The position numbers and the translations under genes are program-made. The notes beneath the pieces were generated by a model. That model was not told the DNA's origin. It searched no databases and saw only the letters and a program-made list of their open reading frames with translations. Below, in pieces: positions 1 through 64,000 of a stretch of 64,000 bases of DNA (position 1 is the stretch's first letter; each line of letters begins with the position of its first letter). This stretch comes from an uncultured Bacteroidota bacterium (GTDB taxonomy: Bacteria > Bacteroidota > Bacteroidia > JABEUT01): positions 1-64,000 of the forward strand of contig CAIUPO010000016.1 of the NCBI GenBank assembly GCA_903901055.1, read 5' to 3'.

Positions 1-430
1 CCTTGATTCCATTAGCCTTTAAGCTATTCTATCCCTGAAAACACTGATCTGTATCAGGTTTTTATTTTTACAAAATTTATATTCTTTAAATCAGCAAGTT
101 ACGTACGATTATTGAATTCTTTTTATTTTTTCTATTGATTTGGCTCAATTGACGGGCATTTCCAAGGGGTAGCTACCAGGTATAGCGAACTAAAAATTGA
201 AATATGAATAAAAATAATCCTTATAAAATAGCATATTTTGCCCCTTTAGGTGTTTGGGGTTAAGAAAACAACCTGGGCAATTAAATAAACAGTCTATTTT
301 TAACATTTATTTACCTGATAATCATAACAAAATAGGATATTATGGGAAGAATTACTATCTTAGTACCCAACATTCGCCTTGTGGGGCTCGTTATTAATAG
401 AAAGAGCACATTTATAGGGCATATAACTAC

Positions 431-997
431 ATGAAGGTTGAGACTGAGATAATAACTGCCTGCCTGCAGAGGGACGAGAGGGCCGAATACGAGCTTTACC
501 GCCTCACGCACAGTTACCTCATGTCAATATGCCTGCGGTATGCAAAGGACCGGGAAGAAGCAAGAGAGATGCTGAACCTTGGCTTTTTCAAAATATTAAC
601 GAACCTTAAAAAGTACCAATTGGAAACATCGTTCAAGTCATGGGTACACAAGGTTATGGTGAATACGTTGATTGATGAATACCGCAAGAAAAAAGCACAT
701 AACGAGCATGTGCAATATGTGGAAGACTATGAAATGATAGAAGAGGACACCGAAGTGAATAGTGCCCTGGTGAAAATGGATGTGGAGCAGATTCACGCAT
801 TGATTGTAAAACTGCCGCCGGTGAGCCAGAGGGTTTTCAACCTGTATGCCATTGACGGATTTTCGCACAAAGAAATTGCAGGATTGCTTGGAATAACAGA
901 AGGTACATCGCGGTGGCACCTTAACTTTTCGAGGCAAAAATTGCAGGAAATGATTTTAAACATAAACCCGAACTTATATAAACTTGTAGCAGGATGA
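431..997 (+). CDS. ECF-type RNA polymerase sigma-70 family factor
   Basis: 188 aa with sigma region 2-like (LYRLTHSYLMSICLRYAKDREEAREMLNLGFFKIL) and region 4-like HTH (VFNLYAIDGFSHKEIAGLLGITEGTSRWHL). Confidence 0.93.
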   Translation: MKVETEIITACLQRDERAEYELYRLTHSYLMSICLRYAKDREEAREMLNLGFFKILTNLKKYQLETSFKSWVHKVMVNTLIDEYRKKKAHNEHVQYVEDYEMIEEDTEVNSALVKMDVEQIHALIVKLPPVSQRVFNLYAIDGFSHKEIAGLLGITEGTSRWHLNFSRQKLQEMILNINPNLYKLVAG

Positions 998-2397
998 ACA
1001 ACGAGAAAAACTTTTATGACATTCTCCGTTCCAAATTCAATGATAAGGAACACCCATTTGATGAGGCGAACTGGAAATCGATGAGGAAAATGATTGACGA
1101 CTCACGGGCCGACAAAAAACGCACCATGTGGATTGCGGCTTCACTCTTCTTCCTTCTTTTCGCAGTAGGAACCTTTGCAATTATTGAATGGAAAACCGGA
1201 AACGGAAAGCAAAACAGTTTGGCTAATCAGGGTGTGCCAGCTAACAATTCATCGGAATCGAATGCAGGGAATGGCAAATCTGCTGCGAATGCAAGTACAT
1301 CTGCGGAAAATTCAAATTCAAAAACTACTAACAATACTATCTCTATTAATAGTGCCACCAATAATAATAATCAAACTGCGAGCTTAAATAATTCGTCAAC
1401 CGGAACAAACCAGACTCCTTCTAATGGAAATAATACAGTAGCCTCTGTTACTCCAACTCAACATAAAAAGAGTGGTAAGGCACATAAACATATTTACCCA
1501 TCGGGCGGACAAGTAGTGGGTGGTAGTTTTGATACGCACTTGACGGCAAATCAGTTAGCTGCACTGAATGGTAATAAAGAATATAAAATTCCTCAAGGCT
1601 CAAGTAATGGTATTACAGATAACTTGTCCACTAGAAAATACGAGGATACTTTACAAGTTAAACCGAATGCTCCAACACCTATTACAAAAGCACCAACTGC
1701 TGCCGCAACCAAAGCTCATATTGCAGATAGTATAGCAAGTGAAAAACTACCACTCCGTTTTTCAGACGAGCCGCGTATTTTCAATGGGGAGAAACAAATG
1801 ATATCGATTGATGCCGGTGGATCTTATAGCGGAGGCTGGAACTATGGAGGTATTGTTCAGGGCTCAGGGTTCAATTATTTAGTTGGTGTTGGATATACCC
1901 GATATTTAAAATCAAAACTATTCCTGAAAACAGGCCTTCAGTTCAATATTTTTGGCCACATGAATACGTTCTCCTACAATTACCAAACGGCACTATCCTC
2001 TCACATAGTTAATGATTCTGTTGTAACCACGCAAAGACTTTATTACCTAACTATTCCGTTACATGTAGAATGGTTTTACCATGGAAACTGGAGTGTGAGT
2101 TTAGGAGGAACTGTTTCGTATCTATTTGGCAGCACAGGTTCGGCTATAAGCTATCAGCAAATTGACAATAACCCACCAGTTAACATTCATAACTATTCGC
2201 AAAATATTCAGTTGAATGGATATTCCAAGATAACATCCTCTGTTTATTGTATGTTCGGATATTCATTTAACAGGCACTTTTCACTACGCGGCGGAATGTA
2301 CTTTGATGTTATCCCACTTGAAAACAAATCATTCTTTGGGGAAAATGTTTCTGCGGTTGATAAAGGCTTCAAAGCAATATTTTCCTACACATTATAA
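994..2397 (+). CDS. N-terminal single-TM (anti-sigma-like position) protein with Asn/Ser-rich linker and C-terminal outer-membrane beta-barrel-like domain
   Basis: ATGA overlap with the sigma gene; TM WIAASLFFLLFAVGTFAII; low-complexity linker; C-terminal alternating aromatic strands ending FKAIFSYTL. Confidence 0.75.
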   Translation: MNNEKNFYDILRSKFNDKEHPFDEANWKSMRKMIDDSRADKKRTMWIAASLFFLLFAVGTFAIIEWKTGNGKQNSLANQGVPANNSSESNAGNGKSAANASTSAENSNSKTTNNTISINSATNNNNQTASLNNSSTGTNQTPSNGNNTVASVTPTQHKKSGKAHKHIYPSGGQVVGGSFDTHLTANQLAALNGNKEYKIPQGSSNGITDNLSTRKYEDTLQVKPNAPTPITKAPTAAATKAHIADSIASEKLPLRFSDEPRIFNGEKQMISIDAGGSYSGGWNYGGIVQGSGFNYLVGVGYTRYLKSKLFLKTGLQFNIFGHMNTFSYNYQTALSSHIVNDSVVTTQRLYYLTIPLHVEWFYHGNWSVSLGGTVSYLFGSTGSAISYQQIDNNPPVNIHNYSQNIQLNGYSKITSSVYCMFGYSFNRHFSLRGGMYFDVIPLENKSFFGENVSAVDKGFKAIFSYTL

Positions 2398-2455
2398 TAT
2401 ACAGATTAAACCTTTTCAATTAGTACCGTCTAAAATATAATTGAATTCATATTAG

Positions 2456-2483
2456 CTACCTCAAAGGGGTTTGAGGTAGTTTT
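2456..2483 (+). terminator. Hairpin CTACCTCAAA-GGGG-TTTGAGGTAG followed by TTTT
   Basis: Perfect 10-bp arms just after the stop at 2397. Confidence 0.7.
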
Positions 2484-2515
2484 CATAGGCAACGAAAGCT
2501 AAATGAATTCACCAA

Positions 2516-2550
2516 GTCCCGCTCCGAGAAATTTGAGCGGGACTTTTTTT
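2516..2550 (+). terminator. Rho-independent terminator GTCCCGCTC...GAGCGGGAC-TTTTTTT
   Basis: 9-bp GC-rich stem and 7-T tract. Confidence 0.85.
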
Positions 2551-2677
2551 ATGATATACCCAACGTTAAAGCCAAACCCTTCGTTATAGTTATTGAAAGT
2601 GGAAGGTTTATTGTTAAAGGAAGCGGCTTATACATAGTACTCCAACTGATTCAGGAGTGTTTTAGTTGGTTAAAGAG

Positions 2678-2712
2678 AGTCCTCCGGAGCGTGTGAAACC
2701 GGGGGACTTTTA
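2678..2712 (+). terminator. Terminator-like hairpin AGTCCTCCGG...CCGGGGGACT-TTT
   Basis: Imperfect GC-rich stem followed by T-rich tract. Confidence 0.6.
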
Positions 2713-2764
2713 TTTATCGGAGCCCGACAGGTAATTATTCAATGCCCTTTTAGGGATTAGGGAC

Positions 2765-4120
2765 TCAAAGTTTTCCTTTATAATATCCCGGGAAATTTTG
2801 TTTTATAAAAACAGAATCGCCGGCAATTTCATCCGGTAAGTTAATCTCAGAACCTAAATAGCGCTCCAGCATTTCATGCAGAACAATATCAGGGTGCACT
2901 TTCATTATTAAACCAATGGGTGGTTTTTTGGTAAAGGCATAAACCGTTTGCTTGAATTGGGTCGAAAGAAACCCTTGCATTGCATCCGTATAACTATCTC
3001 TCACTACAAATAACATAAGGGGGCAAGCATTTATATTGCCTGAGTCGTTTGGAATTGTTGGTGGCATATTCCTTACCTGAACAAGCATATCATTTGAAGG
3101 TTTTTCCAATTTAGCGGAATCACCGGCTTGGGGATATGCTCCATATTTATGGCCATCGGGCTTTGGCGTAAAGTTATAGAAATGCATCGTGAATACATCA
3201 TCGAAACCCAGATGGCGCTGCAAATCGCCACCAACGGCTATACCTGAATCCATCTTATAATCAGATAACTCTGCCACCCTTATTTCTTTAAAATCCTGAT
3301 GCATTCTTTCCATGATTTTACGGTATGCAAAAAATGCACCGAATTTGTTCCAGTGTCCGTCGGTCTCTTCGTAGGTGAGTCTTGTTTTTTTATTTTCAAT
3401 CAGCTCTTTGCGGTAATCAATAAAACGGATTATTGTATCGTCTTTAAGATATTCTACCAACTGGCTCAGTCGTGAGAACTTAGTCATATACTGCATTCCG
3501 GGAGACATAAACTCAGGATAGATATGTTCTTTTGTTGGCGGAGATGTAAAATAATATTTTATCCCCTTACTCTCGAACCATCTGGTCATTATGTCCAGTT
3601 TAAGGCGGATATTTTCGAGTTCTTCTGTGGTAAGAGGTTCACTTATATCATGGATATAAGTTATAGGAGTATAATAAAGGCAACTGTCTTTTCCAATTTC
3701 CACCAAATTGGGCATTGGCGATTCATGAAAGGTGTTGTATTTCAGTTTTCCGAGGAAAGCAATAGCGGCATTTCGATAAGCAAAACAGTTGTTCATATAA
3801 TCAGAAACCCCATACGTGAATCCCCATATATAATTAATGTCAAATTTGGGGAATACAGGCAGCGTGCGTGCTTCGAGGCTTGTGGTTTCCTTTTTACCAA
3901 AAAGAGGGACTAGCATAACGGTGAAGAAAACCGAAACCATAAAAATAAAACTGAAGGCATACCTCTGAATAATTTTTCTTATGATAAATAAAAATAATAT
4001 TGCTATTATTAAACTGATTGTCCAAACAAGGGTTGTATTTGAAATAAAAACGGACAGTAGAATATAACTAAGCAGTGATGCAAGTATTCCGACAATTATA
4101 TATTTTATTGTGTGCTTCAT
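2765..4120 (-). CDS. AlgX/AlgJ-like (SGNH/DHHW-type) acetyltransferase-associated membrane protein
   Basis: N-terminal TMs; YEETDGHWNKFGAFFAYRKI motif; overlaps downstream end of MBOAT gene (ATGA). Confidence 0.8.
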   Translation of the reverse strand: MKHTIKYIIVGILASLLSYILLSVFISNTTLVWTISLIIAILFLFIIRKIIQRYAFSFIFMVSVFFTVMLVPLFGKKETTSLEARTLPVFPKFDINYIWGFTYGVSDYMNNCFAYRNAAIAFLGKLKYNTFHESPMPNLVEIGKDSCLYYTPITYIHDISEPLTTEELENIRLKLDIMTRWFESKGIKYYFTSPPTKEHIYPEFMSPGMQYMTKFSRLSQLVEYLKDDTIIRFIDYRKELIENKKTRLTYEETDGHWNKFGAFFAYRKIMERMHQDFKEIRVAELSDYKMDSGIAVGGDLQRHLGFDDVFTMHFYNFTPKPDGHKYGAYPQAGDSAKLEKPSNDMLVQVRNMPPTIPNDSGNINACPLMLFVVRDSYTDAMQGFLSTQFKQTVYAFTKKPPIGLIMKVHPDIVLHEMLERYLGSEINLPDEIAGDSVFIKQNFPGYYKGKL

Positions 4121-5553
4121 CAGAACCGGAAATAGATAAAAGGGTTATAGGTTCCGTACACCACATTAAGCACAGCATAAACAAATATCAGCGAGAGGGC
4201 CACCGATTTAACATTCCTGAAAGAAACCTTTACAGCTTCAATAGAAGATACCGAATTGTAAAGCATTTTAATACCTCCCTTCAGCAATCGGTTGACGCCG
4301 TTTATGGCCAGAAGAATTGCAAGCACAAGTACAATTACATTTTCTTTCGTAGTGAAAAAGCTCAAGGTATATCCGGGGTTGTTGCCAATGCCGAAAAGGG
4401 TTTTCAGAAATGCCAGGGCATCATCCAATTTGTCTATCCTGAAAAAAACCCAGGCAATTACCACTGCAAATAGTGTATAAAAATGCTTTACTACCCTACC
4501 CGACCGCTCCAATATTTTATCGAAACCAAGCCGTTCAATCACCATAAAAAAGCCGTGCAGCAAACCCCATATAACAAAGTTCCAGCTTGCACCATGCCAC
4601 AATCCGGTAAGGAAAAACACGATAAACAGGTTTAAATAAACCCTTGCCTTACCCACACGATTTCCCCCAAGCGGTATATAAAGGTAATTGCGAAACCAGT
4701 TGGAAAGCGATATGTGCCAGCGCCTCCAAAACTCTCTTACAGAGCGGGAGATATAGGGGAAATTGAAATTCTCCATAAAATCAAAACCCAGCATTTTTGC
4801 CAGCCCGATTGCCATATCAGAATAACCTGAAAAATCAAAGTATAGCTGGAGCGTGTAACAGATAATTGCAAACCATGCCGAGGCAGTTGACAATTGGTTG
4901 GGGTGCAAACTGAATAACAAGTCGGTGCTAATGCCTAGCGTGTTAGCTATTATCACTTTTTTGCCGAGCCCTATAATAAACCGCTCTATACCGATTTTGA
5001 AACGGGAGCTGGTTAAAACCCTACTTGTAAACTGAGAAGCAATGTCCTTATACCTAATTATGGGCCCTGCTACCAGTTGTGGAAAAAGCGTGATGTATAA
5101 AGCCAGTTGGGTAAAGGATTTCTGTGCTTTGTTCTCTTTCCTGTAGACATCCATGAGGTAGGAAATACTATGAAACGTATAGAAGGAAATACCTACGGGA
5201 AGTTTCAAATGAGGTACATTTAATGGATGAACATGGAGTCCTTGCAAAACAAAATTGAGATTCTCCGTTAGAAATCCAAGGTATTTATTAGCCACCAGAA
5301 ATAATAAATTTACGGCCACGCCAACCGTAATTGCAGCATTATTCTTGCATTTATCAACCCATTTGCCAAGGAAATAATTTACAACCACGGAACCCATGAG
5401 CATGAGTACAAAATCGGCCTCACCAAAAATGTAAAAGAGCAGGCTAAGCACAACCAGCAGCCCATTCCGGAACCGTGATTGGCGGGTAAGATAGACCAGT
5501 AGCAGTGTTACCGGCAAAAACAAAAAAAGAAATATGGGAGCCGGAAACAACAT
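4120..5553 (-). CDS. MBOAT family O-acyltransferase (AlgI-like)
   Basis: Polytopic; FWRRWHISLSNWFRNYLYIPLGGNR and FFLTGLWHGASWNFVIWGLLHG motifs. Confidence 0.95.
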   Translation of the reverse strand: MLFPAPIFLFLFLPVTLLLVYLTRQSRFRNGLLVVLSLLFYIFGEADFVLMLMGSVVVNYFLGKWVDKCKNNAAITVGVAVNLLFLVANKYLGFLTENLNFVLQGLHVHPLNVPHLKLPVGISFYTFHSISYLMDVYRKENKAQKSFTQLALYITLFPQLVAGPIIRYKDIASQFTSRVLTSSRFKIGIERFIIGLGKKVIIANTLGISTDLLFSLHPNQLSTASAWFAIICYTLQLYFDFSGYSDMAIGLAKMLGFDFMENFNFPYISRSVREFWRRWHISLSNWFRNYLYIPLGGNRVGKARVYLNLFIVFFLTGLWHGASWNFVIWGLLHGFFMVIERLGFDKILERSGRVVKHFYTLFAVVIAWVFFRIDKLDDALAFLKTLFGIGNNPGYTLSFFTTKENVIVLVLAILLAINGVNRLLKGGIKMLYNSVSSIEAVKVSFRNVKSVALSLIFVYAVLNVVYGTYNPFIYFRF

Positions 5554-5639
5554 TTGTTTAAACCTTTAAAGTTGTAATAATAAGAAAATTACCCTATTCA
5601 AAGAACATCGAAACCCGAAGGTGCTCTTTTATTATTGCC

Positions 5640-5647
5640 TATCTTTG
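5640..5647 (+). promoter_or_regulatory. Bacteroidota-type -7 box TATCTTTG
   Basis: Matches TAnnTTTG 25 nt upstream of ATG 5672. Confidence 0.55.
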
Positions 5648-5671
5648 CACTTCTTTTTAGTAAGATTTGTT

Positions 5672-6154
5672 ATGACCAAAAGATATCTCTATACCCTTAT
5701 TGCCCTTTTGTTTGCATTTTCAAATATGCATGCTCAAATGGGTTCTTCCTTTGGTTCTAAAAAAAAGACAGGCGGCTTTGGCAATAAAAAAGGAAACTTC
5801 GGTAGCACTTCTGGTAAAGGCGGTAGCCATTTTGGTTCATCTTCTAATTCAAAACACGGAAAGCTGCAAAAAAATGGGAAAAAGACAAAATCCGGTAGTT
5901 CCTCCTCTTCCTTAAAAGGACAAGGCGGACCTAACACTAAACAGGGCAGCTCAGGTTCAAAAGGCACGTCCAATCAATCCCATAGTACTTCAGGTGGCGG
6001 AACAAGTGGAGGTGCAAGCGGCGGTGGTAGCGGAAAAAGCGGCCACGGCTATCCCGGAATTAAATCAACTAAAACCGGTGCTTCGGCCGGAGGCGGATCT
6101 AAATATTCCTACCCGGGAGTATCAGGCAAAAAAAAGGGTGTGAAAAAACAATAA
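5672..6154 (+). CDS. Secreted Gly/Ser/Lys-rich low-complexity protein
   Basis: Signal peptide MTKRYLYTLIALLFAFSNMHAQ; start moved from 5621 to 5672; repeated GSGG/KKGG composition. Confidence 0.65.
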   Translation: MTKRYLYTLIALLFAFSNMHAQMGSSFGSKKKTGGFGNKKGNFGSTSGKGGSHFGSSSNSKHGKLQKNGKKTKSGSSSSSLKGQGGPNTKQGSSGSKGTSNQSHSTSGGGTSGGASGGGSGKSGHGYPGIKSTKTGASAGGGSKYSYPGVSGKKKGVKKQ

Positions 6155-6170
6155 AATTCTTTCTTGTTTA

Positions 6171-7391
6171 TTATTCTTCCGGCTCCAATTTACCAAGTAA
6201 TTTCAACAACTCTGATTTAAGTTCTAATGAACTTACAACCGGCATTACAGTATGTGAATATTGTACTTCTTTTTTACCAGAAAACTCGATTTTAAGTAAT
6301 GTGGTATTCCCGGCCATCTCGCCCATCAAGGATATTACATTCGGGTAATATTTTCTTTTTCTTTTAACTAGAAGGCCAAGTTCCAGTAAGGCTGCAAGGT
6401 CGCGCCGGGCGGTTTTGGTTCTTTTAGCATAAGCCCTTGCAATGCCCGGATTCAAAACCAATATTTGCTCAAAAGAAAGGCCATTATCAATTGTAAGCGG
6501 AATGGCTTTCATCAATCCCGCTCGCCTATCAGTTACTTTTGTTCCGGCATTTTCACCATTAGATAGTTCTGCATTTACAAAGTAGTGCCAAGTTATCAAG
6601 AATTGTTGAGCAAGACTGGCCCTTATAGTGCTTTCAAGTCCATCACTAAAACCAAGCAAAGCATATTCCAGAAAGGTTGACATATCTTCCTGCTTCGTTA
6701 CGAGTTCCATTCTGTTTACATGTTCCGTTTTTGTTTCATTATAAAAAACCGGCAAAATGTATGTTGCTGAGTAAGGTATACCCGCTTTTAACATAAAGAC
6801 TAACCCTAACAAGTGGGATGTTTTTATACTATCGGGACCAAAAGGTTGCATCCAGTCAAAATAAACCTGGACGAGAATCGCTTTTACTAAATCAGTAGTT
6901 TTGGATTCGGGTCTATTCTCACTTGTTCCCTTTTCAAGGAATTCGCAAAATTTGTTCAACCATTCATCCAGTTCCTCCGAGTTGTTTTTTACATTAGAAT
7001 TTTCTTCACCCAAGGTCGCCAAAAGGTGAAGTTTTTTTATGTATTCAGGTGTAATAAACGGAGGCTTATTTTCAATGACAATTTCCCTGAAAATCCTTTC
7101 GCGAATACTCACTATTTTTCGTACTTCCTCCTCCTGGAATTTTCTTCCCTGAGGGATTGATTTTCCATCCAGAATTTGCTCGATATTTTCAATTGAAATT
7201 ACGTTCCCCTGCAAGGCTAAAATGGCTTGTATCCCGGAAGCAATTTGTTTGCTAGACATGGCACTTCTAAAGCCTGGCAATGCCGGAATATTTGTTAAAT
7301 CACTTAAAAATGCGACTATTTTACCCAATACATATTCATTTTTCTGAATATCTATATGGACTTTTTTAAATATACTATTAGGATAATTCAT
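6171..7391 (-). CDS. Fic-fold-like protein with degenerate catalytic motif and C-terminal winged-helix-like region
   Basis: Helical layout of Fic proteins; VYFDWMQPFGPDSIKTSHLLGLVFMLKAG aligns with HPFxDGNGRxxRLL; C-terminal TARRDLAALLELGLLVKRKRKYY. Confidence 0.65.
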   Translation of the reverse strand: MNYPNSIFKKVHIDIQKNEYVLGKIVAFLSDLTNIPALPGFRSAMSSKQIASGIQAILALQGNVISIENIEQILDGKSIPQGRKFQEEEVRKIVSIRERIFREIVIENKPPFITPEYIKKLHLLATLGEENSNVKNNSEELDEWLNKFCEFLEKGTSENRPESKTTDLVKAILVQVYFDWMQPFGPDSIKTSHLLGLVFMLKAGIPYSATYILPVFYNETKTEHVNRMELVTKQEDMSTFLEYALLGFSDGLESTIRASLAQQFLITWHYFVNAELSNGENAGTKVTDRRAGLMKAIPLTIDNGLSFEQILVLNPGIARAYAKRTKTARRDLAALLELGLLVKRKRKYYPNVISLMGEMAGNTTLLKIEFSGKKEVQYSHTVMPVVSSLELKSELLKLLGKLEPEE

Positions 7392-7421
7392 ATCTATATA
7401 ACTGTATATTAATACTCTATA

Positions 7422-7449
7422 TCAATAATAATTGGGACATTATTATTGA
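7422..7449. promoter_or_regulatory. Perfect inverted repeat TCAATAATAAT-TGGGAC-ATTATTATTGA
   Basis: 11-bp arms, 6-nt spacer, upstream of the Fic-like gene start. Confidence 0.6.
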
Positions 7450-7541
7450 CACTATAAAAGTCAAATATACAACATTTTTAGATACTAAATAACCTTATTT
7501 TCCTGCTAAAAGGGGAAAATAAGCAAAAAAATGAGTCTCTT

Positions 7542-9422
7542 TTATTCAATAATTACTTTACTAACCTTCTGGAAATTTGTATTTCCTACCCTGACAAAAT
7601 AGGCTCCTTTAGCAAACCCCGAGACATTGATTTTTGTTTCCAGTTTACCAGCTTTAGGGTTCTCCCATTCGGAGGTTAATTGCTTACCATTAATATCGAA
7701 TAGATTGACTACAATTTTGTCGTTATTTACAAGTCCGTTTACAACCACATTTAAGAAGTTATTTACCTCGTAAACTTTCAAGTCAGCCGTGCCGGAAGAA
7801 AGAGATGGAATACCGGCCGATAATTTCGGACTAAGGCGGTAGGAAAATATACGAACATTAGCAGTTCCGCATCCATTGCAAGTGCTGGTTGAATCGATAA
7901 CATATTGGTTGGTATGCCAGAAAGTGAGCCCGTCAGGATCGAGCCAGGATTCAGAAATATCCCCCCATTGGGTGTTGAATACGTGGGTTCCCTTAGCGGC
8001 AGTCTGCTCAGTAAAGGTCATCTGATTGAGCGGATCGGTACCTAGCCTGCCTGTGTATCGTATACCCGGAAAGAGGTTTGTTGAGTTAGTTACATTGTAC
8101 GCAATTGTAATGTCCCCGTTTAAGTTCATGGCAACACTACTATTCCAGCGGCTTACTGAATCATTTGGCCCATAGGTACTTTGCTGATATATGCTCCACT
8201 TTTTGGTGGTATCGTTCTGGCGCAATTCGTACCAGCGTATTCCGGCAACAGAATCACCCAGGTTAACTGTGCAGGATAACACAACAGAACTATATCCCGT
8301 AAACTTTATGTAAGGTGCATGATAACTGAAAGGACCTTCGAGCGACCAAGCACTTGTAGTATCACCTGGCTCCATAATATTCCCTCCGAAAGCGTATCCT
8401 GCAAAATAGCCATTGTAAGGTGCAGTAGCCAACGAATCTACAAAACTGAGCACACAGGTTTTCGCGGTAGTATCAGCCTTCAATTGGTAAATCATAATGT
8501 TGTTGTTAGGATCACCCATATTTACATTGGTATAGTACATCAGATACTCGGGTGTGCCCCATGGAGGCAGGACTCCATCGCAGGTAAGTAACCTTGGGGA
8601 GCCGGGTAATTGGCTTTCCCGGTTTGTTACAATATTGCTCGGGAACCTCGAAACAATTAAACCTGCATTAGGGTCGCCTTTAAGCATCCTTATCCTTTCA
8701 AGCACGGCCACACCAGCAGTATCAAGATTTATGTCGCGATAGGCCGCATAATACCCGTCTGTCCAAACGGTGAATTTTGGAAAATCAGGCATCACAGGAA
8801 AAGGATAAGTATATACATAATATGCACCTGCCGGGTCGGCGGTTGCCGAAATAGCAAAGGAAAGATTCTGGTAGCCATAAGTAACTGCACATACCACCCA
8901 TCTGTCGGCATACTTATCGTATAATACAATAGGGTCATCGGAACAATCACCACCTAGGATTGACATATCAGTTGAGAGTATAAGGTTTCCACCTTTATCG
9001 TAAATATTGTAGTTACACAAATTAACTCCCTGCACGTAATTATTAGGCCCTGCGGCGCCGTTTGCATCAGGCCTGTCATACCAGTTGCCACCTTCAAAAT
9101 TTATCAATGTGGTATCCAAAACTGTTGAACCCACTTTACGTTGTATAACAGGGTCCGCTGGATATGATTGCTTCCTTTTAAATTTAGATGTTGGATGCAT
9201 CTCTTTCCGCTCATCGCCAATATCAGCTTTGTAAGGTGCTGTTTTCATTTGATTGTTTGCCAACTCCCTTAAAGGCCTTGTAATATGAAAACCGGTGGGA
9301 TGGATATAAGAAGAAGTTCCTGCCGGTTTCCCATTTTTATAACCAAGAAGGTTGTTGGTGTTTTGTCCGTTTGCAATACTAACTACTGCAATTACGATTG
9401 GTAAGAGCGTAAATTTTCTCAT
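7542..9422 (-). CDS. Secreted protein with T9SS type A C-terminal sorting domain
   Basis: Signal peptide; C-terminal LFDINGKQLTSEW...GAYFVRVGNTNFQKVSKVIIE. Confidence 0.85.
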   Translation of the reverse strand: MRKFTLLPIVIAVVSIANGQNTNNLLGYKNGKPAGTSSYIHPTGFHITRPLRELANNQMKTAPYKADIGDERKEMHPTSKFKRKQSYPADPVIQRKVGSTVLDTTLINFEGGNWYDRPDANGAAGPNNYVQGVNLCNYNIYDKGGNLILSTDMSILGGDCSDDPIVLYDKYADRWVVCAVTYGYQNLSFAISATADPAGAYYVYTYPFPVMPDFPKFTVWTDGYYAAYRDINLDTAGVAVLERIRMLKGDPNAGLIVSRFPSNIVTNRESQLPGSPRLLTCDGVLPPWGTPEYLMYYTNVNMGDPNNNIMIYQLKADTTAKTCVLSFVDSLATAPYNGYFAGYAFGGNIMEPGDTTSAWSLEGPFSYHAPYIKFTGYSSVVLSCTVNLGDSVAGIRWYELRQNDTTKKWSIYQQSTYGPNDSVSRWNSSVAMNLNGDITIAYNVTNSTNLFPGIRYTGRLGTDPLNQMTFTEQTAAKGTHVFNTQWGDISESWLDPDGLTFWHTNQYVIDSTSTCNGCGTANVRIFSYRLSPKLSAGIPSLSSGTADLKVYEVNNFLNVVVNGLVNNDKIVVNLFDINGKQLTSEWENPKAGKLETKINVSGFAKGAYFVRVGNTNFQKVSKVIIE

Positions 9423-9494
9423 GGTAAAGGAGAATTTTGGTTATTCAAATATAGGAATAAAAAAGGTTAAGGAAAATATAGAATTAGTCCTTAG

Positions 9495-11498
9495 TTATTT
9501 TATAAGAACAAATTTCCCTGTATATATTATTTTGCCTTCATCAATTACCTGATATATATAAACTCCACGAGCCAAATCTGATTCGTTTAAACTTACTTTT
9601 CCAATAGAGCCTTCTAATGAAGTATTTTGAACTACCCGACTAACAATATCCCGAACCCTGAACTCAGCACGATTGCCACTCAATCCATTATATGTAATAT
9701 TTATAATGCCCTTGCTGGGATTCGGAAAGATGCTTACACCTATGGGATACATACTCTTAATATTGGAAAGGGACGTAAAAGTGGAACCACTCATTATCTT
9801 ATGAAATACATCCTTATGTTGCGGAATTAAAAAATTAGGGTTACAATTTAAATTCCATACTGTACTAATAACGTATCTCAGATTATTAAAGGATGGTGGA
9901 TGTACATCTGTATAAGCATTAATACTACTAGATAATGAATCTAACCTTTGCCAATTTCCTAATCCAGTAGAGTCACGTAAAATCACGTAATAACTGACAG
10001 TTTGTCCTGCATAAGAATTCCAAGTAAGGTTTACGGTGTTTCCAACACCTAAGTCAGCTTGTAACATAATTGTTTGATGATATGCTGACATAGGGCTTTT
10101 GCTACAAGAATTCTCCATACCTAACTTATACAAACTGCTCTCAGTACCAGGCTTAGAATCATAATCAATAAAAGAAGTTGCAGAATGAATTGATGCTCTA
10201 CCGATTTTTACATAATCCATTAATTCTTGCCTATAAATATCAATACTATCAATGTATGTCGTATCCATATTTTCCTTGCTCCAGAATATTTCATTATACA
10301 TTGATGAAGGGTCTACTGTAACATAACAAATGGAAGGAGGAGACAGAAACTGATATGTACATCCATATATTGAATCAATTAGTACAGAATCGCGAGTTAA
10401 ATTCACCAATAATAAACCTCCTGACGGACCAAAAAGTCCATAAAAATATTGTTCTACTTTATAATTATTCAATATTGGATCATAACTGAAAATCACGCCC
10501 CCAGAATATCCAAAGCCAACTCCACCTCCGTAAGCAGTGCCATAAATTAACCCGTTTATTGGGTACTGTATTAAACTTCCATTAGGATATGCGCCGTGTG
10601 TTTGATCAAAACTATATATCGTTTTATTAATATTATTTATTGTATCATAATAATACAAAGTTCCATTAGCCCCCCCCGTATTTCCATAAGTTGCACCATA
10701 AATCAGTCCATTGGTAGCTTCCAAAAGTGATGCATACGGAACTTCTGAGTTGTAATTAAAACTAAATAATTTAGAATATTTATTCGCTGTCGTATTATAA
10801 TTAAAAAACCCACCGCCGTAATAAAAACTTGAACTCGTTCCATAAAGTAAACCATCGGAAGCTTGAATTAAATCTCCGTAACAGTCATTACCTAGGCTAT
10901 CATTAAGCACATTATAGTTACCCATAATAGGATCAAAGCTAAAAAGCACCCCCGCGTTGTAAGGCCCTCCGGTTGTTGTTTCACCGTAGATAATTCCATT
11001 TTTTGCCTGCATTAATGTTCCGTTAGGAAATGAGCCATTCGTATTATCAAAATTATAAACTACACTATCCTTTCCTGTCTTAATATTATAACAAAATATT
11101 ACACCATTATTGCTATTTCCACCAACAGATGTCATACCATAAAGAAGTCCGTTTGAAGCCTGCAAAAGCCCGCCTAATGGCTGTCCTCCAGTTGAAGAGC
11201 CATTAAAATTAAATACATATTTTGATTGATTTGTTAATGGGTTAAATGCATAAATACTACCGCCTGCACTTGTTGAGTCACTATTTAATAGGCCATACAG
11301 CAAACCATCACTGCCTTGTATTAATGTTCCACTTGCTCCTAAATTATTCGAGAACTGGAATTCTTTGCACGTCTTGGAAACCGGATCATACTCTATTACT
11401 GAGTCTAATTTTTCAGCATATAATACATAGTGTTGGGCTTTGATGTTTGTAGTCAACACAAACAATCCGGAAATAAAAATGATTATTTTGTTTTTCAC
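9495..11498 (-). CDS. GloVer-type tandem-repeat protein with T9SS type A sorting domain
   Basis: Repeats such as LLQASNGLLYGMTSVGGNSNNGVIFCYNIKTGK...YNFDNTNGSFPNGTLMQAKNGIIYGETTTGG; C-terminal FPNPSKGIINITY...GVYIYQVIDEGKIIYTGKFVLIK. Confidence 0.82.
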   Translation of the reverse strand: MKNKIIIFISGLFVLTTNIKAQHYVLYAEKLDSVIEYDPVSKTCKEFQFSNNLGASGTLIQGSDGLLYGLLNSDSTSAGGSIYAFNPLTNQSKYVFNFNGSSTGGQPLGGLLQASNGLLYGMTSVGGNSNNGVIFCYNIKTGKDSVVYNFDNTNGSFPNGTLMQAKNGIIYGETTTGGPYNAGVLFSFDPIMGNYNVLNDSLGNDCYGDLIQASDGLLYGTSSSFYYGGGFFNYNTTANKYSKLFSFNYNSEVPYASLLEATNGLIYGATYGNTGGANGTLYYYDTINNINKTIYSFDQTHGAYPNGSLIQYPINGLIYGTAYGGGVGFGYSGGVIFSYDPILNNYKVEQYFYGLFGPSGGLLLVNLTRDSVLIDSIYGCTYQFLSPPSICYVTVDPSSMYNEIFWSKENMDTTYIDSIDIYRQELMDYVKIGRASIHSATSFIDYDSKPGTESSLYKLGMENSCSKSPMSAYHQTIMLQADLGVGNTVNLTWNSYAGQTVSYYVILRDSTGLGNWQRLDSLSSSINAYTDVHPPSFNNLRYVISTVWNLNCNPNFLIPQHKDVFHKIMSGSTFTSLSNIKSMYPIGVSIFPNPSKGIINITYNGLSGNRAEFRVRDIVSRVVQNTSLEGSIGKVSLNESDLARGVYIYQVIDEGKIIYTGKFVLIK

Positions 11499-11594
11499 AG
11501 ACCTTAAAGAAAGTGCTAATTTACAAATAATTATCTAATATTCAATAACTGAAAAAACACTTATTAAACTTCCCTATCAATTATATAGCTTATT

Positions 11595-12710
11595 CTAGTG
11601 CTGAAGCACAACCAACCTCTTTACAATTTGTCCTGAAGGGCTTGATAGTTTCAACAAATAAATACCCGCAGTAAGTTCAGAGGTATTAATGTTTTGTTGA
11701 TGAGAACCTGCTCCCTGCGTGCCTTCAAACACTTTCTGAACACAACGTCCATCAGCAGAATAAAGGGATATTCTTACATCTGAATTATCACTGAGTATAT
11801 AAGTAAGCAGAGAACTTGGGTTTGCCGGATTCGGGAATAGTCCAACACTGTTTGCATTGGTTTGAATTGAAGCAATACCGGAGGGTTTGGTTGTTATTCT
11901 ATCCCTGTAAACGGTATTTGTATATATGGTTGCATTAAAAATCACCTGCTCATTAATTTGCAGCAATGGCAAATGTTCGCCATTGGTTAACCATTTGTAT
12001 TGAATCTGTTCAGGTTGCGGTGCATTAAACCCAAAATGGACCGTATCAATATATACACTGTCAGTTGCAAAAATTTCAGTCTTCACGCGCAAAGCAGGAA
12101 AAGTTCCATACGGGGTAATCAGCGTTCCCCAACCGTCTACATGATTGACGCGCTTTTGTTTTTGGCCGTAGTAGGCAATAGTTGGAATGGTTACATGATT
12201 ACTGGAGTTGCAGGAATCCGCACTACCATAATTCATTGGGAAATTATACACCACATCAATAGCATCATCCTTTGTGGATGTTGGAATAATGTTAATGTTG
12301 GCTCCGTATCCTACACTTTCGTAACTGCTGGCCTGGTCTTTGTAGTAGTTGATTACATTGGTAATAGTAACAGGGCCAAGTGCAGGTGGGTTTGGCGCTG
12401 CCTGCGCAACTGTTAAGGCATATGCAGGATAGAAGAATACATCATTAAAGAATAACTGGTATGCAAGCGGTGTTGATGTAACATTCAAAAATGTATCAAT
12501 GGTTTGTGATTTCGGAACAAGTTTGGAAAAATCCCATGTAACCCCTGCGCCGGTGAAGGAAGGGGAAGGAACTCCTACGGTGTCGGTAGTGGTGCTCAAA
12601 CGGATAGTGTCGCCCGGTTGGGGCATATCCGATTGGGTAATTGTGATTTGCGCAAAAGCTATGTTTCCAAAAAAGAAACACACCAAACAAGGAAGTAAAT
12701 ATTTTTTCAT
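11595..12710 (-). CDS. Secreted protein with T9SS type A sorting domain
   Basis: Signal peptide MKKYLLPCLVCFFFGNIAFAQ; C-terminal LFPNPANPSSLLTY...AGIYLLKLSSPSGQIVKRLVVLQH. Confidence 0.85.
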   Translation of the reverse strand: MKKYLLPCLVCFFFGNIAFAQITITQSDMPQPGDTIRLSTTTDTVGVPSPSFTGAGVTWDFSKLVPKSQTIDTFLNVTSTPLAYQLFFNDVFFYPAYALTVAQAAPNPPALGPVTITNVINYYKDQASSYESVGYGANINIIPTSTKDDAIDVVYNFPMNYGSADSCNSSNHVTIPTIAYYGQKQKRVNHVDGWGTLITPYGTFPALRVKTEIFATDSVYIDTVHFGFNAPQPEQIQYKWLTNGEHLPLLQINEQVIFNATIYTNTVYRDRITTKPSGIASIQTNANSVGLFPNPANPSSLLTYILSDNSDVRISLYSADGRCVQKVFEGTQGAGSHQQNINTSELTAGIYLLKLSSPSGQIVKRLVVLQH

Positions 12711-12876
12711 GCGAAGGGGATAATTTTTATTTATAGTTCAAAGATATAAAAGAATCGTTCAAATTGGCTCGAAGAAATTAGCGGGCTGTTTTTTAAAGGG
12801 CAAAATTCCCAATTCTGTTATATTTGCAAGGGTTGTTAAACCATAAAAACAGCTTTATTTATAGTTACATCATATA

Positions 12877-15042
12877 GTGAAAAACCCTTCCCGCGAACAT
12901 AAAAAACAGGTGATACCTGCAAAGAAAAAGCAAGAGCAGGTGCGGAAAAGGAAGCCCTACACCCCGTTTGAAATAGGCATTCCCATTGGTATCTGTATGT
13001 TGACTTTAATATGTTTCTGGCATACTTTCAGCAACGAATTTTTATACTGGGACGACAACCAGTATATCCTGAACAATATTTATATCCGCCGCTTTACATG
13101 GGAGAATGTGAGACAACTTATCTCTCACCAATATGCAGCTAACTGGCAGCCCTTAACAATGCTCTCTTATTCCCTTAATTATTATTTCTCTAAGTATTCT
13201 TCGTTTGGTTATTTTTTCACCAATGTTTTACTGCATATAGCTAATACGGCATTGGTGTTTTTTATCATTAAAAAGCTGCTGACCCGGTTTTTGGAAACTG
13301 CGAAGCAGCGTAGCGTCCTTCTGATTGCAGGAATTGTATCCTTGTGGTTTGGTATACATCCCATGCACGTAGAATCGGTTGGATGGTTGTTTGAACGCAA
13401 GGATGTGCTGTATACGTTCTTCTACCTGCTCGGATTACTGTTTTACTTAAAGTATGTAAACGGTGAAAAGACAAAAGGAATGTTCATCCTGAATGCCTTT
13501 TTGACGATAGTTTGTATCTGGATGATGATTGGGTTATCCGGCCCCGGGTTTCCATTTGTGCTTGGATCATTCCATTTTACTATATGGCCTCCGGTTGTTC
13601 TATTCCCCCTTGCATTAATGTTTGCAGTTGCAACACTCGCTGAATTAAAAATCATCAAAATGAGGGTGGGGCTTTTTTATGTTTTTGAATTCTTCCTCTT
13701 TTCCCTTCTTTCAAAACCGATGGCTGTTGTATTTCCGTTTTCGATTCTATTAATTGACTTCCTTCTACACCACGGATTTAAAAAAAATGTAATCACAGAG
13801 AAGATACCTTTCCTACTCCTCTCTCTTTTAATGGGGCTTCTTACACTTCACACACAAAATGAAGAACATGCTTTAGTTTCGGTTTTCTCTGTTTTCGACC
13901 GCTTCTTTATTGCATCCTACAGCTTCGTTGAATATATCATAAAACTATTTTATCCCTTCCACCTTTCCGGTTTTTATCCTTACCCTGCACATGATGCCGG
14001 AAAATTCCCCGGATACTTTTTCATTATGCCGCTTATTGTTTTATTAATTACGGTAGTGCCTTTATATTATACTTACAAAAAGAATAAGGTTTGGTTCCGG
14101 GTATTAGCTTTCGGGCTTGGGTTTTACTTTGTAAACATTATGCTGGTTCTGCAATTTCTATCTGTAGGGGATGCCATTATTTCCGACCGGTATTCATATC
14201 TGTCATACATCGGCATCTTCTTTATTATTGCTTATTTCCTGAATGAATTAATTGAGAAGTCAACTGATGAAATCAAGTATGTTGTAATTACAGCAGGATT
14301 TCTATTCACAGGGATGCTTGGCTTTCTATGCTACGACCGCACCTACGCATGGAGCAATACAGAAGCTATGCTGGGCGATGTAATAAATCAATACCCCGGG
14401 CAGGTACCGCAGGCATACCGTTTTCTTGGGATTTATTATGCCAAAAACAATCGGCTGAATGACGCTTATAACTGCTATGATGTTCTTATAAACAAAACCC
14501 ACCAGGCAGGGCCTATGGATTATGGCAATATGGGTAGGGTTTATATGTCGATGAACAAGATGAAAGATGCAGTAAAATATTTTAGCATATCACTGAAAAT
14601 GGATAGTAGTTTAATAATGTCGTATCTGAACCTTGGGCAAATTTGCGCGGACACCGGGAACCAAATCTCCGCACTAAAGTATTATGAAAAAGCAAAAAGC
14701 ATCTACCCGAATGATGAAAGCCTGAATTTCCAGATTAGCTTATCTCATGTGGCCTTGAAACAGTTTGACCTGGCAGTTAAGGACTATAGTGTACTGATAG
14801 AAATGAACCCGGATGAGGCTAAATATTACTATAACCGGGGCATTGCAGAATATAGCTTAGGAAATAAAGATGCTGCCGTAGATGATTTTAAAAGGACCTT
14901 GAGTATGCCAGTCACCCCACAAAATGTGCAGTACCACATGGACGCTAACTCTGCACAAAACCTTTCTATTATTTACAAGGAAAAAGGGGATGAAAAGACA
15001 GCTTCGGAATATGCCGGAGTTGCCAAGAGGCTTGGGCAGTAA
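12877..15042 (+). CDS. Polytopic GT-C-like membrane protein with C-terminal TPR repeats
   Basis: GTG start; WDDNQYILNN and HPMHVESVGWLFERKDVLYTFFYLLGLLFY motifs, many TMs, C-terminal TPRs. Confidence 0.8.
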   Translation: MKNPSREHKKQVIPAKKKQEQVRKRKPYTPFEIGIPIGICMLTLICFWHTFSNEFLYWDDNQYILNNIYIRRFTWENVRQLISHQYAANWQPLTMLSYSLNYYFSKYSSFGYFFTNVLLHIANTALVFFIIKKLLTRFLETAKQRSVLLIAGIVSLWFGIHPMHVESVGWLFERKDVLYTFFYLLGLLFYLKYVNGEKTKGMFILNAFLTIVCIWMMIGLSGPGFPFVLGSFHFTIWPPVVLFPLALMFAVATLAELKIIKMRVGLFYVFEFFLFSLLSKPMAVVFPFSILLIDFLLHHGFKKNVITEKIPFLLLSLLMGLLTLHTQNEEHALVSVFSVFDRFFIASYSFVEYIIKLFYPFHLSGFYPYPAHDAGKFPGYFFIMPLIVLLITVVPLYYTYKKNKVWFRVLAFGLGFYFVNIMLVLQFLSVGDAIISDRYSYLSYIGIFFIIAYFLNELIEKSTDEIKYVVITAGFLFTGMLGFLCYDRTYAWSNTEAMLGDVINQYPGQVPQAYRFLGIYYAKNNRLNDAYNCYDVLINKTHQAGPMDYGNMGRVYMSMNKMKDAVKYFSISLKMDSSLIMSYLNLGQICADTGNQISALKYYEKAKSIYPNDESLNFQISLSHVALKQFDLAVKDYSVLIEMNPDEAKYYYNRGIAEYSLGNKDAAVDDFKRTLSMPVTPQNVQYHMDANSAQNLSIIYKEKGDEKTASEYAGVAKRLGQ

Positions 15043-15053
15043 TAAATGAAGGG

Positions 15054-15674
15054 TTACCTTTCTTTAAATTTGCTTTGAAAAATCTCATCCCACACAGTGG
15101 AACTAACACCATAGCCCCTATGAGGTTGCTGGTAGTGGTGTTTCATGTGGTTGACCTTTAGTTTCAGCCAATATTTGTTTTTAAATCCATAATGGTGAAT
15201 GGCGTAATGGGTCATATCGTAAAATAAATATCCGGTAACCAATCCGGCAAATAACGGAGCAACATAAACAGGACCTACGAGCACCCAAAAAATAAAGTAA
15301 AACAATGTTGCTAACGGAATGCTTAGTGATGGTACCATTACCAAACGGTGCGTATCGTTAGGGTAATCGTGATGTACGCCGTGCATAATAAAATGTATTC
15401 TTCGGCCAAGTTCACCCGGCAATTCTGTGTGAAATACCCAACGATGCAGAACATATTCTACCAAAGACCAGGCAAATAATCCGGCTATGAAGAAAATGAC
15501 AATTGCCAATGCTCCAATGTGAAGGCTAAAAACAGAGCGGTACAAACAGAAAAGTACCACCGGAACAAAAATGAATAGCGGAACCGACCAGTGTATGCGT
15601 GACAATTTATCGAGCACAGGGCTTTTAAACATCACTACTGACTCATCCTTATTTGATACGAAATTCTTTTCCAT
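15054..15674 (-). CDS. Sterol desaturase/fatty acid hydroxylase family protein
   Basis: His clusters EYVLHRWVFH, HGVHHDYPND, HYAIHHYG, NHMKHHYQQPHRGYGVS. Confidence 0.93.
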   Translation of the reverse strand: MEKNFVSNKDESVVMFKSPVLDKLSRIHWSVPLFIFVPVVLFCLYRSVFSLHIGALAIVIFFIAGLFAWSLVEYVLHRWVFHTELPGELGRRIHFIMHGVHHDYPNDTHRLVMVPSLSIPLATLFYFIFWVLVGPVYVAPLFAGLVTGYLFYDMTHYAIHHYGFKNKYWLKLKVNHMKHHYQQPHRGYGVSSTVWDEIFQSKFKER

Positions 15675-15690
15675 TGCGTTAAAATCGGTG

Positions 15691-15698
15691 CAAAGTTA
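15691..15698 (-). promoter_or_regulatory. -7 box TAACTTTG
   Basis: Reverse complement CAAAGTTA, 17 nt upstream of start 15674. Confidence 0.55.
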
Positions 15699-15708
15699 GG
15701 AAATTTAG

Positions 15709-15793
15709 AGATAAGAGATAAGATATGAGCTATAAGGGCCATTGCCGCCCGCAACACGCTTATCTCTTATCACTAATAACTCATCACTATTAT
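15709..15793. repeat. Heptamer-iteron inverted repeat, locus A
   Basis: Left AGATAAG AGATAAG ATATGAG CTATAAG (15709-15736); right CTTATCT CTTATCA CTAATAA CTCATCA CTATTAT (15759-15793); 22-nt loop. Confidence 0.8.
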
Positions 15794-18408
15794 TTCAGGT
15801 TTTCATTAAAGAAACTCACATACTCGTCACTTTTCCCGTGCTTAAAGAGTATGTGGAAATTTATATCGGATATATAAAATGACTGGTAAGAGCCTGCGGG
15901 CAAGGCTTTTAAAAGATCCGGATTTGTATTGATATAATTGCAATAGTCCTTGGCGGTTGAGGCAGATTGGAATTTATGTATAACCAGCATCTGCTTGTTA
16001 CTATTCAGAAAAATATCATCCATAGTGAAGTTGTTCTGGCTGTATATTTTCGTATTCATATCAGAAATTGCATTGCGCACTATATTCACCTTGCCCGATT
16101 GTTTATTATCAATAGTCAGGATATAATAATACGTTGTGTCTTCATCTTTGGAATACTCCACCGGAATTGTGTCGGGCTTTAAGCTAGAAGGAGGCGGGGT
16201 TGCCTGTTTAGGTTTCTTATTCAGGTAATCAAGGATTGACTGGGCTACTACCTTAACGGTATCTTTCGGATAAAGAATAACTACCTTTTCTAGAGCGTTT
16301 TTATATGCATCAATACCTTTGGCATGGCCTATCGCAGCTGCCTCCATAAAGGCAAACTTCGCCATTTCATCGTTTTTCGGATAGAGGGAATCGACCTGTG
16401 TGCAATTATTCAGCACCTCGGCATAATTTTCTTCTTTATATGATTTTAGGGTAGATTCATAAATCTTAAGAATTTCCTGCCGGTTTGCCTCTTGCTGCTG
16501 GCGGTACTTTTCAGGGTCTTTAATAAGCATGGCATATTCTGTTTCCGGATATTTGGTCAGCAGGATGTTTTTATAATAATCTGCACGCGCCATATCCCCG
16601 GTTTTGGTGTACATCTTGTACAGCTCATAATAGGCTATCAGTTTGTAATGGTTCTCAGGGAAGCGCAAAAGCATCGCCTCATAATCGGCTTCGGATTTGC
16701 GGAAATTCCTTACATATTGCTCATAAATAAAACCCACATTATAATAGGCTTCTATCATGGTATCGTTGGAGTTTTTCATCTGCGCTTCGCTGAAAGGAAT
16801 GTTTTTCATGTATGCATAACGGCCATCCTTGGCTCTTGCAGAATCCTTTCTGGCGGTTGGCCCACTCTTTGTTGTATCACCTCCATTTTCATTATTTCCC
16901 AATTGCATGGCATCAGAAACCTTTTTGCTGCGCCTCCAGTTATCTTCCAAAGGACGGTTGCCCCATCTTTGCGTAAATTCCGTTATACCCTGGCTTACTG
17001 CACTCGGATTATAAAAGTACCATTTACCATTAGGCGTATTTAAAATAGGAGCAGTAATGGTTTGATTAGTCTCTGCTGCCACCTTTTCCTGCTCTTTTTT
17101 TTCTTCTTCCTTTTTCTTCTCGGCAGCCATCAAACTATCCACATATTTTTCAGCACCTTTTTGTCCGCGTTTTGCAATGCGCTGAAGGCTATCCTGCTGG
17201 TCAATAACATTGATATATCTGATTAACCTGTCTAAATTTTCTTTTTTCTCAACGATGGAATCACGTCCGCGATACTTCTTCGGAAGGGCTACCACTGTAC
17301 TGTCGTAGAACTTTTTGGCAGACTTATAATCTTCATGATTGAAGGCAAGGTCACCTAAAGAAAGATATGATATTGCCTTTTGTACAGGGTTGTTAGTACT
17401 TGCCTTTACAGATTTGTGGTAGTCCTCTTCAGCGAGGGTTTCATTCTTTTCCTTCATGGCTATTTTACCCAGCGCATAATATATCTGGTCGCGGTCATCG
17501 ATATATTTGGTGGGCTTTAACATCTTATAGAGGTTTTCCTTAATCCGCTCATTTTCTTTTGCACCACCCATGTACAACAACGCCCTTTTTATACGGGCTT
17601 CAAAATCGAGTTCGTTGTAAGGATGAAGTGTAAGGCATTGTGTATAGCAATCGTAAGCTTTTTTATTATCGCCATCGCGCTCGGCAATCTGCCCGATAAT
17701 AAAATAATAACGGGCTTTCACCTTTTTATCTTTTTCAACCTTAAGGGCTCTGTTTAATTGGGCTTCCACCTCCGGATATTGACCAATGCGCATATTCCAA
17801 TCTGCAATAACTGCAAACACTTGCGGATAGAGTTTTTTGGGTATCTTTTTGCTACTCTTTAACAAGTCAATAATCTCTTCTGACTTACTTACCGAACCTA
17901 ATTGGTTGTCGGTTCTTGCCTGCCAAATAAGCGCTTCATATTTAAAGTCTGTCTTTTTATATTGTTTGGTGGCATATTCTAATTCATCACTCGCTTCCAG
18001 CAAATCATTTTTATAAAGATGCGCTTGTGCGAGTAATAAATAACAATACTTGATATAATGAACAGCATCGGGTATTTCGCGCTTAGCTTTATCGGTGATT
18101 GTATGTTTTTGAATCATCGTATCCGCTTTCTTGATTGCCCTACTCATGTTCGGATAGATAGCAGGAGCTTCGGTTGGGTCAGGATAAACGTAAACCGGAA
18201 TGATATCTGTGTAATCGTCCTTATGGGTTTGATTGAGATTGGCTATACCTTCATCGTAAGCCAATTTTCCCCAGAAGTACCCATTATAATGTGCACAGGT
18301 ATTGTGAAAGGTGCGGGTAAGCCATGTGTTCTTCTGTGTAGTACAAGCAGAAAAACCCAACAGCACCAAAGCCACGGCAGCTAGACGTAATATATTATGT
18401 TTGGTCAA
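15790..18408 (-). CDS. porW: T9SS/gliding-motility TPR lipoprotein PorW/SprE-like
   Basis: Lipobox LLGFSAC; conserved N-terminus TRTFHNTCAHYNGYFWGKLAYDEG; many TPRs. Confidence 0.85.
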   Translation of the reverse strand: MTKHNILRLAAVALVLLGFSACTTQKNTWLTRTFHNTCAHYNGYFWGKLAYDEGIANLNQTHKDDYTDIIPVYVYPDPTEAPAIYPNMSRAIKKADTMIQKHTITDKAKREIPDAVHYIKYCYLLLAQAHLYKNDLLEASDELEYATKQYKKTDFKYEALIWQARTDNQLGSVSKSEEIIDLLKSSKKIPKKLYPQVFAVIADWNMRIGQYPEVEAQLNRALKVEKDKKVKARYYFIIGQIAERDGDNKKAYDCYTQCLTLHPYNELDFEARIKRALLYMGGAKENERIKENLYKMLKPTKYIDDRDQIYYALGKIAMKEKNETLAEEDYHKSVKASTNNPVQKAISYLSLGDLAFNHEDYKSAKKFYDSTVVALPKKYRGRDSIVEKKENLDRLIRYINVIDQQDSLQRIAKRGQKGAEKYVDSLMAAEKKKEEEKKEQEKVAAETNQTITAPILNTPNGKWYFYNPSAVSQGITEFTQRWGNRPLEDNWRRSKKVSDAMQLGNNENGGDTTKSGPTARKDSARAKDGRYAYMKNIPFSEAQMKNSNDTMIEAYYNVGFIYEQYVRNFRKSEADYEAMLLRFPENHYKLIAYYELYKMYTKTGDMARADYYKNILLTKYPETEYAMLIKDPEKYRQQQEANRQEILKIYESTLKSYKEENYAEVLNNCTQVDSLYPKNDEMAKFAFMEAAAIGHAKGIDAYKNALEKVVILYPKDTVKVVAQSILDYLNKKPKQATPPPSSLKPDTIPVEYSKDEDTTYYYILTIDNKQSGKVNIVRNAISDMNTKIYSQNNFTMDDIFLNSNKQMLVIHKFQSASTAKDYCNYINTNPDLLKALPAGSYQSFYISDINFHILFKHGKSDEYVSFFNENLK

Positions 18409-18458
18409 TGACTTAAAAAAAGGTATAGATATAACCTATAATCTGCAAGTTTAGTGTG

Positions 18459-18466
18459 CAAAGTTA
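18459..18466 (-). promoter_or_regulatory. -7 box TAACTTTG
   Basis: Reverse complement CAAAGTTA upstream of start 18408. Confidence 0.45.
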
Positions 18467-18477
18467 AAAAGATAACA

Positions 18478-18505
18478 GTTATGAGTTATAAGTTATGAGT
18501 TATAA
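18478..18505. repeat. Heptamer iterons, locus B (single arm)
   Basis: GTTATGA GTTATAA GTTATGA GTTATAA, four exact 7-nt units. Confidence 0.85.
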
Positions 18506-18554
18506 TGCAAAATTTCTCAATGAAACCATCCTCATTTAGAACATAAATCATTTC

Positions 18555-20096
18555 TTAAAGCGGTATGTTTCCGTGCTTTTTCTTTGGAAGGGTATCCACC
18601 TTATTTTTCAGCATTTCAAAAGCCTTAATAAGCTTACTGCGTGTATCTTCCGGCATAATTACTTCGTCTACATAGCCACGTTCAGCAGCCCTGTATGGGT
18701 TTGCAAAATGGGATATATATTCCGCTTCTTTTTCTTTCAGTTTGGCGGCAGGGTCTTTAGCTTCCGATATTTCTTTCTTGAAAATAATTTCGGCAGCGCC
18801 TTTAGCTCCCATAACAGCAATTTCGGCAGTAGGCCAGGCATAGTTCATATCGGCGCCAATGTGTTTGGAGTTCATCACATCATAGGCTCCTCCATAAGCT
18901 TTGCGGGTGATAACAGTAATCCTTGGAACAGTTGCTTCGCAAAAAGCATAAAGCAATTTGGCACCATTGGTGATAATGCCATTCCACTCCTGATCAGTGC
19001 CGGGAAGGAAACCGGGTACATCTTCAAACACTAATAAAGGAATATTAAAGCTATCGCAGAAACGTACAAAACGGGCTGCTTTTGTAGAGGATTTATTGTC
19101 AAGGACTCCCGCAAGAAAGGCAGGTTGGTTGGCTACAATACCTATACTTTTACCGGCTAAACGGGCAAAACCGACAATAATATTTTCGGCATAGTTTTTA
19201 TGTACTTCAAAAAAACTGTCAGCGTCGGTTACTTCGGTAATTACCTCACGGATATCATACGGCTGGTTAGGGTTTGCCGGAACTATATTATTCAAGGCAG
19301 GCCTTGTTTCAGAGGAGGGTTGATAAGGCACAGATGGCGCATCTTCCTCGCAGTTCTGAGGTATGTAGCTCAATAATGTTTTCAAATATTGTATACACTC
19401 GACTCCATTGGCACAGGAAAAATGCGCAACGCCTGATTTAGCTGAATGGGTAGATGCTCCGCCCAATTCCTCGGAGGTTACTTCCTCATGGGTTACGGTC
19501 TTAACTACGTTAGGTCCGGTGACAAACATATACGATGTGTGTTCCACCATTAAAATAAAATCGGTTATGGCAGGAGAATAAACCGCACCACCAGCACAAG
19601 GGCCCATAATGGCTGATAACTGGGGTATAACACCGGATGCACGGGTATTTCTATAGAAAATATCGGCATAGCCACCAAGAGAAACAACCCCTTCCTGTAT
19701 GCGTGCACCACCAGAGTCATTCAAACCAATTACAGGGGCTCCGTTTTTCATAGCAAGGTCAAGAATGCGGCAAATTTTTTCAGCGTGAGCTTCCGATAAT
19801 GAGCCCCCAAATACTGTAAAATCCTGGGCAAATACATAGGTTAACCTGCCATTTATAGTTCCGTAGCCTGTTATTACACCATCACCTAAAAATTGCTCAC
19901 GCTCTTCACCAAAATTGCTTTCACGGGCGGTGACAAGCATCCCAATTTCTTCAAAGCTGCCTTCATCCATAAGTAAACCCAAACGCTCGCGGGCTGTTAG
20001 TTTGCCTTTTTTATGTTGAGATGCAATGCGCACCTCTCCCCCGCCAAGCTTGGCCTCGGCTATCTTATCTTTCAGTTCTTTATGTTTATCGGTCAT
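18555..20096 (-). CDS. Acyl-CoA carboxylase carboxyltransferase subunit (propionyl-CoA carboxylase beta-like)
   Basis: [97 protein letters not shown]. Confidence 0.96.
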
Positions 20097-20123
20097 GATG
20101 ATGAATGTTATTTCTTAGGGGTG

Positions 20124-20131
20124 CAAAGGTA
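20124..20131 (-). promoter_or_regulatory. -7 box TACCTTTG
   Basis: Reverse complement CAAAGGTA, 28 nt upstream of start 20096. Confidence 0.55.
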
Positions 20132-20133
20132 AA

Positions 20134-20156
20134 AGATAATAGATATAAGATTTAAG
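20134..20156. repeat. Heptamer iterons, locus C (single arm)
   Basis: AGATAAT AGATATA AGATTTA AG. Confidence 0.6.
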
Positions 20157-20211
20157 TTGAAAATTAGAACAAACACGACACTGATTACTGAACGAGAAAA
20201 TTTTCCGTCTG

Positions 20212-20967
20212 CTAATTCCAAACAGATCCACCCTCAAAGATAATTTCTGAAACATCTGCTCCAGCACAAAAACTTTTCAAGTCTTCATTCTCATAGGCAT
20301 TTTCATTTTTAACAAAAAGCATAAACTTATATTCCTCATATGTCCATATATCTTCCTGAAGAATAGAAAAACTAAATACTTTTATTTTCTTTGACTTTTC
20401 CATTTCAAAAAGCTCTTTCGGATTATAAAAATGCATGGCGTTCCCCTCCCAACCAAAGCGTCTATTACAAGGAACTGTTACTGTATATAGGGTATCACTT
20501 TTAAGTGTATTTATTTTTTGAAAATATTGGCCCATGTATATCCTAGTATATTTTAAAGTATCTTTTTCTCTAACCCTTTCTTCGCAATAATCCCTAATTG
20601 GTCTGCAAAGGCTATCGTAACTACATAGTATTGATTTAGGATAAAGCAGACCAGATGTAAAAAGTGGTAAATATTTAAAGTCAAAACTATCCCCCGTTAA
20701 TTTCAAATATATTCTGGATGAACTATCATATTGAACATATACCTTACCATTTGATGAATCACAAATGGGCGTGCCACTAAACTTTGGATACTCATGTGAA
20801 TTACGGATTAATGTATACTGGTTAAATCTCCCATATTTCTTATCTTTAGCAGGGTTTTTATATTTTCGATATACAGTTATATCCCCGTTTGAGGCAGTTT
20901 CAGTGATTGTTCTATAACCACAAGAGCAAAACACAAATACTAAAAAGAGATACAATAAACACCTCAT
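20212..20967 (-). CDS. Hypothetical lipoprotein
   Basis: Signal/lipobox MRCLLYLFLVFVFCSCG. Confidence 0.65.
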   Translation of the reverse strand: MRCLLYLFLVFVFCSCGYRTITETASNGDITVYRKYKNPAKDKKYGRFNQYTLIRNSHEYPKFSGTPICDSSNGKVYVQYDSSSRIYLKLTGDSFDFKYLPLFTSGLLYPKSILCSYDSLCRPIRDYCEERVREKDTLKYTRIYMGQYFQKINTLKSDTLYTVTVPCNRRFGWEGNAMHFYNPKELFEMEKSKKIKVFSFSILQEDIWTYEEYKFMLFVKNENAYENEDLKSFCAGADVSEIIFEGGSVWN

Positions 20968-20979
20968 ACTCTAAATAGA

Positions 20980-22275
20980 TTAATTCCCCGGTGCATGCAC
21001 GGTAGTAAACCCAATCAGTTTATCGTAAAATAGCCCCACTTGCCGGTAATAGGCATATATGTAATAGGTATTGGTGGTTTCAAAATGGTTGCCTTCAATT
21101 AACGTGCAATCAGCATAAGAAGAACCTTTTTTCAGATACGCATATTGGTATTCGTAATAACCTTGTTTCAGATAAGCGGTGCCAATATATCCATGCTTGA
21201 ATTTTTCATAATGCATTTGTAAATCCGGATCGCACTTCCAATTAGAAAGTGCTCCGAAAATATAAATGTTACCTGTTGTAATTTCTGAGTCCATAGGCAG
21301 GTAAAAATCGACATACACGTATTGTGAATTAATGGGTGTGCTGTCATCGTCCTTATCCTGAATAAGGAACTGCCCGTTAATATCGTCAAAGGTGTAATAC
21401 TGCAATCCACCCCGGTTTTCATCTGCTTTTAACTGTATTTCAGTTGATGTTTTATTATCCACAAAAGCTGCTTCGTTCATGGTGAGGTATCGCAAACTGG
21501 TCATGTCAAAGGAGCGAAATTCATTTCCACCATCAAAACTGTTTCCCTCATCCAAATCGTATATGATTGATGAGCCTTGTACATAAGAAGGCTGAATGCC
21601 TATTATAGCATTATCCCATCGCCCATTCTGGCTGATAAAAATCTGCAAAGCATGAAAAGGGTCGGTAATATTTGCTTTCTGCCCGTTTATGGTAAAAATT
21701 ATTTCCTGTTTGGTAAACAAATCTCCGCCCATTCCGCGTTTTTCCTTGCCCGCAATACTAATTCCGTTTTCATAAACCATCACTTTATGGGTAAATATAA
21801 GGCTGTCGGGGTTATTGTCTTTAAATACTTTAAGTATATAATTTCCTGAAAGCAACACCTGCATATTCGCATTTGGCAAGACCAGCCTGTAGTGGGTATA
21901 TTTCTGAAATGTGTTGAAAGAAAAGGCATAATCGGTAATCTGGTCGGTGCTGAAGCCCTTCAGGTAATCGAAAGCAACCATATCGGAGGGCATCCAGTCG
22001 GCATCACAATGGACGAGTGTATACCCATATTGAACATAATCGCCTGCTAAATCATCAAAATCAAGTTGAAGTAAATCTCCTGAATTAAGCGCTATGATGG
22101 GCGGAGAGAACTTCCATCCAATTTGGTGAAGTTCCACACTTTTTATGTAATCTTTAAAAATAGTGTCAACATATTTTGTTTTTCGTTCATTCTCGTTCTT
22201 TTGAGCAGTAACAAGGGAAGGAAAGGATAATGAACCTAAAACAAGAAGAAGAAGCAAGTATATCTTAGTACCCAT
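20980..22275 (-). CDS. DUF5103-type secreted protein
   Basis: Signal peptide from ATG at 22275 (MGTKIYLLLLLVLGSLSFPSLVTAQ); track start 22515 overlaps the divergent gene and is unlikely. Confidence 0.75.
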   Translation of the reverse strand: MGTKIYLLLLLVLGSLSFPSLVTAQKNENERKTKYVDTIFKDYIKSVELHQIGWKFSPPIIALNSGDLLQLDFDDLAGDYVQYGYTLVHCDADWMPSDMVAFDYLKGFSTDQITDYAFSFNTFQKYTHYRLVLPNANMQVLLSGNYILKVFKDNNPDSLIFTHKVMVYENGISIAGKEKRGMGGDLFTKQEIIFTINGQKANITDPFHALQIFISQNGRWDNAIIGIQPSYVQGSSIIYDLDEGNSFDGGNEFRSFDMTSLRYLTMNEAAFVDNKTSTEIQLKADENRGGLQYYTFDDINGQFLIQDKDDDSTPINSQYVYVDFYLPMDSEITTGNIYIFGALSNWKCDPDLQMHYEKFKHGYIGTAYLKQGYYEYQYAYLKKGSSYADCTLIEGNHFETTNTYYIYAYYRQVGLFYDKLIGFTTVHAPGN

Positions 22276-22428
22276 TTCATTTGAAAATATTCCAATCGTA
22301 AAAGGATGATTCAAATCATGCTTTTTTGCCTTGTTTGCAGGCTTTACAGGAGCATCCCGCAATAGTTTAATCTTCATAATAGTTAAAAGCATAAATTTGT
22401 ATTCCCATGTAATAAGTTTCACAAAGAT

Positions 22429-23601
22429 ATGAATGTATATTTTGATAATGCTGCAACCACTGCAGTTGATGCTGAAGTTATAAAAGAAATGCTGAACGTG
22501 CTGCAAAGTAAGCACGGGAATCCTTCGTCAATCCATTCTTTTGGACGGGAAGCGAAAGCGATATTGGAGCGCGCACGTAAAAACATAGCTACACACCTTA
22601 ACGCGTCTCCATCGGAAATATTTTTTACCTCGGGCGGAACTGAGGCTGATAACATGGCAATCCGCAATGCAGTGCAGGATTATGATATAAAACATATTAT
22701 AAGCAGCCCATTGGAACATCACGCTGTTTTGCATAGTATAGAGGATTTAGTACATAAAGGAAAAGTTACTGTTAGCCATGTGGCACTAACCGAGAATGGG
22801 CATATTGACTTGAATGACCTGGAAAAACAACTTCAAAAACATCCGGGTGCGTTAGTATCATTAATGCATGCAAATAATGAAATCGGGAATATTTTACCTA
22901 TTGAAGAAGTTGGTGAATTATGTAAAAAATACAACGCCCATTTTCATTCCGACACCGTGCAGTCTGTGTGCCACTACCCTATCGACCTGCAAAAAATAAA
23001 TGTGGATTTTATTGCAGCCTCTGCACACAAATTCCACGGACCAAAGGGTATTGGGTTTATTTATATTAAAGGTTCAAGAAAAATTTCACCGCTTATTCAT
23101 GGAGGAGGGCAAGAACGTAATATGCGTGGCGGAACAGAGAATATGTCAGGCATTGTTGGCTTGAGCAAAGCTTTTGAAATGGCTCACGCTAATATGAAAG
23201 AACACGCAGCGCATATTCAAAGCATAAAGACACACATGATTAACAGGCTGGAGGCTGAATTAAAAGGTGTGAAGTTTAATGGAGATGCAAAAGGAAATTC
23301 ACTTTATACGGTATTAAACGTAATGCTTCCTGCAACCGATGATTATGAAATGATGCTAATGAAACTCGACATGAGCGGCGTTGCGGCATCTGCGGGTAGC
23401 GCCTGTTCTTCGGGCAGCAATGTGGGTTCACACGTTATTGCGGCATTGGGCCTGAATATTGAGAGAAGGCCTGTAATCCGTTTCTCATTCTCGAAATATA
23501 ATACTATTGCCGAGGCAGATTTTTGCATAGAAACACTTAAATCTTTTTATCCGAAAGATACAGTGGAAAAGGCTTCCGTTGTAGAGAAGGCTGCTACCTA
23601 A
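22429..23601 (+). CDS. Cysteine desulfurase (NifS/IscS family)
   Basis: MNVYFDNAATTAVD, TSGGTEADN, SAHKFHGPKGIGF, SAGSACSSGS. Confidence 0.96.
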   Translation: MNVYFDNAATTAVDAEVIKEMLNVLQSKHGNPSSIHSFGREAKAILERARKNIATHLNASPSEIFFTSGGTEADNMAIRNAVQDYDIKHIISSPLEHHAVLHSIEDLVHKGKVTVSHVALTENGHIDLNDLEKQLQKHPGALVSLMHANNEIGNILPIEEVGELCKKYNAHFHSDTVQSVCHYPIDLQKINVDFIAASAHKFHGPKGIGFIYIKGSRKISPLIHGGGQERNMRGGTENMSGIVGLSKAFEMAHANMKEHAAHIQSIKTHMINRLEAELKGVKFNGDAKGNSLYTVLNVMLPATDDYEMMLMKLDMSGVAASAGSACSSGSNVGSHVIAALGLNIERRPVIRFSFSKYNTIAEADFCIETLKSFYPKDTVEKASVVEKAAT

Positions 23602-23604
23602 GCG

Positions 23605-24378
23605 ATGCAACTGACCGATACACACACGCATTTATTTGCCGAGGAGTTTGATGCCGACATGGCAGAAATGATTCAACGTGCCATTGATAAAGGCGTTACA
23701 AAATGTTTTCTTCCAAACATTGATGTCAGCACTATTACTGCTATGCTGAAAACTTGCGATGAATTTCCTGAAAATTGTTTGCCCTTATTGGGCTTGCACC
23801 CTTGCTCTGTTGATGCATCCTATGAGCAGCAACTTGCTGAAATAAAAACATGGTTTGGCAAACGAAAATTTTATGGGATAGGCGAAATCGGGATTGACCT
23901 ATTTCATGATATAACATTTGCCGAGCAACAAAAGAAAGTCTTCCGCACACAGGTGGAATGGGCAAAAGAAATGAACCTACCAATTATTATACATAGCCGC
24001 AATTCATTTAATGAGGTTATGGAAATTGTAATGGAACTGCATGACGAACGCCTGAAAGGTATCTTTCATTGCTTTACCGGAACAGCTGAAGAAGCAAAAA
24101 AGGTGATTGAATTAAAGACTTTTAAAATGGGAATTGGCGGAGTAGTAACATACAAAAATAGTACACTACCACAAGTATTGAAAGAAGTACCATTGTCGTA
24201 CATTGTTCTTGAAACCGATTCCCCATATTTAACCCCGGTTCCCTATAGAGGCAAGCGAAACGAGAGCTCCTACGTTTGGTATGTTGCAGAAAAACTTTCC
24301 GAAATTTATCGTTTGTCAATTGAAAAAATTGCTGAGTTAACAACTCAGAATGCCATGGAGATTTTTGGGCAGTTCTGA
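23605..24378 (+). CDS. TatD family metal-dependent hydrolase
   Basis: TDTHTHL, GLHPCSV, GEIGIDLFHD, IIHSRNSF, FHCFTGT, LETDSPYLTPVPYRGKRNE. Confidence 0.96.
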   Translation: MQLTDTHTHLFAEEFDADMAEMIQRAIDKGVTKCFLPNIDVSTITAMLKTCDEFPENCLPLLGLHPCSVDASYEQQLAEIKTWFGKRKFYGIGEIGIDLFHDITFAEQQKKVFRTQVEWAKEMNLPIIIHSRNSFNEVMEIVMELHDERLKGIFHCFTGTAEEAKKVIELKTFKMGIGGVVTYKNSTLPQVLKEVPLSYIVLETDSPYLTPVPYRGKRNESSYVWYVAEKLSEIYRLSIEKIAELTTQNAMEIFGQF

Positions 24379-24470
24379 TTAGTGCCACTTACCAAGATTT
24401 ATATCCAATTTTGTTTTTTTAACAATATCCATCCCTGCAAAGAGTTAATTTTACGTTCTAATTTTTTTCC

Positions 24471-26129
24471 ATGAAAACAATTTACCTTACTATTGCTTGT
24501 ATTGCGCCTGCACTTGTGTTTTCGCAAGCCAATGTTGACGTAACACCAAAAGTACAAAACGTTACGCTTTACAGGAACGGAGCATTAGTAACTCACGAGG
24601 GCACTGCCACGCTTGAAGCCGGCAAAACAACCGTTGTGTTTCATGGGCTCCCTTCCAGCATTGACAAGCAAAGCATACAATTGTCATCGAATGGAGATAT
24701 TGTGATTTTATCAGTCACATCACACGATGATTATTTGAGCATAAACATGAATAATTCTAAAGTTAAAATGTGGCAGGATTCGGTGGAAGCACTCACGGAA
24801 GATTACCAATCCGTAAAAAACAATATTTCTATTCTGGAAGACGCAAAAAGGTTACTTGACAATAACCGCAGCGTTGGCGGCACTACAACAGGGACAACCG
24901 TTTTGGCAGTAAAAGCAATGTATGAATACTATATCAGACAGGTAAATGAAATTGATGATTCGCTTTTGTTATTACATAAAAGAGAAGGGAAATATTTAAG
25001 CCGGATCAGGAAAGTTTCCGATGAAATAGCGGAATGGAAATCAAGAACAGATACAGTTGCAAATGATGTAGAGGCAACAATTTCTTCTGACAAAAAACAA
25101 AAAGTAAGTTTTCATCTTTCTTACCTTACTTATGATGCAAGCTGGTCCCCAGTTTATGATTTGCGGGCAGAAGACACTAAACATTCGTGTACATTCTCTT
25201 ATAAAGCCAATATTTCGCAACATACAGGCCAGGATTGGAATAATATTGATCTGACCTTGTCTTCATCTAACCCTGAAGTTAACCAAACGGCACCAACATT
25301 GAACCCATGGTATTTGGCGTATGCATATACCCTTACAGTGACTGATGCCAATGGAGCCATGGCAGGCTCGCCTGTTCCGGGGGTTTATGCATGGTCAACA
25401 AGTAATGCTGTAACTGCAAGTAATACTTCGGATTATTCCGTTATGAAGTCGACCGAGACTAAACAAAAGGAAAACAAATATGAGGCCAAAGGAGTTGGTA
25501 ATACAACCACGGAAAATAACCTTTCTGTGGAATTTCATATCGATGTGCCCTACACGCTTCCTTCGGATGATAAGCCCCACACAGTGGAAATAAAACAATA
25601 TAATCTGAATGCCATTTATCATTATCTCACTATTCCAAAATTGCAGAAAGATGTTTTTCTACTGGCAGGTATAACCCAATGGGAAGACCTGAATATTCTG
25701 GCAGGAGAGGTTAATATTTATTATGCCGGAGCTTATGTAGGGAAATCATCTATCACCCCGGAAGCTACTTCTGACACACTGAATTTCTCGCTTGGTATGG
25801 ACAAAAAAATTGTGGTAAAAAGAACACGGACAAAAGATTTCTCATCCTCCAAATGGATTGGAAGTACAAGAACACAAACTTTTGGTTGGGTGATAACATT
25901 ACATAATTCGCAAAGCGATTCAATTACAATGGATGCGTATGACCAGATTCCAAAATCTACCGATAAAGATATAGTGGTAACAGAACTTGATTTAGGTGGA
26001 GCGAAAGAGAATGCAACGGGAAAATTAACCTGGCGTGTATCGCTTGCGGCGGGTGAAACGAAAAAACTTACATTCTCTTATTCAGTAAAATATCCTAAGG
26101 ACAGAACCCTATCAAACTTATGGCAATGA
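24471..26129 (+). CDS. DUF4139/mucoidy inhibitor MuiA family protein, copy 1
   Basis: Signal peptide; KVQNVTLYRNGALVTHEGTATL; coiled-coil; YDASWSPVYDLRAE. Confidence 0.88.
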   Translation: MKTIYLTIACIAPALVFSQANVDVTPKVQNVTLYRNGALVTHEGTATLEAGKTTVVFHGLPSSIDKQSIQLSSNGDIVILSVTSHDDYLSINMNNSKVKMWQDSVEALTEDYQSVKNNISILEDAKRLLDNNRSVGGTTTGTTVLAVKAMYEYYIRQVNEIDDSLLLLHKREGKYLSRIRKVSDEIAEWKSRTDTVANDVEATISSDKKQKVSFHLSYLTYDASWSPVYDLRAEDTKHSCTFSYKANISQHTGQDWNNIDLTLSSSNPEVNQTAPTLNPWYLAYAYTLTVTDANGAMAGSPVPGVYAWSTSNAVTASNTSDYSVMKSTETKQKENKYEAKGVGNTTTENNLSVEFHIDVPYTLPSDDKPHTVEIKQYNLNAIYHYLTIPKLQKDVFLLAGITQWEDLNILAGEVNIYYAGAYVGKSSITPEATSDTLNFSLGMDKKIVVKRTRTKDFSSSKWIGSTRTQTFGWVITLHNSQSDSITMDAYDQIPKSTDKDIVVTELDLGGAKENATGKLTWRVSLAAGETKKLTFSYSVKYPKDRTLSNLWQ

Positions 26130-26146
26130 TAACAACAAATTATTCC

Positions 26147-27784
26147 ATGAAAAAAATACCATTAATAATTGCCTGTGTCATACCTTCTCTGGTATTTTCG
26201 CAAGCCTCGCTAGATATTACTCCGAAGGTAAAAAGTGTAACCCTTTATCAATATGGTGCACTTGTAACCCATGAAGGAGAAACCAGCATTGGTCCGGGCA
26301 AAACTACCGTTGTGTTCCATGGACTTCCTTCAAGCATCGATAAACAAAGCATACAACTTTCATCAAACAGCGATATTGTTATTTTATCCGTTACATCGCA
26401 CGATGACTACCTAAGCATAAACAGAAACAACACCAAAGTAAAAAGGTGGCAGGATTCACTTGAGGACCTTAACGAAGAGATTCAAACAGTGAACAACAGA
26501 ATATCCATTCTCCAAGATGGGAAAAAATTGCTGGACGACAATCTTAAAGTAGGTGGAACATCAACAGGAACAACTGTTACATCGGTAAAATCAATGTACG
26601 ACTATTATGTAAAACAAGTACATATTATTGACGATTCGCTTATGTTTCTCCGTAAAAGATTGAGCAAGTATCAAAACAGAATGCAGAAAATTGCTAATGA
26701 AGTAGATGAGTGGAAAGCAAAGACAGACACTGTAGCAAGTGATGTGGAAGCTTCTATTTCTTCGGAGAAAAGACAAACTGTGAGTTTCAGGATTTCCTAC
26801 CTTACTTACGATGCAAGCTGGGCAGCCGTTTATGATTTGCGTGCGCAGGATACAAAACACCCTTGCCAGTTCTCTTATAAAGCCAATATTTCCCAGCATA
26901 CCGGTCAGGACTGGAATAATGTTGACTTAACACTTTCTTCTTCAAATCCGGTGGTAAATCAAACTGCCCCGGTAATTTCCCCCTGGTATTTAACTTTTAT
27001 GGATGTAAATAGGACAATTAATGAAATATCAACTGTTTCGGGTAGAACCCCTGCAAAATATGGGGATATTGCAGGTGGTGTCGTTCAGTTTTCTTCAGAT
27101 CGTGATGCGGAAGAATCAGAAAAAACGGATATATATACCACCCGCCAAATTGAAAATTCAACCAGGGCTAACCAATTATCAGTAGAATTCCATATAGACG
27201 TTCCGTATTCGCTTCCCTCTGATGATAAGCCACACACCGTTGAAATAAAGAAATATGATTTAAATGCCTTTTATCATTACCAAACTATTCCCAAACTACA
27301 GAGGGATGTATTTTTATTAGCGGGTATAACTAATTGGGAAGAATTGAATATTCTGCAAGGTGAAGTAAATATTTACTATGCCGGAGCATACGTTGGGAAA
27401 TCATTCATCAACCCCGAAAATACCGCAGACACATTGAATTTTTCGCTTGGGATGGACAAAAAAATTGTAGTAAAAAGAACCCGAACAAAGGATTTTTCAT
27501 CCACCCAATGGATTGGCAGCAATAAAACCCAAACCTTCGGATGGGTGATAACGCTTCACAACTCACAAAGCGATTCCCTTTCTTTGGATGTATTTGACCA
27601 GATTCCCGTTTCTACCGATAAAGATATGATAGTAACCGCATTGGATTTGGGTGGAGCCAAAGAAAATTCATCCGGAAAACTTACCTGGCATATTTCACTT
27701 GCAGCAGGTGAGACAAAGAAACTTACTTTTGCATATTCAGTTAAATATCCCAAAGACAAAACGATACCTAATCTTTGGCAATAA
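26147..27784 (+). CDS. DUF4139/mucoidy inhibitor MuiA family protein, copy 2
   Basis: Tandem paralog of 24471-26129; start at MKKIPLII. Confidence 0.88.
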   Translation: MKKIPLIIACVIPSLVFSQASLDITPKVKSVTLYQYGALVTHEGETSIGPGKTTVVFHGLPSSIDKQSIQLSSNSDIVILSVTSHDDYLSINRNNTKVKRWQDSLEDLNEEIQTVNNRISILQDGKKLLDDNLKVGGTSTGTTVTSVKSMYDYYVKQVHIIDDSLMFLRKRLSKYQNRMQKIANEVDEWKAKTDTVASDVEASISSEKRQTVSFRISYLTYDASWAAVYDLRAQDTKHPCQFSYKANISQHTGQDWNNVDLTLSSSNPVVNQTAPVISPWYLTFMDVNRTINEISTVSGRTPAKYGDIAGGVVQFSSDRDAEESEKTDIYTTRQIENSTRANQLSVEFHIDVPYSLPSDDKPHTVEIKKYDLNAFYHYQTIPKLQRDVFLLAGITNWEELNILQGEVNIYYAGAYVGKSFINPENTADTLNFSLGMDKKIVVKRTRTKDFSSTQWIGSNKTQTFGWVITLHNSQSDSLSLDVFDQIPVSTDKDMIVTALDLGGAKENSSGKLTWHISLAAGETKKLTFAYSVKYPKDKTIPNLWQ

Positions 27785-27804
27785 TATTTGGCTCTATATG
27801 ATGT

Positions 27805-30093
27805 ATGAAAATATATTTTAAGAGGCACACAAGCCTTCGAAGGGCATTCTACTTTTTCCCGCTTCAGCTAATGCTGATGATCATTAAAAAGAATTTCTAT
27901 TATATACTCATCTGGCTAATTTTTTTTGGTTTTATCACTCACTCCATTGGCGCTAAATACGGCGTTCCTTATCTTTTTCTCTACCCTGAATATTTAAATA
28001 AGGTCAATTTTCTTTCCTATCTCTTGCTAGGATTTTCTTGTGGCGGATTGATTATGGCTTATAATATTTCCAGCTATGTAATTAACAGTTTCCGATTTCC
28101 GTTTCTCGCAACACTCGAACGGCCATTTTTTGTTTATTTTATCAATAACTTACCTATTCCCCTTGCATTTATAATCACTTATATTTTTGCTGTTTTTCAT
28201 TTCCGAATTAATGATAATGTACCGACATCGTTAATCGCATTGCACCTTACAGGGTTTCTTATTGGAGTATTAAATTTCATGATAATAACCATTTTCTATT
28301 TCTACCTTTTTGATAAAAATGTTTTCCGGGTATTAGGCGTTGGCCCAATAAAAGCAGTAAAAATAAAATACAACAAGATAAAAAAAGACCATGAGCTGGA
28401 CGTGATATTTAAAACGGATGCACACATGCCATTATCCTATTCCGACCGTTCATGGTTTGTGGAAACCTATATTGCAGGAGGTTTTACAATAAGGCTTGCA
28501 AGAGGCATAAAACACTATCACAATAAATTACTTGAAAGTATATTCAGGCGAAATCATCAGATTGGTTCTGTATTTGAGGTTATTGCAATTGTCAGTCTTC
28601 TTGTAATGGGCATATTCAGGCAAAGCCCTGTATTTATGGTACCCGCAGGAGCAAGTATCATGCTTCTCTTCACAATTTTCATTATGCTAATAAGTGCTCT
28701 GCACACATGGTTCAGAGGGTGGACTACCACTGTTGTTATACTTTTATTTTTTGGTATCGATTATTTTTCCCGCACACACTGGTCTTATTTCTCAGCAAAG
28801 GCTTATGGCCTGAATTATGCTGCCGCACCGGCTGAATATTCATATAGCGCTTTTGAAAAAATGAATGAAGACACTGCAAGGTTGCATCGGGATAAAAATA
28901 ACATCCTGACTATTTTAGGAAATTGGAAAAACCGTAATTCAATAGCTGATTCTTTAGACAATGAAAAACCGGATTTAGTTATTGTAAATACCAGCGGCGG
29001 CGGATTACGCTCATCTCTTTGGTCTTTTTTCACTTTACAACAGTTGGATAGCTTAACAGGCGGTCAACTATTCAGACACACTGAATTAATAACAGGTTCG
29101 TCGGGCGGGGTATTAGGAGCAGCATATTACCGTGAACTTTACCTTGAAAAGGAGCAGGGAAAAAAATTGGATTTGCAAAACAGATTGTTCTTCGACAAAC
29201 TAAGCCAGGATATTCTAAATCCTGTTGTATTTACTATTGCCACCAACGACATTGCTTTCCGCTTCCAGCATTTTACAGATGGGAAATATACGTATACAAA
29301 AGACCGCGCTTATGCGTTTGAAGAGAAATTAAATGCCAATACCGACAGCGTGATGAACAAGCGGCTTTTTGATTATCAGATGCCGGAAGCGCTGGGCAAA
29401 ATTCCCATGATGTTTATTACGCCTTCAATTGTAAATGACGGACGCAAAATGATTATTTCGCCGCAAGGTATTTCTTTCATGACAAGTTATGATGTAGATA
29501 CGAATGTTAGTTACCAACCCATTCCGCAGTCGGTAGAGTTTTGCAGAATGTTTGAAAAACAAGATGCGCATAATCTTGAATTCACCAGCGCATTGCGAAT
29601 GAATTCAACATTTCCATATATAACTCCTTTGACAGAACTCCCCAGTAACCCTCCGATTGAATTAATGGATGCAGGAATGATTGACAATTTTGGCCTTGAA
29701 GAAGCCGTGAAGTTTATTTATACTTTCCGCACCTGGCTGCCAAAACATACCCGCAGAATTATTATTATTCAGATACGTGACCAGGTTAAAAAACAAAAAA
29801 TATGGGGTAACTCCCCTACAGATATTATGGGAAGTATAAGTTTCCCGGTAACCCAATTTTATAACAGCTTGTTCCCGGTGGAAAACTTTAAAGAGGATCG
29901 GATGGTGGAGTATATGAGCCAATGGTATAAGGGAAAAATAAGCTTGGTTTATTTTCAGCTTAACAACGAAGGGAACGATGATGTTTCATTAAGTTGGAGA
30001 CTAACAGACCGTGAAAAAAACATTATCCTTAATTCAATGAAAACTCCCGGCAACCAAAAGTCCCAGCAACAATTGGAAGACTTAATGAAATAA
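27805..30093 (+). CDS. Patatin-like phospholipase domain membrane protein
   Basis: N-terminal TMs; VNTSGGGLRSSLWSF oxyanion-type motif, ITGSSGGVLGAAYY (GxSxG), MDAGMIDNFG. Confidence 0.85.
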   Translation: MKIYFKRHTSLRRAFYFFPLQLMLMIIKKNFYYILIWLIFFGFITHSIGAKYGVPYLFLYPEYLNKVNFLSYLLLGFSCGGLIMAYNISSYVINSFRFPFLATLERPFFVYFINNLPIPLAFIITYIFAVFHFRINDNVPTSLIALHLTGFLIGVLNFMIITIFYFYLFDKNVFRVLGVGPIKAVKIKYNKIKKDHELDVIFKTDAHMPLSYSDRSWFVETYIAGGFTIRLARGIKHYHNKLLESIFRRNHQIGSVFEVIAIVSLLVMGIFRQSPVFMVPAGASIMLLFTIFIMLISALHTWFRGWTTTVVILLFFGIDYFSRTHWSYFSAKAYGLNYAAAPAEYSYSAFEKMNEDTARLHRDKNNILTILGNWKNRNSIADSLDNEKPDLVIVNTSGGGLRSSLWSFFTLQQLDSLTGGQLFRHTELITGSSGGVLGAAYYRELYLEKEQGKKLDLQNRLFFDKLSQDILNPVVFTIATNDIAFRFQHFTDGKYTYTKDRAYAFEEKLNANTDSVMNKRLFDYQMPEALGKIPMMFITPSIVNDGRKMIISPQGISFMTSYDVDTNVSYQPIPQSVEFCRMFEKQDAHNLEFTSALRMNSTFPYITPLTELPSNPPIELMDAGMIDNFGLEEAVKFIYTFRTWLPKHTRRIIIIQIRDQVKKQKIWGNSPTDIMGSISFPVTQFYNSLFPVENFKEDRMVEYMSQWYKGKISLVYFQLNNEGNDDVSLSWRLTDREKNIILNSMKTPGNQKSQQQLEDLMK

Positions 30094-30095
30094 AA

Positions 30096-30572
30096 ATGAG
30101 CATTAAGAAGGCCTGTATATTATTATTATTTCCTGTACTTTTAATTAGCAATAAAGTAACTGTTGTGAATTTTGAGCAACTGCAAAATTATGCCGCGAAT
30201 AAAAATAATGATACTCTTTATGTTGTGAATTTTTGGGCAACATGGTGCGACCCATGCGTGAAAGAGTTACCGGCATTTCAGCAAGAATCGAAAAAATATG
30301 CTGCCAATAAAGTGAAGATAATTTATGTGAGCCTGAATTCGGGAAAGGAACTTAATAAGGTGCAGGATTTTGTTGATTCACATAAGCTCGGACCACCCGT
30401 ATTGCTTCTTTCAGGGGACAACCCGAATGTGTGGATAAACAAGGTGGATACATCATGGAGCGGGGCAATTCCTGCAACAGTTATGTATAAATCGGGGAAA
30501 AAAGTTTATTTTCGCGAAGGGGATTTTACCTCTGAATCCCTCGACAAAATAATTCAATCAAAAAATAAATAG
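30096..30572 (+). CDS. TlpA-like thioredoxin-fold protein
   Basis: NFWATWCDPCVKELPAFQ. Confidence 0.92.
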   Translation: MSIKKACILLLFPVLLISNKVTVVNFEQLQNYAANKNNDTLYVVNFWATWCDPCVKELPAFQQESKKYAANKVKIIYVSLNSGKELNKVQDFVDSHKLGPPVLLLSGDNPNVWINKVDTSWSGAIPATVMYKSGKKVYFREGDFTSESLDKIIQSKNK

Positions 30573-30574
30573 TC

Positions 30575-31174
30575 ATGAAAAAAATAATGTTCATTTCAGC
30601 AGCAATTATTGCACTTTGCTCATTTACAATAACCGGATATAACGTAGGTGATAAAGCCACTGATTTTAAACTCAAAAATATAGACGGTAAAATGGTTTCA
30701 ATGGCAGACTATAAAGATGCCAAGGGTTTTATTGTTGTATTCACATGCAATCATTGCCCGTTCGCAAAAGCTTATGAGGACAGGATTATTGCTTTAAATG
30801 CGAAGTATGCTACTAAAGGGTATCCTGTTATTGCCATTAATCCTAATGACCCAAATGCTGTTGCTGAGGATAATTATACCACTATGCAACAACGCGCAAA
30901 AGCTAAAAACTATTCATTTCCTTACCTTGTAGACAGCACTCAAAACATAGCACATACTTATGGAGCTACGCGCACTCCACATGTTTTTGTATTACAAAAA
31001 TCGGGTAGCGATTTTTTGGTAAAATACATTGGTGCAATTGACGACAACAGCGATGACGCAACCGCAGTAAAAGATAAATATGTTGAAAATGCGGTAGACA
31101 ATTTGCTGGCCGGCAAAGCGGTCAATCCAACCTCTACAAAAGCTATTGGATGCGGTATTAAATGGAAGAGCTAA
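30575..31174 (+). CDS. AhpC/TSA-type thioredoxin family protein
   Basis: Signal peptide; GDKATDFKLKNIDGK, FTCNHCPFAKAYEDRI, GATRTPHVFVL. Confidence 0.92.
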   Translation: MKKIMFISAAIIALCSFTITGYNVGDKATDFKLKNIDGKMVSMADYKDAKGFIVVFTCNHCPFAKAYEDRIIALNAKYATKGYPVIAINPNDPNAVAEDNYTTMQQRAKAKNYSFPYLVDSTQNIAHTYGATRTPHVFVLQKSGSDFLVKYIGAIDDNSDDATAVKDKYVENAVDNLLAGKAVNPTSTKAIGCGIKWKS

Positions 31175-32682
31175 GCATACGCTTCTAAATTTATTTCCGG
31201 CATTTTACAAACTGCACACAGATCGCACTTATTATAAGTAAGCCAGTGGTCACGCTCATTAAAGGGATATTTGTTTACATAAGGCTTCAAAATAATTTTC
31301 TGTTTCAACCAGAATGTAGTAATCTTAGGATTGTACGCATAATAACGTAATACACGAAAGGGTTCTTTCGGCATATCTTTTTTTGCAATCGGGTATCGCG
31401 TTATCAGTCGAATGCATACAATGTCTAAATTTTTCTCTAATGTCAACTGGTCATAAACCTCCACTGTAAGCCCATATCCTATGGTAAGAATGTCTCCCCC
31501 CCATACTTTATCCAAACAATATAAAAGGTTTTTTACGGAAGTTGTAATCAGTAACCTACGGTCATTTAATGGCCCCGCCGATTTCTCCAAAACAAATGCA
31601 TTATCCTTATATACAATATTCAAATAGGTCTCTTCTTTGGCATCTTCGAGTTTTATAGAAAAGCGTGAATCATTAAGAATTACCGGATGGTATAACACTT
31701 TGTTATAATTCATCCAGAAAGTCAGTTTTGCAACTAATTTAGTTATATCTGAATCAGGTACAAATTCAATTCTATCGGCATCTTCCATTTCCTTTTCATA
31801 ATGCTTGTAAGCCAAATCGTACTGTTCCTTTTCACTGAGATTATGAAGAATGGATGTTTTAGTGATTAGCCCATTTTCAATTATATCTCCGGGGAAAGGA
31901 GTGTAAAAAATAGTAGCATCCGTACTTTTGAAGTATTGCTTGTAATAGGTGTCCAGCTTAGTTCTAGGGAATTTAACATGGTTTATCCATCTGTCATTTT
32001 TCTTCAATAATACAAATCCCGGAGGAATTGAAACTGCATAGTTGGGTTGGAGAAAATTGGTGAACCTGAAAAAATTATTGGCAAAATATTGTTCCCTTAA
32101 TTTTCCAATCTCTACATCATTTTTGTTAGGATACTTTACCTGGTTAGGGAAGTAACTTGCACCACTCCACCCGGAAATTAAATAGTCAATTTTAGGCCAT
32201 TTTGTTTTAATTTCCTTCAACATTAAATTAGCTGCATTCTCATGATTCGAGTTAAGTGCGTCATTAATGTTAACAAGTACTTCACCTTTATATTCAATTA
32301 CAATAACGCTCTCCAAGGAATAGCCGAGGTAAGTAATTTTAACATCATTAATAGTATAGGTCTTCAAGGTTACAGCTTCTGTAACTTCATTATATCCTAA
32401 ATGATTTAAATAGGATTTCACACCTGCTTTCCATTGAAAAGGGAAAAACACATGGGCGCTTTTATCCAGTGATTTCAATGTTCCAGGGTGAAGGTGGTCT
32501 TCATGTCCGTGAGAAATGAGAATTAAATCAACTTTCAGATTTTCACTTCCTTCAGGCGGCAGTGGCCATAAATACCATTGTTTCAAATATGCATCGCCCG
32601 TCAACCATGGATCAAACAATATTTTTGTTCCCCCACATTCTACTAAGAATGATGAATGCGCCAGGTATTTGAGCTGAATCAT
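31171..32682 (-). CDS. MBL-fold metallo-hydrolase with C-terminal Cys cluster
   Basis: HSSFLVECGGTKILFDPWL, ISHGHEDHLHPGT; C-terminal NKCDLCAVCKM. Confidence 0.85.
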   Translation of the reverse strand: MIQLKYLAHSSFLVECGGTKILFDPWLTGDAYLKQWYLWPLPPEGSENLKVDLILISHGHEDHLHPGTLKSLDKSAHVFFPFQWKAGVKSYLNHLGYNEVTEAVTLKTYTINDVKITYLGYSLESVIVIEYKGEVLVNINDALNSNHENAANLMLKEIKTKWPKIDYLISGWSGASYFPNQVKYPNKNDVEIGKLREQYFANNFFRFTNFLQPNYAVSIPPGFVLLKKNDRWINHVKFPRTKLDTYYKQYFKSTDATIFYTPFPGDIIENGLITKTSILHNLSEKEQYDLAYKHYEKEMEDADRIEFVPDSDITKLVAKLTFWMNYNKVLYHPVILNDSRFSIKLEDAKEETYLNIVYKDNAFVLEKSAGPLNDRRLLITTSVKNLLYCLDKVWGGDILTIGYGLTVEVYDQLTLEKNLDIVCIRLITRYPIAKKDMPKEPFRVLRYYAYNPKITTFWLKQKIILKPYVNKYPFNERDHWLTYNKCDLCAVCKMPEINLEAYA

Positions 32683-32686
32683 TTTC

Positions 32687-33724
32687 TTAAACAGGGGTTA
32701 TTCGTGTTAATTTATATTTTAATCCGAGCGCCTTTTTCTCTACTAAATGCCATGAAAGAAACGCAAATGGCAACGTTACTATTGTTCCCCACAACATAAG
32801 TGGTAAATAACTTAGCTTGAAAAAGTGCATTAATGTTTGTTGAACCGGGAAAGCATAAATATATACCCCATAGGAAAGATCTCCAATTTTGCTTTTTGCA
32901 TTTCTTAGTATAGGGATTGATGAAGTGCCTATTAATATTACAGTCAGAGGTAAAACAAAATATTGAGTCCAGAAATAAAAATTAAATTGTATGGAAATTA
33001 TCCAAACCACAATCGACCCAATGATCAGGAAGCCTTTGTAGTTTATTTTTTCTATTTTGAAAAGCGCGAGCAATGCACCAACAATAAAACCTCCGCTGTA
33101 ATCCACAATCCGCCTCATAAAAAACGGGTATCCATGACTAATAAAATAAGGATGCAGGAATATTTTTACCAGCATAGCCGAACAAAAAACGATTGATAAA
33201 ATAGAAATCCGCGTTGCCTTATTCTTGAAAAAATAGAGTGAAGCAAGAAGAACATAGAAAAGCATTTCATAAGGAAGCGTGCAAAGTGAGCCATTAATGA
33301 CAGATTTAAACGGATTATTTTCGAATACCCCATTTATTGCATATTGCATCTTGAACAATGATAGATTAAAAGGGACATACGTCCACGTGGACATGTTTCC
33401 AAGGTAATTTAAAAGGCTGCCGTTGTAAACGAAAGGTGCAAGTACAACAGTTACTATTAATAGAACAATAAGGGCAGGATAAATGCGCAAGAACCTTTTT
33501 AGGAAATATTCCGTTAAGGTTGTACTGCGTGACAGACTTTGCATAACCAGGTAACCACTTAAGGCAAAAAAACCTGCAACACCTATATTTGAAAACGAAG
33601 TTTGGTTATTTGAAATTTGTGCTAACCAATCAAGGGAAACTGAACCCGAAAGCACGAAGGAATGGCTTATTATTACAAAAATTGCAAAAACAATCCGTAA
33701 AAAATCAAAGTTGTTTTCGTGCAT
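32687..33724 (-). CDS. Acyltransferase family 3 membrane protein
   Basis: NFDFLRIVFAIFVIISHSF, FALSGYLV, FLKRFLRIYPAL. Confidence 0.92.
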   Translation of the reverse strand: MHENNFDFLRIVFAIFVIISHSFVLSGSVSLDWLAQISNNQTSFSNIGVAGFFALSGYLVMQSLSRSTTLTEYFLKRFLRIYPALIVLLIVTVVLAPFVYNGSLLNYLGNMSTWTYVPFNLSLFKMQYAINGVFENNPFKSVINGSLCTLPYEMLFYVLLASLYFFKNKATRISILSIVFCSAMLVKIFLHPYFISHGYPFFMRRIVDYSGGFIVGALLALFKIEKINYKGFLIIGSIVVWIISIQFNFYFWTQYFVLPLTVILIGTSSIPILRNAKSKIGDLSYGVYIYAFPVQQTLMHFFKLSYLPLMLWGTIVTLPFAFLSWHLVEKKALGLKYKLTRITPV

Positions 33725-33879
33725 AACAGAAATGGACTAATAATAATTGGGGTATTTCTATTTTGTCATCTTTCCGTAGGCTAAAGTAATTATTTATTAC
33801 AATCAAACTAAATTATTCATTGAAAACGAGGCGTTTTATGATTTATTGCATGGTCACAGTCTATTTATACTTTAAAATG

Positions 33880-33887
33880 TATTTTTG
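33880..33887 (+). promoter_or_regulatory. -7 box TATTTTTG
   Basis: Matches TAnnTTTG upstream of ATG 33901. Confidence 0.5.
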
Positions 33888-33900
33888 CGAAAAATAATTT

Positions 33901-34803
33901 ATGAATAAATATTCCCCTGCTATTCTATTTGCATTTACAGCACTTGCATTTTCTTCTGTTAAAGCACAAGACACTGTGTTGTCTGAAAAAAATTACCGCA
34001 TTTATTCAGTTAAAGAAGGTAAAGAAATTTCATTGAAAGATGTAGTTAGCGACATGAAAAACAATGATGTGATTTTTTATGGAGAAGAACACAATGATTC
34101 AGTCACCCACTTCCTTGAAAAATCACTTTTTATGGGGCTTTATGGCGCTTACAACAACAAAGTGGCCCTGTCAATGGAGATGTTTGAAAGAGACATTCAA
34201 GGGGTGATGGACGAATATTTGTCCGGTGCTATAAAAGAAAAATATTTCAAAAAAGATGCACGTACCTGGAGCAACTATAAAGACTACCGACCGATGGTTG
34301 AGTTTGCCAAAAAAAATCAATTAGATGTTGTTTGTGCAAATGCTCCCGGACGATATACAGCAATAGCAGGCAGCAAAGGAGAAAAGGCCTTGATGGTTCT
34401 TCCTGAATGGTCGAAAAAGAATTTCGCGCCGGTACCTTATGATACTGCATCCGGAGAATATTATTCAAAACTACAGGAACAATCAGCGCACATGCCGGGT
34501 TTTGATTTGGTGGTTGGCCAGGGATTATGGGATGCCACAATGGCTTATTCTATTTCAGAATACTTGAAAACCCACCCTGATAAAAAAATAATGCAGGTTA
34601 ATGGCAGGTTTCACAGCGACCAGGGATTTGGTGCAGCTACACAGTTAAAGAAATATAATCCTAGGGCTAAAATCCTTATTATATCAACCGGTTCCGATGA
34701 TTCCTTTCCGAATATTGATTGGAGTAAATTCAAGCAGAACGGAGATTATATAATTATTACCGACCCAAAAATTCCAAGGTCATACAAGGATAGTTTCAAT
34801 TAA
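33901..34803 (+). CDS. ChaN family protein
   Basis: VIFYGEEHNDSVTH, ALSMEMFERDIQ, HSDQGFGAATQLKK. Confidence 0.85.
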   Translation: MNKYSPAILFAFTALAFSSVKAQDTVLSEKNYRIYSVKEGKEISLKDVVSDMKNNDVIFYGEEHNDSVTHFLEKSLFMGLYGAYNNKVALSMEMFERDIQGVMDEYLSGAIKEKYFKKDARTWSNYKDYRPMVEFAKKNQLDVVCANAPGRYTAIAGSKGEKALMVLPEWSKKNFAPVPYDTASGEYYSKLQEQSAHMPGFDLVVGQGLWDATMAYSISEYLKTHPDKKIMQVNGRFHSDQGFGAATQLKKYNPRAKILIISTGSDDSFPNIDWSKFKQNGDYIIITDPKIPRSYKDSFN

Positions 34804-34826
34804 TACTTTGTTTGTAGTAATCTATT

Positions 34827-36164
34827 TTATTCAGCCATGGCAACCTCACGGGCTTGCCTAATTGCTTTAATTGTTTTATCTATATCTGCATCGGTATGGG
34901 CTGAAGAAACAAAACCAACTTCATATTCTGACGGGCCCAGATAAACACCAAGTTCAAGCAATGCCAAATGGAATTTTTTAAACTTAACCATCGTCAATAA
35001 GTCAATATCCTTGGCTGCTCTTATCATATCATTGTCACTGAAAACACACCAGAAAATGGAACCAATATGGTACATACGGAATGCGTCGTTTGGCAGTAAT
35101 CCTTCCATCACGCCTTTAACTAATTTCTTTGTTTTCCTTTCCAGTTCTTCGTAAAACCAAGGCTTAAGGCATTCTGTTAGTTGAGCTATACCTGCTGCCA
35201 TAGCTACAGGATTACCGGATAAAGTACCAGCCTGGTAAACATTTCCATCGGGTGAAATTGACTTCATTATATCAGCACTCGCCGCATAAGCGCCAACAGG
35301 AAGTCCACCGCCAATTATTTTCCCAAAAGTGATAATATCAGGAGATACATTGTAATATCCTGATGCACCCGAAAATCCAACGCGGAAGCCTGAAATGACT
35401 TCATCAAAAATCAGTAATGAACCATTCACAGCACAAATGTCAGCAAGGAATTCAAGGAACTCTCTTTTCTGAATCAACAGCCCGTTATTAGCAGGAATCG
35501 GCTCAATAATAATAGCGGCAATATCATGTTTATGATGATCAAAAGCATGTTTCACAGCATCCATATCATTCAATGGAAGCACAATAGTTTCTTTGGCAAA
35601 AGCCTCCGGAACACCCGCCGATGATGATATTCCGAAGGTTGCAAGACCAGACCCTGCATTAACCAAAACCGAATCTGAATGGCCGTGGTAACAGCCTTCA
35701 AATTTTATTATCTTGTTACGTTTGGTATGGCCTCTTGCCAATCTTATTGCAGACATGCAAGCTTCAGTGCCGGAACTCACAAAACGTATTTTTTCTATAT
35801 GCGGATGGTTACTTATAATTAAATCCGCCAATTCATTTTCAAGCGCTGTTGGAGCTCCGAATGAAAGGCCTTTATCTGCTGTAGCTTTCACTTTTTCGAG
35901 CACTGCAGGATGTGCGTGCCCTAAAATTAATGGCCCCCAGGAGCAGCAATAATCTATAAACTCATTATCGTCTACATCCCAAATGTGGGAACCCCTGCCT
36001 CTGTCAATAAATAAAGGCACTCCGCCTACCGCTTTAAAGGCACGTACAGGTGAATTTACACCACCCGGAAAATGTGTTTTAGCTTTTTCAAATAACACTT
36101 CTGATTTTTCTCTCTTCAACATGGTTGCTTTGTTTAGTACAGCCAGCTCTTTATATTCTTCCAT
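34827..36164 (-). CDS. hemL: Glutamate-1-semialdehyde 2,1-aminomutase
   Basis: FPGGVNSPVRAFKAVGGVPLF, FDEVISGFR, ITFGKIIGGGLPVGAY; start set at MEEYKEL (36164) rather than track 36275. Confidence 0.95.
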   Translation of the reverse strand: MEEYKELAVLNKATMLKREKSEVLFEKAKTHFPGGVNSPVRAFKAVGGVPLFIDRGRGSHIWDVDDNEFIDYCCSWGPLILGHAHPAVLEKVKATADKGLSFGAPTALENELADLIISNHPHIEKIRFVSSGTEACMSAIRLARGHTKRNKIIKFEGCYHGHSDSVLVNAGSGLATFGISSSAGVPEAFAKETIVLPLNDMDAVKHAFDHHKHDIAAIIIEPIPANNGLLIQKREFLEFLADICAVNGSLLIFDEVISGFRVGFSGASGYYNVSPDIITFGKIIGGGLPVGAYAASADIMKSISPDGNVYQAGTLSGNPVAMAAGIAQLTECLKPWFYEELERKTKKLVKGVMEGLLPNDAFRMYHIGSIFWCVFSDNDMIRAAKDIDLLTMVKFKKFHLALLELGVYLGPSEYEVGFVSSAHTDADIDKTIKAIRQAREVAMAE

Positions 36165-36336
36165 TGTGGTTCGAATTAATACTTGGCATATTTGCACAAA
36201 TATGCAACTAAATTGAATATTAAAGTCGCACTTGTCCATGATGGATGTCATAATTAAAAATGACAAGCATGTCACACATAAAGTTTTATGTTGATTACTT
36301 TCCGTCTTTCAGTCTTTTAGCATCCTATTGTTTCCA

Positions 36337-36344
36337 TAATTTTG
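36337..36344 (+). promoter_or_regulatory. -7 box TAATTTTG
   Basis: Matches TAnnTTTG 20 nt upstream of ATG 36364. Confidence 0.5.
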
Positions 36345-36363
36345 CCCACCTAAACAACACTAC

Positions 36364-37797
36364 ATGACAACTATTAAATCAACACAAAGTCTCACCTCAA
36401 AAGATAATCTTATACTTATTGGTACCGCCAAAAGCGACTTTTCAAAACATGGCTTAACCAAGACTGAAAGCGATTTCGTGAGTAAACAAATCAAAGCAGA
36501 AGAACACACGATAAATATAAACCAATACGAGCGGAGGATTCTTATATATATAGCAGAAGATAAAAAGAATGAAAACTTAACTCTTGAGGCTTTCCGTAAA
36601 GCAGGAAACCGTGCATGCGGAGTTTTTAATGCAGCCAAGGCAGAACAAGCAACCCTCGTTGATTTAATTGGAAATTCTGCTCAAACCCTAGCATTTGCAG
36701 AAGGTATGGCGTTAGGTAATTACCAATTTATCCAATTAAAAAAGGATGCAAAAAAGTTGACTCACTCACTTAAGACAATACTAATTCATTCCAAGAAAGT
36801 AACTGCTAAAGAAATTGAGAATTTGCAAATTGTAGTAGATGCAACCGAAAAAGCAAGGACCTTAGTGAATAAGCCTTTAAATTATTTAAACGCCGTTCAA
36901 CTTGCACAGGAGTTTGAAAAGCTGGGAAAGGAAGCGGGGTTTAAGGTGGAGGTGTTTAATAAAGCTAAAATTACTGCTCTTAAAATGGGCGGATTATTGG
37001 CTGTTAATATGGGAAGCATTGATCCTCCAACATTCACAGTAATGGAATACAAACCAAAGAATGCAGTAAATAAAAAGCCCTACATGCTTGTTGGGAAAGG
37101 GGTTGTGTATGATACAGGTGGATTAAGTATTAAACCTACTGCGGGCATGGCAGATATGAAATGTGACATGGCGGGCTCGGCGGCGGTGGGATGCACAATG
37201 TATGCGATTGCAAAAGCTAAATTGCCTGTTCATGTTATTGGATTGGTACCCGCGACAGACAACCGCCCCGGTGGAAATGCTTATACCAATGGAGATATTC
37301 TAACAATGTTTGATGGTTCAACAGTAGAAATGCTGAATGCAGATGCCGAAGGCAGATTGATTCTTGCAGACGCTTTGAGTTATGGCAAAAAATATAACCC
37401 TGAATTAGCGATTGACCTTGCAACCCTCACCGGTGCGGCAGCAGCTGCTATTGGCAAATATGGAATTGTAGCTATGGGAACAGCGGACAAAAAACAATTT
37501 GATGCACTTAAACAAAGCGGCGAAAATGTAAATGAGCGTTTAGTTGAATTCCCAATGTGGGAAGAATACGGTGACCTTTTAAAAACAGAAATTGCCGATA
37601 TGAAAAACATTGGCGGACCTTATGCAGGTGCAATAACGGCAGGGAAATTTTTAGAGAAGTTCACCTCTTACCCTTGGATACATTTGGATATTGCAGGCCC
37701 TGCATTTATTGACTCTGCCTGGGATTACAAAACCAAAGGCGGCACTGGTTGCGGAGTAAGATTGTTATTTGACTTTTTGAGTAATGTGAAGAAGTAA
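36364..37797 (+). CDS. Leucyl aminopeptidase family (M17) peptidase
   Basis: VGKGVVYDTGGLSIKPTAGMADMKCDMAGSAAV, NADAEGRLILADALSY. Confidence 0.96.
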   Translation: MTTIKSTQSLTSKDNLILIGTAKSDFSKHGLTKTESDFVSKQIKAEEHTININQYERRILIYIAEDKKNENLTLEAFRKAGNRACGVFNAAKAEQATLVDLIGNSAQTLAFAEGMALGNYQFIQLKKDAKKLTHSLKTILIHSKKVTAKEIENLQIVVDATEKARTLVNKPLNYLNAVQLAQEFEKLGKEAGFKVEVFNKAKITALKMGGLLAVNMGSIDPPTFTVMEYKPKNAVNKKPYMLVGKGVVYDTGGLSIKPTAGMADMKCDMAGSAAVGCTMYAIAKAKLPVHVIGLVPATDNRPGGNAYTNGDILTMFDGSTVEMLNADAEGRLILADALSYGKKYNPELAIDLATLTGAAAAAIGKYGIVAMGTADKKQFDALKQSGENVNERLVEFPMWEEYGDLLKTEIADMKNIGGPYAGAITAGKFLEKFTSYPWIHLDIAGPAFIDSAWDYKTKGGTGCGVRLLFDFLSNVKK

Positions 37798-37805
37798 AAG
37801 TCAGA

Positions 37806-37842
37806 ACTATGATTTCTATGATTAGTTTGATTGGTAATGATT
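37806..37842. repeat. 9-nt iterated words
   Basis: ACTATGATT TCTATGATT AGTTTGATT GGTAATGATT. Confidence 0.65.
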
Positions 37843-38472
37843 AAAACTAGTATTTTAAATAAATTAGCCTCCTCAATCGGAAGGCGAGACACTGAGCCAA
37901 ACAAGGATTTGGCACAGCAGATTGTTGCAAAGAATGACAAAGCTGCGATTAAAGAATTGGTGGCTAACCTCAGCAACAAGGACAAAAATATTCAAAGCGA
38001 TTGCATAAAGGTTTTGTATGAAGTTGGGGAACGTAAACCTGAACTGCTTGCTGAATATGATAAAGAGTTTTTGGAACTTCTAACCAACAAAAACAACCGT
38101 CTAGTTTGGGGTGCTATGACTGCTTTGGATTGCATAGCATCTATTAACCCGAAAGGGATATACAAAAACCTTGCATTGATTTTAAAGATATCAAATACAG
38201 GTTCGGTAATTACAAAAGACCATGCAATTGGAATATTAACGAAAGTGGCCGCCGTTAAGGAATACAAGGACAATGCGCTGATACTTTTATTAGACCAATT
38301 TAAAACTGCGCTTACTAATCAGTTGCCGAAATATGCGGAAGATGCCTTTCCGATTATTGATGACAAACACAAAAAGGACTTTATAAAAATACTGTCTTCA
38401 CGGCTTGATGATATTGAAAAAGATACTAAGAGGAATCGAGTAGAGAAGGTTATTAAAAAGTTAAGCAAGTAA
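37837..38472 (+). CDS. HEAT-repeat-like hypothetical protein
   Basis: Helical repeats; ATG at 37837 preferred over the TTG at 37831; TAATG overlap with next gene. Confidence 0.65.
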   Translation: MIKTSILNKLASSIGRRDTEPNKDLAQQIVAKNDKAAIKELVANLSNKDKNIQSDCIKVLYEVGERKPELLAEYDKEFLELLTNKNNRLVWGAMTALDCIASINPKGIYKNLALILKISNTGSVITKDHAIGILTKVAAVKEYKDNALILLLDQFKTALTNQLPKYAEDAFPIIDDKHKKDFIKILSSRLDDIEKDTKRNRVEKVIKKLSK

Positions 38473-39428
38473 TGAAAAGCAACATTTTATTAGGTATTTT
38501 ATTCTTAGGATCATTATCTCTACTTGAGTTTGGTGGCTGCACCCAGGGAGGCAACACTAATGGCGGTTCACAAAACCATGATTCGTTAAGAGTCCAAAAT
38601 CATGACTCGTTAAGAATAAAAATCAATCAAATTGCTCAAGATGCAAAAGGCACTGCCTGCGTATCAATCGAAAACTTAGAAACAGGTGATACGCTTTCTT
38701 ATAATGGGACCCATCACTCCCCTATGCAAAGTGTTTTTAAATTCCCGATTGCGTTGGCAATAATGAATATGGTTGATAAAGGCACAATTTCTTTGGAGGA
38801 TAAAATACATTTAACGAAAGAAGATTTATCAGATACCTCAACCTACAGCCCCATGCGGGATAAGTATTTTAAGAGTGATACCTCTTTAGCCATGAAAGAA
38901 TTATTGACCTACATGGTTTCAGAGAGTGATAATATTGCATGTGACATTTTATTAAAAAAGGCAGGTGGCCCAAAGCAAGTAGAGGACTTTATTCATAGTC
39001 TTGGCGTAAACGGAATTGCGATTGCTGCATCGGAAAAAGAAATGCATGCTAATACTGCCCTGCAATATAACAGTTGGTGTGAGGCCAAAGAAATGACGCA
39101 TCTGTTAAAGTTGCTTTATACCGGGAAATGTGTTTCAAAATCATCAACAGATTATATTTTAAATATTATGTATGGAACTTCTACCGGGGCGAAACGCCTT
39201 AAAGGATTATTACCTGAAGGAACTGCCATTGCCCACAAAACAGGCACATCGATGACAGAGAAAGATCTTGCAGCGGCTACCAATGATGCAGGAATAATTA
39301 CCCTGCCGAATGGACATCATTTAATTATTACTGTTTTTGTTACAGATTCAAGAGCAGACTTTGATACCCGAGAGACAGTCATTGCAAGGGTTGCAAAGGC
39401 CGCTTATGATGAAATGGGGAAGAAATAA
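38472..39428 (+). CDS. Class A beta-lactamase
   Basis: SVFK (SxxK), SDN in SESDNIACD, EKEMHANTALQYNSW, KTG in AHKTGTS; signal/lipobox-like N-terminus. Confidence 0.9.
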   Translation: MKSNILLGILFLGSLSLLEFGGCTQGGNTNGGSQNHDSLRVQNHDSLRIKINQIAQDAKGTACVSIENLETGDTLSYNGTHHSPMQSVFKFPIALAIMNMVDKGTISLEDKIHLTKEDLSDTSTYSPMRDKYFKSDTSLAMKELLTYMVSESDNIACDILLKKAGGPKQVEDFIHSLGVNGIAIAASEKEMHANTALQYNSWCEAKEMTHLLKLLYTGKCVSKSSTDYILNIMYGTSTGAKRLKGLLPEGTAIAHKTGTSMTEKDLAAATNDAGIITLPNGHHLIITVFVTDSRADFDTRETVIARVAKAAYDEMGKK

Positions 39429-39430
39429 TC

Positions 39431-40774
39431 TTACTTCTTTTTCACAACATTCTTGTCGTCTTTCCTTTCTTCCTTTTTAGGTGGCGGGTCTGATTTGGCA
39501 ATTTCAGCAATACCTTCTACCAACCTGTCAAGTTCCCAAAGGGAATTATAAATATTTGGAGAAACCCGAACACAATTTAACTTCTCATATACAATAGGAG
39601 TGACGAATATTTTTTTATCGCTGAAAAGCCTATCAGTTATATCTCCACCTTGCCATCCATCTATTGAGAAACTAGCAATAGCGCAGGAATATTGAGGCAT
39701 CATGGATGTGCTGAATGATACTTTGGGGATACTCTTTGCTTTAGCTGTCCAATATTCTTTCAGATAGCGGAGCCTAGCCTCTTTACGTTGTATGCCTATA
39801 CCCTCCATAAAATCAACAGCATTGCCAATTGCCATTTCAGAGGCAAAAGAACGGGTGCCCAGCCATTCGAACCGGTCCATTTTATCCCTTGCCTTATCAT
39901 CATCGCCAAACAATGACCATATATTTTCAATCTTATCCTTTTTGATATAAAGTAGACCGCTGCCAAACGGTGCTCCAAGCCATTTGTGGAGTGAGGTTGC
40001 AAAATAATCTGCTCCGGTATCAGGTATCTTATAATCAAAATGATTGAATGAATGGGCACCGTCAACAATCACTTCGCAACCCTTGGAATGAGCCAAATCT
40101 GCAATCTTTTTTGCAGGCATAATTTGCCCCACCCAGTTAATAACATGGGTAATATGAACCACTTTAGTTTTCGAAGTAATCTTATCGGCATAGGCTTTCA
40201 CAATGGCATCATCGTTTTCCGCCGGCAATTCAAAATCAATATATTTCAGTACTACACCATCTCTTCTTGCCCTTTGCTCCCAGGCTTGCAGCATGTGCGG
40301 GTAATCGTATTTATTAACTACCACTTCATCCCCTGCTTTTAAGTGTAATCCGAAAATTACCGTATTTAATCCTTCGGTAGCATTACGGTTTATAGCAAGT
40401 TCCTCAGGGCTGCAACCAGCCAAATCGGCTAATTTTGCCTTCAGGGTTTTTCTACCCTGATCAAGAATATTCCACATATAATAGGAAGGCCCCTGGTTAC
40501 AAAATTTATAGTTTTCAATATGTGCATCCTGAACAACTTTGGGCTGGGCACTAACCCCACCAGCATTTAAATTGGTAACATTCGGGGAAAGGGTGTAGCT
40601 CTCCCTTACCCAAGACCAAAAGTCTTCATCATTAGCCGTTTGTAGGGGCGATTCATGAATCGCCCCTACCTTGCGCTCTAATGCTTCGGCAAACACCGGG
40701 TTTGAAAACTTTAAGAATGATAAAGAACCTGCCAATAAGGCTGATTTACCTATGAAATCTCTGCGTGATACCAT
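39431..40774 (-). CDS. Tat-exported aminotransferase class V-fold protein
   Basis: SRRDFIGKSALLAGSLSFL twin-Arg signal; VDGAHSFNHFDYKIPDTGADYFATSLHKWLGAPFGSGLLY. Confidence 0.92.
   Translation of the reverse strand: MVSRRDFIGKSALLAGSLSFLKFSNPVFAEALERKVGAIHESPLQTANDEDFWSWVRESYTLSPNVTNLNAGGVSAQPKVVQDAHIENYKFCNQGPSYYMWNILDQGRKTLKAKLADLAGCSPEELAINRNATEGLNTVIFGLHLKAGDEVVVNKYDYPHMLQAWEQRARRDGVVLKYIDFELPAENDDAIVKAYADKITSKTKVVHITHVINWVGQIMPAKKIADLAHSKGCEVIVDGAHSFNHFDYKIPDTGADYFATSLHKWLGAPFGSGLLYIKKDKIENIWSLFGDDDKARDKMDRFEWLGTRSFASEMAIGNAVDFMEGIGIQRKEARLRYLKEYWTAKAKSIPKVSFSTSMMPQYSCAIASFSIDGWQGGDITDRLFSDKKIFVTPIVYEKLNCVRVSPNIYNSLWELDRLVEGIAEIAKSDPPPKKEERKDDKNVVKKK
40642..40669. repeat. 28-bp perfect palindrome GTAGGGGCGATTCATGAATCGCCCCTAC inside a CDS
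   Basis: Direct reading; encodes VGAIHESPL on the minus strand. Confidence 0.95.
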
Positions 40775-40891
40775 TTGAAAATGAAATTGATTGGTTCAAA
40801 TGTAAAAATTAATTCGACGGTATGGTTTTTTGACCGATAATTGCATCCAGATAAAAAATAGTCTTGGGGTAGCTTATATTTAAAAAAATAT

Positions 40892-40899
40892 TACCTTTG
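40892..40899 (+). promoter_or_regulatory. -7 box TACCTTTG
   Basis: Matches TAnnTTTG 42 nt upstream of the bL21 start. Confidence 0.6.
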
Positions 40900-40941
40900 C
40901 AGCCCTTATAAAGAAAAAGAACAGTTAAAATCCTGAAAATC

Positions 40942-41478
40942 ATGTACGCAATAGTAGATATAGCAGGCCAACAGCACAAGGTGTCGAAGAAACAAAAGAT
41001 ATATGTGCACCGCCTGAAAGCAGCCGAAGGAGCTCGTGTAGAGTTTAATAAAGTCCTGTTGGTTGACAACGAAGGCGCTGTTAGCGTTGGTATGCCATTT
41101 GTTGATGGAACCCGTGTTGCCGCAAGAGTATTGGCTCACGTAAAAGACGACAAAGTACTGGTTTTTAAGAAAAAACGCAGAAAAGGATACAAAAGGCTAA
41201 ATGGCCACCGTCAATATTTAACTGCATTACTTATTCATGGTATTTTTGGTAAAGGCGAAGAAATTGAAGAAATTCCGGAAGAAGTGGTAATTGTAAACCC
41301 TGTTGAAGAGGAAGTAATTGATACAACCGACGAAAACATGGAGGAACAAGAACAAGTGGAAGAAACTCCTAAGAAGAAGAAAAAGATAGCTGCTCCTAAA
41401 AAAGCAAAGAAAGCTGAGGCAGAAGAAGAACCTGTAGCAGAAAAGAAAAAAGCGACTCGTAAAAAGTCAAAAGAATAA
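40942..41478 (+). CDS. rplU: 50S ribosomal protein bL21 with charged C-terminal extension
   Basis: [40 protein letters not shown]; Glu/Lys-rich tail. Confidence 0.97.
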
Positions 41479-41504
41479 TATTAACCATTAAAGACTAAAC
41501 AGTC

Positions 41505-41849
41505 ATGGCACACAAGAAAGGTGTTGGTAGTTCGAAGAACGGTAGAGAATCACACGGAAAGCGCTTAGGCGTTAAAATATTTGGCGGACAGGAAGCTATT
41601 GCCGGAAACGTAATCATACGTCAGCGTGGCACTGAATTCCACCCGGGTAAAAATGTTGGTATCGGCAAAGACCATACCATTTTTGCATTGGTTGACGGAA
41701 CAGTAAAGTTCACTACCAAAAGACAAGACAGGCGTTTTGTTGCAGTTATTCCAACCGGAGAAGTTCAGGTTGATTTAGTAGCACAACACGGCATTAGGAC
41801 TAAACCTTCCTCTAAGAAGGCTAAGCCAACTGACGAAGCACAAGCTTAA
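41505..41849 (+). CDS. rpmA: 50S ribosomal protein bL27
   Basis: [29 protein letters not shown]...[29 protein letters not shown]. Confidence 0.98.
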
Positions 41850-41868
41850 TTATACCCTACTATAAATG

Positions 41869-41900
41869 AAATCCTGCTTAAGTATTAGGCAGGATTTTTT
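41869..41900 (+). terminator. Terminator AAATCCTGC...GCAGGATTTTTT
   Basis: 9-bp stem and T-tract after rpmA. Confidence 0.85.
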
Positions 41901-42023
41901 GTTTTGATGCGTGAACAATGTAACTTACTTATAAAGTTATGTAAGCTCCAACCTATTTACAATGTGCTTATTTGTAAAGTAAACTTAAATTACTTCGCAA
42001 CCCGATAAAACCAAAGGCACATT

Positions 42024-42515
42024 ATGAAAACAAAGGAGCTAAACCTATTTATTGTTGAAAATGACTTATTAGTTGGAATGGCCTTGGAGGACTATCTCAA
42101 AAAGAGATTTGCTTCATGTATTCGCATATCTACTTTTAAAGATGGTGAAAGTTGCCTTGAGGAAGTTGACAGTAATACCCATGTAGTCATTCTAAATCAT
42201 TCCCTGGAAGGTGCGAAAGGGTTGGAAGTTTTGAAATCTATTAAAGAAACCAACCCCAATACGGAAGTTATTATGTTATCGGATAGGGAGGATATTGCCT
42301 TGGCCATAGAATCTTACCAGGCTGGGGCAAATAATACTGTTGTGAAAGGAACAGGCTCGCGCAAAAAGTTAGCTGTTCATGTGAAGCGGATCCTGATGGC
42401 ACCTATACGGATTATTGTAATGGAATTAGGCTTGTCCAAGCGCTTAGCCATGTTTGTTGTGTCATTCGTTACGGTAGGTATAGTAGTACTATGTGTATTA
42501 AAATTTATAAACTAA
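42024..42515 (+). CDS. Receiver-domain protein with C-terminal TM, lacking the phospho-acceptor Asp
   Basis: VENDLLV...VVILNHSLEGAKGLEVLKSIKE...VIMLSD...TVVKG; TM LAMFVVSFVTVGIVVLCVL. Confidence 0.8.
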   Translation: MKTKELNLFIVENDLLVGMALEDYLKKRFASCIRISTFKDGESCLEEVDSNTHVVILNHSLEGAKGLEVLKSIKETNPNTEVIMLSDREDIALAIESYQAGANNTVVKGTGSRKKLAVHVKRILMAPIRIIVMELGLSKRLAMFVVSFVTVGIVVLCVLKFIN

Positions 42516-42519
42516 ATAT

Positions 42520-42609
42520 ATGTCATTCTGGACCTGGTGGGGAGTTTTAGCAATAGCATTGGTAGCCGTAATATTCGGCAAGTTATTGCATGGGTGGTAT
42601 AAAAAGTAG
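42520..42609 (+). CDS. Putative 29-aa single-TM microprotein MSFWTWWGVLAIALVAVIFGKLLHGWYKK
   Basis: ATG 4 nt after the stop of the receiver gene; hydrophobic core flanked by Trp and Lys; absent from ORF track because it is short. Confidence 0.45.
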   Translation: MSFWTWWGVLAIALVAVIFGKLLHGWYKK

Positions 42610-42611
42610 TT

Positions 42612-44246
42612 CTACGTCTGCAATACACCCACGTTATAAGGGCGTGTGATAGGCGCATGGTTAGCCATTTCAATACCCATGGAAATCCATTTGCGGGTAT
42701 CGAGCGGGTCAATAATATCATCTACCCAAAGGCGTGATGCTGCATAGTAAGGGGATAACTGCTTTTTATAGCGGTCCATTATTGTATCTAATAACTTCTT
42801 TTCGTCTTCAGGTGTGATGACTTGTCCTTTAGCTTTGAGCGTGCTCACTTGAATTTGTAAAAGGGTTTTAGCAGCTTGCTCCCCTCCCATCACCGCAATT
42901 TGTGCAGTAGGCCATGCAGCAATCAGGCGTGGGTCGTAGGCTTTGCCGCACATGGCATAGTTACCTGCCCCATACGAATTACCAATTATGAACGTAAACT
43001 TGGGCACTACACTATTCGACATGGCATTTACCAGTTTGGCCCCATCCTTAATAATACCTCCATGTTCCGAGCGGGAACCTACCATAAAGCCAGTTACGTC
43101 TTGTAAAAAAACAAGAGGAATCTTCTTCTGGTTGCAGTTCATCACAAAGCGTGCAGCCTTATCGGCTGAGTCGGAATAGATAACGCCGCCAATCTGCATT
43201 TCGCCCTTTTTACTTTTTACAATTTTACGTTGGTTGGCAATAATTCCTACTGCCCAGCCCTCTACTCTTGCAAGTCCACACAAAATGGATTGACCATATC
43301 CCGTTTTGTATTCCTCGAATTCAGAGTTGTCTACCAAACGGTCTATGATATCACGCATGTCATAAGGCTTCTCACGAGTTTCCGGCATCAAACCATATAT
43401 TTCTTTCGGGTCTTTTGCAGGGGCTTTGGCTTCTACTCTATCAAATCCTGCTTTGTCGTAGCTACCAATCTTATCAAATATCTTCTTTATTTTGTCTAAA
43501 CACTCCTGGTCATTTTCACATTTGTAGTCGGTAACACCGGAGATTTCAGAATGAGTAGTCGCTCCTCCGAGCGTTTCATTGTCGATATCCTCGCCAATAG
43601 CAGCTTTTACAAGGTATGAACCCGCGAGAAATATAGTACCTGTTTTATTTACTATCAATGCCTCATCGCTCATAATTGGAAGGTAAGCCCCACCCGCAAC
43701 ACAGCTACCCATAATGGCTGCAACCTGTATGATGCCTAATGAAGACATCTGCGCATTGTTCCGGAATATCCTTCCAAAGTGTTCTTTATCAGGGAATATT
43801 TCATCTTGCATTGGAAGGAATACACCTGCACTATCCACCAAATAGATAATAGGGAGTCTGTTTTCCATGGCTATCTCTTGTGCTCTTAAATTCTTTTTTG
43901 CTGTACTTGGAAACCATGCACCTGCCTTTACTGTAGCATCGTTGGCGACAACAATACATTGCCTTCCGCTTACATAGCCTATTACTACAATAGCTCCACC
44001 ACTAGGGCAGCCGCCATACTCTTCATACATTTCATCGGCAGTGAAGGTGCCAATCTCTATGCGTTGTGCACCACTATCTAATAAGTAATCTATCCGCTCA
44101 CGGGCCGATAGCTTGCCCTGTGCATGTTGGGCCTCTATCTTCTTTTTGCCTCCGCCTTCATATACTTTAGTTGTCTTCACTTCGAGCTTAGATAGTAGCA
44201 TCTTCATTGTATCTTCCCGTTTGTTGAATCCCATTTCTTGTGCCAT
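42612..44246 (-). CDS. Acyl-CoA carboxylase carboxyltransferase subunit (methylcrotonyl-CoA carboxylase beta-like)
   Basis: HAQGKLSARERIDYLLDSGAQRIEIG, FLQDVTGFMVGSRSEHGGIIKDGAKLVNAMSNSVVPKFTFIIGNSYGAGNYAMCG; start at MAQEMGFNKRE. Confidence 0.95.
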   Translation of the reverse strand: MAQEMGFNKREDTMKMLLSKLEVKTTKVYEGGGKKKIEAQHAQGKLSARERIDYLLDSGAQRIEIGTFTADEMYEEYGGCPSGGAIVVIGYVSGRQCIVVANDATVKAGAWFPSTAKKNLRAQEIAMENRLPIIYLVDSAGVFLPMQDEIFPDKEHFGRIFRNNAQMSSLGIIQVAAIMGSCVAGGAYLPIMSDEALIVNKTGTIFLAGSYLVKAAIGEDIDNETLGGATTHSEISGVTDYKCENDQECLDKIKKIFDKIGSYDKAGFDRVEAKAPAKDPKEIYGLMPETREKPYDMRDIIDRLVDNSEFEEYKTGYGQSILCGLARVEGWAVGIIANQRKIVKSKKGEMQIGGVIYSDSADKAARFVMNCNQKKIPLVFLQDVTGFMVGSRSEHGGIIKDGAKLVNAMSNSVVPKFTFIIGNSYGAGNYAMCGKAYDPRLIAAWPTAQIAVMGGEQAAKTLLQIQVSTLKAKGQVITPEDEKKLLDTIMDRYKKQLSPYYAASRLWVDDIIDPLDTRKWISMGIEMANHAPITRPYNVGVLQT

Positions 44247-44333
44247 AGTTCTTTTATAAAGTCTGCAAATATACCAACTTATAAAAGAACTGGTTTCCGG
44301 GGTAAGTTCCGAACTAAAATTATACTCCATTTA

Positions 44334-44433
44334 TATGTCACAATATGTCACACTTTTTCATGGTTTAGTTATAGCTAAAAGGAAATTACTTACGCATTAT
44401 TACCTGACTTTCATGCCGTTTATATATGTCACA
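44334..44433. promoter_or_regulatory. Three direct copies of TATGTCACA (44334, 44344, 44425)
   Basis: Exact 9-mers in a divergent intergenic region; first two are 10 bp apart. Confidence 0.6.
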
Positions 44434-44470
44434 CATTTTAAAAATAAAAATGAAATTCCGTTATATTTTC

Positions 44471-44494
44471 TTTGTGTGGCAATTGCCACACAAA
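44471..44494. promoter_or_regulatory. 24-bp perfect palindrome TTTGTGTGGCAATTGCCACACAAA
   Basis: Direct reading. Confidence 0.8.
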
Positions 44495-44533
44495 TCCGGT
44501 CAATGACATATAGTGAAGTGAACATCCCTTTAC

Positions 44534-44541
44534 TATATTTG
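44534..44541 (+). promoter_or_regulatory. -7 box TATATTTG
   Basis: 19 nt upstream of the proposed GNAT start 44560. Confidence 0.5.
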
Positions 44542-44559
44542 TTAGCTTATTCTCTTATT

Positions 44560-45018
44560 ATGATTACCTGCATCCGTACAAACTCCGATAATTTAGATTT
44601 CCAATTGCTGGTAAAAGAACTGGATGCCGATTTGCGTATTAAAGATGGCGACCAGCATGGGTTTTACTCCCAATACAATAAAATAGATGCTATAAAATAT
44701 GTGGTTGTTGCTTACGAAGACAATACACCCATTGGCTGCGGTGCTATTAAGGAGTTTGATATTGATACCATGGAAGTTAAACGCATGTATGTTCCTCCAC
44801 ACAAGCGTGGCATGGGAATTGCCTCCATGATTTTAAAAGAATTAGAAAACTGGGCACAGGAATTAAACTATAAAAAGTGTGTGCTGGAAACCGGCAAGCG
44901 CCAACCCGATGCAATTGCACTTTATTCTAAAAATGGATACACCTCAATACCCAACTACGGGCAGTATATAGGGGTCGAGAATAGTGTTTGTTTTGGGAAG
45001 GGGTTAAATACATTTTGA
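44560..45018 (+). CDS. GNAT family N-acetyltransferase
   Basis: EVKRMYVPPHKRGMGIASMILKELENWA, ALYSKNGYTSIPNYGQY; start moved from 44335. Confidence 0.9.
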   Translation: MITCIRTNSDNLDFQLLVKELDADLRIKDGDQHGFYSQYNKIDAIKYVVVAYEDNTPIGCGAIKEFDIDTMEVKRMYVPPHKRGMGIASMILKELENWAQELNYKKCVLETGKRQPDAIALYSKNGYTSIPNYGQYIGVENSVCFGKGLNTF

Positions 45019-45053
45019 CACAGAGAGCATGGAGGAAAGGGAGTTGCACAGAG
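45017..45053. repeat. 9-nt iterated words ending GAG
   Basis: GACACAGAG AGCATGGAG GAAAGGGAG TTGCACAGAG. Confidence 0.5.
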
Positions 45054-45071
45054 AAAACAAATAACTCCATT

Positions 45072-45878
45072 TTAAATTTCTATCGATCCGCCAATTGTAA
45101 ATTGAAGCAATCCTAAACTCATAGATTTAGGAACATTGTAGGTGTTCGATAAACCCGATGTAGAAACGGTGTAGCTGGGATATGAAACGCTGCAACCGGT
45201 ATATCCTGCGCCGAGGTGCAAGGCCATTTTTCCATTAGCAATTGTGTATTTGAATCCGCCAGCCAAATTATATCCGATGCCATTCCCTATGTTTGTTTTC
45301 TCGGCCTGTGAAGCAGTAACTCCCATATTAGTGTAGGTATAAGTAAGGGTTGGGTAGGTAGCCATCACATCCCCGAAAAGGATATTAAATTCCGCACTAA
45401 GATTTGGAGAGACTAAAGGAACTTTAAAGTAAAATCCGAATAAATACTCTCCTACATAATAACTGCCGCTAGCTGAGAAAACGGGAGGAGTTCCGCTAAA
45501 CCCGTAGCCTTTGTATTGTGCGGCAGCATTGGATGATAACGTGGACACATCGAACGAATTAAAATTGCCACCAATGGATATCATAACACCAATGTTTTGT
45601 ATCAGCATATAGCGGCCATACACATTGAAATGAAAACCTGCTTTTGCATATCCATTAATAGTGCCTGAATCGCGCTGGTTATACTGCACAGGCAAAACGC
45701 CTGAGTAATTAGGTAAAGCAACAGAGTCGTTCCGCGCAAAAGCACGCTCGGGTATACTTACCCCGACGTTAAATCCGAAATTGAATTTTTTAAAATTGTT
45801 CTCATCTTCCTCCTGCGAAAAGGCCGGAACAATGGATGCAAACAAACAAATAAATAAAATAAAAACGTTTTTATTCAT
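45072..45878 (-). CDS. Outer-membrane beta-barrel-like hypothetical protein
   Basis: Signal peptide; alternating aromatic strands; C-terminal LLQFTIGGSIEI. Confidence 0.7.
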   Translation of the reverse strand: MNKNVFILFICLFASIVPAFSQEEDENNFKKFNFGFNVGVSIPERAFARNDSVALPNYSGVLPVQYNQRDSGTINGYAKAGFHFNVYGRYMLIQNIGVMISIGGNFNSFDVSTLSSNAAAQYKGYGFSGTPPVFSASGSYYVGEYLFGFYFKVPLVSPNLSAEFNILFGDVMATYPTLTYTYTNMGVTASQAEKTNIGNGIGYNLAGGFKYTIANGKMALHLGAGYTGCSVSYPSYTVSTSGLSNTYNVPKSMSLGLLQFTIGGSIEI

Positions 45879-45881
45879 TTC

Positions 45882-46958
45882 TCAATTGTGAAGTATAGTG
45901 TTAATAATACCTGTCGATATGTCCACTTTCCGTATACAAAGGTTGGTGTTATCCAAAAAATAAAAATTCCCTTTTGCATCAAATGTGAGGCCTGACAAAT
46001 CGCCCAAAGAAACAGCTTTTGCAGAACCAGAATAATCTAATGAAGTATTGGTGCCACCTCCGGCAACTGTATAAATAAGATTGGTTTTCGAATCAATTTT
46101 CCGAACACGCTGGCGGTCGCAGAAATAAACATTTCCGGCGGTATCTACCTTAATTCCGGCGGGGTAATTTATTCTGGCCGATGTGGCCGGAATACTGTCG
46201 CCATTATAACCTATAATTCCATTTCCTGCTATGGTTGTTATTACATTTATTCCTGCGGTAACTTTACGGATGCGGTAGTTGCCCAAATCACTAATGTAAA
46301 TATTACCCAGATTATCTACAGCAACATACCCTGGTTGAATCTGGGCTAATAAGGCCGGACCTCCGTCTCCGCCAAAGCTTGCAGTGCCGTCGCCAGCAAC
46401 GGTAGTAATTACTCCGGTAGCCAATACCACCTTACGAATCCGGTATCCATCTACTAAAAACAAATTATTGTTTTTATCAATTGCAATACCCGCAGGGCCA
46501 AATAAACCTGCACTCAGGGCAGGGCCACCATCGCCACTATAATCTTGTGAGCCATTGCCTGCAATAAGAGACATCATATTTGTTGCTGCATCAATTTTAT
46601 GAAGGGTGTGGCAACCTGCATCGGTAAAATAAATATTGCCGGAATTATCTGTTGTAATTCCAAACGGACCGGAAAGTGACGCAAAATAACAGGAACCACC
46701 ATCCCCACTACAGCCTAATTTCATATTTACATTCACGAAGGGCTGGGCAGTTCCGGCATCGTTTACAGAAAGAATATAAAAATTACTTATGTCAGTAACG
46801 AAAAGAGTTCCGGAACTATTGCCGGTAATATCTTCCGGTTGAAATATTTTTTGAAAAGGGACAGGTGTAGAAGTCTTTTGCTGCGAGCAGGAAGCGAGAA
46901 GCATAGCGGCTAAAGAAAATACAGAAAGAAGTATACAGGGAATTCTTTTAGGTTTCAT
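45882..46958 (-). CDS. NHL-repeat beta-propeller lipoprotein
   Basis: Lipobox LLASC; repeats GPFGITTDNSGNIYFTDAGCHTLHKID, GPAGIAIDKNNNLFLVDGYRIRKV. Confidence 0.88.
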   Translation of the reverse strand: MKPKRIPCILLSVFSLAAMLLASCSQQKTSTPVPFQKIFQPEDITGNSSGTLFVTDISNFYILSVNDAGTAQPFVNVNMKLGCSGDGGSCYFASLSGPFGITTDNSGNIYFTDAGCHTLHKIDAATNMMSLIAGNGSQDYSGDGGPALSAGLFGPAGIAIDKNNNLFLVDGYRIRKVVLATGVITTVAGDGTASFGGDGGPALLAQIQPGYVAVDNLGNIYISDLGNYRIRKVTAGINVITTIAGNGIIGYNGDSIPATSARINYPAGIKVDTAGNVYFCDRQRVRKIDSKTNLIYTVAGGGTNTSLDYSGSAKAVSLGDLSGLTFDAKGNFYFLDNTNLCIRKVDISTGIINTILHN

Positions 46959-47056
46959 AAAGTATTCACAAAGATATAACTATCCTTTTATAAGTACCAT
47001 GATCCAATATAGACAACCGCCCTACTCCCGCCAAAGTAAGGGAATTTGAAAATGCA

Positions 47057-48463
47057 TTAAGTTTTGGAAAGATGAAGGAACTTTCCAACCTTTTTAAAGA
47101 AATTAAGGTAGGCATCCCGGTCGAAGATGGAAGAATCAACAGCGGCTTTGTAGGTTAAAAACACCCCCACAGGTATGAGAATAAAAGCGGAAAGCCATGA
47201 GCCGACAAATACACTCATCACTTCCTCGCGGGCTGATTTAATGCCAATAATAGTAAGGATATAATACAACACGAAAAACAGTGCAGCCACCACAATTGGC
47301 AAGCCAAGGCCGCCTTTTTTAATGATGGCCCCAAGTGGTGCGCCAATGAAAAACAGCAGCAGACAGGCAAATGGGAAAGTGAACTTGCGTTCAATTTCGA
47401 GGTCGCGGGCAATGATGCCTTCATGGGTTGTATCGAACTGGGCAGAATATTGGTCGACCATGGTTTTGGCATTGCGAACCGAATTGGTGGCAGCATCAAC
47501 AAGCACTGACCTGTCTTGTGCCGCTGTATAATGCAGTGCCCTTTTGAATGGCCTGTTGGTGGGGATAACACTCAAATAGGTATTCGAAATTTGTTTACTG
47601 AAGTCGTTTTTATTCCGCACAAGGGTATGGCTCAGCGAATCGACTGAAGTGCGAAGCTGGCGCATATCCATCATCTGGTAATTACTTTTAAAGAACTCTT
47701 CTTTCGTACGGCTAAAGCGGAAGCTGGACAAATCGAAATAATTTGTCAGTTTATTAAAATGGTTCTCGAGCAACGGACGGGTTATCCTCGATTGCGGGTC
47801 GTTATAGGCCATTTCTTCATACGAATTGCCGTCGTTCATAGTAAGTATAAGGTATCGCTGGTCGGTCGACATTTTCATCGTGCCTGTTTTTGCAAACACC
47901 ACTTTCACATTTCCAAGGTGGGCAGAATGGTCATAAATCATAATATCATGCAAGGTTTCCTGGTCAGCATCCTTTTTACCAATACGGATGTTGAAATCGT
48001 TAATTCCATTGTAAAATACGTCCGGCTTAAGGCTTAGGGTTGGCTTGGTGTTTTGTATATCCCATAAAAGCGAATTGAGTTTTAGATTTATAACCGGCAG
48101 GGCATAATTGGCAAAAAGAAAAGCACCGATAGAAATGCCTAATACTACAACACCCAAAGGCGCCATAATTCTGGTGAGTGATAAACCCGATGATTTCATG
48201 GCAACCAACTCGGAGTTTTCGGCAAGGTTACCGAAAGTCATAATGGAAGCCAGCAAAATAGCCATAGGCAAAGCCAGTGGTACAAGGTTAAAAGCCACCC
48301 AAATCATAAACTTTGAAATAACTAAAAAGCCAAGACCTTTGCCAACAAGGTCGTCAATGTACTTCCATAAGTACTGCATCAATAATATGAAAAGAGCTAT
48401 GAGCAGGGTGAGTGCCAGCGGCCCTATAAAGGATTTGATGATATATCTGTAAAGGGCCTTCAT
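47057..48463 (-). CDS. LptF/LptG family permease
   Basis: LYRYIIKSFIGPLALTLLIALFILLMQYLWKYIDDLVGKG; IERKFTFPFACLLLFFIGAPLGAIIKKGGLGLP. Confidence 0.93.
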   Translation of the reverse strand: MKALYRYIIKSFIGPLALTLLIALFILLMQYLWKYIDDLVGKGLGFLVISKFMIWVAFNLVPLALPMAILLASIMTFGNLAENSELVAMKSSGLSLTRIMAPLGVVVLGISIGAFLFANYALPVINLKLNSLLWDIQNTKPTLSLKPDVFYNGINDFNIRIGKKDADQETLHDIMIYDHSAHLGNVKVVFAKTGTMKMSTDQRYLILTMNDGNSYEEMAYNDPQSRITRPLLENHFNKLTNYFDLSSFRFSRTKEEFFKSNYQMMDMRQLRTSVDSLSHTLVRNKNDFSKQISNTYLSVIPTNRPFKRALHYTAAQDRSVLVDAATNSVRNAKTMVDQYSAQFDTTHEGIIARDLEIERKFTFPFACLLLFFIGAPLGAIIKKGGLGLPIVVAALFFVLYYILTIIGIKSAREEVMSVFVGSWLSAFILIPVGVFLTYKAAVDSSIFDRDAYLNFFKKVGKFLHLSKT

Positions 48464-48488
48464 TGGATGGTAAAGATACTTGAAATAG

Positions 48489-48567
48489 AGATAAGTGATA
48501 AGAGATGAGAGATAAGTGGAAGCATAGGCTAGCTTATAACTTATCTCTCATATCTCATCTCTTTTAC
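48489..48567. repeat. Heptamer-iteron inverted repeat, locus D
   Basis: Left AGATAAG TGATAAG AGATGAG AGATAAG (48489-48516); right CTTATAA CTTATCT CTCATAT CTCATCT CTTTTAC (48533-48567). Confidence 0.85.
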
Positions 48568-48575
48568 TATTTTTG
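48568..48575 (+). promoter_or_regulatory. -7 box TATTTTTG
   Basis: Directly abuts the locus D right arm; 14 nt upstream of ATG 48590. Confidence 0.5.
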
Positions 48576-48589
48576 CCCCATCAAGCCCT

Positions 48590-49348
48590 ATGATAAACAA
48601 TAAGAAAATAGTAGTAGTTCTGCCTGCCTATAATGCGGAACTGACCCTGGAAAAAACCTATAACGAAATCCCATTTGATATAGTAGACGAGGTTGTGCTC
48701 GTGGATGATGCCAGTAAGGATGATACTATTGGAAAAGGTAAAAGCTTGGGTATAAAACATATAATCAGGCATGAAAAAAACAGGGGTTATGGCGGAAACC
48801 AAAAAACCTGTTACGACAAGGCTCTTTCAATCGGCGCGGATATTGTTATTATGCTCCACCCCGATTATCAATACACCCCAAAGCTTATTCATTCCATGGC
48901 GTACTTGATTGCCGATGAAGTTTATCCGGTGGTATTTGGGTCAAGAATATTGGGCAAAGGCGCTTTAAATGGAGGGATGCCACTATATAAATATGTTTTC
49001 AACCGCTGCTTAACGCTTTCACAGAATATTCTCATCGGCCAGAAATTATCGGAATACCACACAGGCTACAGGGCTTATACCAAAGATGTTTTAGAGACGA
49101 TCCCATATGATTTATGTTCCGATGACTTTGTTTTCGATAACCAGGTTATCTCACAGATATTTTATGCAGGGTTTGAAATTGCAGAAATCACTTGCCCTAC
49201 GAAATATTTTCCGGAGGCATCGTCTATAAACTTCAAGCGAAGCACTACTTACGGACTTGGTGTACTGAAAACATCCTTTTCCCATTTCTTTAACCGCATA
49301 GGACTAGCACACTCTCCTCTTTATAAAATGAGGAAAAAGGTAGGATAA
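48590..49348 (+). CDS. Glycosyltransferase family 2
   Basis: VVVLPAYNAELTLEKTYNEIP, EVVLVDDASKDDT, IVIMLHPDYQYTP. Confidence 0.93.
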   Translation: MINNKKIVVVLPAYNAELTLEKTYNEIPFDIVDEVVLVDDASKDDTIGKGKSLGIKHIIRHEKNRGYGGNQKTCYDKALSIGADIVIMLHPDYQYTPKLIHSMAYLIADEVYPVVFGSRILGKGALNGGMPLYKYVFNRCLTLSQNILIGQKLSEYHTGYRAYTKDVLETIPYDLCSDDFVFDNQVISQIFYAGFEIAEITCPTKYFPEASSINFKRSTTYGLGVLKTSFSHFFNRIGLAHSPLYKMRKKVG

Positions 49349-49363
49349 GCTAAAATCCCGCTT

Positions 49364-49693
49364 ATGAATGACAAGTCGAAGAAATGGTTAAAGCGAATAC
49401 TCTGGCTTAATATTATTCCCGCAATCTGGTTCTCCAGTTGGGTAGTTTGGACCAGCACCCCTGAAAAAACTCATGTGATGCGTTCACGGCTAATTGGGTA
49501 TGCCGTTTCGTTACCGCTTGGATACATCGTTTTGCTGTTAATGGCTTTTCTGCCAGCATTATTGATTGGTGTTTTGGTCAACGCGAATAATGGAAAGAGT
49601 CATTGGAATACAACGATAGGGGCAACTTATGTTATGTGGTTTATCGTCGCTGCAGGCACCATTATATCCGCTATTCAGGTTATTGGATTATAA
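49364..49693 (+). CDS. Small hypothetical membrane protein
   Basis: Three hydrophobic segments; close behind the glycosyltransferase gene. Confidence 0.6.
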   Translation: MNDKSKKWLKRILWLNIIPAIWFSSWVVWTSTPEKTHVMRSRLIGYAVSLPLGYIVLLLMAFLPALLIGVLVNANNGKSHWNTTIGATYVMWFIVAAGTIISAIQVIGL

Positions 49694-49707
49694 GCCCACC
49701 TTTTTCT

Positions 49708-49715
49708 TATCTTTG
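49708..49715 (+). promoter_or_regulatory. -7 box TATCTTTG
   Basis: Matches TAnnTTTG upstream of pruA. Confidence 0.5.
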
Positions 49716-49758
49716 CAGCCCTAAATTCTAGTCATTTATTCTCTAATTATTCAATTAT

Positions 49759-51390
49759 ATGACCAACGCATTTTTTAAGGTTCCAATAGCAAAGAACGAA
49801 CCCATATTAGGCTATAAACCCGGAAGCCCGGAAAAGCTTGAACTCAAAAAAACCATCCAAAAGATGATGGGTGAAAAGAAAGATATCCCCATGCATATTG
49901 GGGGCAAAAAAGTCCGCACTAAAAAGTTAGTATCATTATCTCCTCCGCATAACCATAAACACATTATCGGACAATACCACAAAGGTGATGCAAGCCATGT
50001 GAAAATGGCAATTGATGCCGCTATGAAAGCCAAACACGATTGGGCTAATCTTCCCTGGGAACAACGTGCGTCTGTATTTCTGCGTGCCGCTGATTTAATG
50101 GCAGGGCCATACCGTGCGGCTATGAATGCAGCGACTATGATTGGTCAAAGTAAAAATGTATTTCAGGCAGAGATTGATTGTGTATGTGAACTGGCGGACT
50201 TCTACCGTTACAACGTACAATTCATGACCGAAATCTATCACCAACAACCGGAATCTGCCCCCTTGATTTGGAACAGAACAGAACACCGTCCGCTAGAAGG
50301 ATTTGTGTTTGCACTTACCCCGTTCAACTTTACATCCATCGCAGGAAATTTGCCCTCTGCACCTGCATTGATGGGGAATACCGTAGTATGGAAGCCATCA
50401 CATGCACAGATTTATTCTGCAAGCCTAATAATGGAAATTTATGAAAAAGCAGGATTACCTCCCGGTGTAATTAACTTAGTTTTTATTTCGGGACCTGAAG
50501 CAGGAGAAGTTATTTTCAATCACAGGGACTTTGGAGGAATTCACTATACGGGCTCTACTGAAGTGTTCAATGGAATTTGGAAAACCATTGGCGACAATGT
50601 TGCAAAATATAAATCTTATCCAAGATTGGTTGGAGAAACAGGTGGAAAAGATTTTGTGGTAGCTCACCCATCATCAGATCCGAAGACTGTCGCCACAGCA
50701 CTCTCAAGAGGTGCGTTTGAATACCAGGGGCAGAAGTGCTCTGCTGCTTCACGTGCTTATATTCCACAATCGATGTGGAAAGAAGTGAAACAACTTTTAC
50801 AAGACGACATCGAATCCTTCAAAATGGGCGATGTGGATGATTTCACCAATTTCATCAATGCGGTTATCGACGAAAAATCATTTGATAAAATTGCCGCCTA
50901 TATTAATGGTGCCAAGAAGGACAAAAACGCTCAAGTTATAATTGGTGGTAAATGCGATAAATCAAAAGGGTATTTTATTCAGCCCACTGTTATTCAGGCT
51001 CTCAAGCCAGAATACAAAACCATGTGCGAAGAAATATTTGGGCCGGTATTGAGTATTTATGTTTACGATGACAATAAGTTTGAAGAGATATTGGATATAG
51101 TTGACAAAACTTCCTCTTATGCATTAACCGGAGCAGTTTTTGCAAACGACAGGCAAGCCGTGCAATTAGCTACTACTAAACTTACTCATGCTGCGGGTAA
51201 CTTCTACATTAATGATAAACCAACCGGTGCAGTAGTAGGCCAACAACCATTCGGCGGAGCCCGAAAATCGGGTACAAATGATAAAGCTGGTTCTATGTTT
51301 AACCTTATTCGTTGGACCTCGCAAAGAACAATCAAGGAAAACTTTGTTCCTCCGACGGACTATAGGTATCCTTTTATGGAAGAAAAGTAA
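49759..51390 (+). CDS. pruA: L-glutamate gamma-semialdehyde dehydrogenase (1-pyrroline-5-carboxylate dehydrogenase)
   Basis: FALTPFNFTSIAGNLPSAPALMGNTVVWKPS, GETGGKDFVVAHPSSD, YQGQKCSAASRAYIP. Confidence 0.97.
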   Translation: MTNAFFKVPIAKNEPILGYKPGSPEKLELKKTIQKMMGEKKDIPMHIGGKKVRTKKLVSLSPPHNHKHIIGQYHKGDASHVKMAIDAAMKAKHDWANLPWEQRASVFLRAADLMAGPYRAAMNAATMIGQSKNVFQAEIDCVCELADFYRYNVQFMTEIYHQQPESAPLIWNRTEHRPLEGFVFALTPFNFTSIAGNLPSAPALMGNTVVWKPSHAQIYSASLIMEIYEKAGLPPGVINLVFISGPEAGEVIFNHRDFGGIHYTGSTEVFNGIWKTIGDNVAKYKSYPRLVGETGGKDFVVAHPSSDPKTVATALSRGAFEYQGQKCSAASRAYIPQSMWKEVKQLLQDDIESFKMGDVDDFTNFINAVIDEKSFDKIAAYINGAKKDKNAQVIIGGKCDKSKGYFIQPTVIQALKPEYKTMCEEIFGPVLSIYVYDDNKFEEILDIVDKTSSYALTGAVFANDRQAVQLATTKLTHAAGNFYINDKPTGAVVGQQPFGGARKSGTNDKAGSMFNLIRWTSQRTIKENFVPPTDYRYPFMEEK

Positions 51391-51395
51391 CATTA

Positions 51396-51818
51396 AGCTA
51401 AGAGGCAAGAACTAAGAGCTAAGAGTATGGAATACCCTTTAAGAGAAAAGAGCTATAAATTTGCTTTGAGGGTTATTAAACTTTATAAGTTTCAAGTTAC
51501 AGAGAATAAAGAATTTGTCCTAAGTAAGCAGGTGTTAAGAAGCGGAACTGCCATTGGGGCATTAATCAGTGAAGCCAAGTTTGGACAAAGTACGGCAGAC
51601 TTCATTTCAAAAATGAACATCGCTCTAAAAGAGGCTAATGAAACAGATTATTGGCTTTCACTTTTAAAAGACTCCGATTATATTGATGAAAAGCAATACA
51701 AAAGTCTTCATAAAGACATTAACGAATTAATTTCTATGCTGGTCTAAACGGTAAAAACATTAAAAAGCAAGAAATAGTTTGCCTTTCACTCTTAGCTCTT
51801 AGTTCTTACCTCTTAGCT
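51396..51818 (+). mobile_element. Putative heptamer-iteron element carrying a four-helix-bundle gene, locus E
   Basis: Left AGCTAAG AGGCAAG AACTAAG AGCTAAG (51396-51423); right CTTAGCT CTTAGTT CTTACCT CTTAGCT (51791-51818); 27/28 complementary. Confidence 0.6.
51427..51747 (+). CDS. Four-helix-bundle protein (23S rRNA intervening-sequence/S23 type)
   Basis: SYKFALRVIKLYKFQ, EFVLSKQVLRSGTAIGALISEAKFGQSTADFISKMNIALKEANETDYWLSLLKDSDYI. Confidence 0.92.
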   Translation: MEYPLREKSYKFALRVIKLYKFQVTENKEFVLSKQVLRSGTAIGALISEAKFGQSTADFISKMNIALKEANETDYWLSLLKDSDYIDEKQYKSLHKDINELISMLV

Positions 51819-52342
51819 TAGAGATGCATGTCGTCGAGTATAATATGCAGCACCATTGAGTGAAAATTCTCAACAATTCCAAAACTCTTTATTGGAATAA
51901 TAATATTGGCATCACCTAATTTGCCAAGGGAGTTTTCTTTATTGAAACCGCTTAGGGTGATAATCTTACCACCTATTTCTTTGGCTTTGCGGGTAGCATT
52001 CAAAATGTTTTTTGACTCGCCGGAACTACTGATAGCAACCAGCAAATCACCTGGCAAAAACTGGGCAATAATCCATTCTTCCATAGCTTTTTCCCAACCG
52101 TAATCATTGGCATAGCAGGTTATCATTGCCGCATCGGTAAACGACATAGTATGCTTGCGGCCCATCTTCATGTAATCTTCCATCATGTGCGAACAGATGG
52201 AGTTAGAGCCACCATTGCCAATAAAGAAAATACGTTGGTGAGCCTTTAAAAGTTCAGCCGCTTTAGCGGAAGCACTTTTTACTTCCTCCGATGCAAAATA
52301 AGTTGCAAAATCATTTTGATATTGAGACCAGTGTTTAGACAT
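51818..52342 (-). CDS. SIS-domain (GmhA-like) sugar isomerase
   Basis: RIFFIGNGGSNSICSHMMEDYMKMGRK, LVAISSSGESKNILNATRKAKEIGGKIITLSGF. Confidence 0.9.
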   Translation of the reverse strand: MSKHWSQYQNDFATYFASEEVKSASAKAAELLKAHQRIFFIGNGGSNSICSHMMEDYMKMGRKHTMSFTDAAMITCYANDYGWEKAMEEWIIAQFLPGDLLVAISSSGESKNILNATRKAKEIGGKIITLSGFNKENSLGKLGDANIIIPIKSFGIVENFHSMVLHIILDDMHL

Positions 52343-52393
52343 ATTCTGTTTTAAATTGGGTGCAAAGATAGGGAATTTAGGGGAAAGGGATTG

Positions 52394-52420
52394 CCACAGA
52401 TTACACAGATTTCAAAAGTT
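52394..52420. repeat. 9-nt iterated words
   Basis: CCACAGATT ACACAGATT TCAAAAGTT, directly before TATATTTG at 52422. Confidence 0.5.
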
Positions 52421-52449
52421 TTATATTTGTATAAAGATCTATTTACAAA

Positions 52450-52995
52450 ATGTCAATTCCAAAAAGGTTCACTTTTATTTTAGTTATTTCCTTTATCACG
52501 CTTACTTGTTATTCTCAAACTAAGAGTAACGATAGCATTGCAAGAGACAGTCTTTTCAGGATTTATATTACTTACATCACCCGTCTGGCTCAAAATAAAG
52601 ACACGTCTATTGCTACCAACTATAAAACTAAGCAATTTGATGTGGCATTATTTCCGCAATGGTATTTTTGTTTGTCTGTTGAAGGCGAAAAATCCTCTTT
52701 CAACGTAACGAAACAAGAAGCGGATAGTTCTGAGTATGCACTGAAGTCCTATTTAAAAGAACAACCCTACCCAATTTATAAAAAGTTGAGGAAGTATAAG
52801 CGGCAATATTTTGGCTATGTAGATTCAAATGGACATAAAATTTTATTTATTAATTGCTTTTGGAATAAGGAATTTAATTCTGAATGGCTGCAACAGGAAA
52901 TTATAGTGTGTGATGGCGGTTGGTATTATTGGCAAATAAAGTTCGACCTGACTACAAGTAAGTTTTTTGATTTTTATGTGAACGGTAACGCCTGA
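52450..52995 (+). CDS. Secreted hypothetical protein
   Basis: Signal peptide MSIPKRFTFILVISFITLTCYSQ; -7 box at 52422-52429. Confidence 0.65.
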   Translation: MSIPKRFTFILVISFITLTCYSQTKSNDSIARDSLFRIYITYITRLAQNKDTSIATNYKTKQFDVALFPQWYFCLSVEGEKSSFNVTKQEADSSEYALKSYLKEQPYPIYKKLRKYKRQYFGYVDSNGHKILFINCFWNKEFNSEWLQQEIIVCDGGWYYWQIKFDLTTSKFFDFYVNGNA

Positions 52996-53030
52996 CTAAC
53001 TAATCCCAAAATTCGTATTTTCGCCTCTCA

Positions 53031-55646
53031 ATGATTAAAGAACCCACACAGGTCTGGGATACTCCCCTTATGAAGCAGTACCAGGGCATTAAAGCCAAGT
53101 ACCCTGATGCTATTTTGCTGTTCCGTATAGGCGATTTTTATGAGACTTTCGGCGAGGATGCCAAACAGGTTGCCAATATTCTGGGTATCGTGCTCACCAA
53201 AAAATCTATTGGCAATAATGCCACCACCGAACTGGCGGGCTTTCCTTATCACTCTATGGATAGCTACCTGCCCAAATTGGTTCGTGCCGGGCATAGGGTT
53301 GCTATATGCGACCAATTGGAGGACCCGAAAGTTGCAAAGAAATTAGTGAAGCGCGGAATAACTGAACTGGTAACACCCGGCGTTTCCTATAATGATAAGA
53401 TACTCCAGCATAACGCGAATAACTTTTTGGCGGGTGTATTTTGGCAAGGCAAAATGGCGGGAGTAGCTTTTCTGGATGTATCAACCGGCGAGTTTTTAGT
53501 CGCACAAGGAGATAGGGATTATATTGAAAAACTACTGCAAAGTTTCCAGCCGACAGAGGTTTTATATCCCAAGGACCGCAAAAAAGAATATGAAGAAATA
53601 TGGGGTGATAAGTATTACAGTTATGCCCTCGATGGATGGATTTTCACCGAAGATTATGCAACTGAATTATTGCTAAAACGCTTTGATACCCTATCCCTGA
53701 AAGGCTTTGGAATAGAAGGAATGAAGGAAGCCGTAATTGCAGCTGGGGCAGTATTAAAATATTTAGCAGACACACAACATGACAAGGTTGCACACATTAA
53801 TAAAATAAGCCGTATTGAGCGAGACCACTTTGTTTGGCTTGATGAATTTACAATACGAAACTTAGAACTCGTGCAGACCATCCACGAAAAAGGCAAATCA
53901 CTTTTGGAGGTAATGGACAAGACCTGCTCTCCAATGGGAGCAAGACTTTTGAGAAGATGGATAACTTTTCCGTTGAAAGATAAAGTACTGGTAGATGAAC
54001 GCTTGGGCATGGTAGATTTTTTCCTGAATCATGAGGAATTTATGGAGAAAGTCACTCAACAATTAAAGTCTATCGGTGATTTGGAACGCATCATTTCAAG
54101 GGTGGCTGTGGGTAAAATAGCACCTCGGGAAGTGGTGCAATTAAAAAATGCTTTGCATGCTATTGAGATTTTACAAAAAGAATCTGCGGCAACAAACGAA
54201 GCACATTTCAAAAAAATATCGGAACAGTTTAATCCTTGCAAAACCATATCGGAACGCATAGCTAATGAAATTGTAGCCGAGCCTCCGGCCCTTGTCAATA
54301 AAGGAAATGTAATAAGCAGCGGAGTAAATGCAGATCTGGATGAGTTGCGGAAAATTGCTTTTTCGGGTAAAGATTATTTGGTGCAAATACAACAAAGGGA
54401 GATTGAACGCACTGGAATTCCATCTTTGAAAGTGGGATTCAATAATGTGTTTGGATATTTTTTAGAAGTCACCAATACCCACAAAGACAAAGTCCCGCAG
54501 GAATGGATACGAAAGCAAACCCTTTCCAATTGCGAAAGATACGTTACCGAAGAGCTGAAACAATACGAAGAAAAAATATTAGGAGCAGAGGAAAAGATAT
54601 TGGTATTGGAAGAAACTCTGTTTAATAATTTGGTACTATCGTTAGCAGATTATGTAGCACCCATTCAGTTAAACGCCTCTCTCTGCGCCCGCTTGGATTG
54701 CCTTTTATCTTTCGCAAAAATTGCAAGGGAGCATAATTATGTCCGCCCGCATATTAACGAAGGTAAAAAAATTGATATAAAAAACGGAAGGCATCCTGTA
54801 ATTGAACAGCAGTTGCCTGTCGGGGAAGCCTATGTTGCAAATGATATTTTTCTCGATGACGAAACCCAACAAATTATAGTTGTTACCGGGCCCAACATGT
54901 CAGGTAAATCAGCACTCTTGAGACAGGTGGCTCTTATAGTTATTATGGCTCAAATGGGAAGTTTCGTTCCTGCCCAAAATGCGGAGATTGGAATAGTAGA
55001 CAAAGTATTTACTCGTGTCGGTGCTTCAGATAATATCTCATCAGGTGAGTCAACATTTATGGTGGAGATGAACGAAACAGCCAGCATCCTCAACAATATT
55101 TCCGAGCGGAGTTTGATATTGCTTGACGAGATTGGCCGCGGCACGAGCACCTACGATGGCATCTCCATTGCTTGGGCTATAGCAGAGTATATTCATGAGC
55201 ATCCTGATGCTAAAGCCAAAACATTATTCGCAACCCACTACCACGAGTTGAATGAAATGGAAAGCCAGTATAAGCGGATAAAGAATTTTAATGTATCAGT
55301 AAAAGAGGTAAAAAATAAAGTAATTTTTCTGCGGAAACTTAATCCCGGTGGTAGTGAACACAGTTTTGGTATCCATGTTGCACGTATGGCAGGTATGCCT
55401 GTCAAGGTAGTGCAACGAGCCAATGAAGTATTGGGCCAGTTGGAAAATTCTCACAGCCCTGCATTGAATGCCAAAGCAATTAAGCCTGCCGAAAAGGACG
55501 ATAATTTGCAATTAAGTTTCTTCCAATTGAATGACCCTGTTTTGGAACAAATAAAAGAGGACATTCAGAATATCGATATTGATAACCTCAGCCCAATTGA
55601 GGCGTTGGTGAAATTAAATCAGATTAAAAAACATTTGAACGGATAA
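53031..55646 (+). CDS. mutS: DNA mismatch repair protein MutS
   Basis: [91 protein letters not shown]. Confidence 0.99.
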
Positions 55647-55655
55647 AATCGTTCT

Positions 55656-55679
55656 CCCAAAGGCGCAAGGCCGCAAAGA
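55656..55679. repeat. 8-nt iterated words
   Basis: CCCAAAGG CGCAAGGC CGCAAAGA. Confidence 0.5.
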
Positions 55680-55684
55680 AATTT

Positions 55685-56755
55685 CTATTTCAATGCTTTC
55701 CGGGCGGCCGCTTTCTGGCAATCATCAGCTAAAGGCTGTGCATCCTCATAACCTAAGTCGGCTGCCTTTTGAAAATAATCGCAGGCATCTTCGCCCATGT
55801 TCTTTTTGCGCATTCCCATCTTGTACCAGGAGATACCCTCACTCGGTTTCAATTTTATTAAATTCTGATAGTCATATAGCGCAGCCTCCGGCATATCAAG
55901 ACTTTCGCAATCCGCTGCATGGTGTTTATATGCATCGGCATATTTGGGGTTCAGGGAAAGAACCTTATTCAAATCAGCAAGAGCTTCTTTAAATTTCTTT
56001 GCAGATTCAAGAGTCAAGGCCCTTCGGTAATAACCGGTAAATTTAGTTGAATCCATTTTAATTGCGCTGCTGTAGTCAGCCAACGCAGAATCAATTTTTC
56101 CAAGGCCTTCATAAGCAATACCCCTGTAGGCATAATAATTTCCGGAATCCTTACAGAAGAAAATGGCGAGGTTCAGGTTTTTCAAGCCTTCGGCATATTG
56201 CCGTAAATCAACTTCTGTTTTCCCTTTTGTATATGCTTCTATTCCGCACATCCAGCAAAAATTTTCTTTGTATGCTTTTTTGGCTGCTTTCATTGTATCG
56301 CTCAATAAACGTGCCCTGCATATATATGGGCATGCTTCGTTTTTACCTTTACCGATTACCGACAATCCTTTCTGAAGGAGGGCTTCAGGATATTTTGAAT
56401 CTATTTGAATGGCCATGTCAAAATCTTTACCGGCTAGTACAAACTCACTAATATTCAGATAAGCCATACCTCTTTTATAATAACCCACTGCCCAATCGTG
56501 CCTTACAGAAAAACCGGGAAATAGACTAACTTGTTCTGCACCACTGCTTGTATCATACGATTTAACTTTTTCAAGGTAGGCCGCAAGTTTAGGTTCAAAT
56601 GATTTTATGTACTTACTATAATGCTCAGTGGCAAGCTTATAACTTCCCAACTCGCAGGATTTTTCGCCTGCCAGAAAGTTCGCATCATCCTGGGCCATGA
56701 GTAGACCCAATGAATTCAAAAGTAAAAGAGAAAGGAGAAGTATAATTTTTTTCAT
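55685..56755 (-). CDS. Secreted TPR protein
   Basis: Signal peptide; multiple TPRs (AYRGIAYEGLGKIDSALADYSSAIKMD, YRRALTLESAKKFKEALADLNKVLSLNPKYADAY). Confidence 0.88.
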   Translation of the reverse strand: MKKIILLLSLLLLNSLGLLMAQDDANFLAGEKSCELGSYKLATEHYSKYIKSFEPKLAAYLEKVKSYDTSSGAEQVSLFPGFSVRHDWAVGYYKRGMAYLNISEFVLAGKDFDMAIQIDSKYPEALLQKGLSVIGKGKNEACPYICRARLLSDTMKAAKKAYKENFCWMCGIEAYTKGKTEVDLRQYAEGLKNLNLAIFFCKDSGNYYAYRGIAYEGLGKIDSALADYSSAIKMDSTKFTGYYRRALTLESAKKFKEALADLNKVLSLNPKYADAYKHHAADCESLDMPEAALYDYQNLIKLKPSEGISWYKMGMRKKNMGEDACDYFQKAADLGYEDAQPLADDCQKAAARKALK

Positions 56756-56794
56756 GTGCCAAAATTATTGGGGCGGCAAATCTATTAAAAAGTC

Positions 56795-56888
56795 GTCAGT
56801 GGTCAGTTGTCGGATGTCAGGGAACTGAAAAGTTAATATAAAATTAAACCCTTCCTGATGCCTGATTTCTGACCACAGACGACTATTA
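56795..56888. repeat. Heptamer-iteron inverted repeat, locus F
   Basis: Left GTCAGTG GTCAGTT GTCGGAT GTCAGGG (56795-56822); right CCTGATG CCTGATT TCTGACC ACAGACG ACTATTA (56854-56888). Confidence 0.8.
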
Positions 56889-56930
56889 AAAAATAATTGC
56901 ATATTTGCAGACAACTAAACAAGCAACTTT

Positions 56931-58301
56931 ATGAAAGAAATAGATGCATATATCAGTAAAAACAAAGACAGGTTTATAAATGAACTGTTAGATTTTCTAA
57001 GGATACCCTCTGTAAGCGCCGATTCCAAGTTTAAAAAGGATATGGAGCGTGCGGCCGAATTCGTAAAAAAATCATTACTGGCGGCGGGAGCCGATAAGGT
57101 TGAAATAACCCCTACCAAATTGCATCCTATTGTTTATGGTGAAAAAATAGTTGATAAAAAATTACCAACCATACTTGCATACGGCCATTATGATGTGCAA
57201 CCACCTGATCCGCTTAATCTTTGGCATTCACCTCCATTTGAACCCGTAATTAAAGACGGAAAGATATATGCCCGTGGTTCATGCGATGACAAGGGGCAGG
57301 TTTATATGCACGTGAAAGCGCTGGAAATGCTTTTGAAAATCGGCAAGCTTCCATGTAATATTAAATTCCTTATAGAAGGGGAAGAAGAAGTAGGTTCAGT
57401 TTCTCTGGGTGACTACGTAAAAAAGAACAAAAAGAAACTGGCGGCCGATGTAATCCTTATTTCAGATACTGACATTATTGATAATAAAGTTCCTTCAATT
57501 AATGTTGGATTGAGAGGGATTGCCGGGGTTGAAATTGAAGTTACCGGACCAAACAGGGATTTGCATTCGGGAGTATATGGTGGGGCTGTTGCGAACCCAA
57601 TTACCATTTTGTGTGAAATGATTGCATCTTTAAAAGATAAAGACGGGCACATTACCATACCGGGGTTCTATAAAGATGTGAAAGTGCTTTCTGCTAAAGA
57701 CAGAAAGGACTTAAACAGTGCACCTTTTAACCTGAATAATTACAAAAAAGATTTAGGAATAAAAGACGTTACGGGAGAGAAAGGATATACAACATTAGAA
57801 CGTACCTCTATCCGCCCGACGGTGGAATTGAATGGCATTTGGGGTGGTTACCAGGGAGAAGGTTCTAAAACAGTAATTGCTTCCAAAGCATTTGCAAAAA
57901 TAACGATGCGTTTGGTTCCCAACCAAAGCCCTGACAAGATACTTGAACTATTTAAGAAGCATTTTGAAAAAATTGCACCGAAATCAGTTAGTGTAAAGGT
58001 AACGTTAGGACATGGTGGCGATCCGGTTTTGCTTGAAACTACATCACCCGGATATATTGCTGCTAGCAAAGCCATGCAGGAATCGTTTGGTAAAAAACCT
58101 ATTCCAACACGTAGCGGAGGCAGTATCCCTATTGTTGCCCTATTTAAAAAGGAATTGGGAAATGATTCCGTTTTGCTTGGGTTCGGGTTGAATTCTGATA
58201 ATATCCACTCACCCAATGAGCATTATGGAATTTTTAACTACCTGAAAGGTATTGAAACAATCGCTTTATTCCACCATCAATTTGCAGCATTATCAAAATA
58301 A
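56931..58301 (+). CDS. M20 family dipeptidase
   Basis: AYGHYDVQPPDPLNLWHSPPFEP, YARGSCDDKGQ, IEGEEEVGS, RDLHSGVYGG. Confidence 0.96.
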   Translation: MKEIDAYISKNKDRFINELLDFLRIPSVSADSKFKKDMERAAEFVKKSLLAAGADKVEITPTKLHPIVYGEKIVDKKLPTILAYGHYDVQPPDPLNLWHSPPFEPVIKDGKIYARGSCDDKGQVYMHVKALEMLLKIGKLPCNIKFLIEGEEEVGSVSLGDYVKKNKKKLAADVILISDTDIIDNKVPSINVGLRGIAGVEIEVTGPNRDLHSGVYGGAVANPITILCEMIASLKDKDGHITIPGFYKDVKVLSAKDRKDLNSAPFNLNNYKKDLGIKDVTGEKGYTTLERTSIRPTVELNGIWGGYQGEGSKTVIASKAFAKITMRLVPNQSPDKILELFKKHFEKIAPKSVSVKVTLGHGGDPVLLETTSPGYIAASKAMQESFGKKPIPTRSGGSIPIVALFKKELGNDSVLLGFGLNSDNIHSPNEHYGIFNYLKGIETIALFHHQFAALSK

Positions 58302-58348
58302 TTTGAAAATTATTTGTCTGGTAATCCGTTAACTACGGTCAATTGAAT

Positions 58349-58376
58349 TGGTTTATGAGTCAAAATTCATAAACCA
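58349..58376. promoter_or_regulatory. Perfect inverted repeat TGGTTTATGA-GTCAAAAT-TCATAAACCA
   Basis: 10-bp arms, 8-nt spacer. Confidence 0.5.
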
Positions 58377-58507
58377 CCCAACCTTAGTGGAAAACCATGC
58401 GTAATAGTATAAAGTCGATAGGTGTGCTTACAGGCACAATAAAAGGCCAAAGAATGTGTTTAAATGAAAAACCGTAAAATAGCTGTTACTTTATAACCCA
58501 AAAAGAA

Positions 58508-58515
58508 TATATTTG
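58508..58515 (+). promoter_or_regulatory. -7 box TATATTTG
   Basis: 18 nt upstream of ATG 58534. Confidence 0.5.
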
Positions 58516-58533
58516 TACCTTTAATTTAAAACC

Positions 58534-61500
58534 ATGAAAAGAAATATCCTGTCTTTGTGTGCAAGTTTCGCCGTTGTTTTCGCAACAGCTTTTACAACCA
58601 CAGTTAATGCTCAAACTGCCCCCCTTACCCCCGAACAAATTGAAACATTTGGTGCAAGCTGGAATACAGCATTGGAAAATGTAAGAGTAAAATATGGAGC
58701 CTCTACCAAGGATTATGAAACCTTTAAGCGATTTGACTTAAATGCTTTGCAACTATTAAAAGCGCAGGTTCTGCATAAGGTTAAAGAAGGACATTTCGAG
58801 CAGTCGACTCTTACCTCTTCAGAAAAGGATAACGAACTTGACCTTGGTATTTTATATGAAAAGTTCCTGAAAGCGAAAAAGACTTACCCGACCTCAGTTG
58901 AAGAATATTCATTTGAACATAAGATTTCCACCACTAATCCATGCGACTCAACTGGTTGCACCAATATCGGGTTTGAAGATGGTGATTTCTCAGGCTGGTA
59001 TGGTTACTATGCAACAAACAGTTCAACATTTACAACAATAAATATTACTGGTATTACCGGAGGTGCATTAGGTCCAGTAACCCAGGGTGCAGATGATCCG
59101 AATGTTACAACCTATACAGCTCAGCCGCATGATTACCAACTTAATATTACATCCAGTGGTTATGATAAAGTTGTTCCTACCATTCCAAGAGTATCGCCTT
59201 GGGGAGGAAGTCACTCGGTTATGCTTGGTGACAGCCAGATTATGTATTACGGGGTTGCTATTTTAAGTAAAACATTTTTGGTTACTCCAAATACTGCGAA
59301 TCTTACTTACCAATACGCTGTATTTCTTAATAATCCCGGACACCCGAAAACGGAACAGCCTTTTTTTGTTGTTGCAGTGCTTGACCAAAATGGCGACACC
59401 GTTCCAAACTGCGGTACATATAATGTAACTTCAGGTTACGGAACATCCAATTTTGACAGTATAAACTACTTAAGTGTTAAAACATATTACAGGGACTGGA
59501 CTATTGTAAACGTACCTTTGAAAAACTATGTTGGACAATGCGTTACTATTGAATTTAAAGTTGTTGACTGTGCTGCAGGAGGCCACTTTGGCTATGCGTA
59601 TGTAGATGCTACCTGCTCCCCACTTGGACTTATTGCATCCTCGCCGGGATTCTGCGGACAGGATTCAATTCTTTTAACAGCTCCTCCCGGGGCCCAAACT
59701 TATGCATGGACAGGGCCTACTAACGGAATTAAAGGGGATACAACCAAACAAAGCATCTGGGTTGACAGTACAGGTACATATAGAGTTATTACTATTCCTG
59801 TAACCGGTGCAAAATGCGCCGATACTTTAACCATTAATATTGGTAAAGCTCCCGGCCCACCTCCACACCCAAATTTTTATGCTGATACAGTTTGTGCCGG
59901 TAGCCCAACCAAGTTTTTTAATACCTCAAATCCAAGCAATGGAAAGTTCTCATGGGATTTTTATAACATAGGTGTTTACAACCTAACGGATACAAATAAT
60001 TTTAACCCAACTTGGAGTTATGCTACCCCTGGAGTGTACCATGTAAAATTGCATGAGATATATAATGGTTGTGGGGTAGACACGGTACTTACTATTGTAG
60101 TAGATACTATTCCTAAAGGTTCATTCAGTGCATCAAGCGGATGTACAAACACACCTGTTACCTTTACTAACTTAAGTTCAGGCGGACAGATATATAGCTG
60201 GAACTTTGGAGACCCTTCTTCCAATCCGTATGATACATCATCTGCTATGAACCCAGTTCATACATTTACTGCCGCAGGAACATATACTGTTACATTGATA
60301 GTAGGAAATAAAGGTCAATGCAAGGATACTGTGAAAGCTACATTTGTATTTACAGCACCACCTAAACCCATCATTACAGGCTTGGATACAATCTGTCCGG
60401 GAACTGAAGATACATTAAGGGTTACCGGTGGAACTACCTATGTTTGGACCATTAATGGTTCAACAAATAATTGGATTGCTGGTAAGCCAACCACCACGAC
60501 AACTTATGTTGTAAGGGCATATAATGGAAGCTGTGAGCATGATACATCATTTACAGTGAATGTTGTTCCGACACCTGCAGCACTTATAAAAGCTTCGAAA
60601 GATAGTGTTTGCGCAGGCGATACCTTAACCTTGCAAGCTAGTGGCGCCACTTCTTATACATGGGAGCCCGGTGGTTCTACTTCCAAATCAATTACCGTAA
60701 CCTTGTCTACAATTAAGACCTATACATTGGAAGGACACGGAGGTAAATGCCTTGCACTGGATTCTATAAAGCTTACATTAATAAAACCAATTACTGCCAA
60801 GGCAACCCAAAGCACAGATTCTATCTGCCCCGGCTCTTCAGTTGTTCTTTCAACAGCAGTTTCAGGTTCAGTGGCAACAGGATATTTATGGAGTAACGGT
60901 GCAACAACATCTAGCATTACTGTTAGCCCTACAACTACCACAACCTACACAGCAACAGTAGAAGGAAAATGTAATAACGTTAACAACATACTTACCGTAA
61001 CAGTTGTTCCACCACCAGTTCCTACTATTAAAGGAACCCTTTGGAAGTGTAGTGGAGTAAAAGATACACTTAAGGTAACCAGTTCTACCAACCCTACTAC
61101 TTATGTATGGAGTAACGGTAAAACCACAACTACCTATATTACCGGCCCTATTTTTGCCGATTCAAATGTTTATGTTGTAGCTAAAAATGCGTTGGGTTGT
61201 TCCGACACAACATATTTCCATATTACGTTAAGGCATCCGCCTGCAATTACCTATATTCCACCGGCAATTGCCTGTGCAGGAAGTAACGTTCTGCTTACAG
61301 CTAAAGCAAGTGGTGTTGGACCATTTACCTATCAATGGTTACCTGGCAACCAAACAACGGATACTATTTCTGTGAGCCCGCTTACAAAAACTAGTTATAC
61401 AGTAATTGTTTCCAACGGTTGTAAATCTACAAAGGCAACATTGGTAACTCCGGATAATCCAAATGTTAAACCAAGCCCTGATAAAACAATTATCATTGGC

Positions 61501-61998
61501 GATGATACAGTTATCTGGGCGTATGGAAAGGGTATTGTAAGCTACAACTGGCAAGATACAAATGGTATAACCTGCCGTAATCCTCCGCTCTGCGATTCAA
61601 TAAGTGTTTCGCCAACAGTTACAACTACCTATACTGTATATGCAACCGATACAATGGGTTGTGTAGAAGCCAGGGTTATTACTGTATTTGTTGAGGTACC
61701 ATGTTTCGATATTATAGTACCTAACGTTATAACCCCTAACTATGCCGGACCCGGTGGAACTAACGGTGGTTATAATAATGAATTCTATATTCAGACAAAG
61801 TATATGGATGGATGGTCAGTAACAATCTATGACCGTTGGGGCAAGGAGATGTTCAAATCAACCGATCCGAACAAATTCTGGAATTGTACTACCGAAAGCG
61901 GTGCAGAAGCATCCGATGGTGTGTACTACTACATCATAACCGGAAGTTGTCAGCAAAGAACCTATAAAAAACAAGGTTTCGTGCAGGTGATTCGATAA
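58534..61998 (+). CDS. Large secreted PKD/Ig-like repeat protein with T9SS type B (gliding-motility-associated) C-terminal domain
   Basis: PKD-type repeat GQIYSWNFGDPSSNPYDTSSAMNPVHTFTAAGTYTVTLIV; C-terminal IIVPNVITPNY...NNEFYI...WSVTIYDRWGKEMFKSTDPNKFWNCTTESGAEASDGVYYYIITG. Confidence 0.93.
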   Translation: MKRNILSLCASFAVVFATAFTTTVNAQTAPLTPEQIETFGASWNTALENVRVKYGASTKDYETFKRFDLNALQLLKAQVLHKVKEGHFEQSTLTSSEKDNELDLGILYEKFLKAKKTYPTSVEEYSFEHKISTTNPCDSTGCTNIGFEDGDFSGWYGYYATNSSTFTTINITGITGGALGPVTQGADDPNVTTYTAQPHDYQLNITSSGYDKVVPTIPRVSPWGGSHSVMLGDSQIMYYGVAILSKTFLVTPNTANLTYQYAVFLNNPGHPKTEQPFFVVAVLDQNGDTVPNCGTYNVTSGYGTSNFDSINYLSVKTYYRDWTIVNVPLKNYVGQCVTIEFKVVDCAAGGHFGYAYVDATCSPLGLIASSPGFCGQDSILLTAPPGAQTYAWTGPTNGIKGDTTKQSIWVDSTGTYRVITIPVTGAKCADTLTINIGKAPGPPPHPNFYADTVCAGSPTKFFNTSNPSNGKFSWDFYNIGVYNLTDTNNFNPTWSYATPGVYHVKLHEIYNGCGVDTVLTIVVDTIPKGSFSASSGCTNTPVTFTNLSSGGQIYSWNFGDPSSNPYDTSSAMNPVHTFTAAGTYTVTLIVGNKGQCKDTVKATFVFTAPPKPIITGLDTICPGTEDTLRVTGGTTYVWTINGSTNNWIAGKPTTTTTYVVRAYNGSCEHDTSFTVNVVPTPAALIKASKDSVCAGDTLTLQASGATSYTWEPGGSTSKSITVTLSTIKTYTLEGHGGKCLALDSIKLTLIKPITAKATQSTDSICPGSSVVLSTAVSGSVATGYLWSNGATTSSITVSPTTTTTYTATVEGKCNNVNNILTVTVVPPPVPTIKGTLWKCSGVKDTLKVTSSTNPTTYVWSNGKTTTTYITGPIFADSNVYVVAKNALGCSDTTYFHITLRHPPAITYIPPAIACAGSNVLLTAKASGVGPFTYQWLPGNQTTDTISVSPLTKTSYTVIVSNGCKSTKATLVTPDNPNVKPSPDKTIIIGDDTVIWAYGKGIVSYNWQDTNGITCRNPPLCDSISVSPTVTTTYTVYATDTMGCVEARVITVFVEVPCFDIIVPNVITPNYAGPGGTNGGYNNEFYIQTKYMDGWSVTIYDRWGKEMFKSTDPNKFWNCTTESGAEASDGVYYYIITGSCQQRTYKKQGFVQVIR

Positions 61999-62014
61999 TA
62001 GTTGGCATATCAAA

Positions 62015-62058
62015 ACAAACTAAAAAGCCCGGCAATATTGCCGGGCTTTTTAGTTTGT
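62015..62058. terminator. Bidirectional terminator, 44-bp perfect palindrome
   Basis: ACAAACTAAAAAGCCCGGCAATATTGCCGGGCTTTTTAGTTTGT between convergent genes. Confidence 0.93.
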
Positions 62059-62135
62059 GTGACTAGCTAAATTGTCATTGTTTTTCGGGATTCCGAACGA
62101 AACAAAGTAGAGTGAGGAATCTGACTCTTAGTTAA

Positions 62136-63158
62136 CTACCCCCAAACCTTTGTTCCCTCGGTACAGTTTGTGCAGATATCTATTTCTTTACGCGAACGTA
62201 ATAAAGAGTGCCTGAAATTGCGGTATTTTTCACTGTTCCACAATTCTTTAAAAGACTGTTCTTTTAGCGAACCCATAGGATGAGAAGCATCTTTATCAAA
62301 ACAGCAAGGCACCACATTTCCGTCCCAGGTAATAACGCATGAGTTCCACATACGCCAGCAGTGGTTTAGCAGTTCATTTTTAATCTCGTACTTTCCTAAT
62401 GAGTTCTTTTTATACCTCGAATACTTTTGCTGTTCAGGTATTAATGGGTTGCCATTTTCATAATCATAAATCTGAACCGTTTTAAGCCTTACTTCATCAA
62501 TCCCAATCTCCTTTGCAAGTGCTTTAATTTCCGGTACCTGATGCTCATTAGCCTTTACCACCAAAAACTGGAATATCAGGTAAGGTGTTTTTGATTTCAG
62601 TTTCTTTTTCCATTCAGCTACATTTTTTGCACCTTCTAAAACCTTATCAAGTTTCCCTCCTATCCTGTAAGAAGAATAAGTTTCCTGTGTTGTACCATCA
62701 ATGGAAATAATAAGCCTGTCTAATCCAGATTCCACTGTTCTTTTTGCCACATCCGGAGTAAGGTAATGTGCATTGGTTGAGGTAGCCGTGTATATGCGCT
62801 TGGTAGAAGCATATTTCACCATATCTAAAAACTTAGGATTCAGATATGGTTCTCCCTGAAAATAAAATGTAAGGTAAGTAAGGTGCGGTGCAAATTCATC
62901 AATAACCTCTTTGAAGAAATCATCTTTCAGCATACCTGTATTCCTGGTAAACTCTCTGAGTCCGCTAGGACATTGCGGGCAGCGGAGATTGCATGAAGTT
63001 GTAGGCTCAAAAGAAATACTTATAGGCAGGCCCATGTGCGCAGGCTTACCGGTTAACCGCGATAACTGGTAACTGAACAATACCTTTCCTCCGTTCCAGA
63101 TTTTATAGGCTGAAAGTTTGGATGCGATATTTAAACTATCTCTTAGTTTTCCTGACAA
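62136..63158 (-). CDS. Radical SAM/SPASM domain protein
   Basis: EPTTSCNLRCPQCPSGLREFTR; C-terminal CWRMWNSCVITWDGNVVPCCFDKDASHPMGSL, DICTNC; TTG start at 63158 inferred from the -7 box position. Confidence 0.9.
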   Translation of the reverse strand: MSGKLRDSLNIASKLSAYKIWNGGKVLFSYQLSRLTGKPAHMGLPISISFEPTTSCNLRCPQCPSGLREFTRNTGMLKDDFFKEVIDEFAPHLTYLTFYFQGEPYLNPKFLDMVKYASTKRIYTATSTNAHYLTPDVAKRTVESGLDRLIISIDGTTQETYSSYRIGGKLDKVLEGAKNVAEWKKKLKSKTPYLIFQFLVVKANEHQVPEIKALAKEIGIDEVRLKTVQIYDYENGNPLIPEQQKYSRYKKNSLGKYEIKNELLNHCWRMWNSCVITWDGNVVPCCFDKDASHPMGSLKEQSFKELWNSEKYRNFRHSLLRSRKEIDICTNCTEGTKVWG

Positions 63159-63175
63159 GCTGGGGTAAATTATGG

Positions 63176-63183
63176 CAAAGATA
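63176..63183 (-). promoter_or_regulatory. -7 box TATCTTTG
   Basis: Reverse complement CAAAGATA upstream of the proposed start 63158. Confidence 0.45.
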
Positions 63184-63193
63184 GGCAAAGCAG

Positions 63194-63269
63194 GTATAAG
63201 ATATGAGCTATAAGATAAGGCCAGCCACTATTAACATATAACTTACGACTTATGGCTTACGACTTATAT
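63194..63269. repeat. Heptamer-iteron inverted repeat, locus G
   Basis: Left GTATAAG ATATGAG CTATAAG (63194-63214); right CTTACGA CTTATGG CTTACGA CTTATAT (63242-63269). Confidence 0.85.
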
Positions 63270-63270
63270 G

Positions 63271-63278
63271 TAACTTTG
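63271..63278 (+). promoter_or_regulatory. -7 box TAACTTTG
   Basis: 1 nt after the locus G right arm; 7 nt upstream of ATG 63286. Confidence 0.5.
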
Positions 63279-63285
63279 GCGTGCT

Positions 63286-64000
63286 ATGGCGTACACTATT
63301 TTAGAAGTTGCAGATATACTTCAGGCTGAATTAAAGTTTAATCCGGCAGTGAAGGATATGGCTATTAAGCAACTGTTAATAGACAGCCGCACACTGGCAG
63401 AACCTGACGGTGTTTTGTTTGTGGCTTTAAAAACACATAACAACGATGGCCATCGGTTTATTAAACAACTCTATGAAAAAGGAGTACGGATATTTCTGTT
63501 GAATTCAGATTACGAGGACGTCAGTGCATACAGCGAAGCCGTTTTTATTAAAGTTCCGGACACCCTTGCAGCCCTTCAGCAATTGGCCGCATGGCACCGC
63601 AAACATTTCGATATTCCCGTTCTGGCGATTACAGGAAGCAATGGAAAAACAATTGTGAAAGAATGGCTTTACCAATTACTTTCTCCCGATAAAAATATAG
63701 TGAAGAGTCCGTTGAGTTATAACTCGCAGGTTGGTGTTCCGCTTTCTGTATGGCAGTTAGACAATACCAATGAGCTAGGCATTTTTGAAGCGGGAATTTC
63801 GCAACCCGGTGAAATGGAAAAGCTCGAACCAATTATTGCTCCCACAATAGGAATCCTTACCAACATTGGCGAAGCACATGGAGCCAACTTTAAAGACAAG
63901 ACTGAAAAGATTGAAGAAAAACTGAAACTTTTCCGGAATGTTAAAACACTTATTTACTGCAATGACTATTCGGAGGTTGATACCTATATAAAGTCTAATT
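63286..64000 (+). CDS. murF: UDP-N-acetylmuramoyl-tripeptide--D-alanyl-D-alanine ligase, 5' part (possibly MurF/alanine racemase fusion), truncated by window end
   Basis: My translation MAYTILEVADILQAELKF...LLIDSRTLAEPDGVLFVALKTHNNDGHRFI...VLAITGSNGKTIVKEWLYQLL...SPLSYNSQVGVPLSVWQL; not in ORF track because it is open at the edge. Confidence 0.92.
   Translation, partial: MAYTILEVADILQAELKFNPAVKDMAIKQLLIDSRTLAEPDGVLFVALKTHNNDGHRFIKQLYEKGVRIFLLNSDYEDVSAYSEAVFIKVPDTLAALQQLAAWHRKHFDIPVLAITGSNGKTIVKEWLYQLLSPDKNIVKSPLSYNSQVGVPLSVWQLDNTNELGIFEAGISQPGEMEKLEPIIAPTIGILTNIGEAHGANFKDKTEKIEEKLKLFRNVKTLIYCNDYSEVDTYIKSN

What the first reader, a model, noticed from the sequence alone, without database searches (positions are those of the whole stretch)
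51396..51818. Locus E: four-helix-bundle gene enclosed by inverted 4x7-nt iteron arrays, a candidate minimal mobile or RNA-structured element
The left array is AGCTAAG AGGCAAG AACTAAG AGCTAAG and ends 3 nt before the ATG. The right array is CTTAGCT CTTAGTT CTTACCT CTTAGCT. The reverse complement of the right array matches the left in 27/28 positions in the same word order, and the mismatch becomes a G-U pair in minus-strand RNA. The element fits exactly between the pruA stop (51390) and the SIS gene stop (51818-51820). The only ORF belongs to the 23S rRNA intervening-sequence (S23/IVP) four-helix-bundle family. Members of that family are known inside rRNA intervening sequences with paired ends, and DGR Avd proteins share the fold. 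The same architecture at a protein-gene intergenic site suggests an autonomous unit whose protein might recognise the heptamer arms. The mobility and function are inference.
Basis: partly seen in the sequence, partly recalled or inferred. Interest (0 to 1): 0.88.

Follow-up and report, generated by a model that had tools for sequence, protein, structure and literature searches.

The report
Four-helix-bundle element with heptamer arms
A 420-base piece of DNA between two ordinary bacterial genes is one copy of a widespread, apparently mobile element whose single small protein is almost always enclosed by two mirror-image rows of seven-letter repeats, and much shorter copies without the gene are scattered through the same genomes; how it moves is unknown.

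Summary
Across 136 S23/IVP (PF05635/TIGR02436) loci from Bacteroidota and about ten other phyla, 97% carry the period-7 and/or inverted-arm signature (control positions 5.9%); the best period is 7 in 130 of 136. Each element has its own heptamer, shared by both arms; heptamer distance tracks protein distance (Mantel r 0.53). Y1-transposase flanks show none (0/20). Sites behave as insertions: ruvX/def is occupied in two genomes and empty in seven; related copies sit at unrelated loci. ORF-less 75-100 bp hairpins with the same heptamers occur in tens of copies per genome; an IVP-free congener has almost none. The protein is under strong purifying selection (dN/dS about 0.02) and folds like BT_0352 and Avd. 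The S23-coding 23S rRNA intervening sequence of Coxiella also has heptameric repeats in its stem (published), so the rRNA type and this intergenic type look like one kind of element. The mechanism is unknown: no nuclease or recombinase domain, no consistent target duplication, no reverse transcriptase in this genome, and Y1 transposase not required.

The parts
51396..51425 (+). left heptamer arm, AGCTAAG-type, four units plus 2-3 nt
   Evidence: nearly unchanged in G002
51427..51747 (+). S23/IVP four-helix-bundle gene (106 aa, truncated relative to the G002 orthologue)
   Evidence: dN/dS 0.02 vs G002
51748..51777 (+). remnant of the lost basic C-terminal tail codons (in frame after the premature TAA)
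   Evidence: alignment with G002
51789..51818 (-). right heptamer arm, inverted copy of the left, overlapping the SIS-gene stop by 1 nt
48487..48573 (.). ORF-less hairpin of the same design (AGATAAG/AGATGAG units), sharing its heptamer with the G000 accB-accC IVP element
15707..15788 (.). ORF-less inverted heptamer hairpin (AGATAAG family)
63190..63268 (.). degenerate ORF-less heptamer hairpin, also present at the same site in G002
18477..18505 (+). single AGTTATG/AGTTATA heptamer array, same units as the high-copy hairpin family (43 forward and 29 reverse pattern matches in G000)

Best explanation
The locus is one copy of a family of minimal mobile elements made of an S23/IVP four-helix-bundle gene between two inverted arrays of about four tandem heptamers, whose sequence is specific to each element lineage. 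Shown here: the architecture is near-universal for the protein family; sites are polymorphic, with empty versions in relatives; related copies lie at unrelated loci; and tens of short hairpins with the same arms but no gene (MITE-like) populate genomes that have the gene. Inferred: the IVP protein, whose relatives crystallise as five-subunit rings, binds its cognate heptamer stem as folded single-stranded DNA or RNA, marks or synapses the two ends, and lets host enzymes copy or insert the hairpin near gene ends; the gene-less hairpins use the protein in trans. When an element lands in a 23S rRNA gene it is the known S23-coding intervening sequence, removed from the RNA by RNase III.
For: Architecture: all four copies in the own genome, 20 further same-genus loci, class-wide and cross-phylum sets, cyanobacterial, Treponema and Chloroflexota plasmids 7/7; pooled 97% of 136 vs 5.9% control, period 7 in 130/136; Y1-transposase control 0/20. 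Insertion: ruvX/def filled in G000 and G002, empty in G001, G003, G005, G006, G007, G009, G011; accB/accC empty in six genomes; pruA/SIS lacks the element in G006. Related copies at different loci share arms (L045/L046, 82.8% ORF identity, unrelated flanks). MITE-like hairpins: only period 7 is enriched in 416 kb (44 vs 0 in a shuffle); AGTTATR-family matches 60+62 in G002, 0 for the reversed pattern, 72-110 bp hairpins at unrelated sites with partly similar loops, several starting GACC like the accB-accC IVP element. Dependence: 22 arrays/511 kb in IVP-bearing vs 2/261 kb in IVP-free congeners, p 0.004; class sample 7/346 kb vs 0/272 kb, p 0.017. Protein constraint and cognate heptamers. Coxiella rRNA IVS stem has tandem GACAGAT heptamers varying in number between strains (PMC4990558).
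Against: No recognised nuclease, recombinase or RT domain; no consistent target-site duplication; movement never observed. Some re-occupied sites (accB-accC, carbonic-anhydrase) hold elements more divergent than their flanks and with different heptamers, which simple vertical descent does not explain. The def copy shows 95% identity in the element and about 100 bp around it against 77% further out, which could be ordinary homologous recombination. A few elements have period 6, 8 or 9, and four loci lack the signature. Sampled short contigs of G002 showed no arrays in 124 kb.
Confidence: 0.7

Rival explanations
1. The heptamer hairpins are the mobile units, moved by an unrelated enzyme (for example a Y1/REP-associated transposase), and the IVP gene is a passenger caught inside some hairpins.
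For: Hairpins without the gene far outnumber those with it; Y1_Tnp is present in 47 of 60 relatives and its copy number correlates with IVP number (rho 0.44).
Against: IVP genes lie in hairpins in 97% of cases; IVP is the only gene seen inside a heptamer pair in the sampled sequence, though several sampled loci were chosen for having it; protein and heptamer co-vary; Y1 loci have no heptamer arms (0/20), the one read in full has other palindromes, and one genome has 12 IVP genes and no Y1.
Confidence: 0.17
2. It is an RNA processing or translation-control module kept for host benefit: the stem is cut by RNase III or bound by IVP to regulate neighbouring mRNAs, with little or no mobility of its own.
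For: Very low dN/dS; arms conserved between G000 and G002 although synonymous sites are near saturation; arms fold very stably in both strands; TAACTGA heptamers before start codons were proposed as translational sites (PMC4679880); the Coxiella IVS is RNase III-processed (PMC4990558).
Against: Empty sites, patchy occupancy, spread across many phyla at 55-70% protein identity, and dispersed gene-less copies at unrelated sites. Three of four copies in the own genome are damaged.
Confidence: 0.12
3. A retroelement: IVP acts like DGR Avd and a reverse transcriptase in trans copies the hairpin RNA into DNA.
For: Same fold as Avd (TM 0.7-0.8) and a weak sequence match to the Avd model.
Against: No reverse transcriptase in G000, G002 or G006, nor in 33 of 49 IVP-bearing relatives.
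Confidence: 0.05
4. Ordinary short tandem repeats made by slippage around a small gene.
For: Exact 7-nt length differences occur between orthologues (def element; PMC4990558).
Against: Slippage does not create matching inverted arrays on both sides of one gene family in many phyla, nor enrichment of period 7 only.
Confidence: 0.01

Closest known systems
S23-coding intervening sequence (IVS) of 23S rRNA (Leptospira, Coxiella and others)
   Same: Same protein family, similar length (428 nt vs 423), complementary ends forming a long stem, and in Coxiella tandem heptameric repeats (GACAGAT) in that stem with strain-variable number (PMC4990558).
   Different: Here between protein-coding genes, not in rRNA; multi-copy with element-specific heptamers; accompanied by many gene-less hairpins. 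Mobility of the rRNA type had only been hypothesised.
REP/REPIN hairpins with RAYT (Y1) transposase, and bacterial MITEs in general
   Same: Short dispersed intergenic hairpins plus a rarer gene-bearing partner in the same genome.
   Different: Partner gene is a four-helix bundle without transposase motifs; arms are tandem heptamers. Y1 genes in these genomes lack heptamer arms.
Heptamer repeats: TAACTGA arrays of Beggiatoaceae, Cyanobacteria and Bacteroidota (PMC4679880); cyanobacterial STRR repeats (from memory)
   Same: Intergenic tandem heptamers close to start and stop codons, copy number varying by 7 nt, mixed related units, patchy taxonomy.
   Different: Described mainly as direct repeats with no protein partner; in the TAACTGA paper the words 'four helix' and 'S23' do not occur. 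The link proposed here has not been tested on those repeat sets.
DGR accessory protein Avd
   Same: Four-helix-bundle fold, five-chain crystals.
   Different: Sequence score far below the Avd cut-off (23.7 vs 80); no RT in the genome.

Membership tests
S23/IVP protein family (PF05635, TIGR02436) | match above curated cut-off | tested here: met
   98.9 vs 33.8 bits; 102.5 vs 24 bits
S23/IVP protein family (PF05635, TIGR02436) | four-helix-bundle fold as in BT_0352 and XCC0516 | tested here: met
   model of the G002 orthologue, pLDDT 95, TM 0.91 to 2rld
23S rRNA intervening sequence | located inside a 23S rRNA gene | tested here: not met
   between pruA and a SIS gene; no Rfam match in the window
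23S rRNA intervening sequence | complementary termini forming a stem around an S23 ORF | tested here: met
23S rRNA intervening sequence | excision from RNA by RNase III | not testable with these tools
   needs RNA mapping
Insertion sequence | encodes a known type of transposase | tested here: not met
   only PF05635 significant in the sole ORF
Insertion sequence | target-site duplication | tested here: inconclusive
   none evident by eye at filled/empty sites or gene-less hairpins; one imperfect ~21-bp direct repeat around L130
Diversity-generating retroelement (Avd) | Avd family score and RT partner | tested here: not met
   23.7 bits vs cut-off 80; no RVT_1 in genome
MITE-type non-autonomous elements (for the gene-less hairpins) | many short copies at unrelated sites sharing ends with a gene-bearing element | tested here: met
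REPIN/RAYT | Y1 transposase gene flanked by the same repeats | tested here: not met
   0/20 Y1 loci with heptamer arms

The most novel reading that the evidence does not exclude
A class of autonomous mobile elements, spread over many bacterial phyla, that carries no known nuclease: a five-subunit four-helix-bundle ring recognises lineage-specific heptamer stems and, with host enzymes, moves both its own gene and swarms of gene-less hairpins. The S23-type rRNA intervening sequences, and possibly the long-unexplained heptamer repeats of Bacteroidota, Cyanobacteria and Beggiatoaceae, would be its manifestations.
Probability: 0.45. Interest if true: 0.93.

Novelty: new variant of a known kind. Interest (0 to 1): 0.83.

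Why it matters
Four-helix-bundle (S23/IVP) genes are multi-copy in most genomes of this class and present in many other phyla, with solved structures but no function. Heptamer repeats have been reported for years without an agent. Finding that the two form one element gives both a testable role, explains why these genes turn up inside operons, cas loci and rRNA genes, and raises the question of how DNA can spread without a recognisable recombinase.

Tried and rejected
Reverse-transcriptase partner: rejected as a general requirement. Y1 transposase as mover: abundance correlates, but no heptamer arms at Y1 loci and it is not required. Arms derived anew from the target: rejected, because related copies at different loci share heptamers. 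Conserved mismatch positions within arms (unit 3 left, unit 2 right): visible by eye in Bacteroides, only a weak excess when tallied, so not claimed. Orthologous-site arm replacement as concerted evolution: not claimed, because those ORFs are more divergent than their flanks. A class-level search centred on another phylum was not possible. Ten literature searches found no description of the general architecture; most subscription papers are not in that library.

Full report
OBSERVATION. The 106-aa ORF at 51427-51747 is an S23/IVP protein (PF05635, TIGR02436). The arms give an inverted-repeat score of 30.5 against a shuffle maximum of 13.5. The copy is slightly damaged: the orthologue in a same-genus genome (G002, public name KR3_bin-0479) is 116 aa, and a TCA-to-TAA change removes the basic tail in the window copy.

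GENERALITY. The own genome holds five PF05635 matches representing four copies. All four are enclosed by inverted heptamer arrays, each with a different heptamer: AGCTAAG, AGATAAG, AGTGAAT/AGTGAAA and ACTATGA. Thirty loci from across the class, twenty same-genus loci, eighty loci from a genome-collection scan covering Bacteroidota, Desulfobacterota, Nitrospirota, Chloroflexota, Calditrichota, Planctomycetota, Acidobacteriota, Lentisphaeria, Gammaproteobacteria, Clostridia and Patescibacteria, and seven plasmid loci from Cyanobacteria, Treponema and Chlorohelix show the same. Pooled, 132 of 136 loci (97%) pass a criterion met by 5.9% of random positions; the best period is 7 in 130, and 8, 9 or 6 in the rest. 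Flanks of Y1 transposase genes, another small mobile gene mostly from the same genomes, pass in 0 of 20.

ARMS AND PROTEIN BELONG TOGETHER. Left and right arms of one element share the heptamer, while elements differ from each other. Across 84 elements heptamer distance grows with protein distance (Mantel r 0.53, p 0.0005); co-inheritance alone could produce this, so it is consistent with but does not prove specific recognition. Between G000 and G002 the window protein has dN 0.02 and dS 1.07, and the arms are nearly unchanged, so both protein and arms are under selection.

INSERTION BEHAVIOUR. The ruvX-def site is filled in G000 and G002 and empty, with the same neighbours, in seven other genomes of the genus; the accB-accC site is empty in six. 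G006 lacks the element between pruA and the SIS gene and has an unrelated short palindrome there. In G002 two related copies with the same heptamer lie at unrelated loci (L045, L046). The def element is about 95% identical between G000 and G002 within the element and roughly 100 bp on each side, but 73-80% beyond; this looks like transfer with co-converted flanks, from one case only. At accB-accC and at the carbonic-anhydrase site the same position is held by more divergent elements with different heptamers, so sites may be re-used.

GENE-LESS HAIRPINS. In 416 kb of three related genomes only period 7 is enriched among tandem arrays: 44 above threshold, 0 in a dinucleotide shuffle, other periods 0-2. 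Many arrays form hairpins without a gene, including window 15707-15788 and 48487-48573. They use the heptamers of IVP elements found in these genomes. The pattern AGTTATRAGTTATRAGTTAT has 122 matches in G002, 72 in G000 and 68 in G006, with none for the reversed pattern, arranged as inverted pairs some 50 bp apart. Seventeen pairs, 72-110 bp long, were measured in twenty fetched sites: unrelated flanks, partly similar loops, some starting GACC like the inner border of the G002 accB-accC IVP element whose arms have the same unit order. A hairpin after mutS in G002 is absent from G000 and G006. The IVP-free congener G007 has 2 arrays in 261 kb against 22 in 511 kb of IVP-bearing congeners after removing IVP arms (p 0.004), and IVP-free genomes of the class have 0 in 272 kb against 7 in 346 kb (p 0.017). 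The contigs were not chosen at random in every case, so these p values are indicative.

PROTEIN. The predicted fold (pLDDT 95) matches BT_0352 (2rld, TM 0.91), XCC0516 (2gsc) and, more distantly, Avd alone and in the DGR ribonucleoprotein (4dwl, 8ub7). XCC0516 was published as five four-helix bundles (title cited in PMC3936711). Invariant residues include Q35, E49, S55, F59, E72 and E100. No nuclease or recombinase domain is recognised.

MECHANISM. Shown: conserved architecture, presence/absence polymorphism, dispersed copies with and without gene, constraint on protein and arms. Inferred: the ring binds the folded arm of its own lineage and marks or pairs the ends; host enzymes do the chemistry. 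RT-based copying is unlikely because G000, G002 and G006 lack RVT_1. Y1 transposases are common but not required: G020 has 12 IVP genes and no Y1. No consistent target duplication was seen.

KNOWN RELATIVES. The Coxiella 23S rRNA IVS (428 nt, S23 ORF, 28-bp stem cut by RNase III) has tandem GACAGAT heptamers upstream of its ORF, varying in number between strains (PMC4990558). That is the same architecture inside an rRNA gene. Its authors record mobility only as a hypothesis. TAACTGA heptamer arrays in Beggiatoaceae, Cyanobacteria and Bacteroidota were suspected to spread by an unknown mobile element (PMC4679880). I therefore class the window locus as a new (intergenic, multi-copy, MITE-accompanied) variant of the S23 intervening-sequence kind. 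The wider claim, that this is one recombinase-less element class, is given as the novel case.

LIMITS. Most genomes are metagenome assemblies; element ends are set by the arms rather than by observed transposition; the literature library lacks most subscription journals, so a prior description cannot be excluded.

Noticed in passing
L211 (Anabaena cylindrica plasmid), L210 (Planktothrix plasmid), L212 (Chlorohelix plasmid): Heptamer-armed IVP genes sit between cas2 and cas1, between DISARM drmD and BREX pglX, and between a helicase and a DNA methylase. The 18 IVP genes reported in cas loci (PMC3936711) may be such insertions rather than CRISPR accessory genes.
   Followed up: partly
L075/L076, ruvX-def site: Identity between G000 and G002 is about 95% in the element and ~100 bp of flank, 73-80% beyond: a homing-like co-conversion profile.
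   Followed up: partly
L130:1320-1930: IVP element just after a 5S rRNA gene, flanked by an imperfect ~21-bp direct repeat (TTGCCGGGCTTTTTTTATTTA), possibly a target duplication or a repeated terminator.
   Followed up: no
L037 (G006), between pruA and the SIS gene: The IVP-free site carries a different short palindromic repeat (GTCATTGCGAGAAACGAAGAAATCTC type), so the intergenic spot seems to attract small elements.
   Followed up: no
L006, L025, L027: IVP elements with period-8 arms, so the unit length is not strictly seven.
   Followed up: no
G002:C121:91994-92338 (L064): A Y1/RAYT-type transposase flanked by AGCTCCGTCAGGAGC-like REP palindromes, a second independent hairpin system in these genomes.
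   Followed up: partly
window 48480-48580: G002 and G006 have differently sequenced hairpin-like stretches at the same intergenic position as the G000 heptamer hairpin.
   Followed up: no
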